Shown here: in pieces, positions 1 through 40,672 of the stretch
Layout of the letters: the number at the start of each line of letters is the position of its first letter
How positions within the stretch are numbered: the stretch's first letter is position 1
NCBI GenBank assembly: GCA_944388165.1
Contig: CALXHS010000078.1
Span: 1 to 40,672 of the forward strand
DNA from: an uncultured Gemmiger sp.
GTDB taxonomy: Bacteria > Bacillota > Clostridia > Oscillospirales > Ruminococcaceae
Direction: 5' to 3'
Length of the DNA: 40,672 nucleotides
Translations under genes and position numbers: made by a program
The notes under the pieces: generated by a model
The model's input: only the letters and a program-made list of their open reading frames with translations
What the model was told of the DNA's origin: nothing
Databases searched by the model: none

Positions 1-135
1 TAATTTCTCAGACACAATCGCTTGCGTCCTGTTGAATTACTTGTTTTTTTGGAATTGATTATAGTGTTTTTCCAAACACTGTAAGGTTCCACAAGTTTCA
101 GGTTTGTTCAATTTTCAAGGTCCTGCGCGCCGCCC
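1..135 (-). other. Leader of an rRNA operon running left out of the window
   Basis: Read on the minus strand this stretch begins with CCTTGAAAATTGAACA, a sequence typical of rRNA operon leaders and spacers in Firmicutes. It contains a 7-bp hairpin (AGTGTTT/AAACACT, about 65-82). No protein frame is convincing. With the two strong promoters just upstream on the same strand, it is best read as the transcribed leader of a 16S-23S-5S operon whose 16S gene starts beyond the left edge. The rRNA gene itself is not visible, so this is inference. Confidence 0.6.
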
Positions 136-153
136 TTGCGGGACAGCTTATTT

Positions 154-182
154 ATTCTATCTCATCGAGCAGCTTTTGTCAA
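154..182 (-). promoter_or_regulatory. Downstream tandem promoter of the rRNA operon
   Basis: On the minus strand TTGACA (177-182) and TAGAAT (154-159) are separated by exactly 17 bp. This is a near-consensus housekeeping promoter reading left. Confidence 0.75.
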
Positions 183-246
183 GCACTTTTTTGAGATTTT
201 TTTGAAGCTTTTCAGCGCCTGCGGTCTCTCGCGAGACAGCTTAGAT

Positions 247-275
247 ATAATACCATCCGTTCCGACGTTTGTCAA
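247..275 (-). promoter_or_regulatory. Upstream tandem promoter of the rRNA operon
   Basis: On the minus strand TTGACA (270-275) and TATTAT (247-252) are separated by 17 bp. The segment around it resembles the downstream promoter: both have AAAAAAGTG before TTGACA and an AAGCTG-containing stretch after the -10. The pair therefore looks like a tandem duplication, as is usual for rRNA P1/P2. Confidence 0.75.
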
Positions 276-445
276 CACTTTTTTCGAAGTTTTTTCACTT
301 TTTCTTCATAGTCTGACTTTTGCCTTTGAATCTTCCGTTTTACCGATATTTTCCTTTCAGATCCTTTTACATCCTTTTTTCTTGCGCTTTTCTCCCAAAC
401 GCCTTATACTTATATAATACGAAGAAACTACGGTGGTGGCATACT

Positions 446-1387
446 ATGATGAAGATATACCAAACCTCCGACAAGCGGCTCACCCGCGTCGGAGAGATCG
501 GGGAAGGCGCCTGGATCAGCTTGACGGCCCCCTCCCCGGAAGAGGTCCGTCAGGTGGCTGCCACCCTGGACATTGAACCCGCCGACCTGCAGGCTGCGCT
601 GGACCCGGAAGAATCCGCCCGCGTATCCCTGGAGGATGGGTATACCGTTATTATTGTGGACGTACCGGTGCAGGTGCCGGACAAGGGCGTGGGCGTTTAC
701 ACCACCATCCCTCTGGGCATCCTGCTGACCCAGCAGACCATTACTACCGTTTGCGCAGTGGACAGCCAGGTGCTGCAGGACTTTGCCGCCTGCCGGGTGC
801 GGGAATTCAGCACCCGCAAGAAGATGCGATTCGTTTACCAGATCATGAACCGAGCGGCTACCATGTACCAGCAGGAACTGCGCTTGATCGACCGCCGCCG
901 GCAGGAGATCGAAAAGAACCTGGCCGGGACCATGCGGGACAGCGACCTCATCGAGCTGCACGCCCTGGAATCCACCCTGGTCTATTTTGCCACCAGCTTG
1001 CGGGCCAACAGCACTGTGTTGGACCGCCTGACCCGCTACAAACGGCTGGAACAGTATCCCGACGACATGGAACTGCTGGACGACGTCATCGTGGAGATGC
1101 GCCAGGCCATTGAGATGACCACCATCTACCGCGACGATATCAAAGGTACCCGGGAACTGTTCAGTGCCGTTTTGGACAACCGCTTGAACAACGCCATGAA
1201 ATACCTGACCTCGGTCACCCTTATCATGGCTGTTCCCACGGTGGTATCCGGTTTGTACGGCATGAACGTGAACCTGGACGGCATGCCCTTTGCCTCTTCC
1301 CCCTGGGGGTTCGCCCTGGTATGCGCCATCATTCTGGGCATCTGCGCGGGGGCGGCCTGGTTCCTGCACAAAAAACATATGCTTTGA
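446..1387 (+). CDS. corA: CorA family divalent cation transporter
   Basis: A 313-residue CorA-type magnesium/cobalt channel of the cytoplasmic membrane. The long soluble N-terminal part is charged and helical. The C-terminus carries the two membrane helices of the family, with the YGMN signature (GMN selectivity loop) at the end of the first. Length fits CorA (about 310-320). I start at the ATG at 446 because residues encoded further upstream (frame open from 320) are AT-rich and unlike CorA; a second ATG follows at 449. A TATAAT box lies at 413-418 with a weak -35. The gene is monocistronic, ending in a strong hairpin. Divalent cation specificity cannot be read from the sequence. Confidence 0.93.
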   Translation: MMKIYQTSDKRLTRVGEIGEGAWISLTAPSPEEVRQVAATLDIEPADLQAALDPEESARVSLEDGYTVIIVDVPVQVPDKGVGVYTTIPLGILLTQQTITTVCAVDSQVLQDFAACRVREFSTRKKMRFVYQIMNRAATMYQQELRLIDRRRQEIEKNLAGTMRDSDLIELHALESTLVYFATSLRANSTVLDRLTRYKRLEQYPDDMELLDDVIVEMRQAIEMTTIYRDDIKGTRELFSAVLDNRLNNAMKYLTSVTLIMAVPTVVSGLYGMNVNLDGMPFASSPWGFALVCAIILGICAGAAWFLHKKHML

Positions 1388-1392
1388 GCTGA

Positions 1393-1427
1393 TTTCCAGC
1401 GGCGTTTTGGCGCCGCTGGTTTTATTT
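1393..1427 (+). terminator. Terminator of corA
   Basis: CCAGCGGCG and CGCCGCTGG arms around a short loop are followed by TTTTATTTTG, a Rho-independent terminator just after the corA stop. Confidence 0.85.
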
Positions 1428-1471
1428 TGCCCGGATGCTTGCGGCAGCTCCGGGCATCCTGTATATTCTTT

Positions 1472-1515
1472 TATATAAGGTGTAACACCAAGGAAAAAAC
1501 ATCGTTCCTTATATA
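1472..1515. repeat. Inverted repeat upstream of the sigma-factor gene
   Basis: TATATAAGG (1472-1480) is repeated inverted as CCTTATATA (1507-1515), 30-70 bp upstream of the ECF sigma gene. It may be an operator or promoter element. The function is unknown. Confidence 0.4.
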
Positions 1516-1544
1516 TAGGAAGAGAAGAGACTGGAGGTGACGGC

Positions 1545-2105
1545 ATGGAGGACCCCGCCATTGTGGATTTGTACTGGGCGCGGGATGAGCGCGCACTGAC
1601 CGAGACTGCCGCCAAGTTCGGGGCGTACTGCCGCAAGATCGCCATGAATCTGCTGAGCAGCGCCCCCGACGCCGAGGAAGTGGAAAACGATACCTGGCTG
1701 GCCGCCTGGAACAGCATGCCGGAGAACCGTCCGGCCCGGCTGGCCCCCTACTTAGGGCGCATCACCCGCAACCTGGCCCTGGACCGCCGGGACAAAGCCG
1801 GCGCCCAGAAGCGGGGCGGCGGGCAGGCCGAAGTGGTGCTGGAAGAACTGGAAGGCTGCCTTTCCAGCCCGGCCCGGGTGGAACACACGGTGGAAGCCGC
1901 CGAAACTGCCCGGCTTATCAGTGATTTTCTGCGCAGTCAGCCGGAGACAGCCCGGAACATTTTTATACGGCGGTACTGGTACTGTGACGCTACCGCCGAC
2001 ATTGCCGCGCGCTTCGGCATGCCCGAAGGCCGGGTGCGGGTGACGCTGCACCGGACCCGAGAACGGCTGAAGCGATATCTGACCGAACAGGGGGTGAATG
2101 TATGA
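1545..2105 (+). CDS. ECF-type RNA polymerase sigma factor
   Basis: A 186-residue sigma-70 family protein with only regions 2 and 4, i.e. an extracytoplasmic-function sigma factor. Region 2 includes DAEEVENDTWLAAW, the core-binding helix. Region 4 near the C-terminus (ATADIAARFGMPEGRVRVTL) is a helix-turn-helix for the -35 element. An AGGTGACGGC ribosome site precedes the ATG. Its stop overlaps the start of the next gene (ATGA), so the two are translationally coupled, the usual arrangement of an ECF sigma with its anti-sigma partner. The target promoters are not identifiable. Confidence 0.88.
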   Translation: MEDPAIVDLYWARDERALTETAAKFGAYCRKIAMNLLSSAPDAEEVENDTWLAAWNSMPENRPARLAPYLGRITRNLALDRRDKAGAQKRGGGQAEVVLEELEGCLSSPARVEHTVEAAETARLISDFLRSQPETARNIFIRRYWYCDATADIAARFGMPEGRVRVTLHRTRERLKRYLTEQGVNV

Positions 2106-3472
2106 CCGCACGAGAACTGTTTGATGCCATCGGCGCCATGGACGACGATCTGGTACTGGCCGCCGACGAGGAGCCCCTGCGCCGACGGCGCAGCTGGAAG
2201 CCGGTGGTATACCGGGTGCTGCCTCTGGCAGCCTGTTTCTGCCTGGTGGCGGGTGCGGTCCTGTGGCGAGGACAGCAGGGGGCTTCCGGCGGAACCGCCC
2301 CTGACACCGCCATGATGGAAGCCGCCCCCAACGAGGACCCCACCACCGCTGCGGCCGCCCCGCCGGATGCCGCAGCCCGCAGCGACGAAACCGAAGAAAG
2401 CACCGGTTCTGCAGCCGACAAACGCCAGACCGTTGACGAATTCAGCGCTGCGGTGAACGCCCTGGGGGTATCTGCCTTCCCCTCCGATCTGGCGGACCTG
2501 CTGGACACGGGCAGCGGAACTTATACCATGAGCGCAGAACCATCACCGGCCGACCGCGGCGACCCGGCCGACACGTTGCTGCCGGACACGGTGCCGGTCT
2601 ACGCCAGCATGGCATCTTCCCAAACCATTGACACCAGCGGCATGTACGGCCGGCTGCGGTCGATGCTCCAGGCTTTGGGGCTGGACACCGCCCTGGCGGA
2701 TGAAGCGGTCTATACCGGCCTTTCTCAGGAGGAAGCCGAAAAACAGGCCGACACCCTGCAGCAGAACGGCGGCAGTGCGGGCGACGCGCTGCGCCTTTGG
2801 TCCTGCGCCGCCGAGCTGGCCTTGGAAGTGGCCCCCAGCGAGACCTGGCCCCAGGGACTGACCATCACTGCCGAAAGCAACGGCACCGTGACCGCCCGGG
2901 CGCCCGGTACCGAGACCGCGGCCGCTCCCCTGCAGGAGAACGCCGCCGATGCCGCCGAAGCGGTGCTGACCGCCTGGCCGGAGATTGTCGCCCTGGCCGG
3001 ACAGGACCCCACCGCCCAGACCTATACCGGCACCGACGGCGAATGGCACGCCCGGTTCTATGACGCCGCCGACAACAGCTGCCGGGGCATTGAATCGGGG
3101 GATCTGCGCAGTGTGGAGGTGGCGCTGGATGAAAACGGCAGCCTGTGCCTGGTGGTCTGGCGGAATGCCGACCTGAACACCGCCGTGGGCGAATACGCCA
3201 CCGTCACCCGCACTGAAGCCGATGAACTGCTGACTCAGAACCTCTTCCTCACCGACGGCGGCAGCCTGGACGGCAGCGCCGTGCTGGAAAACCTGGTGGA
3301 TCTGCGCCTGGTGTACTCCAACAGCCGTGCCGGTGCCTGGTATCTGCCCTACTGGTGCTACACTGCCGATGAAGGCCCCTCCGGGGAGGACGGCTCCATC
3401 CATGTATACGGGGAGTACCTGGTCCCCGCCGTCAGCCTGGAAGATCTGCAAACCCTGGCCGGCACCAAATAA
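2102..3472 (+). CDS. Single-pass membrane protein, probable anti-sigma factor or sensor partner of the ECF sigma
   Basis: 456 residues. A short cytoplasmic N-terminus with an acidic helix (residues about 1-30) precedes one membrane helix (about 38-56), followed by a low-complexity Ala/Thr/Glu linker and a large extracytoplasmic domain. I do not recognise a catalytic motif in the outer domain. The overlap with the sigma gene and the N-in single-pass topology fit an anti-sigma factor, with the N-terminal helix holding the sigma factor and the outer domain sensing an envelope signal. No canonical zinc anti-sigma motif (HxxxCxxC) is present, so the role is inferred from context. Confidence 0.7.
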   Translation: MTARELFDAIGAMDDDLVLAADEEPLRRRRSWKPVVYRVLPLAACFCLVAGAVLWRGQQGASGGTAPDTAMMEAAPNEDPTTAAAAPPDAAARSDETEESTGSAADKRQTVDEFSAAVNALGVSAFPSDLADLLDTGSGTYTMSAEPSPADRGDPADTLLPDTVPVYASMASSQTIDTSGMYGRLRSMLQALGLDTALADEAVYTGLSQEEAEKQADTLQQNGGSAGDALRLWSCAAELALEVAPSETWPQGLTITAESNGTVTARAPGTETAAAPLQENAADAAEAVLTAWPEIVALAGQDPTAQTYTGTDGEWHARFYDAADNSCRGIESGDLRSVEVALDENGSLCLVVWRNADLNTAVGEYATVTRTEADELLTQNLFLTDGGSLDGSAVLENLVDLRLVYSNSRAGAWYLPYWCYTADEGPSGEDGSIHVYGEYLVPAVSLEDLQTLAGTK

Positions 3473-3491
3473 TAACCCCTGTTCTCCTTAC

Positions 3492-3533
3492 GCCCCGCGC
3501 CCGGACCCTCCGGCAGCGCGGGGCATTTTGTTT
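3492..3533 (+). terminator. Terminator of the sigma/anti-sigma operon
   Basis: GCCCCGCGC (3492-3500) pairs with GCGCGGGGC (3516-3524), followed by ATTTTGTTT. About 190 bp of AT-richer sequence with no convincing gene follows, up to the next promoter. Confidence 0.85.
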
Positions 3534-3725
3534 ACAACTTTTTCACCTTTTTGCTGCCAAAATCTCCCCGCAGCCCTCGTAGTATAAGACAAGCGGGTCA
3601 GGACGCCGCCTTTTTTGTTTCCATCCGGGAAACAACTTGTAAAAATCCGCGTCTTTTCACTATTTATTTGTCAAACCCGCCAAAAGTCCACTATGGCCGC
3701 ACAGAAACCTTGGCTGGTTTCCGCC

Positions 3726-3754
3726 TTGTTTTCCGGCCCGGACAGAAGTATAAT
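3726..3754 (+). promoter_or_regulatory. Promoter of the PAP2 gene
   Basis: TTGTTT (3726-3731), a 17-bp spacer and a perfect TATAAT (3749-3754), about 50 bp before the start codon. Confidence 0.65.
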
Positions 3755-3802
3755 GTGGTCTAACATCAGAGTATTCTGGTGGGGAGGAAAAAGGAGTTCA
3801 TC

Positions 3803-4477
3803 ATGCGCAGCTGGTTCAGAAATCATCCGGTCTGTTTCATGGCCGGATATCTGGTGTTCTATCTTGCGTTTTTCTTTTTGCTGGAAAAGACCGTGGCCGT
3901 TCCGGACCTGGTGCTTTACTGCACCCTGGACGACATGATCCCCTTCTGCAAATATGCCATCATCCCCTATTATCTGTGGTTCCTGTGGATCCCCGGCACC
4001 CTCTTCTTTCTGCTGTGGAAAGCCCCCCGCTGGGATTTCTGGCGGCTGTGCCTGCCGCTGTTCATCGGCATGACCCTGGCTTTGCTTTTCTGCGCGGTGG
4101 TGCCTAACGGGGTGTATCTGCGCCCGGGATATGTGCCCGGCACCGATGTGTTCGCCGAGGCGGTGCGGGAGCTCTACCGCGCCGATACTTCCACCAACGT
4201 CTTCCCTTCCATCCATGTGCTCAATGCTGTGACTTTGGATCTGGCGTGGCAGAGATACTTACGCAAAGGCGCGGCCTTCCGCATCCCGCTGAGCTGCGCG
4301 GCGCACCTGCTGGATATCGCCGTCATCGCCTCCACCATGCTGCTGAAACAGCATTCCGCCATGGACGCCATGGGCGGCATTCTGCTGGCGCTGCTGCTGG
4401 ACCGGGTGGGCGACCGTCTGACCCAATGGTGGTTTGCCCCCCACAGCGACCGCCGCAATATTCTGGAACGGGTATGA
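3803..4477 (+). CDS. PAP2 superfamily membrane phosphatase
   Basis: A 224-residue polytopic membrane protein. The phosphatase signature is split as in the family: FPSIHV after residue 130, where the His is catalytic, and HSAMDAMGG about 55 residues later. The FPSIH plus H-x3-D arrangement resembles PAP2 proteins of the inositolphosphorylceramide-synthase-like branch, which act on lipid pyrophosphates or phospholipids at the outer membrane face. I choose the ATG at 3803 because AAGGAG lies 8 bases before it; an upstream GTG (3779) lacks support. The gene has its own promoter and terminator. The substrate is unknown. Confidence 0.85.
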   Translation: MRSWFRNHPVCFMAGYLVFYLAFFFLLEKTVAVPDLVLYCTLDDMIPFCKYAIIPYYLWFLWIPGTLFFLLWKAPRWDFWRLCLPLFIGMTLALLFCAVVPNGVYLRPGYVPGTDVFAEAVRELYRADTSTNVFPSIHVLNAVTLDLAWQRYLRKGAAFRIPLSCAAHLLDIAVIASTMLLKQHSAMDAMGGILLALLLDRVGDRLTQWWFAPHSDRRNILERV

Positions 4478-4486
4478 ATATCCGCC

Positions 4487-4514
4487 GGCCGGGCCTTGCG
4501 CCCGGCCTTTTTGT
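4487..4514 (+). terminator. Terminator of the PAP2 gene
   Basis: GGCCGGGC (4487-4494) pairs with GCCCGGCC (4500-4507), followed by TTTTTG. Confidence 0.85.
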
Positions 4515-4617
4515 TGCCGCAGCCACTATTTTTTCTGTATCATTTTTGCTACAATGAGGGATAGAGCCCAAGTCTTGCATTATACTGAAGTTTCAATCTT
4601 TCAGGGAGGTATAGATC

Positions 4618-5829
4618 ATGCACAACATTCAGACCATTGCCCCGGATATCATCTACGTGGGCGCCAGCGACCGCCGTCTGGCCAAGTTCGAGAACCTGTT
4701 CCCCATTCCCCGGGGCGTTTCCTACAACTCCTATGTCATCGTGGACGAAAAGACCGCGCTGATGGACACCGCCGACGTTTCTGTGGGCGCCCAGTTCCTG
4801 GAGAATGTGGCCGCTGCGCTGAACGGCCGCAGCCTTGACTATCTGGTGGTGGATCACATGGAGCCCGACCACGCCGCCATGATCGAGGAAGTGCTGCTGC
4901 GCTGGCCCGGCGCCCAGATCGTCTGCAACGCCAAGACCGTGCCCATGCTGAAGGCTTTCTTCCCCGGTGATACCGCCGCCATCGACGGCGCCCTGCTGGT
5001 GAAGGAGGGCGACACCCTGGAGCTGGGCAAGCACAGTCTGAGCTTTGTGATGGCCCCCATGGTCCACTGGCCGGAAGTCATGATGGCGTTCGACACCGCC
5101 ACCGGCACCCTGTTCAGCGCCGACGCTTTCGGCACCTTCGGCGCCCTGGGCGGCAGCCTGTTTGCCGACGAGGTGAACTTTGAGCGTGACTGGCTGGACG
5201 ATGCCCGCCGTTACTACGCCAACATCGTGGGCAAGTACGGTGTGCAGGTGCAGACCGTGCTGAAGAAGGCCGCCGGTCTGCCCATCCAGACCATCGCCCC
5301 CCTGCATGGTCCCATCTGGCGCAAGGACCTGGCCTGGTTCCTGGGCAAGTATGACCTGTGGAGCCGCTGGCAGGCTGAGGACAACACCGCCGTGGTGCTG
5401 TACGGCAGCCTGTACGGCAACACCGCCGCTGCCGCCGAGGCCGTAGCTGCCCAGCTGGGCGCCCGCGGCGTGGCCGATGTGAAGGTGCTGGATCTGTCCG
5501 TGGCCGATGTGAGCGAAGCTGTGGCCGAGTGCTGGCGCGCTTCCACCATCGTGCTGGCCAGCCCCACCTACAACGGCGGCCTGTATCCCCCGGTGGCCGC
5601 CCTGCTGGACGACCTGCAGGCCCTGGGTCTGCAGAACTGCACCTTCGCCCTCATCGAGAACGGCAGCTGGGCTCCCATGTCCGCCCGCCTGATGACCACC
5701 AAGCTGGAAGGTCTGAAGAACTGCACCGTGCTGGAGAGCAAGCTCACCGTGCGCGGCGCTCTGAACCCCGCCCAGGAAGGGGAAGTGGCTGCCCTGGCCG
5801 ACGCCGTGGCCCAGGCTGTGAAGGGCTGA
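4618..5829 (+). CDS. fprA: A-type flavoprotein (FprA-like oxygen/nitric oxide reductase)
   Basis: 403 residues. The N-terminal metallo-beta-lactamase-like domain carries the di-iron ligands: HMEPDH at 80-85, H150, D169 and H230. The C-terminal flavodoxin domain starts near residue 255 with the FMN loop YGSLYGNT (262-269). A-type flavoproteins reduce O2 to water or NO to N2O in the cytoplasm, taking electrons from rubredoxin or F420-type donors, and protect strict anaerobes. The length and all ligands are standard. AGGGAGG precedes the ATG, and codon use is strongly biased (GCC, CTG, AAC), suggesting high expression. No rubredoxin gene is adjacent. Confidence 0.95.
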   Translation: MHNIQTIAPDIIYVGASDRRLAKFENLFPIPRGVSYNSYVIVDEKTALMDTADVSVGAQFLENVAAALNGRSLDYLVVDHMEPDHAAMIEEVLLRWPGAQIVCNAKTVPMLKAFFPGDTAAIDGALLVKEGDTLELGKHSLSFVMAPMVHWPEVMMAFDTATGTLFSADAFGTFGALGGSLFADEVNFERDWLDDARRYYANIVGKYGVQVQTVLKKAAGLPIQTIAPLHGPIWRKDLAWFLGKYDLWSRWQAEDNTAVVLYGSLYGNTAAAAEAVAAQLGARGVADVKVLDLSVADVSEAVAECWRASTIVLASPTYNGGLYPPVAALLDDLQALGLQNCTFALIENGSWAPMSARLMTTKLEGLKNCTVLESKLTVRGALNPAQEGEVAALADAVAQAVKG

Positions 5830-5861
5830 TTTGCCCCCTGAACTGATCCCGTAAAAACCAA

Positions 5862-5903
5862 AGACCCCGCCGCCGGAAATGCCCGGCGGCGGGGTCTTTT
5901 TAT
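5862..5903. terminator. Bidirectional terminator between fprA and the xpaC-like gene
   Basis: A 15-bp perfect stem, AGACCCCGCCGCCGG (5862-5876) with its complement at 5883-5897, has a T-run on both sides and serves the convergent genes. Confidence 0.9.
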
Positions 5904-5915
5904 GTATGACAGGGG

Positions 5916-7187
5916 TCACAGTTCCATTTTGGGGGCTTCGGGGGCGCGGGGCGTTTTCAGGGAGAAGGGATCTTCCCCGGCCAGGCCGTCGGCCTGCAGC
6001 ATCTTCTCCATCACGTCGATGTCTGCCGAAAGGTCCAGGGCGTCGGACTGGAACAGCTTGTCCAGCTGGTTCTCGAAGGCGGTGACCAGGGTGCCCATGG
6101 CCTGTTCGATGCGGCGCTTGGATTCAGAGATATTCTCCCCTTCAATGCCCTGGGCGTCCATCTCGGCGTAGGCTTCCAGCAGCTTGAGGGAGGTGGGCAG
6201 GTAATAATCCAGGAACTTGCGCATCCGGGGCAGCTTTTCGGGGTCGGATTCCGCCTGGGCAAAGATCTTGGCGGTCACCGCTTCCAGCCGGGCGATGCGG
6301 TCGCTCATCTCCTCGTCGGGGATGGCATCGTTCAGTTCCCGCAGGCGGGTCAGGGTCTTGTCATACTCGCTCTGGGGCTTGGCCGGTGCCTTGGGTTCGG
6401 CGGGCCGGGTTGCCTGCTGGGGTTTGGGGGCATCGCCCCGCACCACCAGGCAGCGGGTGCGCATGTCCAGGTAAGCGTCTTCCCCGAACAGGCCCTTGTC
6501 GATGCACTCTTCCAGGCGGCGGCAGCATTTGTCATAGCTGCAGGGGATGGCGTCGGCGATCTCCTTGATATACATATGGTCGGCGTCGCCCACGATCTTG
6601 TCGATCTTGCGGCGGATGCGCCGTCCGGTGCGCATGATGTTGGAACCGATGTACATGCCGATGCCCGCAAACAGGGGCAGGGACCCGGCGATCACATCCT
6701 CCACATACAGGTGCCAGTACTCCGCGCCGCCGTAGAAGATCAGCTCATGCAGGCTGCCCACGGTGGCCAGCAGGCCGATGGCGCCCACGATCACACCTGC
6801 CACCGCCAGCACGTTGATGCCGGCCTCGCTGTCCTGCCCGGCGGCAGGATGCGGGGTCGCCTTGGGGGGCTGGGGCGCGGGATTGCCCGGCTGCACATTG
6901 GAGGCTGTGGGCTGGGCGTAGATGCTGCGGGTCGGCGCGTATTTCCGGTTGGTACGGAAGGCGTCCGACCGGATCTGCCCGGTGCGCAGCAGGTGGTTGA
7001 GCACCAGCAGCACGATGGACACCGGCCACATGCCGAAGCAGAAGGTGAGGATGACCACCCAGATGGGGATCTGGAAGGGTGCATCACCCCGGCGATACTC
7101 CTGCCGCGGCGGGGGCGTGTACCGACGGTTGGACGGAGGGGACAAAGGACGGTGCTTATCCCGGTCGTCATAGTAAGGGCTGGGCAT
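5916..7187 (-). CDS. XpaC-like (5-bromo-4-chloroindolyl phosphate hydrolysis family) membrane protein
   Basis: 423 residues. A basic, proline-rich N-terminus is followed by a membrane segment (about residues 40-66), a linker, two further hydrophobic helices (about 125-165), a small wing-helix-like segment (MYIKEIADAIPCSYDKCCRR), and a helical C-terminal domain. The C-terminal stretch around RMRKFLDYYLPTSLKLLEAY is characteristic of the XpaC family. The family name comes from an indirect phenotype; TelA-type tellurite-resistance proteins are often its neighbours but none is seen here. It lies 35 bp downstream of the SGNH gene on the same strand, probably as an operon. The molecular role is unknown. 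Confidence 0.75.
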   Translation of the reverse strand: MPSPYYDDRDKHRPLSPPSNRRYTPPPRQEYRRGDAPFQIPIWVVILTFCFGMWPVSIVLLVLNHLLRTGQIRSDAFRTNRKYAPTRSIYAQPTASNVQPGNPAPQPPKATPHPAAGQDSEAGINVLAVAGVIVGAIGLLATVGSLHELIFYGGAEYWHLYVEDVIAGSLPLFAGIGMYIGSNIMRTGRRIRRKIDKIVGDADHMYIKEIADAIPCSYDKCCRRLEECIDKGLFGEDAYLDMRTRCLVVRGDAPKPQQATRPAEPKAPAKPQSEYDKTLTRLRELNDAIPDEEMSDRIARLEAVTAKIFAQAESDPEKLPRMRKFLDYYLPTSLKLLEAYAEMDAQGIEGENISESKRRIEQAMGTLVTAFENQLDKLFQSDALDLSADIDVMEKMLQADGLAGEDPFSLKTPRAPEAPKMEL

Positions 7188-7222
7188 TGATGATTCCTTC
7201 TTTCCGCAAGTTGCGCCCCGGT

Positions 7223-8536
7223 TCAGGGCAGATCAGTGAGCAGCTCCTTGATGGAGTCATCCAGGTAATAGGTGCTGCCCGCCTGGTAGGGATTGTCCTT
7301 GTCATAGGGAACGTGGGTGCACAGGTAGGTGACCCAGTTGTTGTAGCCGGAAACGGTCAGGTGGATGCCGTCGGGCTGGGCGTACTCCTCCATGAGATTG
7401 CCCTCCGAATCGGTGAAAGCCTCTGCCAGATCCAGATAATAGCAGCCCTTTTCGGCACACATATCCCGGATGGATGCGTTGATGGTGTTCAGATGGTCGG
7501 TGGCCATGCCGGGGGAGGATTCCAGAACCTCCGGGCGCACCGGCAGAATCGACTGCACGAAGATCTGAGTGTCGGGCAGGAGACTTTTCAGATCATCCAG
7601 CATCCGGCCATAGTAGTTCAGGAAAGAATCGTCCGCCGTACCGCTGGCGACGGCGTTGGTGCCCACCAGCACATAGAGCTTGGCGGGCGGGTCGGCCGCC
7701 AGCAGGTCAAAGGGGATTTCCTCCTCATCGTTGGCGCTCTTCATGGTGGTGCGGTTGACAAAGTTGTTGGGGGAAGCACCTTCGTAGGCCAGGATACGGG
7801 CACCGCTCAGGTCGATGTCGTAATCCACATAGCCCACGGTGAGGGAGTCGCCCAAAAACGCCGCGTCGGAGAACCAGTCGGTGGTGACCCGGCCGAATTC
7901 CGGCACCGCGCCGGATTCAATGGGCAGGGCGGTGTAGGTATAGGTTTCGGACTGCTTCACCGGCCCCACCGTACCCCAGTCCACCGCCTGGGCGTTGGTG
8001 GTGCTGCTGCCGTCCCCGCCGCCATAGGGCAGGGGCGCCACCAGCCGGTCGGCCAGAGCCGTCTCGGGGCTGGAAATCTGGGAGGGCGGCGTTTTTGCGC
8101 TTTCCGGCAAAACCAGGGTGACCACACCGGAAACCACCAGGATCCCCACGATGGTCCCCAGAAGCAACAGCCGCCGCTGGGCCCGCCGGCGCTGCCGGGC
8201 CGCCTGCTGGCGGGCCGGGTCCACACGGCGGCGGGGGGGCCGGGGCGAAGGATTGCTCCGGGGGGACGGGTCCTGTGTGCGGGGAGGCACATACTCCTCC
8301 GCGCGGACCCAGTCTTCCTCCAGGCCGTCGGGGTCATACCGGGCGGAACGCACATCATCGCCGCCCCGGCTGGGGGCATAGGGGGCACGGTAATAGCTGT
8401 CACGGCGGGGTTCTTCCCGCAAAGGGTCCTGCCCCACGCGGCGCACCCCGCCCGTGCCGGGAGAATTGACTCTGCGGCCGCTGCTGCGGCGCGGGTCCTG
8501 TTTGTAGCCGCCGTAACCGCCTTCCCTGTTGGGCAT
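7223..8536 (-). CDS. Membrane-anchored SGNH/GDSL hydrolase
   Basis: 437 residues. A long Arg/Pro/Gly-rich disordered N-terminus (about 120 residues) precedes a single membrane helix (LLLLGTIVGILVVSGVVTLV). The extracytoplasmic catalytic domain has block I FLGDSLTVGYVD (nucleophile Ser), block III VLVGTNAV (a GTN version of GxND) and block V DGIHLT (Asp/His). Members are esterases or acyl/acetyl hydrolases, often acting on cell-wall polysaccharide or lipids. AAGGAGGGG precedes the ATG, and a TATAAT on the minus strand lies at 8590-8595. It is probably co-transcribed with the xpaC-like gene. The substrate is unknown. Confidence 0.85.
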   Translation of the reverse strand: MPNREGGYGGYKQDPRRSSGRRVNSPGTGGVRRVGQDPLREEPRRDSYYRAPYAPSRGGDDVRSARYDPDGLEEDWVRAEEYVPPRTQDPSPRSNPSPRPPRRRVDPARQQAARQRRRAQRRLLLLGTIVGILVVSGVVTLVLPESAKTPPSQISSPETALADRLVAPLPYGGGDGSSTTNAQAVDWGTVGPVKQSETYTYTALPIESGAVPEFGRVTTDWFSDAAFLGDSLTVGYVDYDIDLSGARILAYEGASPNNFVNRTTMKSANDEEEIPFDLLAADPPAKLYVLVGTNAVASGTADDSFLNYYGRMLDDLKSLLPDTQIFVQSILPVRPEVLESSPGMATDHLNTINASIRDMCAEKGCYYLDLAEAFTDSEGNLMEEYAQPDGIHLTVSGYNNWVTYLCTHVPYDKDNPYQAGSTYYLDDSIKELLTDLP

Positions 8537-8646
8537 ACACGCCCCTCCTTCCCTGTTTTCGGCCTGTCCGATTTTTTCGTATCAGATTGATTATACCACA
8601 CTTGCCCTTTCAAAAACAGGGCCTGCACAAAAGTTTTGCATTCCCT

Positions 8647-8675
8647 TGACCATCTTGTGCCGTCAGCCTATAATA
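8647..8675 (+). promoter_or_regulatory. Promoter of the YczE-like gene
   Basis: TTGACC (8647-8652), 17 bp, TATAAT (8670-8675). This is near-consensus and leaves an untranslated leader of about 130 bases. Confidence 0.8.
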
Positions 8676-8812
8676 AGTCTCGTTATATCCCGTTTACTTT
8701 GTATATACGGCAGCAAAATGGATTTTCTGCACGACCTGCTGATAAAAGCCCGCTTCCAGCGCAGCCACCGGATCATGGCAGATGCTGCCGAACCGGAAAG
8801 GAAGTCTTTTTG

Positions 8813-9463
8813 ATGCACTCTTTGCCCGCGCATCCCTTGCGCCGCCTTCTGCTGCTGGCGGCAGGGCTGTTCATCATGGCCTTCGGGGTGGCTTTTTCCA
8901 TCAAGGCGGGGCTGGGCACCTCCCCCATTTCCAGCCTGCCCTATGTGCTCAGCCTGTTCACCCCGCTGACGGTGGGAACCGCCACCATTGCCCTGCACGT
9001 CACCCTGATTCTGCTGCAGATCCTGCTGCTGCGCCGCCGGTACGACCCGGTGCAGCTGGCCCAGCTGCCGGTGGCGCTCTTGTTCGGCGGCCTGACCGAT
9101 TTCGGCGTCTGGGCCTTGCAGGGCATCGATGTCAGCGCCTACCCCGCCCGGTGGGGGCTGTGCCTGGTGGGTATCCTGCTGGTGGGCGTGGGCGTCAGCT
9201 TTGAGGTCACCGCCAACATTGTGACCCTGGCGGGGGAAGGCATGGTGCTGGCGGTGTGCAAGGTGTTCCCCGTTCCCTTCGGCAATGCCAAGATCGGTTT
9301 TGATGTGACTTTGGTGGTCATTGCCAGTGCGCTTTCCCTGATTTTTCTGGGCGGGCTGTACGGCGTGCGGGAAGGTACGGTGGCCGCGGCCTTCTGCGTG
9401 GGTCTGGTCGCCCGGCAGGTCAACCGCTCCATGCGCCGGTTTGCCGCCCGCTTTCTGGATTGA
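8813..9463 (+). CDS. YczE/YyaS/YitT-type integral membrane protein
   Basis: 216 residues with about five to six membrane helices. The opening GVAFSIKAGLGTSPISSLPYVLS motif, a Gly-rich reentrant stretch, and the matching half later (VGVSFEVTANIVTLAGEG) are typical of YczE/YitT-like proteins, an inner-membrane family of unknown transport or structural function. I start at the ATG at 8813 preceded by GGAAAGGAAG. The in-frame upstream sequence to 8636 contains the promoter and is not coding. It stands alone upstream of the bil operon. Confidence 0.8.
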   Translation: MHSLPAHPLRRLLLLAAGLFIMAFGVAFSIKAGLGTSPISSLPYVLSLFTPLTVGTATIALHVTLILLQILLLRRRYDPVQLAQLPVALLFGGLTDFGVWALQGIDVSAYPARWGLCLVGILLVGVGVSFEVTANIVTLAGEGMVLAVCKVFPVPFGNAKIGFDVTLVVIASALSLIFLGGLYGVREGTVAAAFCVGLVARQVNRSMRRFAARFLD

Positions 9464-9560
9464 TATTTGCCTTTTGCCGTTGTTTTCCTGGTCGCGTTCC
9501 CCTGACGGGGAGGGCGGCCTTTTTTGTATTTGTGAACCTTTTGAAAACTCCGCATCTTTT

Positions 9561-9606
9561 ACTTGACTTTATCAAGTTACAGGCCTATACTTGACAAAGT
9601 CAAGAA
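9561..9606 (+). promoter_or_regulatory. bilQRS promoter with two palindromic MarR-type operators
   Basis: TTGACT (9563-9568), 17 bp, TATACT (9586-9591). Two related palindromes overlap the promoter: ACTTGACTTTATCAAGT (9561-9577) covers the -35, and TTGACAAAGTCAA (9591-9603) starts at the -10. This placement lets a dimeric MarR repressor, here the first gene of the operon, block RNA polymerase, so autoregulation is likely. Confidence 0.8.
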
Positions 9607-9621
9607 AGAGAGGTCACACCC

Positions 9622-10050
9622 ATGATGCACGCATTGTCCTACTATTCGGTTTTGCTGTACCGTGATTTTGCCGCCTACACCTCCGGCCGTTTGCAGGAGC
9701 TGGGGCTCAGCCAGGGGCTGATGTTCCTGCTTTTGTACGTGGGGCGCCGCCCCGGCTGCACCCAGTCGGAACTGACCAAGGCCCTGGGCCTGGACTGGGG
9801 GTACGGCCAGCGCAGCACCCTGAAGCTGGTGGAAGACGGGTTCCTTCTGCGGGAGAAAGAAGGCCGGGCCTACTGCCTGCGCCTGAGCGAGAAGGGGGAA
9901 AATGCCTTCCGGGTATGCCATGAAGTCTTTTTTGACTGGGACCGGCAGGCCCTGGACGGTCTTTCAGAAGAAGAACAGACCTGCCTGCTGGATCTTTTGA
10001 AAAAAGTGAAGGAAAAGAAGGCTGATTCCAAGTTATGTACCCGACGATAA
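9622..10050 (+). CDS. bilQ: MarR family transcriptional regulator of the bilirubin-reductase operon
   Basis: A 142-residue MarR-type winged-helix protein. The recognition region is CTQSELTKALGLDWGYGQRSTLKLVEDGFLLREKEGR: helix-turn-helix, then the wing with a conserved acidic-Arg turn. It begins ATGATG after AGAGAGG. Its end overlaps the start of the reductase by 16 bp, so it is translated with it. MarR proteins respond to small aromatic or hydrophobic ligands; bilirubin or a related pigment is the obvious candidate here (inference). The order MarR, OYE-like reductase, flavodoxin matches the published bilQRS clusters of gut Clostridia. Confidence 0.82.
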   Translation: MMHALSYYSVLLYRDFAAYTSGRLQELGLSQGLMFLLLYVGRRPGCTQSELTKALGLDWGYGQRSTLKLVEDGFLLREKEGRAYCLRLSEKGENAFRVCHEVFFDWDRQALDGLSEEEQTCLLDLLKKVKEKKADSKLCTRR

Positions 10051-11144
10051 ACTCTCCCGTCAACTACGGCGGGCTGGAACTGAAAAACCGCATCATCTTT
10101 GCCCCCACCAGCATGGGGCTTTCTCAGGAAGAGTGGCTGGCCCGGCTGCAGACCATTGCCCGGGGCGGCTGCGCCATGATCATTGTGGGGGACGTGCCGG
10201 TGCTGCCCCACGGGTTCGGGCCCTCGCTGTACAGCAAGAAGGGCTTTGCCTTTTACCAAAAGGCCGCAGAACTGGTCCACGTCGAAGGCTGCCTGCTCTG
10301 CGCCCAGCTGCACCAGTCGGATTCCGATTTCAAGGCCCTGCTGCGGTATCTGCCCGCCATGCTCTGCAAAAAGATGACGGCGGATGAACTGCGGGCCAAA
10401 CTCAACGACACCGCCGGCCCCATAGTGACCAATCTGCCCCAAAAGAAGATCCACAAAATCACCGAGGCTTTCGGCGAAGCGGCGGTGCTGGCCAAAAAGG
10501 CGGGGTTCGATATGGTGCAGGTCCATGGCGACCGGATGTGCGGCAGTTTCAGCTCCGCTGTGTTCAACCACCGCACCGACGAGTACGGCGGCAGCGCCGA
10601 AAACCGGGCCCGGTTCGCCGTGGAAGCGGTACGCGCCGTGCGCCGCCGCCTGCCGGACATGCCCATCGACTACAAGCTGGCGGTGCGCCAGACCCAGCCC
10701 GCCTACGGCCGGGCGGGGGTGGCGGAAGAGGAGCTGCCCGTCTTTGTGCCCCTGCTGGAACAGGCGGGGGTGACCAGCTTCCATGTAGCCCTGGCCGACC
10801 ACTGCAATCTCAGCGACACCATTCCCCCGGCCAGCCACCCGGAGTTCGGGGCGGAAGGCTGTTTCCTGAAATTCTGCGACGAAGTCCGTGCCCTGACCCG
10901 CTGCCCGGTGTGCGGGGTGGGCGGACTCACCGACCCCGATTTTATCGAAGCCCAGCTGGCCGCCGGGCGCATGGACTGCGCCGCCATGAGCCGCCAGCTC
11001 ATTGCTGACCCGGAATGGCCCAACAAAGCGGCCGCCGGGCAGACCAAAAGTATCCATCACTGCGTGCGCTGCAACCGCCAATGCCTGGGCGGCATGATGG
11101 CCCACCGCGGTGTCCACTGCATTTACGAAGAAAGGAAGTCCTGA
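10035..11144 (+). CDS. bilR: Bilirubin reductase (OYE-like flavin oxidoreductase)
   Basis: 369 residues: an Old Yellow Enzyme TIM barrel ending in a Cys cluster (HCVRCNRQC then C 12 residues later) suited to a 4Fe-4S centre. It lacks the C-terminal FAD/NADPH domain of 2,4-dienoyl-CoA reductases. The active-site segment reads VHGDRMCGS, placing Asp166 and Arg167 where OYE enzymes usually have His-x-x-His/Asn; from memory these are the residues reported as diagnostic of BilR. BilR reduces bilirubin to urobilinogen in the gut. The missing reductase domain fits a separate electron donor, the flavodoxin encoded next. Assignment of substrate rests on motif and synteny. Confidence 0.85.
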   Translation: MYPTINSPVNYGGLELKNRIIFAPTSMGLSQEEWLARLQTIARGGCAMIIVGDVPVLPHGFGPSLYSKKGFAFYQKAAELVHVEGCLLCAQLHQSDSDFKALLRYLPAMLCKKMTADELRAKLNDTAGPIVTNLPQKKIHKITEAFGEAAVLAKKAGFDMVQVHGDRMCGSFSSAVFNHRTDEYGGSAENRARFAVEAVRAVRRRLPDMPIDYKLAVRQTQPAYGRAGVAEEELPVFVPLLEQAGVTSFHVALADHCNLSDTIPPASHPEFGAEGCFLKFCDEVRALTRCPVCGVGGLTDPDFIEAQLAAGRMDCAAMSRQLIADPEWPNKAAAGQTKSIHHCVRCNRQCLGGMMAHRGVHCIYEERKS

Positions 11145-11638
11145 TGATGAAATACGCCATCGTTTACAGCAGCCGCACCGGCAACACCCGCCTGCTGGCC
11201 GACACCCTGCACAACACCCTGCCCGCCGAAGACTGCCTGTATTTCGGCACGCCCGACCCCGAAGCCCTGGCCGCCGACCGGGTATATGTGGGCTTCTGGA
11301 CCGACAAGGGCACCTGCGACGAGGATGTGGCCGCTTTCCTGAAAAGCCTGCCCGCCGGCAAGGAAGTGTTCCTCTTCGGCACCGCCGGGTTCGGCGGGTC
11401 TGCCGTCTACTTTGACAAGATCCTGAACGCCGCGGCGGCCAACCTGAACGCCGGGGTGATCCTGAAAGGCCGGTACATGTGTCAGGGCAAGATGCCCGAG
11501 GCCGTGCGCCGCAAGTTTGAATCCATGCCCGAAAGCCCCCGCCGCCAGGCCATGCTGGACAACTTCGATATGGCCCTGTCCCACCCCGACGCCGCCGACC
11601 TGGCCCGCCTGGAAAGCGAAGTCCGCGCCGGGCTGTAA
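11144..11638 (+). CDS. bilS: Flavodoxin-like protein, electron-transfer partner of BilR
   Basis: 164 residues with an N-terminal FMN phosphate loop YSSRTGNTRLLAD typical of flavodoxins. FGTAGFGG forms the second flavin loop. Its ATG overlaps the bilR TGA, the tightest coupling in the operon, and AAAGGAAG precedes it. In the described bilQRS clusters the flavodoxin-like BilS supports BilR, probably by delivering electrons to its flavin or Fe-S centre. The operon ends in a terminator 14 bp later. Confidence 0.85.
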   Translation: MMKYAIVYSSRTGNTRLLADTLHNTLPAEDCLYFGTPDPEALAADRVYVGFWTDKGTCDEDVAAFLKSLPAGKEVFLFGTAGFGGSAVYFDKILNAAAANLNAGVILKGRYMCQGKMPEAVRRKFESMPESPRRQAMLDNFDMALSHPDAADLARLESEVRAGL

Positions 11639-11651
11639 GCCTTTGCCCTGC

Positions 11652-11688
11652 AAGCCGTCCGGAATCTGCCGTTCCGGGCGGCTTTTTG
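11652..11688 (+). terminator. Terminator of the bil operon
   Basis: AAGCCGTCCGGAA (11652-11664) pairs with TTCCGGGCGGCTT (11672-11684) with one mismatch, followed by TTTT. Confidence 0.85.
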
Positions 11689-11766
11689 CGTTTCTGCCAC
11701 GGATTCGTAACATTTGTGCGGTATACTGGTGATACTCTTCCAATCCATCACACAGGAGAAACCGCC

Positions 11767-12327
11767 ATGGCCAACACCACCAAACAGGCGCTGGAAGCAT
11801 CCCTGAAAAAGATGATGCTGAAAAAGCCCCTGGCAAAAATCACCATCCACGATATCACCGACGACTGCGGCATCAGCCGCATGGCCTTCTATTACCATTT
11901 CAAGGACATCTATGACCTCATCGAATGGGTCTGCGTGGAGGACGCCGCCCAAGCCCTGCAGGGGAAAAAGACCTGCGACACCTGGCAGGAAGGGCTGACC
12001 CAGGTCTTTGAAGCGGTGCTGGAAAACAAGCCCTTTGTCCTCAACGCTTACCGCTGTATCAGCCGGGACCAGATGGAACGGTTTCTGTTCAAGCTGACCT
12101 ATGGTCTGATCCGGGGGGTGGTGGATGAAAAAAGCAAGGACGCCCCCATCTCGGAACAGGACAAAGCCTTTATTGCCGAGTTCTACAAATACAGCTTTGT
12201 GGGGGTCATGCTGGACTGGATCAAACAGGGCATGGCCGGGGATTACCGCCAGATCGCCCACTGCATCGGTTTGACCATGCAGGGCAGCATCGACAACGCC
12301 ATCCGCAATTTTTCCGCCGACCGCTGA
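11767..12327 (+). CDS. TetR/AcrR family regulator with DhaS-like C-terminal domain
   Basis: 186 residues. The N-terminal TetR helix-turn-helix is ITIHDITDDCGISRMAFYYH (residues about 24-43), and the helical C-terminal domain resembles the TetR_C DhaS-like family. AGGAG precedes the ATG at 11767. It lies between the bil operon and oleate hydratase, separated from each by a terminator, so it is its own unit. TetR regulators next to oleate hydratase genes are commonly fatty-acid-responsive; control of the downstream hydratase gene is the simplest hypothesis, but I see no obvious palindromic operator in the hydratase promoter. Confidence 0.85.
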   Translation: MANTTKQALEASLKKMMLKKPLAKITIHDITDDCGISRMAFYYHFKDIYDLIEWVCVEDAAQALQGKKTCDTWQEGLTQVFEAVLENKPFVLNAYRCISRDQMERFLFKLTYGLIRGVVDEKSKDAPISEQDKAFIAEFYKYSFVGVMLDWIKQGMAGDYRQIAHCIGLTMQGSIDNAIRNFSADR

Positions 12328-12337
12328 ACCGCCTTTA

Positions 12338-12382
12338 CAAAAAGGGCCTGATGATTAAAAACTAATCATCAGACCCTTTTTG
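12338..12382. terminator. Bidirectional terminator after the TetR gene
   Basis: AAAAAGGGCCTGATGATTA and TAATCATCAGACCCTTTTT form a stem of about 18 bp with one asymmetry and a small loop. Confidence 0.85.
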
Positions 12383-12386
12383 TCAA

Positions 12387-12415
12387 TTGAAGGGACATCG
12401 TCTTTCGGGTAGGAT
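12387..12415 (+). promoter_or_regulatory. Promoter of the oleate hydratase gene
   Basis: TTGAAG (12387-12392), 17 bp, TAGGAT (12410-12415). It begins five bases after the preceding terminator and gives a leader of about 65 bases. Confidence 0.6.
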
Positions 12416-12485
12416 AAAGCCACACCGAAATCAACCAAACCGCATCCCGCGGTCCTGTTTTCCATACGAAAGGCGGTCTTGTATC

Positions 12486-14447
12486 ATGGCAAGCAACTTT
12501 GTAAAACTCACGGCAGCGGCGGCCGGTCTGGCCGGCGCCGGGGCGGCGGTGGCTCTGGCAGCCAAAAAGCACCAAGCCACGGCCAAACACATCCCGCAGC
12601 CTGCGTCCGATTACCGCAACACCGAACTGGGCATGCACCAGAAGAACAGCAAGGGCATCTACTACTCCAACGGCAACTATGAAGCCTTTGCCCGGCCGGA
12701 AAAGCCCGCCGGGGTGGAGAACAAGCATGCCTATCTGGTAGGCAGCGGTCTGGCTTCCCTGGCGGCGGCCTGTTTCCTGGTGCGGGACGGCCAGATGCCC
12801 GGCTCCCACATCCACATTCTGGAAGCCATGGACGTTGCGGGCGGCGCCTGCGACGGCATCCACGATCCCACCCGCGGCTACATCATGCGGGGCGGCCGGG
12901 AGATGGAGAACCACTTTGAATGTCTGTGGGACCTGTTCCGCAGCATCCCTTCCCTGGAAAAGCCGGGGGCTTCGGTGCTGGATGAATTCTACTGGCTGAA
13001 CAAGCACGACCCCAACTATTCCCTCTGCCGCGCCACCGAAAACCGCGGCCAGGACGCCCACACCGACGGCCGGTTCGACCTGAGCCAGAAGGCCTGCATG
13101 GAGATCGTCAAGCTGTTCATGTCCCCCGACGAGGACCTGTACGACAAGACCATCGAGGATGTGTTGGACGACGAGGTGTTCAACTCCACCTTCTGGCTGT
13201 ACTGGCGCACCATGTTCGCTTTCGAGAACTGGCACAGCGCCCTGGAGATGAAACTCTACTTCCAGCGGTTCATCCACCACATTGCGGGCCTGCCGGATTT
13301 CAGTGCCCTGAAGTTTACCCGCTACAACCAGTATGAATCCCTGATCCTGCCCATGCAGAAGTACCTGGAAGACGCCGGGGTGGACTTCCAGTTCGGCACC
13401 GAGGTCACCAACGTACTGTTCGACATCAAGGACGGCCGCAAGGTGGCTACCGCCATCGAGTGCAAGGTCAACGGGGCGGAAAAGGGCATCGTCCTCACCG
13501 AGAACGACCTGGTCTTCGTGACCAACGGCAGCTGCACCGAGGGCACTGTCTACGGCGACCAGGACCACGCCCCCAACGGCGACGCCGAAGTGCGCACCAG
13601 CGGCTGCTGGAACCTGTGGAAGAACATCGCCAAGCAGGATCCGGCCTTCGGCCATCCGGAAAAGTTCTGTTCCGATGTGGCCAAGACCAACTGGGAATCC
13701 GCCACCATCACCACCCTGGACGACAAGATCCTCCCCTATATCACCAACATCTGCCAGCGTGACCCCCGCAGCGGCAAGGTGGTCACCGGCGGCATCGTCA
13801 GCTGCAAAGATTCCGCCTGGCTGCTCAGCTGGACCATCAACCGGCAAGGGCAGTTCAAGGAACAGGACCCGGAAAAGGTCTGCGTGTGGGTGTACGGCCT
13901 GTTCACCGATGTGCCCGGCGACTTTGTGAAAAAGCCCATGAAGGACTGCACCGGCCGGGAGATCACCGAGGAATGGCTGTACCATCTGGGCGTGCCGGTG
14001 GAGGACATCCCCGAACTGGCGGCCCACAGCGCCGTCTGCGTGCCCACCATGATGCCCTATATCACCGCCTTCTTCATGCCCCGGGCCAAGGGTGACCGCC
14101 CCGACGTCATCCCCGACGGCTGCGTGAACTTTGCCTTCCTGGGTCAGTTCGCCGATACCCCCCGGGACACCGTATTCACCACCGAGTACTCGGTGCGCAC
14201 CGCCATGGAAGCGGTGTACGGCCTGCTGGGCGTGGACCGCGGCGTGCCCGAAGTGTGGGGCAGCGTCTACGACGTGCGGGAACTGCTGGAAAGCTCGGTC
14301 CGGCTGATGGACGGCAAGTCTCCCCTGGAAGTGGAGCTGCCCGGCCCCCTGAATCTGCTGAAAAAGCCGCTGCTGAAAGCGGTGCAGGGCACGGTGGTGG
14401 AAAAACTCCTCCGTGACCACAACATCCTCAAGGACGGCATGCTGTAA
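12486..14447 (+). CDS. ohyA: Oleate hydratase (myosin-cross-reactive antigen family)
   Basis: 653 residues. FAD-dependent enzyme of the MCRA family that adds water across the cis-9 double bond of oleic and linoleic acid, giving 10-hydroxystearate-type products and detoxifying host or dietary unsaturated fatty acids. The FAD-binding loop YLVGSGLASLAAA lies near residue 80; family stretches such as IHILEAMDVAGGACDG and MRGGREMENHFECLWD follow. Length matches the longer family members. The first 35 residues are Ala/Gly-rich and hydrophobic, a possible membrane-association segment. AAAGGCGG precedes the ATG. A TetR regulator lies upstream and a terminator follows. Confidence 0.95.
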   Translation: MASNFVKLTAAAAGLAGAGAAVALAAKKHQATAKHIPQPASDYRNTELGMHQKNSKGIYYSNGNYEAFARPEKPAGVENKHAYLVGSGLASLAAACFLVRDGQMPGSHIHILEAMDVAGGACDGIHDPTRGYIMRGGREMENHFECLWDLFRSIPSLEKPGASVLDEFYWLNKHDPNYSLCRATENRGQDAHTDGRFDLSQKACMEIVKLFMSPDEDLYDKTIEDVLDDEVFNSTFWLYWRTMFAFENWHSALEMKLYFQRFIHHIAGLPDFSALKFTRYNQYESLILPMQKYLEDAGVDFQFGTEVTNVLFDIKDGRKVATAIECKVNGAEKGIVLTENDLVFVTNGSCTEGTVYGDQDHAPNGDAEVRTSGCWNLWKNIAKQDPAFGHPEKFCSDVAKTNWESATITTLDDKILPYITNICQRDPRSGKVVTGGIVSCKDSAWLLSWTINRQGQFKEQDPEKVCVWVYGLFTDVPGDFVKKPMKDCTGREITEEWLYHLGVPVEDIPELAAHSAVCVPTMMPYITAFFMPRAKGDRPDVIPDGCVNFAFLGQFADTPRDTVFTTEYSVRTAMEAVYGLLGVDRGVPEVWGSVYDVRELLESSVRLMDGKSPLEVELPGPLNLLKKPLLKAVQGTVVEKLLRDHNILKDGML

Positions 14448-14482
14448 TCCTTCTCTTTGCCATTCGTTTCTTCCCTGATCTG

Positions 14483-14521
14483 CGCCCCCGCGGAGGTTTC
14501 TCCCGGGGGCGTTTTTGTTTT
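14483..14521 (+). terminator. Terminator of ohyA
   Basis: CGCCCCCG pairs with CGGGGGCG around a loop of about 13 bases, followed by TTTTTGTTTTC. Confidence 0.85.
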
Positions 14522-14585
14522 CATCTAAAGGAAACGGAAAGGCCCGGCGGATACACTTGTATGATGAAAGGAGTGTGTCCGCCCT

Positions 14586-16676
14586 ATGTCTACTGTCTGT
14601 GCCGCCCTGCCCCCGGCCCGCCGCCTGCCCCTTGCCCTGCGTCTGCTGCCGGTGAGCGGAGTCATTCTGACCTGCCTGGTGTTCTGCGCCGGGGTATATG
14701 CCCGGTGCGGGGCCGATTTATGGGCCGCCGGGCGGCTGCTGTTCTGCCTGGTTTTGTATCTGCTGCTGCCCGGATATCTGATGGCCCGGTTGCTGGTGCC
14801 TGCCGGGGCGGAGCTGCGGTTCCCGGCCGCCCTGGTCTGCGGAACGGGAATCCTGCTGGCGGCTTATCTCGCCGCCATGGTATGGCAGAAACCTTTTCTG
14901 CTGCAGGCCGGTCCCCCTGCCCTGGCCCTGGTACTGTTTCTGGTCCGGCCGGTACCAGTGGACCGGTGTGCCCGCCGCCTGGGGCAGGCGGCATACGCCC
15001 TTCTCACCCGGCACCGGGCGCTTTTGCTGCTGTGGGCCGGGCTGTGTGTCTTTTCGGCCCTGAGTTTCAGCGGAGCAAATCTCCACCCGGCCGCTGCCGG
15101 GGCTGTGTCTCTGGACCGGGACCTGCTGTGGAATGTGGGCAATGCCGAAGCCTTCTGCCGGGCCTTCCCCGCCCAGGACATCCGGTTTGCGGGAGTGCGA
15201 TTCTCCTACCATTACCTCACCGAGCTGCTGGCGGCAGCCCTTTCCCTGGCGAGCGGGGCTTCCTGCTACGACCTGTTCGCCTTTTTTCTGCCCCCGGTTT
15301 TCCTGGCCGGGGAGATGGCAGCCCTGTACCGGGCGGGGCTTGTTCTATACAATTCGCGAACAAAAGCAGCATCTATACCATTTGTACTATTTTGCTTTCA
15401 GTGCGCTTCCCTGCGGAAGGTGTTCCGCACAGGGGACAGCATCTTCGGCAACACCATGCTGCGGCACCTGACGTCCAACATCAACGCCCAGGCCACGGCG
15501 GTGGTACTGTTCTGTGCCTTTCTGGCCTTCTTCCACCGTCTGGCTGAAGAAAATTTTGCCGGGGCGCGGCTGTGGGGGCTGTGCCTGTTCACCTTCCTCC
15601 TGCTGACGGTGGGCAAAGGCCCCGAAGCCGCCCTTGCCCTGTGTGCCTGCGGGGCGGCGGTGGTCATGCTGCTGCTTTTCCGGCGGACGAACCTCCGCGC
15701 CCTGCTGTTCCTTGCTCTGCTTGGCGGATCGTTTGCCCTGGTGTACCAGGTACTGTACGCCGCCGGAACCAACACCAGCATGCAGTTTTCGGTCTTTTCC
15801 CTGAGGGACACCCTGACCTATGCCCGGCTGGAGCCCCTGGCCGACTGGCTCTGCGCCCATCTGCCGGTATCGGGGTATGTGTGGCTGGCGCTCATCGGGG
15901 TGGCAAACGTCTTTTTGTTTGCCCCTTTCCAGTTCTGTCTCTGGGTCCGCGGTCTGCCCCGCGACCTGGCCGGCCTGCCCCGGCTGGACGCTGCCCGGCT
16001 GCTGCTGCACGCCGGGACAGCGGGCGGATTTCTGGCTTATCACCTCTTCCGGCACGAAAGTTCCAGCCATGTCTATTTTGCCCTCTTTGCCCTGCTCTGC
16101 ATGAGCATTCTGGCCGCCGATGAACTGCCCCGGCTGCGGAACACAGGTCATCCGCCCCTGCTGACCCTTTTCTGCGGGCTGGCGGGGCTGGCAACCACCC
16201 TGTGCATGGTCCTGGCCCTGAGCGGCAAAGGTCTGGCCGTTCTGACCCGGGTCCCGGGGGAAGCGCTGTCCTCCCCCGCTGCCGTCACCGCCGGGGACGA
16301 GGAGGCCGGACACTGGCTGCGGGAAAACGCCCCCGCCGGAACGGTGTTTGCCACCAACCGTACCAGCGGTACCCCCGACCCGGAGAATGAGGACGGCATC
16401 TCCAACGTATACACCGCCTTTTCCGGGGTGCAGTGCTATATGGAAGGCTGGACCTATGCCATGAGCAACATGGGAGTGCCCGCCCCTGTGGTGGAACACC
16501 GCCGGGCAGTGGCGGCTGACCTGTTCGGCCCGGACACCACCCCCGAAGAGCGCCGGGAACTGTGTGACCGGGAAGGCATCACCTGCCTGGTGTATGTCCG
16601 CCGCTGGCCGGGCAGCGCCCCTGCCGGGAAATATCCGGTGTTTGAAAATGAGGATGTGGCTGTTTACTGGATGTGA
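14586..16676 (+). CDS. Large polytopic membrane protein, GT-C glycosyltransferase-like topology
   Basis: 696 residues with about 12 to 14 predicted membrane helices and a soluble C-terminal domain of about 150 residues. An acidic/His stretch after the early helices (VSLDRDLLWNVGNAEAFCR, then FSYHYLTELL) sits where GT-C glycosyltransferases have their first outer-face loop and catalytic Asp. The C-terminal part (GHWLRENAPAGTVFATN) resembles the post-membrane domain of such proteins. This suggests a polyprenyl-phosphate-sugar-dependent transferase, but no family signature is decisive. Its 3' end overlaps the convergent merR gene by 13 bp, and no terminator separates them. Confidence 0.65.
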   Translation: MSTVCAALPPARRLPLALRLLPVSGVILTCLVFCAGVYARCGADLWAAGRLLFCLVLYLLLPGYLMARLLVPAGAELRFPAALVCGTGILLAAYLAAMVWQKPFLLQAGPPALALVLFLVRPVPVDRCARRLGQAAYALLTRHRALLLLWAGLCVFSALSFSGANLHPAAAGAVSLDRDLLWNVGNAEAFCRAFPAQDIRFAGVRFSYHYLTELLAAALSLASGASCYDLFAFFLPPVFLAGEMAALYRAGLVLYNSRTKAASIPFVLFCFQCASLRKVFRTGDSIFGNTMLRHLTSNINAQATAVVLFCAFLAFFHRLAEENFAGARLWGLCLFTFLLLTVGKGPEAALALCACGAAVVMLLLFRRTNLRALLFLALLGGSFALVYQVLYAAGTNTSMQFSVFSLRDTLTYARLEPLADWLCAHLPVSGYVWLALIGVANVFLFAPFQFCLWVRGLPRDLAGLPRLDAARLLLHAGTAGGFLAYHLFRHESSSHVYFALFALLCMSILAADELPRLRNTGHPPLLTLFCGLAGLATTLCMVLALSGKGLAVLTRVPGEALSSPAAVTAGDEEAGHWLRENAPAGTVFATNRTSGTPDPENEDGISNVYTAFSGVQCYMEGWTYAMSNMGVPAPVVEHRRAVAADLFGPDTTPEERRELCDREGITCLVYVRRWPGSAPAGKYPVFENEDVAVYWM

Positions 16677-17080
16677 TCTTTCCCCTCCTCCGGCGGCAGC
16701 AGATTGCTCACATAAGGCTGACGCCCGGCCAGAACATCGTCATAAAACCGCTGCTTTTTGTCCACATAGGCCACCGCATCCTCCAGCTGGGCGATCTGGG
16801 CCAGCAAGGCTTTTCGTCTTTGTGCCAGAATCTCCTTGCGCTCCGGGATAGACGCAGTTCCCTGCCCGCACAGCTCCACATAATGCTGCATTTCCCGAAT
16901 ACTCAGCCCGCACCGCCGCAGGCACCCCAGCCCTTCGATCCACGCCACATCCCGGTCATCGAACACACGGCGGTTGGCTTCGTCCCGCTTCACATTGGGT
17001 ACCAGTCCCTGGTTGCAGTAAAACTTGAGCCCTTCGTAGCTCATGCCGGTTTTTTCGCAGACCTCTTTCATTGTATACAT
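16664..17080 (-). CDS. MerR family regulator
   Basis: 138 residues. The N-terminal winged helix MYTMKEVCEKTGMSYEGLK is followed by the RRVFDDRDVAWIEGL wing and a coiled-coil dimerisation helix. I start at the ATG at 17080, which has GGAAG 13 bases upstream; an in-frame ATG at 17107 would add nine basic residues. It is divergent from the aldo-keto reductase, with a classic MerR operator between them. No conserved metal-binding cysteine pair is seen near the C-terminus, so it probably senses an organic or electrophilic effector rather than a metal (inference). Confidence 0.88.
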   Translation of the reverse strand: MYTMKEVCEKTGMSYEGLKFYCNQGLVPNVKRDEANRRVFDDRDVAWIEGLGCLRRCGLSIREMQHYVELCGQGTASIPERKEILAQRRKALLAQIAQLEDAVAYVDKKQRFYDDVLAGRQPYVSNLLPPEEGKDHIQ

Positions 17081-17117
17081 GGCGGTCTTCTTCCTTTCTT
17101 TTTTCACAAAAAGGCTC

Positions 17118-17148
17118 TTGACCGGTAGCAGCTACCGGATGCTACACT
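17118..17148 (+). promoter_or_regulatory. MerR-type promoter/operator of the aldo-keto reductase gene
   Basis: TTGACC (17118-17123) and TACACT (17143-17148) are 19 bp apart, the overlong spacer typical of MerR-activated promoters. Within it is a perfect palindrome, CCGGTAGC-A-GCTACCGG (17122-17138). The regulator gene is divergent and adjacent, so it probably twists this promoter into an active form when its ligand binds. Confidence 0.88.
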
Positions 17149-17215
17149 GAGGATACCACAGACCGCCGCCCGAAAGCAAGCGGCCTGCCGAACTTACAAA
17201 ACGGAGGGACCGACA

Positions 17216-18016
17216 ATGGAATATGCGACCTTATCCAATGGTGTGCGCATGCCCATGGTGGGCTACGGCGTGTACCAGGTAACACCCCAGGAATGTGAGC
17301 GCTGCGTACTGGACGCCCTGCAGGTGGGCTATCGCTCTCTGGACACAGCCCAGAGCTATTTCAACGAAGAGCAGGTGGGCGGTGCCATCCAAAAATCCGG
17401 CGTACCCCGGCAGGAAATTTTTCTGACCACCAAGGTGTGGGTGGAACACTACGGCTACGATGCCGCCCGGGAATCGGTGCTGCGTTCCATGGAAAAACTG
17501 CGCACCGACTATCTGGACCTGGTGCTGCTGCACCAGCCTTTCGGGGATTATTACGGGGCATACCGTGCCCTGGAAGATCTGTATGACCAGGGTCTGATCC
17601 GGGCCATCGGGGTATCCAACTTCTACCCCGACCGGCTGGTGGACATTGCCAGTTTTACCCGCATTCCGCCCATGGTCAACCAGGTGGAGATCCACCCCTA
17701 CCACCAGCAGGCAGAGGCCAAAACCTGGATGGACAAGTACCACATCCAGGCCGAAGCCTGGGCCCCCTTCGGGGAAGGGCGGGGCGGCCTGTTTGAGGAC
17801 CCGGCGCTGGCGGCCATCGGTCAAAAATACGGCAAGACCCCGGCCCAGGTCATCCTGCGCTGGCATCTGCAGCGGGGCGTGGTGGTGATCCCCAAATCCA
17901 CCCATATCGAGCGCATGCGCCAGAACCTGGATGTGTTTGATTTCACCCTGAGCGGAGAGGATATGGCCGCCATCACCGCCCTGGACAAAAAACAGAGCGC
18001 TTTTTTCTCCTATTAG
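17216..18016 (+). CDS. Aldo-keto reductase, ending at an in-frame amber codon before a conserved tail
   Basis: 266 residues up to TAG at 18014-18016. NADPH-dependent aldo-keto reductase: Asp of LDTAQSYFNE, Tyr48-type YF, catalytic Lys in TTKVW, His in LLHQPFGDYYG, and IPKSTHIERM for the cofactor phosphate. After the TAG the same frame stays open for 26 codons to TAA at 18097. It encodes DPNMVEWLVKMVDERKAKHG, which matches the usual FFSHxDPEMVEWFVKMVEERK-like end of gut Firmicute homologues. So the TAG either truncates a conserved tail by a recent nonsense mutation or is read through. The catalytic barrel is complete either way. It is controlled by the MerR operator upstream, and a flavoredoxin gene follows 19 bp after the TAA. 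Confidence 0.88.
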   Translation: MEYATLSNGVRMPMVGYGVYQVTPQECERCVLDALQVGYRSLDTAQSYFNEEQVGGAIQKSGVPRQEIFLTTKVWVEHYGYDAARESVLRSMEKLRTDYLDLVLLHQPFGDYYGAYRALEDLYDQGLIRAIGVSNFYPDRLVDIASFTRIPPMVNQVEIHPYHQQAEAKTWMDKYHIQAEAWAPFGEGRGGLFEDPALAAIGQKYGKTPAQVILRWHLQRGVVVIPKSTHIERMRQNLDVFDFTLSGEDMAAITALDKKQSAFFSY

Positions 18017-18115
18017 GACCCAAATATGGTAGAATGGCTTGTGAAGATGGTGGACGAGCGCAAAGCCAAGCACGGCAGCGCCGCCCCCGACCAATAAAAA
18101 TTGGAGGGATTTTTC

Positions 18116-18676
18116 ATGCGCAAGAATTTTGGTGCCAAACCCTGGACTTATCCTCAGCCGGTGTTCATCCTGGCCGCCTACGGCGAGGACGGCACCCCCA
18201 ACGCCATGAACGCGGCATGGGGCGGGATCAGCGATGATCAGGAGATTTCCCTGTGCATCAGCGCCGGGCACAAAACCACCGCCGACATCCTGGCCCGCAA
18301 GGCCTTCACCGTAAGTATGGCCACCGCCGCCCAGGTGGTGCCCTGCGATTATGTGGGCATCGCCTCCGGCAACAATGTCCCTGACAAGCTGGCCAAGGCC
18401 GGCTGGCATACCACCAAGTCGGAATATGTGGACGCGCCCCTCATCGACGAACTGCCCATGGCCGTGGAATGCCGCCTTGTCAGCTACGATCCCGAAAGCT
18501 GCCGTCTGGTGGGCGAGATCGTCAACGTCAGCGCCGACGAATCGGTGCTGGACGCCCAGGGCAAGATCGACCCGGACAAGCTGGAACCCATCACCTTTGA
18601 CCCCATCCACAACACCTACCGCAAGCTGGGTGAAAAGGTGGGCAATGCCTTCCGCGACGGCGCGGCACTGAAATAA
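18116..18676 (+). CDS. Flavin reductase-like protein (flavoredoxin family)
   Basis: 186 residues with the FMN-binding split-barrel fold of flavoredoxins and flavin reductases. The PQPVFILAAYGEDGTPNAMNAAWGG start and the TADILARKAFTVSM segment are typical. Such proteins bind FMN and pass electrons in anaerobes. GGAGGG precedes the ATG at 18116. Being close behind the aldo-keto reductase, with no terminator between, it is probably in the same MerR-controlled operon. The physiological partner is unknown. Confidence 0.88.
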   Translation: MRKNFGAKPWTYPQPVFILAAYGEDGTPNAMNAAWGGISDDQEISLCISAGHKTTADILARKAFTVSMATAAQVVPCDYVGIASGNNVPDKLAKAGWHTTKSEYVDAPLIDELPMAVECRLVSYDPESCRLVGEIVNVSADESVLDAQGKIDPDKLEPITFDPIHNTYRKLGEKVGNAFRDGAALK

Positions 18677-18681
18677 ACCAA

Positions 18682-18719
18682 AATCCCCGGGAGTATTTTC
18701 ACACTCCCGGGGATTTGTT
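18682..18719 (+). terminator. Terminator of the aldo-keto reductase/flavoredoxin operon
   Basis: AATCCCCGGGAGT (18682-18694) pairs perfectly with ACTCCCGGGGATT (18703-18715), followed by TGTTTA. Confidence 0.9.
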
Positions 18720-18763
18720 TATCGCGGCCGCCTTCTTTTGCGCCGGTCAGCGGAGCATTTCCG

Positions 18764-18792
18764 TTGTATTTGTGCCGCCTTTCCTTTATAAT
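18764..18792 (+). promoter_or_regulatory. Promoter of the 259-residue membrane protein gene
   Basis: TTGTAT (18764-18769), 17 bp, TATAAT (18787-18792). Confidence 0.7.
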
Positions 18793-18832
18793 AAGGAAAA
18801 CTCACCCTTTTCGGGAAAAGGCGGCGTACCCT

Positions 18833-19612
18833 ATGGAAAGCAAAAAGATGTGGACTTCCTCCCGCACAGCCCGCAAAAGCCACTACGGGCTGCGGACGGC
18901 TGGCGGCGTTCTGGCCGTGACGGTGCTGGCCACGGCACTGACGGCCGGCGGTGTTTTTCTGGGCTTCCGGCTGGAACTGCCCATGGAAGCGGTGTCTCTG
19001 GTTCTGGTGGTGGGAGTCACCGCCCTGGTACTGGTCCTGGCTCTGGCCTTGGGCCGGGGCAGCGTGCGGGACGCCACGGTGTTCTACCTTACCGAAGACC
19101 ACCGGCTCTTTGCCCTGGATGTGCGTTCCCTGGTCCGGTACACCGGGGGGCCCATCGGGTTTGCCGCCGGGGCCATGCACACCCAACAGCTGCTGCGGGA
19201 ACTGGCCGCCAGCGGCCGTATCCCCGCCGGGGCACAAGAGATTTTGCAGGTAAACCGCCTGAAAGAAAACGCACATGGCCATGTCATTCTCTGCCTGGTG
19301 CGGCACCCCGGCGGCGGAAGTGCCCGGCGCACCTTCTTCCTTTGGGAGAGCGTACCGGACCGGGAGATGCTGCTGCAGGAACTGGAGCGGCGGCAAGGCT
19401 GGACCGGCGGCCCGGAAGTGCCCGAAAACCACACTCCCTTCCGCCTTTTCTGCAGCGGGCTGGCCCTGGCCGTGCTGGCTGCGCTGTGCGTGCTGAGCCA
19501 CCCGGCTGTCGGCCAGCTGCCCGGCACACTCTACTTTCCCTGCCTGGGGGCGGCGTTTGCCGCGCTGATCTGCCTGGTGTATTTCATCGTCCGCCAAAAC
19601 CGGGGAGAGTAA
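18833..19612 (+). CDS. Membrane protein of unknown function
   Basis: 259 residues. Two N-terminal membrane helices (about residues 22-45 and 50-72), a soluble domain of about 120 residues (TEDHRLFALDVRSLVRYTGG onward), and two C-terminal helices. I do not recognise the domain. Its residues include no obvious catalytic motif. The ATG at 18833 has AAAGGCGG ten bases upstream and a strong promoter at 18764. The small coiled-coil gene follows 42 bp later and is probably co-transcribed. Confidence 0.7.
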   Translation: MESKKMWTSSRTARKSHYGLRTAGGVLAVTVLATALTAGGVFLGFRLELPMEAVSLVLVVGVTALVLVLALALGRGSVRDATVFYLTEDHRLFALDVRSLVRYTGGPIGFAAGAMHTQQLLRELAASGRIPAGAQEILQVNRLKENAHGHVILCLVRHPGGGSARRTFFLWESVPDREMLLQELERRQGWTGGPEVPENHTPFRLFCSGLALAVLAALCVLSHPAVGQLPGTLYFPCLGAAFAALICLVYFIVRQNRGE

Positions 19613-19654
19613 CATTCCGAATGGAACACCCGGATCAGAAAGGAAATCATCCCT

Positions 19655-19858
19655 ATGCCGTACACCCAAGAACAGCTTACCGAAGCAAAACGTCAGATCG
19701 ACTCCACCCTGCACAAACTGCGGGAGGTGGTCAAGACCCTGGAGGAAAAGGAAAATCCCGACCGGTACAAGTCCCAGCTGACCCTGGCCCGGCGGCGCAT
19801 CGATGCCTTTACCCTGGCCAATGAACTGATCCAGCGTGAACTGGAAACGATGGACTGA
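19655..19858 (+). CDS. Small coiled-coil protein of unknown function
   Basis: 67 residues, almost entirely helical, with heptad-like spacing of Leu/Ile (LTEAKRQIDSTLHKLREVV, LARRRIDAFTLANELI) and alternating Lys/Arg and Glu. AAAGGAAA precedes the ATG. No Cys, membrane segment or DNA-binding motif. Family unknown. It lies downstream of the 259-residue membrane protein and before a terminator. Confidence 0.7.
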   Translation: MPYTQEQLTEAKRQIDSTLHKLREVVKTLEEKENPDRYKSQLTLARRRIDAFTLANELIQRELETMD

Positions 19859-19895
19859 CCTTTTTGCATTAAGAAAAATTCAGCAAAACAAAGCA

Positions 19896-19926
19896 GCGCC
19901 CCGGCCATATCCCGGGGCGCTTGTTT
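19896..19926. terminator. Bidirectional terminator between convergent genes
   Basis: GCGCCCCGG (19896-19904) pairs with CCGGGGCGC (19912-19920), followed by TTGTTTT on the plus strand. Confidence 0.8.
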
Positions 19927-20435
19927 TATGGGTTATTTTCGTTTTCCGCCAACCGGCACAGCCATTCTTCCCCCTGCTGCCTGGTATACAGCACCACGAT
20001 CTGCCGCCGGTGTGCCCATTGGGAAAGCAGAGCACGGATCTCCGGAAGCTGTTCCCGGGGAAAATCCAGGATGAACTGCCGGAACTCCGGGTCAAAGGAC
20101 TCTTCCACCCAGGGCAGGTCCTCCCTTCGGGTGCCGATGCGCGCCGCTGCCCCTTCCAGGCAGCTTTCCAGCGGGTAGTCCAGCAGAATCACCGTGTCGC
20201 ACCGTTCCAGGCGCAGGGGCAGGGTGCGCTGATAGTTGCCGTCGATGATCCAGCGGTCTCCCTGCAGGATCTCCGCCAGCCGGGCGTCGAATTCCGGGCG
20301 GGAAATGTGGGTGCCGTCCGGTTTGTGCCAGATGCAGTCCAGATAATGCAGGGGCAGCCCGGTGATGTCCCGCAGTCTGCGGGCGAAGGTACTTTTGCCC
20401 GCGCCGGGGCTGCCGATGACGATGACACGTTTCAT
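19926..20435 (-). CDS. P-loop nucleotide kinase-like protein (topology modulation/FlaR type)
   Basis: 169 residues. Walker A GSPGAGKS at residues 8-15 follows the first strand, as in adenylate-kinase-like small P-loop enzymes; HYLDCIWHKPDGTHISRPEF and RWIIDGNY are characteristic of the group annotated as DNA topology modulation protein or FlaR. The true substrate of this group is not established. The minus-strand promoter TTGTGG-17-TATAAT lies at 20473-20501. It is monocistronic. Confidence 0.8.
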   Translation of the reverse strand: MKRVIVIGSPGAGKSTFARRLRDITGLPLHYLDCIWHKPDGTHISRPEFDARLAEILQGDRWIIDGNYQRTLPLRLERCDTVILLDYPLESCLEGAAARIGTRREDLPWVEESFDPEFRQFILDFPREQLPEIRALLSQWAHRRQIVVLYTRQQGEEWLCRLAENENNP

Positions 20436-20472
20436 GTCTGCCCTTCCTTCCGGTTTATCTTTTTCGGCTCAC

Positions 20473-20501
20473 ATTATACCAAAGGCAGCGGCGGGCCACA
20501 A
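20473..20501 (-). promoter_or_regulatory. Promoter of the P-loop kinase-like gene
   Basis: On the minus strand TTGTGG (20496-20501), 17 bp, TATAAT (20473-20478). Confidence 0.6.
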
Positions 20502-20587
20502 GTGCCGGCGGGCCGCTTCCCCAGGGTGCCCCCTTTCCGTTTTCACCATTTCATTCCTGGTTTCTTGTCAAAACATCCAGAAAATCA

Positions 20588-20616
20588 TTGCTATTTGTGA
20601 AAATTCAGTGTACAAT
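20588..20616 (+). promoter_or_regulatory. Promoter of the zinc-ribbon/ATPase operon
   Basis: TTGCTA (20588-20593), 17 bp, TACAAT (20611-20616), 32 bp before the first gene. I see no further strong promoter or full terminator before 27.9 kb. Confidence 0.65.
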
Positions 20617-20648
20617 GTGGGTATCGTTTGCAAGAGGAGGTCTTGAAT

Positions 20649-21854
20649 ATGTTTTGTCCCAACTGCGGCAAACCAAACAGCGAAGCCGATCGTTTCTGCA
20701 TGTACTGCGGCGCGGAACTGATTGACAACCAGAACTTCGGAGATGTCCCTCCCGCCCAGCAGGCGCGGGAACTGGCACTGGCTTTGTGGAAAAAGGCCAA
20801 AGCATTCTGCAAGGGGCACAAAAAAGCCGTGGCCGGTGCAGCGGCGGCCCTGGTGGTCATTGTAGGCTGCCTGTTCACGTGGGATGCTCTGTTTTCCCCC
20901 AAGAGCGTGGCGGTGACCTACTTCAAGGCTGTGATGAACGGCGATTCTTCCGCCGCCTATTCCTGCCTGGATATCGTGGAATCCCCCTTCACCACCAAGG
21001 ATAAGTTCAGCGATTACTGGAATACCTTCTGCACCCCCAAGGATCTGTACAACTACACCGTGAGCGAGAGATCCTCCGGTTCCAGCGAGGAAAAGCAGAT
21101 CGAACACACCTTCGATTTCCGTTATTACCTGCGGGGCGACAGCACCCCCTATACCATGTCGGTCACCGTGATCGAAGCCCAGGGGTTTGCTTCCTACAAG
21201 ATCCTGCCGGACTTCGTCATTACCGATTACAAGGTATCCGTGCCCCGGGATGTCACCGTGACCTTCGGCGGCGAGCCTCTGACCGATCCCTTCCAGGGCA
21301 ATCTGAGCGACGTGTACACTCTGCCCGCCGTTTTTGCCATGCCCTATGACATCGAACTGTCCGGTGCCATGTTTGAACCCGCCTCCGAAACCGTGTACCC
21401 CCAGCGGGGCGAAAGCTATACCTGCAGCGAGATGACCTTCAACCAGGAAACCGCCGACGCTGTGTTCTCCATGGCCTGCACCCAGATGGACCAGATGATC
21501 GCCTCCATTCTGGCTTACGGTGATTTCCCCGCCGACATCGCCGTCACCGCAGAAAGCAGCGCCCCGGATACTTATGAGCAGATGCGTTCGCACATGGTCG
21601 ACCCGGCGGAAGGCACCGGCTATTACAGCATCGACATCACCGACCATCGGGACGAAAGCGACCCGCAGGCCACCACCGCTGTGGTCACCTACACCTGCTC
21701 CATGGAACTGCCCTACAACTACACCCGCTTGTACAAGAGCTGGACGGGTGAGATCACGGCCAACGACGGTTCCAGTGAGACCTACGCCGAATTGACCTAC
21801 TGCTACCAGGACGGCCAGTGGAAACTTGACTCCATGTATGTCAGCAGCTTTTGA
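20649..21854 (+). CDS. Zinc-ribbon single-pass membrane protein with a large outer domain (TcaA-like architecture)
   Basis: 401 residues. Cytoplasmic zinc ribbon with C3-x2-C6 and C17-x2-C20, a basic helix, one membrane helix (about 60-78), then an outer domain of about 320 residues. The outer part starts with VAVTYFKAVMNGDSSAAYS, an NTF2-like opening also seen in TcaA-type proteins, and ends with a second beta-rich repeat (WTGEITANDGSSETYAELTY). GAGGAGG precedes the ATG. It is the first gene of a six-gene operon. The intracellular zinc ribbon with an extracellular domain suggests envelope signalling or scaffold work. No enzyme motif is seen. Confidence 0.75.
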   Translation: MFCPNCGKPNSEADRFCMYCGAELIDNQNFGDVPPAQQARELALALWKKAKAFCKGHKKAVAGAAAALVVIVGCLFTWDALFSPKSVAVTYFKAVMNGDSSAAYSCLDIVESPFTTKDKFSDYWNTFCTPKDLYNYTVSERSSGSSEEKQIEHTFDFRYYLRGDSTPYTMSVTVIEAQGFASYKILPDFVITDYKVSVPRDVTVTFGGEPLTDPFQGNLSDVYTLPAVFAMPYDIELSGAMFEPASETVYPQRGESYTCSEMTFNQETADAVFSMACTQMDQMIASILAYGDFPADIAVTAESSAPDTYEQMRSHMVDPAEGTGYYSIDITDHRDESDPQATTAVVTYTCSMELPYNYTRLYKSWTGEITANDGSSETYAELTYCYQDGQWKLDSMYVSSF

Positions 21855-21870
21855 TGGGAGGTAAAGAATC

Positions 21871-22845
21871 ATGCCTTATTGCACAAGATGCGGCAAGCCG
21901 ATCGCCGAAGGGGAGCGCTGCAGCTGCCAGAAGACCGGTCTTCACTTTGATTTTTCCGCCGGCAACAACTATGTGGAACAGTTTTTCGGCCTGCAGGATC
22001 AGGTCCGCGATCCCAAAGAACGCTATGAACGGGGTATGAAGATCATCCCCGACAACATTCAGCCCGACGAAGGGGAAAAGACCATCCGCCAGTATGACCT
22101 GTGCACCCTGCGTTCCCGCATCAAGTTCATGCGGGCCGAAGGCCGCCTGCAGGTCACCAACAAGCGGATCGTGTTCCGGGCCAAGGGCACTTCCCTCACC
22201 GGCCCCACCATCCTGCAGCAGGAGTTTTCCATCTCGGAACTCAGCGGGTTCCAGATCAACAAGAACACCCGGTTCAGCCTGCTGGACCTGCTCCTGGCCA
22301 TTCTCATCAGCGTGGCGCTGGGGTTTGTGGGCCAGTCCATCGCCGCGGCCATGCTCACCGGCAGTGCCCGGGCGGTTCTGGGCACCCTGGCCTATCTGCT
22401 GGGGCTGGCCGGTTTCGGCCTGACTTTGTTCCTGGGCCGCCACCATCTGAGCAAGCTGGCGCTGGCTGCCCTGGCCTTGCCGCTGCTGTTCGCCCCGGCC
22501 GCCGCCCTGGCTCTTACCGGCAGCGTGGGCCGTGCGTTTGCCGTGCTGCTCAACATTCCCACCCTGTTCTGCCTGGCTCAGCTGCTGGTCAGTGATTTCC
22601 TGTTCTCCTTCAAGCCGAACCTGGATTTCAAGGTCTGCTCCAAGATGGGCAGCGGCGTCATCCATCTGCGCTGCGAACCCGGCGGTTTTGCAGGCCTGGG
22701 CGCCATGATCAACGCCGCCTATGTGGGTTACAACGAAGTTCTGCCCGCTAAGGACACCGACCGCGCCATCACTGAGATCGGCGCCATTCTGTCCGATGTA
22801 CAGAAGCTGGGCGATTTCGCCATCGAAAAGTGGAAAGAAGACTGA
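21871..22845 (+). CDS. Zinc-ribbon membrane protein with PH/GRAM-like domain
   Basis: 324 residues. N-terminal zinc ribbon (C4-x2-C7, C17/C19), then a segment LQVTNKRIVFRAKGTS that is characteristic of bacterial PH/GRAM-like domains, followed by four hydrophobic helices (about 135-245) and a C-terminal soluble part starting FKVCSKMGSGVIHLRC. The start follows GGGAGG, 16 bp after the first gene. PH-like domains bind membranes or proteins, so it may tether a complex to the membrane. Function unknown. Confidence 0.72.
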   Translation: MPYCTRCGKPIAEGERCSCQKTGLHFDFSAGNNYVEQFFGLQDQVRDPKERYERGMKIIPDNIQPDEGEKTIRQYDLCTLRSRIKFMRAEGRLQVTNKRIVFRAKGTSLTGPTILQQEFSISELSGFQINKNTRFSLLDLLLAILISVALGFVGQSIAAAMLTGSARAVLGTLAYLLGLAGFGLTLFLGRHHLSKLALAALALPLLFAPAAALALTGSVGRAFAVLLNIPTLFCLAQLLVSDFLFSFKPNLDFKVCSKMGSGVIHLRCEPGGFAGLGAMINAAYVGYNEVLPAKDTDRAITEIGAILSDVQKLGDFAIEKWKED

Positions 22846-22854
22846 TGCTACACC

Positions 22855-22884
22855 AGGGGAGCCGCTGCGGCGGCCCCCTTCTTT
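22855..22884 (+). promoter_or_regulatory. Intra-operon GC hairpin, possible attenuator or processing site
   Basis: GGGGAGCCGC and GCGGCGGCCCC form a GC-rich stem with an imperfect base, followed by CTTCTTTTG. It is weaker than the other terminators here and may only reduce expression of downstream genes. Confidence 0.45.
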
Positions 22885-22905
22885 TGAAAGGCGGTGCTTT
22901 TCTGT

Positions 22906-23541
22906 ATGTCCCGCATCCTGACCCTATCCGTCCGCTGCGCTGTCTGCGGGCAGACTTCTGAGCAGACCGTAACAGCAAGCCGGTATGTGCCGGACCACGG
23001 CTTGGATGGAAAACCCGCCGGGAACGCCCCCGGAATGCCGGTGATGGAATGTTCCCACTGCCATCATGCCGCGGCAGACCTGGCCGACCCCGTTCCCGAA
23101 ACCGTGCGTACCTACGTATACAGCGACGGATACCGGCACTGGTATGCATCCCAGACCGACCCGATTCTCCGACAGCTGGAAGGCGCCGCCCTGATCGCAG
23201 CCCAGACCGATCTGGTGACCGCTGCCCGGTGGCACCTGGCTGCCGCCTGGTACTGCGAAGATCACGCCATGCCCGACCGGGCGGAACAGAACCGCCGCCA
23301 GTATCTGGAAATGACCCTGGCATCCGGCTGCAAACTCACGCCGGACGGCATGCTGCCCTATCTGGATTCTCTGCGCCTGCTGGGCCGTTTTGAGGAGGCC
23401 CGCGCCCTGGCCGGGCAGCTTCAGCCGGCCTTTGCGCGGCTGTTTGAGGAACAGGACATCCACCGCAAGATCCTGCAGCTGGAACTGCACCTGATCGAGT
23501 CCGGGGACGCCGCCCCTCATATGGTCAGCGAGGTGATGTGA
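22906..23541 (+). CDS. DUF2225-like cysteine-rich protein
   Basis: 211 residues. Two CxxC pairs near the N-terminus (VRCAVCGQ and MECSHCHH) would form a zinc site; the rest is helical with a TPR-like pattern (VTAARWHLAAAWYCEDHAMPDRAEQNRRQYLEM). This layout resembles DUF2225 proteins, of unknown function. I start at the ATG at 22906 with GAAAGGCGG upstream. It ends one base before the next start codon, so it is translationally linked to the HExxH protein and probably works with it. Confidence 0.72.
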   Translation: MSRILTLSVRCAVCGQTSEQTVTASRYVPDHGLDGKPAGNAPGMPVMECSHCHHAAADLADPVPETVRTYVYSDGYRHWYASQTDPILRQLEGAALIAAQTDLVTAARWHLAAAWYCEDHAMPDRAEQNRRQYLEMTLASGCKLTPDGMLPYLDSLRLLGRFEEARALAGQLQPAFARLFEEQDIHRKILQLELHLIESGDAAPHMVSEVM

Positions 23542-23542
23542 G

Positions 23543-25759
23543 ATGGGATTTTTCGACAATCTTTTCGGCCGCAACAATCCCAAGCCGTCAGCCCAGCCCA
23601 CCTTTTCGCCTTCCGCCACCGGGCCTTTTGTGTTCCCCGGACTGGATGAAAACTTCCAGACCATATACCCTACCATTCACAAATTCGGCCCCGGTATTCC
23701 CAATTATTCCACCTACAGCGACCGGCAGCTGGCCGAATGCTTTCTGCCCCAGAACTGGTCGGCGGAAGGCTTCGGTGACCGCCAGAAAGAAGCACTGCTG
23801 CAAGAGGTCAACAACCGTTTTGCAGCAGCCCATCATCTGCCTGCCATTCCCGTGCGGGTACGTTCAGATATGAACCCCAACGACATGGGAGCTTATGACC
23901 CAGCCAGCCGCAGCATTGAGCTGAACCCCAAGTATCTGGACAATCCCTTTGAAGCCCTGGACAGCGTCACCCACGAAAGCCAACATTATGTGGATGACAT
24001 GAACGTACGCAACGGCACCGGGGACACCCCTGAAAATCTGGCGGTTTATGCCTGTGAAAACAGTTCCGGCGGATACGGACAGCCCCCCGAGGGCGACAAA
24101 GAAACCAATCCTGCCTGGCAGGCAACCTGCAATTATTACAACGCCCAGGCACTGGAAGCCCACGCCAACAACGCAGGTTTTGCGGCGGTGGCCTCCCACC
24201 ATGACCTGTACAAAAACTGCCCGGAGTACAGCAAGTATCTGGAAGATCGGGCCAAATATTTCGACAACGTCAAAGGCAGCCTTACATCCGACCCCGAAAA
24301 ATGGAACGCCCTCGAACAGGCCCATATCCGCAATGCCACCGGCCAAACCCCGGAAACCATCAAGATGGCCTGCGCCGAACAGCAGCGGGGCACCGACGCC
24401 CAACAAAAAGCGATCCTGAACGCGGACGCCGTCAAAATGTTGCAGCACGACTGCGCCCGGCAGCAGGCTGCCGCACAGTCCCAGCCGGGAACCGCTCAGA
24501 ACCAGAACGCCGCGGCCAATTCTCCCGGACAGGACAATTCCTTGCACCGGACCGGTCCCCCTGAATCCGCCCCGGAAGACGGCAGCGAACGCATGCGCCG
24601 GGCTCCGGAAGCAGACAAGTCCGAGCCCGCCACCAGCAGCCGCAGCCAGCATGACGCCTTTGTGGAATCCTTGCGGGTGAAGCCCGGCCAAGGTGCCGGA
24701 CAGGGTGCCGGACAGGGTGCCGGGCAAAGCAGCGGTACCGCAACCGACGGTGCCCCCGAACCGCCCGAGCGGGAGAGGGAACGTACCCGGGATGACGGCG
24801 AAGAACGCATGCGCTGGGCACCGGAAGCAGACACGTCCGACACGCCCACCAACGCAGAAGAACAAAACACAGAAAACACCAAAGCACCGGAAACAGGACA
24901 AGCCCAACAGCCAGCCGCCGAAAATCAGGAAAGCACTTCCGAAAGTCAAACGGATGGCAAAGAAGAGGGGCAGCCCGCCCACACTGATAGGGAAGCCTCG
25001 GAGGATGGGGAGGACACCGCCCCTGACCGGGAAGAGGCCGCCCCCGAAGCCAGGGACAGTGAGGATACTTCCGAAAAATCCCGGGACCAGGGCAACGGCG
25101 AAAATCAGCCCGCCGAGCAGGCCCCCGAGGAAGAGGGGCAAACGCCCCGCGCCGCGGAGGAAGCCTCGGAGGATGGAGAAGAAGCTGCCCCCGACCGGGA
25201 AGAGAGCGCCCCCGAGGCAGGGGACAGCAAGGATGCGTCCGAAGAATCCCAGGATCAGGACAACGGCGAAAATCAGCCCGTCGAACAGACCCCTGAGGAA
25301 GAGGGCCAGACGCCCCACACCGAGGATGAAGCCCCGGAGAACGGAGAGGACGAAGCTCACGACCGGGAAGACAACGCCCCCACCCCGGAGGCGGAAGAAG
25401 GCATCCAGGATCATCCTCAGGAGGATGACCACGGCCCCAACGACGGCCCCGGGCAGACCGCCGAAGAAGAGGAAGGCATCCGGGAACCGGAGCCGGAACA
25501 GGAGAACGCCCACGGCGCCGAGGAAGCGGACGGCATCCGGGAAGAGCCTTCCGCTCCCCGGGAAAACGCCGCCGACGAGGACGAGGGCATCCGGGACCAG
25601 CCCCGGGAGGAAGCCCCGCAGGAAGAGGACGACGGCATCCGCAACGAGCCAGAAGCCGCCGATTCCGCCCAGCCCCAGGAAGATCAGTCCGAAGGCATCT
25701 CCGGTCAGGACACCGCCCCCGCCCCCAGCGAAGGGGCCGAACAGAGCATGGGCCAGTGA
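23543..25759 (+). CDS. HExxH zincin-like protein with a long acidic repeat tail
   Basis: 738 residues. The first 240 are folded: VTHESQHYVDD holds a HExxH zinc motif (H144, E145, H148) and QALEAHANNAG offers Glu205 as third ligand, as in gluzincins. The SRSIELNPKYL segment just before it resembles polymorphic-toxin-type peptidases. From about residue 300 on, the chain is disordered and very acidic: GQGAGQGAG repeats, two copies of ERMRxAPEAD, a 56-residue tandem repeat, and six copies of an (E/D)GI(R)xxP motif. No signal peptide or membrane helix. It lies directly before the ATPase gene (9 bp). Possible roles are a peptidase effector or an adaptor displaying docking motifs to the ATPase or zinc-ribbon proteins. 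Catalysis is inferred from the motif only. Confidence 0.7.
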   Translation: MGFFDNLFGRNNPKPSAQPTFSPSATGPFVFPGLDENFQTIYPTIHKFGPGIPNYSTYSDRQLAECFLPQNWSAEGFGDRQKEALLQEVNNRFAAAHHLPAIPVRVRSDMNPNDMGAYDPASRSIELNPKYLDNPFEALDSVTHESQHYVDDMNVRNGTGDTPENLAVYACENSSGGYGQPPEGDKETNPAWQATCNYYNAQALEAHANNAGFAAVASHHDLYKNCPEYSKYLEDRAKYFDNVKGSLTSDPEKWNALEQAHIRNATGQTPETIKMACAEQQRGTDAQQKAILNADAVKMLQHDCARQQAAAQSQPGTAQNQNAAANSPGQDNSLHRTGPPESAPEDGSERMRRAPEADKSEPATSSRSQHDAFVESLRVKPGQGAGQGAGQGAGQSSGTATDGAPEPPERERERTRDDGEERMRWAPEADTSDTPTNAEEQNTENTKAPETGQAQQPAAENQESTSESQTDGKEEGQPAHTDREASEDGEDTAPDREEAAPEARDSEDTSEKSRDQGNGENQPAEQAPEEEGQTPRAAEEASEDGEEAAPDREESAPEAGDSKDASEESQDQDNGENQPVEQTPEEEGQTPHTEDEAPENGEDEAHDREDNAPTPEAEEGIQDHPQEDDHGPNDGPGQTAEEEEGIREPEPEQENAHGAEEADGIREEPSAPRENAADEDEGIRDQPREEAPQEEDDGIRNEPEAADSAQPQEDQSEGISGQDTAPAPSEGAEQSMGQ
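24962..25399 (+). repeat. 168-bp tandem repeats within the zincin-like gene
   Basis: Units start at 24962, 25130 and 25298 (each at a GAA GAG GGN), a period of exactly 168 bp or 56 codons. The third unit is partial. The translated units share ASEDGEx2APDREE and NGENQPxEQxPEE. In-frame unit number could vary between strains. Confidence 0.85.
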
Positions 25760-25768
25760 GGTGAGACG

Positions 25769-27061
25769 ATGAAAAAAATTGAAATTTTCGACGGCTGCCA
25801 GCTGCACGAACAGCCCGTCCCCTACGCAACAGGGCCGGTAAAGTGCGTGCTGAACGGCGCCGGTCCCAACGAAGGGCAGAGCATCCTGCTGGACGAAAAC
25901 CTGCTCAGCCGCCACATCATGCTGCTGGGCGGCATCGGCACCGGCAAGACCAACACCATCAACATGCTGCTGCGCCAGCTTCTGGCCCGGGTGACGGCCG
26001 ATGACGTGGTCATCATCTTTGACTCCAAGGGAGATTTCTACAAGGAATTCTACACCCCGGGGGATGTGGTCATCAGCAACGACAGCCACGCCACCGGCCC
26101 CAACGGCCCGGATTTCTGGAACATCTACAACGAGATCGAGCGGGACGAGCACATGGAGGAAAATATCAACGAGATCGCCACCGCCATCTTCCGCAGCAAG
26201 ATCGAGCACTCCAACCAGCCCTTCTTCCCCAACGCCGGGCGGGACATCTTTTCCGCCGTACTGGGGCACTTCATCAAGAACGGCAACGAAGCCCTGTGCA
26301 ACAACCGGCATCTGCGGGAATTCCTGGACAAAAGTCCCACCTCCACCCTGCGCAAGATGCTGAACATGCGCCAGGAGACCCGCTCCATGGTCAGCTATAT
26401 CTACGACGATGCTTCCGGCCAGACCCAGGGCGTCATTTCCGAGATGCAGCAGGCCGTGCGGGAGATCTTCATCGGCAATTTCCGCAAGGAAGGCAGTCTT
26501 TCCCTGCGGCAGCTGGTGCGGGCCAAGGGCGGCCGCTGCGTGTTCATCGAATATGACCTGGGCATCGGTTCCACCCTGGCCCCCATTTACAGCCTGATGT
26601 TCGACCTGGCCATCAAGGAAGCCCTGTGCCGCCAGAAGAGTGAGGGCAGCGTCTATTTCATCACCGACGAGTTCAGCCTGCTGCCCAACCTCAAGCACAT
26701 CGACGACGCGGTGAACTTCGGCCGCAGCCTGGGCATCAAGTTCCTCATCGGCTACCAGAACATTGAACAGCTGGTGGATATCTACGGCCAGGCCCGGGCC
26801 AACAGCCTGCTTTCCGGCTTTCTGACCCAGATCTTCTTCCGCTGCAGCGACCCGGCCTCCCGCAAGTACATCCAGGACACCTTCGGCGTCAACCGCAAGA
26901 AGGAGATCTACATGGCTTCAGTGCAGGGACGCGGCATTGTGGAACAGATCCGCGACGCCCATGTGGTGGAGGACTGGGACATTTCCGGTCTGGGCCTGGG
27001 CGAAGCCATTGTCGGCCTGCCGGGGGCGGAGCCATTCCGCTTCCGCTTTGCCAAAGCATGA
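25769..27061 (+). CDS. Soluble VirD4/TraG- or HerA-like P-loop ATPase
   Basis: 430 residues. Walker A GGIGTGKT at 54-61; Walker B region VYFITDEFSLL; and YQNIEQLVDIYG, matching the QDxxQLxxxYG motif of type IV coupling proteins. These place it in the FtsK/HerA/VirD4 hexameric pump superfamily. It lacks the N-terminal membrane helices of true coupling proteins, and no relaxase, pilus or mating-pore gene is near. It could translocate DNA or protein for a non-conjugative machine made with its operon neighbours. AGGTGAGACG precedes the ATG. Confidence 0.8.
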   Translation: MKKIEIFDGCQLHEQPVPYATGPVKCVLNGAGPNEGQSILLDENLLSRHIMLLGGIGTGKTNTINMLLRQLLARVTADDVVIIFDSKGDFYKEFYTPGDVVISNDSHATGPNGPDFWNIYNEIERDEHMEENINEIATAIFRSKIEHSNQPFFPNAGRDIFSAVLGHFIKNGNEALCNNRHLREFLDKSPTSTLRKMLNMRQETRSMVSYIYDDASGQTQGVISEMQQAVREIFIGNFRKEGSLSLRQLVRAKGGRCVFIEYDLGIGSTLAPIYSLMFDLAIKEALCRQKSEGSVYFITDEFSLLPNLKHIDDAVNFGRSLGIKFLIGYQNIEQLVDIYGQARANSLLSGFLTQIFFRCSDPASRKYIQDTFGVNRKKEIYMASVQGRGIVEQIRDAHVVEDWDISGLGLGEAIVGLPGAEPFRFRFAKA

Positions 27062-27086
27062 CCCTATACAGAGAGAGGGAATCAAT

Positions 27087-27851
27087 ATGAAATGTGAAAA
27101 ATGCGGTTTTTATCTGGATAATTCCCAGGCCCGCTTCTGCCCCAAGTGTGGTGGCCGTCTGCTCCCGGATACCCCCGCCACCGAGCCGGTACGCCCCGCA
27201 CAGCCTGTGCGCCCCGCCGAGCCCGTACGCCCCGCTGAGCCCGTGCGCCCCGCCGAGCCCGTGCGCCCCGCCGAGCCCGTGCAGTCTGCGGAACCTGCCT
27301 ATTCTCCCAAACCGCCGCGGCGTTCTTCCCCGGACCCCCGCACGATCATCATTGCGGGTTGCGGCGCTGTTATCGTTGTTCTGCTGGTGGTTTTGGCGGT
27401 TGTTCTGACCCGGAAGCCTGCCGCGTCGGATACCCCCGCCTCCGCCGCCACAACCGTTCCCACAACAGCCCCCGCCGAAACCGTGGAGCCCACCCCCGCA
27501 CCGGCCACCACCACTCCTGCCCCGACCAGCGAGTCCACCTCTGCCCTGGAGATGCCCACCGTGAACGAGGAACCCGTGGAAGCCCCGGACGCCAACTATC
27601 CCGGCCTTGACGTGCAGCCCACCCACGTGTGGGATACGCAGAGCCAGACCCTTCTCCGCGTGGCGACCAACGCCGATAACCTGAACATGCGCAAAGGTCC
27701 CGGCACCGATTATGACCTGGTGAGCCAGGCTCCCCACGACGGGGTGGTCACCCGCATCGGCAAGCGCAGCGACAATGACGGCTGGATCCTCATCCTCTAC
27801 GACGGCGCCTACGGCTGGGTGTCGGCAGAGTACCTGGCACCCATCAACTAA
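27087..27851 (+). CDS. Zinc-ribbon, proline-repeat, membrane and SH3b-domain protein
   Basis: 254 residues. Zinc ribbon (C3, C6, C18, C21), then PVRPAE-type repeats (about 34-70), one membrane helix (86-108), a Thr/Pro-rich wall-spanning linker, and a C-terminal bacterial SH3 domain (about 190-254) with the LNMRKGPGTDYDLVSQ and GWILILYDGAYGWVSAEYL signatures. SH3b domains bind cell-wall peptides, so this protein probably links a cytoplasmic zinc-ribbon end to the peptidoglycan. It is the last gene of the operon, 25 bp after the ATPase. Confidence 0.8.
   Translation: MKCEKCGFYLDNSQARFCPKCGGRLLPDTPATEPVRPAQPVRPAEPVRPAEPVRPAEPVRPAEPVQSAEPAYSPKPPRRSSPDPRTIIIAGCGAVIVVLLVVLAVVLTRKPAASDTPASAATTVPTTAPAETVEPTPAPATTTPAPTSESTSALEMPTVNEEPVEAPDANYPGLDVQPTHVWDTQSQTLLRVATNADNLNMRKGPGTDYDLVSQAPHDGVVTRIGKRSDNDGWILILYDGAYGWVSAEYLAPIN
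27186..27293 (+). repeat. 18-bp tandem repeat encoding PVRPAE
   Basis: About five near-identical 18-bp units (CCCGTGCGCCCCGCCGAG and variants) are tandem within the zinc-ribbon/SH3b gene. Replication slippage would change the copy number in frame. Confidence 0.85.
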
Positions 27852-27907
27852 AGGGTGCCGCGCCGGGCACGGCATGCAGCAGTTTTTGACCCTATAAACC
27901 ACAAAAG

Positions 27908-27934
27908 AGAGCCCCCGCCGGGGGCTCTCCCTTT
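27908..27934 (+). terminator. Terminator of the six-gene operon
   Basis: AGAGCCCCC (27908-27916) pairs with GGGGGCTCT (27920-27928), followed by CCCTTTA; the T-run is short. Confidence 0.75.
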
Positions 27935-27962
27935 ATCCCAATGCAAATTTGTGAGGTATTTT

Positions 27963-28634
27963 ATGCTGGAAAAGATGGATGACTTTTTCAACCGGCGGCT
28001 GGAAGGATACGAGGAACACCAGCTGCAGGCCATCGACCAGGCGCAGACCTTCTATCCCCTGACCGCCGCCTGTCTGCCCAAAGAAGAAGCCGCCCGCATC
28101 CTGGACCTTGGCTGCGGCACCGGCCTGGAACTGGGCTATTACTTCGAGCTGAACCCCACCGCCAGGGTAACGGGCATCGACCTGGCCCGGGACATGCTGA
28201 ACGCCCTGCGGGACAAGTTTCCCCACAAAGACCTGAACCTTGTGCAGGGGTCCTACTTTGATATTCCTCTGGGTCACGCCTGCTATGACGCGGCGGTATC
28301 GGTGGAATCCCTGCACCACTTTACCCAGGCCGAAAAAATCCCCTTATACCGCAAAGTCTTTGAAGCCCTGACGGCGGACGGATATTTTATCCTGACCGAC
28401 TATTTTGCCGAAAGCGATGCCCAGGAAGCCTTTTTCCGGCAGGAACTGCTGCGGCTGAAGGCGGAACAGGGGTTGCCGGACGGGGAGTTTTACCACTATG
28501 ACACGCCGCTGACGGTGGAACATGAGATCCAGGCCCTGGAACAGGCCGGGTTCGCCCGCGTGGAGGTGCTGGGACAGTGGAGCAATACCCGCCTGCTGAA
28601 AGCGGTCAAATCACCTTGCGCCGGGAACGAATAA
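27963..28634 (+). CDS. Class I SAM-dependent methyltransferase
   Basis: 223 residues. Motif I ILDLGCGTGLELGYYF binds S-adenosylmethionine; the acidic end of strand 2 is VTGIDLA; motif IV AAVSVESLHHF and FILTDYFA follow. It resembles small ubiquinone/menaquinone-type or metabolite methyltransferases, but the substrate cannot be read from the sequence. The ATG at 27963 follows GTGAGGT. It is convergent with the acetyltransferase gene, 11 bp apart. Confidence 0.85.
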   Translation: MLEKMDDFFNRRLEGYEEHQLQAIDQAQTFYPLTAACLPKEEAARILDLGCGTGLELGYYFELNPTARVTGIDLARDMLNALRDKFPHKDLNLVQGSYFDIPLGHACYDAAVSVESLHHFTQAEKIPLYRKVFEALTADGYFILTDYFAESDAQEAFFRQELLRLKAEQGLPDGEFYHYDTPLTVEHEIQALEQAGFARVEVLGQWSNTRLLKAVKSPCAGNE

Positions 28635-28645
28635 GACCTTCCCGG

Positions 28646-29284
28646 TCAGTTCTGCTCTTCGCAGTTGTTGAGCAGTTCCTGCAGTTCGTTCACCAGACGG
28701 CACACATGGAAGCCGTCACACACACCGTGGTGCACCTGCACCGCCAGAGGAAGCAGGACGCGGCCCCCCTCTTCATAGAAACGGCCCATGGTGAAAATGG
28801 GCGGCAGATAGTCATACCCGTTTTGCAGGTTCAGATTGAATCCCTCAAAGCTGGCCCAGGGCACCATGGACACCGGGAAGGTGTTGGCCGGGGTATCGGG
28901 GCGGGACATCAGCCCCGGACGGTCGCCGTAATCAGCCATATCCTTTTCCCAGGCGGCGCAGAAGGCCCGGTAATCCGGGGTATAGGCCGTCCACAGATTG
29001 GAAAAGGTCTCAGTCTGCTGATGGAAAATGGTGTAGCAGGGATGGACCAGGTCATAATAGCCGGGGTTCCCCTCCTCGTCCAGCGCCATGCGGAATTCCT
29101 GATAGCGGTTCACCACAGTGGACAGGTAAAACAGCATGGCAGGATACAGCTTTTCCCCCTGCCGCCGCAGCCGGGTGATATCCAGCTTGAAGGTGGCACT
29201 GTAGGTGCAGGGCACCTGGTTGAAATAATGATGGAAGTATTCCTCCCGCGGCCAGGTGCTGCGGTCGATTCTGGTAAAGGTCAT
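28646..29284 (-). CDS. Type A chloramphenicol O-acetyltransferase family protein
   Basis: 212 residues, the usual length for CAT. The hallmark HHGVCDGFH supplies catalytic His186 and structural Asp190 (equivalent to H195 and D199). VPWASFEGFNLN holds the oxyanion Ser145, and YFNQVPCTYSAT is the typical N-terminal strand. The family is a cytoplasmic trimer using acetyl-CoA. True resistance activity is likely but not certain, as chromosomal homologues include weak xenobiotic acetyltransferases. Start chosen at the ATG at 29284 with AGGAGGAAG just upstream. Base composition is like the neighbours, so recent transfer is not indicated. Confidence 0.88.
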   Translation of the reverse strand: MTFTRIDRSTWPREEYFHHYFNQVPCTYSATFKLDITRLRRQGEKLYPAMLFYLSTVVNRYQEFRMALDEEGNPGYYDLVHPCYTIFHQQTETFSNLWTAYTPDYRAFCAAWEKDMADYGDRPGLMSRPDTPANTFPVSMVPWASFEGFNLNLQNGYDYLPPIFTMGRFYEEGGRVLLPLAVQVHHGVCDGFHVCRLVNELQELLNNCEEQN

Positions 29285-29387
29285 GTTTCTTCCTCCTGTT
29301 GGGTCCCTTCTGCCGGTCAGCGGCAATGGCCCGGCTGCATTGTACCACGTCGGCCGCATTTTTCCACAGGTCTGTGGGAAACCCGCG

Positions 29388-29417
29388 TTGACGAGGGCTT
29401 TTTCCCGGTGTTATACT
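29388..29417 (+). promoter_or_regulatory. Promoter of the 53-residue membrane protein gene
   Basis: TTGACG (29388-29393), 18 bp, TATACT (29412-29417). Confidence 0.6.
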
Positions 29418-29467
29418 GAAAAAAAAGAATCTGTCCGTTTTTCATCCGCTATTCCGGGAGGAACGCC

Positions 29468-29629
29468 ATGAAACTCTATCGCTTTTTTGCCATTCTCTTT
29501 CTGGTCCTGGGCTGCCTGGGCCTGGTCGCCTTCTTCGGCGGTATGCGCAGCGTCAACGCAGGGGTGTTCGTCTTCCCCTTTGTACTGTCTCTGCTGTTCT
29601 GGATGCTGTACCGTAAAAACAACCGCTGA
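29468..29629 (+). CDS. Small two-helix membrane protein
   Basis: 53 residues: MKLYRFFAILFLVLGCLGLV forms the first membrane helix, then a short loop GGMRSVNAG and a second helix ending in a basic tail (LYRKNNR). GGGAGGAA precedes the ATG, and a promoter lies 50 bp upstream. Unknown function. Confidence 0.7.
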   Translation: MKLYRFFAILFLVLGCLGLVAFFGGMRSVNAGVFVFPFVLSLLFWMLYRKNNR

Positions 29630-29664
29630 AGATTTTCCCCTCCCATACGCATAAACCCTACATA

Positions 29665-29712
29665 GCAAGAGGCTGCCGCCAACTTCGGTTGGACGGCAGC
29701 CTCTTGCTGTAT
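29665..29712. terminator. Long UUCG-capped bidirectional terminator
   Basis: GCAAGAGGCTGCCG (29665-29678) pairs perfectly with CGGCAGCCTCTTGC (29694-29707); within it CCAAC-TTCG-GTTGG forms a second stem with a UUCG tetraloop. It serves the convergent small-protein and rhodanese genes. Confidence 0.88.
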
Positions 29713-29763
29713 TTGCGGATGGTCCCGCGGTTCTGTATGTTCCGGCGACGTTTCAGCGCCCGC

Positions 29764-30153
29764 TTATTTCTCCACCTCATAGGGCCAGGTGGAAATACCG
29801 CCGAACTCGCAGATATCGGTATATCCCAGTTCCGCCAGCTCTTGGGCGGCGGTTTTGCTGCGGTTGCCGCTGCGGCAGTAGACCAGCACCGTGGTGTCCT
29901 TTTCCGGAATGATTTCAGCGGCGGAATCCTCGGTGATGATGCCTACCGGCAGCAGAACGGTGCCGGGGATGTGTCCGCTGTCGTATTCGTCCTGTTCCCG
30001 CACGTCCAGAATCAGCACGTCCTGGGTGTCCATCATCTCCTTGGCTTCCTCCTGGCTGATCTGCCGGTAGCCGGTCTCCGCCGTTCCTCCGGCGGCACCG
30101 CACCCGGTCAGCAGCAAAAGAAAGGTCAAAAGCAAAGGCAAAAGTCGTTTCAT
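29764..30153 (-). CDS. Rhodanese-domain lipoprotein
   Basis: 129 residues. An N-terminal lipoprotein signal (LLLLTGC lipobox) precedes a single rhodanese domain with DVREQDEYDSGHIPG and the active-site loop YCRSGNRS, whose Cys carries a persulfide. It would act on the outer membrane face in sulfur transfer or thiol chemistry. Its ATG overlaps the stop of the SGNH gene upstream, so both are one operon. Confidence 0.88.
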   Translation of the reverse strand: MKRLLPLLLTFLLLLTGCGAAGGTAETGYRQISQEEAKEMMDTQDVLILDVREQDEYDSGHIPGTVLLPVGIITEDSAAEIIPEKDTTVLVYCRSGNRSKTAAQELAELGYTDICEFGGISTWPYEVEK

Positions 30154-30686
30154 CGGATGACCTCCTGATAAAGTCCCCGGGCAAAGGCACGGTGGCCCTG
30201 CCCGGTAAAATGTACGCCGTCGTAGGCAAGGGTGACCTCCCAGTTTCCCCCGTCGGCAAACCGGACGCCCAGTTCTTCGGCCAGTGTCCGGTAGCAGCGG
30301 GCCAGTGTGCGGGAATCTTCCACCAGCGCCGGGTCTGTTACCCAGTCCCCCAAAGTCATGGGCGGCGGGGCTGTCAGCAGGATCTTTTCCCGGGCCAGGG
30401 ACAGGCCGTTCAGAAACTGCTTCATCCGTGCCGCCGCCTGTTCCGGGGTACTGCCCTGCAGCAGATCGTTGGTGCCCAGCATCACCACCAGCAGGTCGGT
30501 ATCCGCCGGGAAGAGCACCGGGCGCCGGGGTATACACCGGCCGTTTTCTCCCAGATTAACGACCTCCCACCCGGTCTTTTCAGCCAGGATATCCACCCAC
30601 CGGCTGTCCTTGGGATACCGCCTGCCAAAATAGGAGCGGGGGTCGTATCCGTAGGTGTTGGAATCCCCGAAGCAGATGACCTTCAT
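30150..30686 (-). CDS. Cytoplasmic SGNH/GDSL-type esterase
   Basis: 178 residues. Block I FGDSNTYGYDP (nucleophile Ser), block II LGENGRC, block III LGTNDLLQG, block V DGVHFT (Asp/His triad). No signal peptide. It resembles arylesterase/acylhydrolase members that use the GDSNT form. It precedes and overlaps the rhodanese gene by four bases. The substrate is unknown. Confidence 0.88.
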   Translation of the reverse strand: MKVICFGDSNTYGYDPRSYFGRRYPKDSRWVDILAEKTGWEVVNLGENGRCIPRRPVLFPADTDLLVVMLGTNDLLQGSTPEQAAARMKQFLNGLSLAREKILLTAPPPMTLGDWVTDPALVEDSRTLARCYRTLAEELGVRFADGGNWEVTLAYDGVHFTGQGHRAFARGLYQEVIR

Positions 30687-30730
30687 TCCTTTTCCCCCTT
30701 TGTGCCGGTCCGGCTGAAGAAATTACAGCT

Positions 30731-30759
30731 ATTATACCAGCCCCGCAGCCTTTGAACAA
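30731..30759 (-). promoter_or_regulatory. Promoter of the SGNH/rhodanese operon
   Basis: On the minus strand TTGTTC (30754-30759), 17 bp, TATAAT (30731-30736). Confidence 0.65.
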
Positions 30760-30835
30760 CTGTCCCCCTGCCTCTGTCACGGGTTCTTTCCTGCCATATT
30801 TCCGCATAAACCTGCACTGAATGGGAGGTGAGGCC

Positions 30836-31549
30836 GTGTTTTCCATATTATGGGTCTTTTTGCAGAGTGCGGCGGTGCACATCTGGTATGCGGCGCTGCA
30901 TCTGGAGAGCGGCAGTTTTCCCCGTCCCCTCTCCCCCGCGCAGGAACAGGCGGCGTTTTCCGCCATGCACAAGGGCGATACCGCCGCCCGGGATTCCCTC
31001 ATCAGCCACAATCTGCGGCTGGTAGCCCATGTGGTGAAGAAATACTACGCCGCCCCGGGCGGACAGGACGATCTGATCAGCATCGGCACCATCGGGCTGA
31101 TCAAGGCGGTGGATACCTTCCGCCCCGAACGCAAGGTCCGTTTTGCCAGCTATGCCAGCCAGTGCATCGAAAACGAGATCCGCATGCATCTGAGGCATAT
31201 CCGTCGGGAAGGCACCGTGGTCTCTTTGCAGGAACCGCTGGAAGCCAGCACCCGGGAAGGGGGCACCCTGGCCCTGGGCGATGTGCTGCCGGACGAAGCC
31301 GTGATGGAGGACGACTGCGAGCAGCGGGATCTGGCCCGGCGGCTGCGGGTGCTGGTAGCCGAACTGCCGGAACGGGAACGGCGTATCCTGACCCTGCGCT
31401 ACGGGCTGGACCGCCAGCCGCCCCTGACCCAGCAGCAGGTGGCGGAACGTTTTCAGATCAGCCGGTCCTATATTTCCCGGCTGGAAAAGCGGGCCTTGCA
31501 GATGCTGAGCCGCCGTTGGCATGCCGGGGAAGAGCGGCGGAACCACTGA
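30836..31549 (+). CDS. sigK: Sporulation sigma factor, SigK-like
   Basis: 237 residues. A hydrophobic N-terminal pro-like segment (VFLQSAAVHIWYAALHLESG) precedes sigma region 2 (DDLISIGTIGLIKAVDTF, RFASYASQCIENEI) and region 4 (LTQQQVAERFQISRSYISRLEKRAL). This N-terminus and the HLESGSFPRPLS motif fit SigK, the mother-cell late sporulation factor. I prefer the GTG at 30836, placed well after GGGAGGTGA, over the ATG at 30821, which overlaps that site. The gene is intact, with no skin-type interruption. Whether the organism still sporulates cannot be judged here. Confidence 0.85.
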   Translation: MFSILWVFLQSAAVHIWYAALHLESGSFPRPLSPAQEQAAFSAMHKGDTAARDSLISHNLRLVAHVVKKYYAAPGGQDDLISIGTIGLIKAVDTFRPERKVRFASYASQCIENEIRMHLRHIRREGTVVSLQEPLEASTREGGTLALGDVLPDEAVMEDDCEQRDLARRLRVLVAELPERERRILTLRYGLDRQPPLTQQQVAERFQISRSYISRLEKRALQMLSRRWHAGEERRNH

Positions 31550-31580
31550 CCTGTGCGAAGTGTGCGCCACACAAATACAC

Positions 31581-31609
31581 TTGACCTTTACGCACAATCA
31601 TGGTATTCT
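31581..31609 (+). promoter_or_regulatory. Promoter of the AGCS symporter gene
   Basis: TTGACC (31581-31586), 17 bp, TATTCT (31604-31609). A small hairpin (CCGCTGCTGGAAGCGGCGG, 31621-31639) lies in the leader. Confidence 0.7.
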
Positions 31610-31683
31610 AGATAGCGTCACCGCTGCTGGAAGCGGCGGTTTGCGGTATCCAACATCAATGTGAGAGAGGAATGGAAAGTATC

Positions 31684-33030
31684 ATGGAGCAATTTACTGC
31701 GCTTGTGTCCCAGGCCAGCGATTTTCTTTGGGACTATATCCTGCTGTTTCTTCTGGTAGGCACCGGCCTGTTCTTCACCCTGCGGCTGGGGTTCATCCAG
31801 GTCCGCCGGTTCGGTGAAGGCATGCGCCGCCTGTTCGGCGGATTCAGCCTGCACGGCAAGGCCGCCGGCAAGGACGGCATGAGTTCCTTCCAGGCGCTGT
31901 CCACCGCCGTGGCAGCCCAGGTAGGCACCGGCAACATCACCGGCTGCGCCACCGCCCTGGTCAGCGGCGGCCCCGGCGCCCTGTTCTGGGTGTGGGTATC
32001 GGCCTTCTTCGGCATGGCTACCATCTACGCCGAAGCAGTTCTGGCCCAGACCTACAAGACCACCGTGGACGGTCAGGTGACCGGCGGTCCCGTGTACTAC
32101 ATCCGCGCTGCCTTCAAGGGCAAGATCGGCAAGTTCCTGGCCGGGTTCTTCTCGGTGGCCATCGTGCTGGCCCTGGGCTTCATGGGCAACATGGTGCAGT
32201 CCAACTCCATCAGTGATGCCTTCCACAACGCTTTCGGCGTCAACAAGCTGGTGGTGGGTGTTGTGGTGGCCGCCATTGCCGCTTTCATCTTCCTAGGCGG
32301 CGTGCAGCGCATTGCCGCTGTGACCGAAAAACTGGTGCCCATCATGGCCATCTTCTACATTCTGGGCTGTGTGGTCATTCTGGCCATGAACGCCTCCGCC
32401 CTGCCCGCCGCCTTTGAGCAGATCTTTGTGCTGGCCTTTGATCCCCAGGCCATGGCCGGCGGTGTGGCCGGTGTGACGGTACAGCAGGCCATGCGGTACG
32501 GCGTGGCCCGCGGCCTCTTCTCCAACGAAGCGGGTCTCGGCTCCACCCCTCATGCCCACGCCATTGCCAAGGTCAAGCGGCCCCAGGACCAGGGCGCTAT
32601 GGCCATCGTCAGCGTCTTTATCGACACCTTTGTCATCCTGACCCTTACCGGCCTGGTACTCATCACCTCCGGCCTGGTCCCCACCGGCCTGAACGGCACC
32701 GCCCTGACCCAGGCCGCTTTTGCCAAGACCTTCGGGTCTCTGGGCCAGGTCTTTATCGCCGTGTGCATGCTGTTCTTCGCCTTCTCCACCATCCTGGGCT
32801 GGTACTTCTTCGGCCAGGTGAACTTCAAGGCTCTGTTTGGCAGCAAGGCCCTGCCGGTGTACAGCGTCATCGTAGTGGCCTTCGTCCTCATCGGTTCCAC
32901 CCTGAAGGTGGATCTGGTCTGGGAACTGGCCGACTTCTTCAACGGCGTGATGGCCATTCCCAACCTGATCGCCCTGCTGGCTCTGTCCGGTGTGGTGGCT
33001 TCCATCGCCCGGCAGAAACCCGAGGAGTGA
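31684..33030 (+). CDS. Alanine/glycine:cation symporter (AGCS family)
   Basis: 448 residues, about ten to eleven membrane helices. Family stretches include LSTAVAAQVGTGNITGCATAL near the N-terminus, TGGPVYYI and GLFSNEAGLGSTPHAHA. It imports alanine or glycine with sodium or protons. The ATG at 31672 is only one base after GAGAGAGG, so I prefer the in-frame ATG at 31684. Codon bias suggests good expression. It is a single gene with its own promoter and terminator. Confidence 0.92.
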   Translation: MEQFTALVSQASDFLWDYILLFLLVGTGLFFTLRLGFIQVRRFGEGMRRLFGGFSLHGKAAGKDGMSSFQALSTAVAAQVGTGNITGCATALVSGGPGALFWVWVSAFFGMATIYAEAVLAQTYKTTVDGQVTGGPVYYIRAAFKGKIGKFLAGFFSVAIVLALGFMGNMVQSNSISDAFHNAFGVNKLVVGVVVAAIAAFIFLGGVQRIAAVTEKLVPIMAIFYILGCVVILAMNASALPAAFEQIFVLAFDPQAMAGGVAGVTVQQAMRYGVARGLFSNEAGLGSTPHAHAIAKVKRPQDQGAMAIVSVFIDTFVILTLTGLVLITSGLVPTGLNGTALTQAAFAKTFGSLGQVFIAVCMLFFAFSTILGWYFFGQVNFKALFGSKALPVYSVIVVAFVLIGSTLKVDLVWELADFFNGVMAIPNLIALLALSGVVASIARQKPEE

Positions 33031-33049
33031 TCCTCCCCCGCAAAAAGCA

Positions 33050-33087
33050 AAGCTGCACTTCCCCATCCGGGAGGTGCAGCTTTTTTA
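33050..33087. terminator. Terminator between the AGCS gene and the small membrane protein gene
   Basis: AAGCTGCAC (33050-33058) pairs with GTGCAGCTT (33074-33082), followed by TTTTAAT on the plus strand. Confidence 0.85.
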
Positions 33088-33321
33088 ATACAGAAACCAG
33101 GCCCCCAGGGCCAGAAGAAGATAACAGGCAGCATAGAACCCTACCCCCGCCCAAGTCCAGCGGACAATCGAGGCCGCCCGGCGGGGTGCGCTGCGGCGAC
33201 AGAAGAGATACAGCCCCACCCCGGCCAGGGGCAACAGAAAGGCCAGGGTGTTCAGCCCCTGATGGGGCAGGTCCCGTTCCCGCGGGCTGGGACGGCCGGG
33301 CCCGGATGTTCGGTTGTGCAT
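33085..33321 (-). CDS. Small membrane protein of unknown function
   Basis: 78 residues with a Pro/Arg-rich N-terminus and two membrane helices (LNTLAFLLPLAGVGLYLF and AGVGFYAACYLLLALGAWFL). AGGAGGG precedes the ATG. The pattern resembles short DUF4190-like two-helix proteins. No partner is evident. Confidence 0.7.
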   Translation of the reverse strand: MHNRTSGPGRPSPRERDLPHQGLNTLAFLLPLAGVGLYLFCRRSAPRRAASIVRWTWAGVGFYAACYLLLALGAWFLY

Positions 33322-33431
33322 GGCGCGGCCCTCCTTTTTGCGGGGTATACGTGTGGTACAGCTTTCATTTTCAATAGACAGAATCTATCTAGCCTATTCT
33401 TTTATTAAGTAGGAAAGGCAGGTGGATATGC

Positions 33432-33659
33432 ATGACCAACCGCGTGCGGGAACTGCGTGAAGACCACGACTATACCCAGCAGCAGCTGGCCGAAAGAATC
33501 GGCATCACCCAGCGCAAGTACAGTTACCTGGAAACCGGCACCCAGCCCCTGACGGCGGATTTTCTGGTGGCACTGGCCGAGATCTATGATGTGAGCATCG
33601 ACTATATTCTTCTTTGTACCGACACCCCCCGGCGCTACCCGCCCCGGGGCAAAAAGTAA
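33432..33659 (+). CDS. XRE family helix-turn-helix regulator
   Basis: 75 residues. Cro/C1-type HTH: YTQQQLAERIGITQRKYSYLETG (residues about 15-37), then a helical closing segment with DYILLCTD. AGGAAAGGCAGGTGG precedes the ATG. It stands just left of the gap 3' end and has host-like composition, so it is chromosomal, not part of the element. Confidence 0.85.
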   Translation: MTNRVRELREDHDYTQQQLAERIGITQRKYSYLETGTQPLTADFLVALAEIYDVSIDYILLCTDTPRRYPPRGKK

Positions 33660-33700
33660 CTTTACCGCCCGGCGGAAAAACCGCTGCAGCAAACAAAAAG

Positions 33701-33748
33701 ACCGCGCCGCCGCACAGAGCCCGAAAGCCCTGCGCGGCGGCGCGGTGT
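33701..33748 (-). terminator. Native gap terminator, now cut off from its gene
   Basis: ACCGCGCCGCCGCA (33701-33714) pairs with TGCGCGGCGGCGCGGT (33731-33746) with a bulge. On the minus strand it is followed by CTTTTTGTTTG. It lies 25 bp after the displaced gap stop codon. Confidence 0.82.
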
Positions 33749-33773
33749 TAGTCAGGATTGGGAGGACTGACGA

Positions 33774-33866
33774 TTACAGTTCAGCGAAGTACTTGATGGT
33801 GCGGACCATCTGGCTGGTGTAGCTGTTCTCGTTGTCGTACCAGGAGACGACCTGGGCCTGATAGGT
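33774..33866 (-). pseudogene. gap: Displaced native 3' end of gap (left attachment site)
   Basis: The frame encodes [20 protein letters not shown]... ending KYFAEL and TAA, the C-terminus of glyceraldehyde-3-phosphate dehydrogenase. To its right the sequence switches abruptly to AT-rich element DNA, so this is only the last 30 codons. 33791-33855 is identical over 65 bp to 40532-40596 in the working gene. Together they mark the attachment core duplicated on integration. The 33774-34055 frame running on into element DNA is an accident. Confidence 0.9.
33791..33855. repeat. attL core: 65-bp direct repeat
   Basis: Identical to 40532-40596, 6741 bp to the right. Similarity continues past the core with a single G/A change at 33856 and then ten more matching bases to 33866. 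Recombination must have occurred inside this 65-bp block. Confidence 0.9.
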
Positions 33867-33931
33867 AAGCAGGTCGTTTTGCACGATATCCCGTCGCTTT
33901 TTCTCTTTTGGTGGCAGTATGCGTACTTTTT

Positions 33932-34012
33932 TCGTAGCAGGAAAATCGCAACAATTGTCGTAGTTGCGAACCCTCTTTTTTTCGTAGTTCAATGGTAGTT
34001 TATCGTAGCTGA
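33932..34012 (+). repeat. Left-end TCGTAG repeats (probable integrase arm sites)
   Basis: TCGTAG occurs at 33932, 33958, 33982 and 34003, with TGGTAG at 33993. CAACAATTGTCGTAG (33949-33963) and GTTTATCGTAGCTGA (33998-34012) recur exactly at the right end. No gene is visible in the 33867-34104 stretch. Confidence 0.75.
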
Positions 34013-34104
34013 AATCTTGCTTTTTGCACCTTCTTTCTAACTCTTTTCTATCCAAACCTTCCCCTCTAGTGCCGCTTACGCGGCCCTAAGAGGGGCTTTC
34101 TGTT

Positions 34105-34662
34105 TTAGGCTGCGGTATATTCCCGGATCAGTTTATCAAGAGTAGGACGGGAAATATTCAGCTCCTTGGCCAGCTGTACCTTGCTCAGTTCGCGGTTGAG
34201 GTATCTCTGGTATTGTGCACCGAAATCATCAATTTTGATTTCTTTGCGGCCCTTGTATTTTCCTTGCGACTTTGCAATGGCCACACCTTCCCGCTGCCGT
34301 TCCAACAGATTGGTTCTCTCAAATTCATAGATAGCGCCCAACATCGTCAGCATAAGTTTTCCTGTTGGGGTGCTGGTGTCAATGCTCTCTTTGTTGCTAA
34401 CAAGATGCACACCCTTGGCCTGCAACAGTTCCACCATCTTCAAAAGGTCCGATGTAGAACGCGCCAAGCGGCTGAAATCGTGGATATACACTGTATCCCC
34501 TTCCCGCGCAAATTCCAGCATGGCTTGCAGCTGCGGGCGGTTGGTGTCTTTGGCGGAAACTTTCTCGGTAAACCACTTGTCGATCCCGTACTTTTTCAGC
34601 GCCTCGATCTGCCGCGCTTCATTCTGTTCAACGGTGGAAACTCTCACATAGGCAATTTTCAT
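34105..34662 (-). CDS. Serine recombinase (resolvase/invertase family)
   Basis: 185 residues. Catalytic Ser9 in YVRVST; HDFSRLARS supplies the Arg65/Arg68 pair; YEFERTNLLERQREG is the long E helix; the C-terminus is a helix-turn-helix (LSKVQLAKELNISRPTLDKLI). This is the small resolvase/invertase type, which resolves multimers or inverts short segments at cytoplasmic DNA. AAGGAAGGGG precedes the ATG. Beside a tyrosine integrase it may resolve dimers of the excised circle or switch an invertible segment; I see no inverted target sites. Confidence 0.93.
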   Translation of the reverse strand: MKIAYVRVSTVEQNEARQIEALKKYGIDKWFTEKVSAKDTNRPQLQAMLEFAREGDTVYIHDFSRLARSTSDLLKMVELLQAKGVHLVSNKESIDTSTPTGKLMLTMLGAIYEFERTNLLERQREGVAIAKSQGKYKGRKEIKIDDFGAQYQRYLNRELSKVQLAKELNISRPTLDKLIREYTAA

Positions 34663-34752
34663 GGTGCATCCCCTTCCTTACATTTCTATTGTAGCATACG
34701 GGGAGAGTGTTAATTTGGACTTCTGGACGTGCTTTACAAGCTGTAAGAAAAA

Positions 34753-34794
34753 AGCCGCCGGGACTCTAATTTTACAAATTAGCAGCCCTGGCGG
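34753..34794 (-). terminator. Probable terminator of the leftmost zinc-ribbon gene
   Basis: CCGCCGGG and CCCTGGCGG, with an inner CTAATTTTACAAATTAG stem, form a structured hairpin in the 180-bp gap between the serine recombinase and the zinc-ribbon gene. Confidence 0.5.
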
Positions 34795-34845
34795 TATGTA
34801 AAGTTAGGGTATAGGCTAAATTAACAAATGAATAGTCTTAAGCAA

Positions 34846-35478
34846 TTAGGCATCGATAAAGAAACCATGTCCACAGTTCTTGCATACAGCATAAGTTTTA
34901 CTATCACCTGTTGCACCTGCCAGCAAACCAATAGGCCCCGCGACAGCAAGACCAACAGCAGCTTTCCCGGCAGAAAACGATGATTTACTGTATTGCAAAT
35001 CTGTACAACCGCATTTGGGACATGCCCTCCCAAGCATATGACCCGTAAAAACATCTTCCAGAGCGGCTAACTCTTTTTCCGCCTCAGCCTGTTCTTGCTG
35101 CTTCTTTCTGCGTTCCAATTCCTGTTCATCAACTTTATACCCACAATTTTTGCAGAACTTATCCATTATGCCCATTTCTTGCCCACATTGCGGATATGTA
35201 TACTTATTATTTTTTGCCTGCGTATTCTCATCGGCTACCTCTTGTTTTCGTTTAGCCTGATCAATCGCGTTATCAAGAAGCATTTGGGCCACTGCACTTT
35301 GCGCCTCTTCTCTAGTGCGAATTGCCTCTTTTATCGCCTCCACGCCTTGGCTTAGAGGTGCTTCTGCATATCCTCCCGCTCTTTGAACACATTTTTCGCA
35401 AACATAGCATTTGTCTTTCCAAATACGTGCCATAAAAATGCTAATTCCTTCTTTTCCACAGCAAGCACAAATCGCCAT
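34846..35478 (-). CDS. Multi-zinc-ribbon protein of the element
   Basis: 210 residues. Two N-terminal Cys pairs (CACCGKEG, YVCEKC), a coiled coil with many Glu/Lys, a middle CxxC ribbon (YPQCGQEM, FCKNCGYK), and a C-terminal ribbon RACPKCGC ... VCKNCGHGFF split by a glycine-rich hydrophobic stretch (GKAAVGLAVAGPIGLLAGATG). The last part is common in small phage and mobile-element proteins of unknown role. The first Cys of the middle ribbon is replaced (YPQC). Not essential for integration by analogy; function unknown. Confidence 0.75.
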   Translation of the reverse strand: MAICACCGKEGISIFMARIWKDKCYVCEKCVQRAGGYAEAPLSQGVEAIKEAIRTREEAQSAVAQMLLDNAIDQAKRKQEVADENTQAKNNKYTYPQCGQEMGIMDKFCKNCGYKVDEQELERRKKQQEQAEAEKELAALEDVFTGHMLGRACPKCGCTDLQYSKSSFSAGKAAVGLAVAGPIGLLAGATGDSKTYAVCKNCGHGFFIDA

Positions 35479-35546
35479 TTTCTATCGCCCCTTGCATAAT
35501 AGTTAACTTGTAATTGAATGCCAATCTTCCATTAATCTATTCAGTC

Positions 35547-36338
35547 TTAGGAAATTCCCATATCTGCCCAGTATTTTTGTAGCATTTTGTTCACCAGTGA
35601 AACATCGACCGGCTTATCGCTTAAATCATAGTTTTCTTTTACACTAAGACTATCATCCTCGTTTTCAAACGCAACTCCATCAAATTCCCCACCAATAAAA
35701 ATCACATAGTCTTTGCTCAAAGTCCCGCCCAACTTGTTTGTTCCCTGAATAGTAATATACAGTATTCCATCTGCTTCTAATATCTCAGAAAGCTCATCAT
35801 TTTCAGCCGAAAGATATGTAGCCTCCAACAGTCTTACAGCAGACGGATTATAGAAACTTCCGTCTTGAATAAAGTTGAAGATATACTGCGCACACAAAGA
35901 CATAAACTCCCCGTCTTGTGCCTGCTGAAGAAGTTCCTGTGCATCCTTATATTCTGGAATACTATTCAATAGTTGCTGTGCCTGTTCGTAATCAAAATCA
36001 TTCATCGCTAACTGTGCCTGAGAATAAGTTTCCTCCATCTTATCCAAATGCACTTTTCTAACAACGACCATCCCAACAATAACACACACTACCACAAAAA
36101 GAGCAACTATTAGTATTTTTTTCTTCTTATCCACTGTACTAATTTTTTTTCCACAGTATGGACATGCAACCGCAACACCAGGAATCATCTTTCCACAATA
36201 CGGGCAACCTTTTTCATCAGATTTTGAAGTTCCTGCGGCCATACTTTTTTCTATATTATCCTCTACCTTAGTACCGCAATACGGGCACATCATCATATCT
36301 GGTTCCAACTCTTTGCCGCAATGAGAACAATACTTCAT
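35547..36338 (-). CDS. Double zinc-ribbon membrane protein of the element
   Basis: 263 residues. Two zinc ribbons (CSHCGKE...CPYCGTK and CPYCGKM...CPYCGKK), a basic run KKKK, one membrane helix (ILIVALFVVVCVIVGMVVV), and an outer domain with a TPR-like helix pair (AQLAMNDFDYEQAQQLLNSI) and a beta-rich end. The layout copies the chromosomal zinc-ribbon/membrane proteins at 20.6 and 27.1 kb. It is divergent from the XRE gene, so may share its control. Function unknown. Confidence 0.78.
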   Translation of the reverse strand: MKYCSHCGKELEPDMMMCPYCGTKVEDNIEKSMAAGTSKSDEKGCPYCGKMIPGVAVACPYCGKKISTVDKKKKILIVALFVVVCVIVGMVVVRKVHLDKMEETYSQAQLAMNDFDYEQAQQLLNSIPEYKDAQELLQQAQDGEFMSLCAQYIFNFIQDGSFYNPSAVRLLEATYLSAENDELSEILEADGILYITIQGTNKLGGTLSKDYVIFIGGEFDGVAFENEDDSLSVKENYDLSDKPVDVSLVNKMLQKYWADMGIS

Positions 36339-36460
36339 GGCTTAACACTCCGCTCTTTTTAATTTCTGCGTAGGATGTATTCTCATTATACAACGGCTCT
36401 CCTTGGACGTCAACAAAACTATACATATGAAGATAATTATTTATCAGTCATCGCATAGTA

Positions 36461-36489
36461 AAGTTATCATCGGAAGGAAGTGATAACTT
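36461..36489 (+). promoter_or_regulatory. 9-bp inverted repeat enclosing the XRE ribosome site and start
   Basis: AAGTTATCA (36461-36469) and TGATAACTT (36481-36489) are perfect inverted copies. The 11-base loop contains GGAAGGAAG, the ribosome site, and the right arm overlaps the TTG start. It could be an operator for the XRE protein or an RNA hairpin exposing the ribosome site in its loop. Confidence 0.65.
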
Positions 36490-36775
36490 GATTTCTGACA
36501 ATATTAAACGTCTACGCAAAAGCATGGGGCTTTCACAGGCCATGTTGGCCCGAAAATTAGGCGTAACTCGTGCCAGTGTAAATGCGTGGGAAATGGAGTT
36601 ATCCTCTCCCACTGCCGTTTATCTCGTAGAAATGGCACAGCTGTTCCATACTACAACAGATGATATCTTGGGACTCAGCCAGGAAGAACAAATCAGCTTG
36701 CGCGGTATGAGCGATCAAGAAAAGCGGTTAGTCTATAATCTGGTAGAATATATCAATAGCCAAAAGAACACATAA
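36488..36775 (+). CDS. XRE family repressor of the element, TTG start
   Basis: 95 residues. Cro/C1-type HTH: LSQAMLARKLGVTRASVNAWEME (about 15-37), followed by a helical dimerisation end. The start is TTG at 36488, nine bases from AAGGAAG; no ATG or GTG lies in a better place. It sits centrally, divergent from the zinc-ribbon genes, and is the natural candidate for the master repressor. Confidence 0.85.
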   Translation: MISDNIKRLRKSMGLSQAMLARKLGVTRASVNAWEMELSSPTAVYLVEMAQLFHTTTDDILGLSQEEQISLRGMSDQEKRLVYNLVEYINSQKNT

Positions 36776-36781
36776 TAAAGA

Positions 36782-36810
36782 AGAGGGCACATTGTGTGCC
36801 CTCTTTCCTT
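36782..36810. terminator. Terminator between convergent element genes
   Basis: GAGGGCACA and TGTGCCCTC form a perfect 9-bp stem with a TTG loop, followed by TTTCCTTCTT. Confidence 0.85.
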
Positions 36811-36814
36811 CTTA

Positions 36815-37312
36815 TTATGCCACATCGGCCTTTTCCGTCACATCTGCTTCCTGCGGCTCATTCGTTGTGGCATCTTCCGCTTGGTTAAGCTGCTTTTCCA
36901 TTTCTGCCTGAATTTCCAATTTACTTTTCTTTTTCATTTCCCACCGCAGTTTATACTCGTCGGAATAATTTCTCATAAACCACTGACGGATTTTACCCAT
37001 GTTGTTTTCTTTATATCGACGGCCTGTTGCGGAAACCTTGATTTCCTTACTTTCACACATCTTTTTCAATTCCATTGCCCCTTGAATATCCTCGGTATCC
37101 AGGAAAAACTTTTGCATCTGTTCGATGGTAATATGATTGTAGTTATCAACCGCTTTACCATACGTCTTAATTTTCGCGGTCGGATGCTGCTGTACAATTA
37201 CCGTCAGCTTTTCATATGCAATCGTGTCAGGATTGGTTGCTCTCTTATAATAGTTAGCCTCAACCATGATCACATTGGAAGCGAAATCATACCACATATT
37301 TTTCTTACTCAT
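36815..37312 (-). CDS. Element protein of unknown function
   Basis: 165 residues, no membrane segment. N-terminal mixed part (MSKKNMWYDFASNVIMVEAN), a central helical part, and a charged C-terminal helix ending in an acidic tail (EDATTNEPQEADVTEKADVA). I do not recognise the family. AAGGAG precedes the ATG and a near-consensus promoter lies upstream. It is convergent with the XRE gene. Confidence 0.72.
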   Translation of the reverse strand: MSKKNMWYDFASNVIMVEANYYKRATNPDTIAYEKLTVIVQQHPTAKIKTYGKAVDNYNHITIEQMQKFFLDTEDIQGAMELKKMCESKEIKVSATGRRYKENNMGKIRQWFMRNYSDEYKLRWEMKKKSKLEIQAEMEKQLNQAEDATTNEPQEADVTEKADVA

Positions 37313-37392
37313 AAGATTACTCCTTTTCCCCCACCATTTTATGTGGGATTGTATTTATTCTGTGGTTTGTTTTTGTCTCAACCACTGTCTAT

Positions 37393-37421
37393 ATTATAAA
37401 GCTTTTGTCGTTATATCTCAA
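37393..37421 (-). promoter_or_regulatory. Promoter of the 165-residue protein gene
   Basis: On the minus strand TTGAGA (37416-37421), 17 bp, TATAAT (37393-37398). Confidence 0.75.
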
Positions 37422-37436
37422 ATTTTTGCCCGTTCG

Positions 37437-37556
37437 CTAGGGATACCACCACATATACTTTTGTTTCCTTTCAGTTTTCCATTTTTCGTTGATACGATAA
37501 AGAACGCCATCCCCAACAGCAGGATTTTCCCGTTCTTTTGTATAAGCTACTGTATC
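37437..37556 (-). pseudogene. Possible remnant of a decayed reading frame
   Basis: The minus strand between the promoter above and the helicase gene encodes, without a start codon, a protein-like segment reading YTKERENPAVGDGVLYRINE and ending WWYP at TAG. A different frame just upstream reads IPAGEIVGLQEDQENKIQ. The two could be one gene broken by a frameshift. No homologue is recognised. The 37313-37746 interval otherwise holds only the promoter and a hairpin. Confidence 0.3.
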
Positions 37557-37642
37557 TTATTCTCCTGATCTTCTTGCAATCCTACAATTTCCCCGGCGGG
37601 GATATATTACAGGATATTTTTGCTTATCTACAAACAAAAACA

Positions 37643-37690
37643 TGGGCTCCAGGCTATTGCCGCACAGTTGCGGTTTTGCCCAAAGCCCAT
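37643..37690 (-). terminator. Branched hairpin after the helicase gene
   Basis: On the minus strand ATGGGCT and AGCCCAT close a structure that encloses CCGCA-ACTG-TGCGG and is followed by GTTTTTGTTT. It is probably the helicase terminator, though it is more elaborate than needed. Confidence 0.55.
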
Positions 37691-37746
37691 TTTCTATCAC
37701 TGTCTAAAGTCTGGCTTAGTTAGCCTTCAAATGTCCGATCTTCTTT

Positions 37747-39057
37747 TCATTCTCGGTATTCCTCAGGTGGAATAACTATATCATAATTCTTGCTACCAAT
37801 ACGTTTTTGCTTGATAACGCATCCATCAGCAATTAACGAACGTTTCAAAGTGGTCCAGCCTCTATTATGAGTTTGCTTATCCTTCACACCAATAAGACGT
37901 GCAAAAGCAGCTTTATCCTCAACTGAAAGAGGTCGGTTAAGATAGCTCCTCACTTTTTCATCTGTATAATCTATAAAGGTTGCGTCTGGCTGAAGGACAT
38001 ATAATTTTTCTATATCCTGTCGAATACGTCCACGGGCCTGTATTTGTGTACTCTTATTGGTAGAGTGAACAACAACGTTCGGGACTTTAGTATAAATATT
38101 AATGGCAGTTCCCATACTCTTGTTGATAAGTAGTACATCAGTATCTTTTGGAAACTCATTTGTTTCTATGATTTGTTGCCTTATAAGATGTTGTTGTTCT
38201 GACAAAGGATGTTTTTCATTATTGGCGCTCCAAACTGAAGCACATTTAAGTCCTAACAATTCGCACTCCATTTGGTAGTTCTTTATTTGGCCAATGTGAT
38301 CCGCGTAAAACAAGGTTTTCTCGCCCTTTGGCAAAGCATTAATCAACGAATGGACATCACCATAAAGAATTTTTTTGCGTTCTGTATAATGCTTTATGTT
38401 GTCCGCTATTGGCAAGTAATTAAAGGATAGATTTTTCCACTCATACCATTTTTTACTTTCCTCTGGTGTCGCACTTATACCCACTACCATGATATTTGGG
38501 TTTTCGCTTGCCGCCAATAATGCATCCATAGCCTGGAGATTATAGCATTTTTGCCTCAAAATATTTTCTACGTCCTATGAGGACAATTCTGGAAAAGCGG
38601 CTTCTATTCGCGATCTTTCGTATGGTATAGGCCATTGAATATTATGGAACTCATCCGCAATAATTAGGCCAAATCTTGCAAAAAAACGTGGATTTTTAAG
38701 CATTTCCACACCAAATTTAGCGTAGGTTATTACAACAATCCTATGTGGATCAAAGCCGTCAAAACGGAATCCACCGTTTTCTATGAGCTTATCATAACAT
38801 CTAGCTTTATCCGGATGCTTTGCTACAATACTATGCCTTCCGGCACAAGTGTCAATCAAATACAACACATTTTCCAATTTGGCAGCTGTCCCCAAAATCT
38901 CATACGGCAATTTATTCACTGCGTATTCTGTTTTGCCACAGCCGCAAGGAGCACAAATCACATTAAATGCTTTTTCTTGATATTCTCCTAGTACTGCATC
39001 CGAAAGGTAGCAATATTCTTTCGAATCATTATAATTTCTTTCAAGCTTCTAGTACAT
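37747..39057 (-). pseudogene. SF2 (DEAD/DEAH-type) helicase with two in-frame amber codons
   Basis: One continuous frame of 436 codons from ATG 39057 (GGAGG 11 bases upstream) to TGA, broken only by TAG at codon 3 (39049-39051) and codon 161 (38575-38577). Motif I GCGKT (39-43), motif II DEFH (135-138), motif III SATP (195-198), motif VI QARGRIR (340-346). The protein is a superfamily 2 helicase or translocase, probably used in element replication or maintenance. If TAG stops translation only fragments arise, perhaps from GTG 38961 and TTG 38559. If TAG is read, the enzyme is complete. No frameshift or lost motif supports long decay. Confidence 0.8.
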
Positions 39058-39170
39058 AGTTACTTTAACCTCCAAAAAATTATTATAAATTTGAATTTTC
39101 ACATTTTTTATCAGGGTTTATTATTTACATCGTAAAAAAACGTGTAAACTTCCTAACTTTATGTAGAATT

Positions 39171-39205
39171 GTAAAAAATTGTGCGCGCTGCGCACAATTT
39201 TTTAC
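39171..39205. repeat. Perfect 35-bp palindrome in AT-rich DNA
   Basis: GTAAAAAATTGTGCGC (39171-39186), loop GCT, then the exact complement to 39205. It lies in the 350-bp gene-free gap between integrase and helicase. It could be a bidirectional terminator or part of a replication or transfer origin. The remaining bases of this gap show no gene. Confidence 0.7.
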
Positions 39206-39317
39206 CAATTCAAAGAGAGATTTCATTTCTCATCTTCTATAAATATTATATCATAGCATCGTTGTTTTTTCAAATCATTGATATTAGAAATTTGACACCC
39301 TGCCTTTCGTTTTACAA

Positions 39318-39358
39318 AAAATAGGTTGCCAGAAAGCAGATACCTTCTGACAACCCAA
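39318..39358 (-). terminator. Terminator of the integrase gene
   Basis: On the minus strand GGGTTGTCAGAAGG and CTTTCTGGCAACCT pair with one mismatch, followed by ATTTTTTG. Confidence 0.75.
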
Positions 39359-39408
39359 AGCAACAATTTTCTACTTTTGTCTAATATAAGCAACTATCTT
39401 CCACTTTT

Positions 39409-40314
39409 TTACAACCTCATCAAAGGACTATGCTTATTTCCCTCCTGGAGAATATCATCATCCTTCATGCCATGCAGATATCGTTGCGTGACTGCTATAT
39501 TTTCATGTCCCATCAAACGGCTGAGTGTATAGAGGTCTATTCCATCCTTTAGCTGCAACTGTGCAAAGGTATGGCGGCATGTATGAGGGCTTGCACGAAC
39601 ATTTTTATCTACTCCCGCCGCCTTAGCCGCTTCCCGCACGATCTCAGCCACAGCCTCATGGGTCAATTTCTGCCCTGTACGGCTCAGAAAGGTATATCCT
39701 TGGGGCGGTAATTTGCCCGCAAAATAGCTTGTTCTGGCTCTCTGATAGCGCAAGATACACTTACTTAAAAACGGCGATTTAGGAACTACCCGCTCTTTAT
39801 CCCCCTTACCGTGAATCAGCATATAATCTTCCTTTATTTTATCATCGGTCAGGTTCATCAACTCGGCGCAGCGAATCCCCGAATCAAAGAACGTTGCCAA
39901 AATTGCACGATTTCGCACAGACAGGAAATCATTGCCGCAATAGAAAGCCATCATCCTTTTGATATCTGTTAGCGTAAAAGTATTGATGATCACTTTTGGC
40001 TGCTTTACATTCTTTACCTTTTCCAACGGTGATGCTTCCACATAACTTTCCTCGACACAATAGTTATAGAAGCTGCGAAACACCTTCAACAGGTCATTGA
40101 TATAGGCGGGTTTGCGGTGATCTTGCTGCCGCATAGAGATAAAATTTTTAATGTGAATTGGCCTTACCTTCTCTACCTCTTGAACAGAACAAACCTCATC
40201 CAAATAGCGCTGCCAATACAAAATCTGTTTACGGTAATTATCAATCGTTTTAGGCGACAGCCGCCGCACCTGACAACTAAAAAGGTATTCCGTACAAGCA
40301 TCCGACAACAACAT
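39409..40314 (-). CDS. int: Tyrosine recombinase (element integrase)
   Basis: 301 residues. N-terminal SAM-like core-binding domain (about 1-95), then the catalytic domain with Arg148 (GIRCAEL), Lys170 (GKGDKER), His244-x-x-Arg247 (SPHTCRHTF), His270 (LMGHENI) and nucleophile Tyr279 (QRYLHG). All catalytic residues are present. It lies at the right end, reading inward from attR, and should join attP to the gap 3' end. Its ribosome site AAGGGG is the 3' arm of a hairpin just before the ATG, which would limit expression from gap read-through. Confidence 0.95.
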   Translation of the reverse strand: MLLSDACTEYLFSCQVRRLSPKTIDNYRKQILYWQRYLDEVCSVQEVEKVRPIHIKNFISMRQQDHRKPAYINDLLKVFRSFYNYCVEESYVEASPLEKVKNVKQPKVIINTFTLTDIKRMMAFYCGNDFLSVRNRAILATFFDSGIRCAELMNLTDDKIKEDYMLIHGKGDKERVVPKSPFLSKCILRYQRARTSYFAGKLPPQGYTFLSRTGQKLTHEAVAEIVREAAKAAGVDKNVRASPHTCRHTFAQLQLKDGIDLYTLSRLMGHENIAVTQRYLHGMKDDDILQEGNKHSPLMRL

Positions 40315-40358
40315 AATAAAAAGCCCCTTTCAGTTGCATACACAACCAAAAGGGGCTT
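40315..40358 (-). promoter_or_regulatory. Terminator hairpin that holds the integrase ribosome site
   Basis: On the minus strand AAGCCCCTT (complement of 40350-40358) pairs with AAGGGGCTT (complement of 40321-40329), followed by TTTATT and the integrase ATG. The 3' arm AAGGGG is also the only ribosome site. gap transcripts entering from the right would be ended, or their ribosome site hidden. Confidence 0.75.
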
Positions 40359-40373
40359 CATTTCGTGCTTGAG

Positions 40374-40417
40374 GTTTATCGTAGCTGAGCTACGATTTTT
40401 TCCAACAATTGTCGTAG
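40374..40417 (+). repeat. Right-end TCGTAG repeats (probable integrase arm sites)
   Basis: TCGTAG at 40379-40384 and 40412-40417, and inverted CTACGA at 40390-40395. GTTTATCGTAGCTGA (40374-40388) and CAACAATTGTCGTAG (40403-40417) are exact copies of left-end sequences. Confidence 0.75.
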
Positions 40418-40514
40418 CTCACGCCCTACCCGGGCCTTGCAGCCGGGGCAAAGAGCGGAAACTTACGCAGCGGAATCACCTGAAATACACGTTATATCGT
40501 TTGGGAGAGGACTC

Positions 40515-40672
40515 TCACAGCTCAGCAAAGAACTTGATGGTGCGGACCATCTGGCTGGTGTAGCTGTTCTCGTTGTCGTACCAGGAGACGACCTGGACCT
40601 GATAGGTGTCGTCGTCGATCTTGGTGACCATGGTCTGGGTGGCGTCGAACAGGCTGCCGTAACGCATGCCGA
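40515..40672 (-). CDS. gap: Glyceraldehyde-3-phosphate dehydrogenase, C-terminal part (gene enters from the right)
   Basis: The last 51 complete codons of gap are visible; the remainder lies beyond the right edge. The end of the catalytic domain reads [14 protein letters not shown] and [16 protein letters not shown], standard for type I GAPDH, the glycolytic enzyme. It stops at TGA 40515-40517 with KFFAEL, whereas the displaced native end reads KYFAEL and TAA. From the core (40532-40596) leftwards the sequence was supplied by the element, so the enzyme keeps full length with a Tyr to Phe change. Its own terminator is now 6.7 kb away. Confidence 0.92.
40532..40596. repeat. attR core: 65-bp direct repeat
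   Basis: Identical to 33791-33855. It lies inside the working gap coding sequence. Confidence 0.9.

What the first reader, a model, noticed from the sequence alone, without database searches (positions are those of the whole stretch)
20649..27851. Six-gene zinc-ribbon / zincin / VirD4-like ATPase operon: candidate undescribed system
Seen: six genes on one strand with gaps of 1-60 bp, one promoter and one terminator. Three have N-terminal CxxC zinc ribbons joined to membrane helices, one of which ends in a wall-binding SH3b domain and another carries a PH/GRAM-like segment. One is DUF2225-like, one a HExxH protein with a disordered acidic tail, and one a hexameric-pump-type ATPase without membrane helices. 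Known: VirD4/HerA ATPases power DNA or protein movement. Inferred: a membrane- and wall-anchored complex in which zinc ribbons gather partners around a soluble pump. No relaxase or pilus gene makes ordinary conjugation unlikely. I cannot match the set to a named system.
Basis: partly seen in the sequence, partly recalled or inferred. Interest (0 to 1): 0.82.

Follow-up and report, generated by a model that had tools for sequence, protein, structure and literature searches.

The report
Soluble VirD4-like motor with swappable effectors
A gut bacterium carries a small operon in which a soluble ATP-driven pump of the kind used by DNA-transfer machines is paired with a membrane anchor and a swappable, toxin-like protein, which may be a so far undescribed way for bacteria to deploy protein weapons.

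Summary
In detail: six same-strand genes (20649-27851), gaps 1-60 bp. But the six are not the unit. Relatives show a three-gene core: g2 (zinc ribbon; PH-like fold split by four membrane helices), a variable gene directly before the ATPase (g4 here), and g5, a TrwB/VirD4-family ATPase without membrane helices. g2 was found in 16 of 24 g5-positive genomes and 0 of 56 g5-negative ones. The variable protein has exchangeable heads (HExxH here, a GH-E toxin nuclease in L017) and a low-complexity, often acidic tail with short motifs or an aromatic end tag. Against a close relative (g5 77% identical) the head and the g3-slot gene are unrelated; one slot gene weakly resembles an immunity factor. The window's draft genome gave no other coupling protein, VirB4-type match or full-length EssC. 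Best reading: an undescribed polymorphic-effector system whose soluble motor, docked on a membrane anchor, reads the effector's tail, probably for export; self-directed use is the main rival. Toxicity, tail recognition and export are untested.

The parts
20588..20616 (+). weak sigma-70-like promoter site before g1 (TTGCTA-17-TACAAT)
   Evidence: 2 found against 1.8 expected by chance, so suggestive only
20649..21854 (+). g1: zinc ribbon, one membrane helix, then a MecA_N/NTF2-like domain presumed outside; accessory, relatives in six other loci
21871..22845 (+). g2 (core): N-terminal zinc ribbon, PH-like fold interrupted by four membrane helices, conserved C-terminal helix; proposed membrane dock of the ATPase
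   Evidence: docking role inferred
22906..23541 (+). g3: 211 aa with two CxxC pairs, in the slot between g2 and the effector; proposed partner or immunity protein of g4
   Evidence: role inferred from the slot only
23543..25759 (+). g4 (core slot): effector-like protein, HExxH head plus long acidic tail
23972..23986 (+). HESQH (HExxH) motif of g4; the conserved Glu codon at 24155-24157 is a candidate third zinc ligand
   Evidence: alignment; zincin role inferred
25307..25756 (+). last 150 residues of g4: acidic tail with four [DE][DEN]G-hydrophobic motifs (EEGI, EEGI, DEGI, DDGI)
25769..27061 (+). g5 (core): TrwB/VirD4-family ATPase without membrane helices
25928..25951 (+). Walker A of g5 (GGIGTGKT)
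   Evidence: G54, I56, G57, G59, K60 invariant in 14 of 14 aligned sequences
26651..26674 (+). Walker B region of g5 (VYFITDEF)
   Evidence: D300, E301, F302 invariant in 14 of 14
27084..27851 (+). g6: zinc-ribbon-like N-terminus, one membrane helix, SH3b domain presumed outside; accessory, no clear relative in the loci held
27903..27933 (.). 14-pair hairpin after g6, possible terminator (scored on the - strand only)

Best explanation
A modular polymorphic-effector system with its own soluble VirD4/TrwB-type motor. Core: g2 (membrane dock), effector gene (g4 in the window), g5 (motor). Proposed working: g5 forms a hexameric ring as TrwB does (inferred from the family), docks on the membrane through g2, binds the effector's tail or end tag, and pulls or unfolds the effector so that it is passed across the membrane. 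The head is exchangeable (HExxH here, nuclease elsewhere), and the gene in the g3 slot, where there is one, protects the producer. Zinc-ribbon/membrane/wall-binding proteins (g1, g6) and, in a relative, a wall amidase would help passage or placement at the wall. Shown: linked core, variable heads, tail motifs, intact ATPase motifs, no coupling protein besides g5 detected in the window's draft genome. Inferred: ring form, toxicity, tail recognition, immunity, export and its direction.
For: Core linkage: g2 in 16 of 24 g5-positive genomes, 0 of 56 g5-negative; in 15 of the 16 on g5's contig and within about 3 kb, in the sixteenth (G1289) both lie near contig ends. g2 with g5 also in Chitinophagaceae (L021), a Paenibacillus plasmid (L030, E 1.9e-25, no effector gene between) and a Curtobacterium plasmid (L031, E 3.4e-8). 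Exchangeable slot: window against Gemmiger G1289, g5 77%, g2 43%, g1 34% identical, but at E<=10 g4 matched that effector only in the tail (E 2.8) and g3 did not match the slot gene; HExxH heads need three changes on the g5 tree. Toxin link: the L017 head is a GH-E nuclease (2.3e-14, over cut-off; [quoted passage not shown] the L012 slot gene resembles IFS, an immunity factor (4.6e-6; 27.3 bits, below the cut-off of 30). Tail: 20 [DE][DEN]G-hydrophobic motifs in 17 tails against 1.7 expected; aromatics 31 of 204 in the last 12 positions against 48 of 1700 in the 100 before (motif chosen after seeing the tails). YDYYNxY ends the effector in 4 genomes, with no other exact match in those four. 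16 of 17 effectors stay under the hydrophobicity threshold used for a membrane or signal segment (L013 exceeds it, L031 is borderline). Own genome: no coupling protein besides g5, no AAA_10, only an FtsK-like EssC match. Wall link: Amidase_3 and ZnR-YARHG genes in L015, NlpC/P60 near L031. Proposed precedent for a VirD4-like protein with a separate membrane anchor: TraJ/TraI of pIP501 (PMC13037476, passage).
Against: Only 1 of 14 effectors scanned with Pfam (of 17) passes a toxin-family cut-off; L016 and L021 are largely low complexity. A slot gene was seen by eye in 6 of 17 loci (window, L012, L013, L015, L031, G1289), and the GH-E effector L017 has none. No channel gene is evident. Motifs are absent from 9 of 17 tails, 14 of the 20 come from three proteins, and related loci are not independent. 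L015, L016, L017, L021, G1289 and the window have no aromatic residue in the last 12. With one mismatch allowed the tag pattern is no more frequent than its reversed control (13 against 13 in 12 genomes). The L031 effector frame overlaps a gene annotated on the other strand. L014 has no effector between g2 and g5. AAA_10 is an insensitive test (see full report). The g4 head fold could not be checked against the PDB (server busy). Distant g5 relatives sit among vWA and kinase-like genes (partly by eye), which points to other roles.
Confidence: 0.43

Rival explanations
1. Cell-autonomous conflict or suicide system: the effector stays inside, held by the motor and g3, and is released on phage attack or envelope stress sensed by g1/g2/g6.
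For: No channel gene; distant g5 relatives lie with vWA-, phosphatase- and kinase-like genes (L037, L043 by eye; vWA in L034 by Pfam), and TerY-P-like modules are linked to defence (PMC11090510, passages); PADLOC mad8 hit to g5 (6.3e-16) and a PD-T4-6 hit to the middle of g6 (1.4e-5); patchy distribution.
Against: No kinase, phosphatase or vWA gene in the window's operon; an IFS-like slot gene and wall-acting genes fit export better; no defence-family hit in 10 effector or slot proteins scanned.
Confidence: 0.28
2. Non-toxic envelope or stress machine: the motor handles a variable structural or enzymatic client (remodelling, wall quality control), without killing.
For: Most clients scanned have no toxin-family match over cut-off (13 of 14); the window head is protease-like; wall-binding and MecA_N-like partners.
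Against: Head and slot swapping between close relatives and a GH-E toxin domain are hard to explain for a housekeeping client.
Confidence: 0.2
3. DNA mobilisation: g5 is the coupling protein of a conjugative or mobilisable element.
For: PF10412/TrwB family; a distant haloarchaeal relative follows a gene annotated relaxase.
Against: No membrane segment in 23 of 24 g5 homologues; no VirB4 or relaxase recognised in the operon; no AAA_10 match and no other coupling protein in the own draft genome. A relaxase was not searched for genome-wide.
Confidence: 0.06
4. Unrelated neighbours that only look like an operon.
For: g3 and g6 are poorly conserved.
Against: Core linkage in Clostridia, Bacteroidota, Bacilli and Actinomycetota.
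Confidence: 0.03

Closest known systems
Bacteria-killing type IV secretion (X-T4SS; VirD4 plus XVIPCD effectors and immunity proteins)
   Same: VirD4-family ATPase; catalytic head at the N-terminus and a tail signal at the C-terminus; candidate immunity genes in part of the loci
   Different: No VirB genes recognised beside it; motor has no membrane helices; signal is a short motif or tag, not a ~120-residue domain (PMC6536674, passages)
Type VII secretion (EssC with LXG/WXG toxins)
   Same: Monoderm hosts; FtsK/HerA-superfamily pump; polymorphic toxins
   Different: TrwB-type motor, not EssC; toxin-like domain at the other end; full-length EssC over cut-off in 3 of 22 genomes (a fourth just below) and not in the window's own
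pIP501 TraJ/TraI (VirD4-like protein with a proposed separate membrane anchor)
   Same: Coupling-type ATPase thought to be anchored by a partner (PMC13037476, passage)
   Different: Part of a full conjugation system
TerY-P and related stress/conflict systems
   Same: Distant g5 homologues near vWA/kinase-like genes (by eye)
   Different: No such genes in the window's operon
TcaA/YvbJ-type zinc-ribbon membrane proteins (recalled, no call)
   Same: g1 architecture: ribbon, helix, NTF2-like domain
   Different: Here linked to a PH-like protein and an ATPase

Membership tests
Type IV coupling proteins (VirD4/TraD/TrwB) | TrwB-type motor domain with Walker A and B | tested here: met
   PF10412 1.1e-49; motif residues invariant in 14 of 14; TrwB structures matched at 2.1e-16
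Type IV coupling proteins (VirD4/TraD/TrwB) | N-terminal membrane domain | tested here: not met
   No hydrophobic segment in 23 of 24 g5 homologues; an N-terminal one in TraD, 3 of 3 haloarchaeal proteins and 6 of 8 coupling proteins from g5-positive genomes
Type IV secretion system | VirB4-type ATPase and channel genes | tested here: inconclusive
   No such family among the six proteins; no AAA_10 match in the own genome and in 16 of 22, but AAA_10 found only 5 of the 8 genomes with a coupling protein over cut-off; other VirB genes not searched
Bacteria-killing T4SS effectors (X-Tfe) | C-terminal region read by the VirD4 protein | tested here: inconclusive
   Recurring tail motifs and tags; binding not testable here
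Polymorphic toxin systems | Exchangeable toxin domain on a shared trafficking part | tested here: inconclusive
   Heads exchange; one certain toxin family, GH-E; tail only loosely conserved
Polymorphic toxin systems | Adjacent cognate immunity gene | tested here: inconclusive
   IFS-like gene in L012 below cut-off; slot genes by eye in 6 of 17 loci
Type VII secretion | EssC/EccC motor | tested here: not met
   Own genome has only an FtsK-like match (129 bits against cut-off 778); WXG100 genes not searched
MADS defence (mad8) | Presence of the other Mad proteins | tested here: not met
   g5 hits mad8 (6.3e-16) but none of the other five operon proteins hits a Mad model at E<=0.1; rest of the genome not searched
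PH-like domains (g2) | Seven-stranded barrel capped by a helix | tested here: inconclusive
   Model has strands split by four helices plus a C-terminal helix; several top PDB matches are PH domains, best E 0.039
Zincin metallopeptidases (g4 head) | HExxH helix with a third ligand | tested here: inconclusive
   HExxH and a downstream Glu invariant in 4 of 4; HExxH lies in a helix of the model, but 113 of 271 residues have pLDDT under 50 (mean 64.8); no fold search possible

The most novel reading that the evidence does not exclude
A new class of protein-delivery system, mainly in monoderm bacteria: a soluble TrwB/VirD4-type ring docked on a split PH/zinc-ribbon membrane protein, which reads short acidic-glycine-hydrophobic motifs or an aromatic end tag on toxin-headed effectors and moves them out without any type IV or type VII channel.
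Probability: 0.3. Interest if true: 0.9.

Novelty: new variant of a known kind. Interest (0 to 1): 0.7.

Why it matters
[quoted passage not shown] A VirD4-family motor with swappable, partly toxin-headed clients in monoderm gut bacteria would add a trafficking or control mode and give a marker pair (g2 plus g5) for finding new effector families. It also makes directly testable how a coupling-type ATPase recognises protein clients.

Tried and rejected
Conjugation: disfavoured by the missing membrane domain and by searches of the own genome. Phage origin: no match in 50,697 phage records; in the viral contig scan 38 stretches matched a pattern and none encoded a relative. MADS defence: only mad8-like similarity. 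DUF2225 for g3: no Pfam support. Other tagged clients: 6 exact YDYYNxY matches in 12 genomes, 4 of them effector ends; the other two lie inside a frame or in a frame that looks spurious. PDB sequence searches found nothing useful for g2, the g4 head or the IFS-like gene. PHROGs and NCBIfam gave no informative hit to the effectors and slot genes scanned. Searches of plasmids with g2, the g4 head and the L018 head, and of phages with the L018 head: no match. Ten paper searches (five returned nothing) and passages of PMC3482391, PMC6536674, PMC7159879, PMC11090510, PMC12419801, PMC13037476 and the abstract and outline of PMC10933484 showed no description of such a set; the library holds open-licence PMC papers only.

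Rows dropped: the 17-effector tests leave out L014 (no effector between g2 and g5), truncated or remnant loci (L020, L022, L038) and distant or unclear loci (L019, L030, L034-L037, L043). For G1289 the tail came from L008 and the head from L075, read apart. Three of the 17 (L013, L015, L016) were not scanned with Pfam. In the first tree four coupling proteins (L093, L094, L096, L097) fell out because the g5 profile found no region in them. L041 and L044 duplicate L013 and L022; G1281 is the genome of G958 again and was left out.
Full report
What is there. The six ORFs are real and tightly spaced. g1: zinc ribbon, membrane helix, MecA_N-like domain. g2: zinc ribbon and four membrane helices, no Pfam family. 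g3: 211 aa with two CxxC pairs, no Pfam family. g4: 738 aa, HExxH head and long acidic tail, no Pfam family. g5: TrwB-type ATPase. g6: ribbon-like N-terminus, helix, SH3b. NCBIfam gives g5 only below-cut-off matches, best TraD_Ftype. The predicted g2 model has five strands, four long helices, further strands and a C-terminal helix: a PH-like fold split by a membrane insert. Several of its top PDB matches are PH domains, all weak.

Relatives. g5 is rare and patchy: 5 of 197 genomes of the family (single sequence, E<=1e-40), and, by profile at E<=1e-80, 3 of 345 of the order, 7 of 391 of the class and 1 of 398 of the phylum sample. These samples overlap, and each count includes the window's own genome. 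In a Bacteroidota sample only the centre genome itself matched (1 of 198, E<=1e-70). A pattern-based scan of genome contigs gave 15 loci, a lower bound by design. Close relatives are Faecalibacterium UBA1762 (79%) and Gemmiger (77%), so the window is probably from that group (inference). Two Paenibacillus and two Curtobacterium plasmids carry relatives. All 13 genomes checked through loci have a single g5 at E<=1e-60.

The core. In most loci g2 lies within a few kb of g5, with a variable gene directly before g5. The g2 profile was sought in 80 genomes: 16 of 24 g5-positive ones have it at E<=1e-10 and 0 of 56 g5-negative ones ('negative' rests, with different thresholds). Of the eight positives without it, G044, G976 and G1287 are remnants or truncated contigs and G056, G136, G1092, G1219 and G1286 have distant or divergent surroundings. 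One genome (G1284) has an extra g1-g2 pair without g5 beside a large methylase-like gene (L076). Across the 105 loci held, g1 relatives occur in six other loci (L010, L012, L015, L039, L075, L076), g3 only in L015, and g6 has at best a weak match in L039 (E 8e-4) (duplicate loci merged).

The variable slot. Window, L015, L040 and L045 share an HExxH head; the pairs with L040 and L045 are distant, and with the window head alone only L015 and its copies are found at E<=1e-3. The window's close relative G1289 has another head and another slot gene, while g1, g2 and g5 are conserved. On the g5 tree the HExxH label needs three changes; 86 of 500 label shuffles do as well, so it is not clearly clustered; some branches are long. 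L010 and L011 share a head (1e-12); L012, L039 and G1289 share at most a short stretch (hhalign E 0.0035-0.054). L017 carries a GH-E nuclease over the Pfam cut-off. The L012 slot gene matches IFS at 4.6e-6, below the curated cut-off, and finds no PDB relative by sequence. Of 17 effectors 14 were scanned with Pfam and one passes a toxin cut-off. The HNH-like look of L034 and the ParB-like look of L018 are my recall; no search confirmed them.

The tail. In 17 effectors the last 150 residues (80 for short ones) hold 20 [DE][DEN]G-hydrophobic motifs against 1.7 expected from shuffles. I chose the motif after seeing the tails; 14 of the 20 come from the window, G1289 and L045, and 9 of 17 have none. 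The acidic share of the tails runs from 0.04 (L017) to 0.50 (L009). Aromatic residues are enriched in the last 12 positions (31 of 204 against 48 of 1700 before); related loci are not independent. At least two aromatics in the last seven: 8 of 16 effectors against 53 of 274 other ORFs of 200 aa or more in the same loci, which include spurious ORFs. YDYYNxY ends the effectors of L009, L010, L012 and L018 and has no other exact match in those four genomes; with one mismatch the pattern is as frequent as its reversed control (13 and 13 in 12 genomes). The window, L015 and G1289 have no aromatic end but DEGI-like repeats. The L031 effector frame overlaps a gene annotated on the opposite strand, so that row is doubtful.

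Does it use a known machine? The own genome gave no AAA_10 (VirB4-type) match, no CD1115-type coupling protein and only an FtsK-like match to EssC. Among 22 positive genomes, 13 match the coupling-protein model at E<=1e-20, but in G1278 and G1285 that match is g5 itself, so 11 have none besides g5. 16 of 22 have no AAA_10 match. AAA_10 is insensitive: of the 8 genomes with a coupling protein over the cut-off it found 5 (missing G056, G473, G1283). 10 of 22, the window's genome among them, show neither. 3 of 22 have full-length EssC over the cut-off, a fourth just below. The genomes are drafts, so absence is not proof. g5 differs from coupling proteins by having no membrane helix (23 of 24).

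Interpretation. A VirD4-family motor, a client with exchangeable head and recognisable tail, a slot gene that once resembles an immunity factor, and wall-acting neighbours in some loci (Amidase_3 and YARHG in L015, NlpC/P60 near L031) together resemble the logic of bacteria-killing T4SS without the T4SS. X-Tfes carry a C-terminal XVIPCD that binds VirD4 (PMC6536674, passages), and their immunity proteins guard against self-poisoning (PMC10933484, abstract). A separate anchor for a VirD4-like protein has been proposed for pIP501 TraJ/TraI (PMC13037476, passage). I favour export of polymorphic effectors (0.43) over self-directed use (0.28) and a non-toxic envelope role (0.2). The first figure was lowered slightly on recheck because AAA_10 proved a weak test and one effector row is doubtful. 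That the window's g4 is toxic, that g3 protects, and that anything crosses the membrane are inferences.

Verdict. Novelty is set at new variant of a known kind because function is inferred by analogy; the bolder reading is given as the novel case.

Noticed in passing
L076 3429-8698 (G1284:C501): A second g1-g2 pair without g5, directly before a 1008-aa protein that looks like a DNA methylase/restriction enzyme by eye; the zinc-ribbon/PH pair may serve other systems.
   Followed up: partly
window 28649-29359 (-): Chloramphenicol acetyltransferase family gene (PF00302, 5.5e-78) close to the operon; whether it confers resistance was not examined.
   Followed up: no
window 27963-28634 (+): Class I methyltransferase gene after the hairpin; probably separate.
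   Followed up: no
window 23864-26698 (-): 944-aa open frame antisense to g4 and g5, probably a by-product of the G+C-rich repeats and not a gene.
   Followed up: no
L014 4894-5238 and L038 8113-8451: Related small genes after g5 that look like Nif11-type leader peptides (recall), in two genomes, one of which has only a g5 remnant.
   Followed up: no
L034 1442-7677 (G136): Series of proteins with a similar N-terminal part before a g5 relative; the last one has a vWA domain.
   Followed up: no
L019 839-10492: g5 relative followed by a second ATPase-like gene, near two Hsp70-like genes (by eye).
   Followed up: no
window 5916-7187 (-): Protein of the PF10112 family (6.3e-20), a family with XpaC (recall).
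   Followed up: no
L032 6883-9170 and L033 7365-9092: Haloarchaeal plasmid relatives of g5 with membrane helices; in L032 the gene follows one annotated relaxase.
   Followed up: no
L030 14502-16877: Paenibacillus plasmid: 791-aa protein with a repetitive acidic tail, the third gene after g5; possibly the displaced effector of that locus.
   Followed up: no
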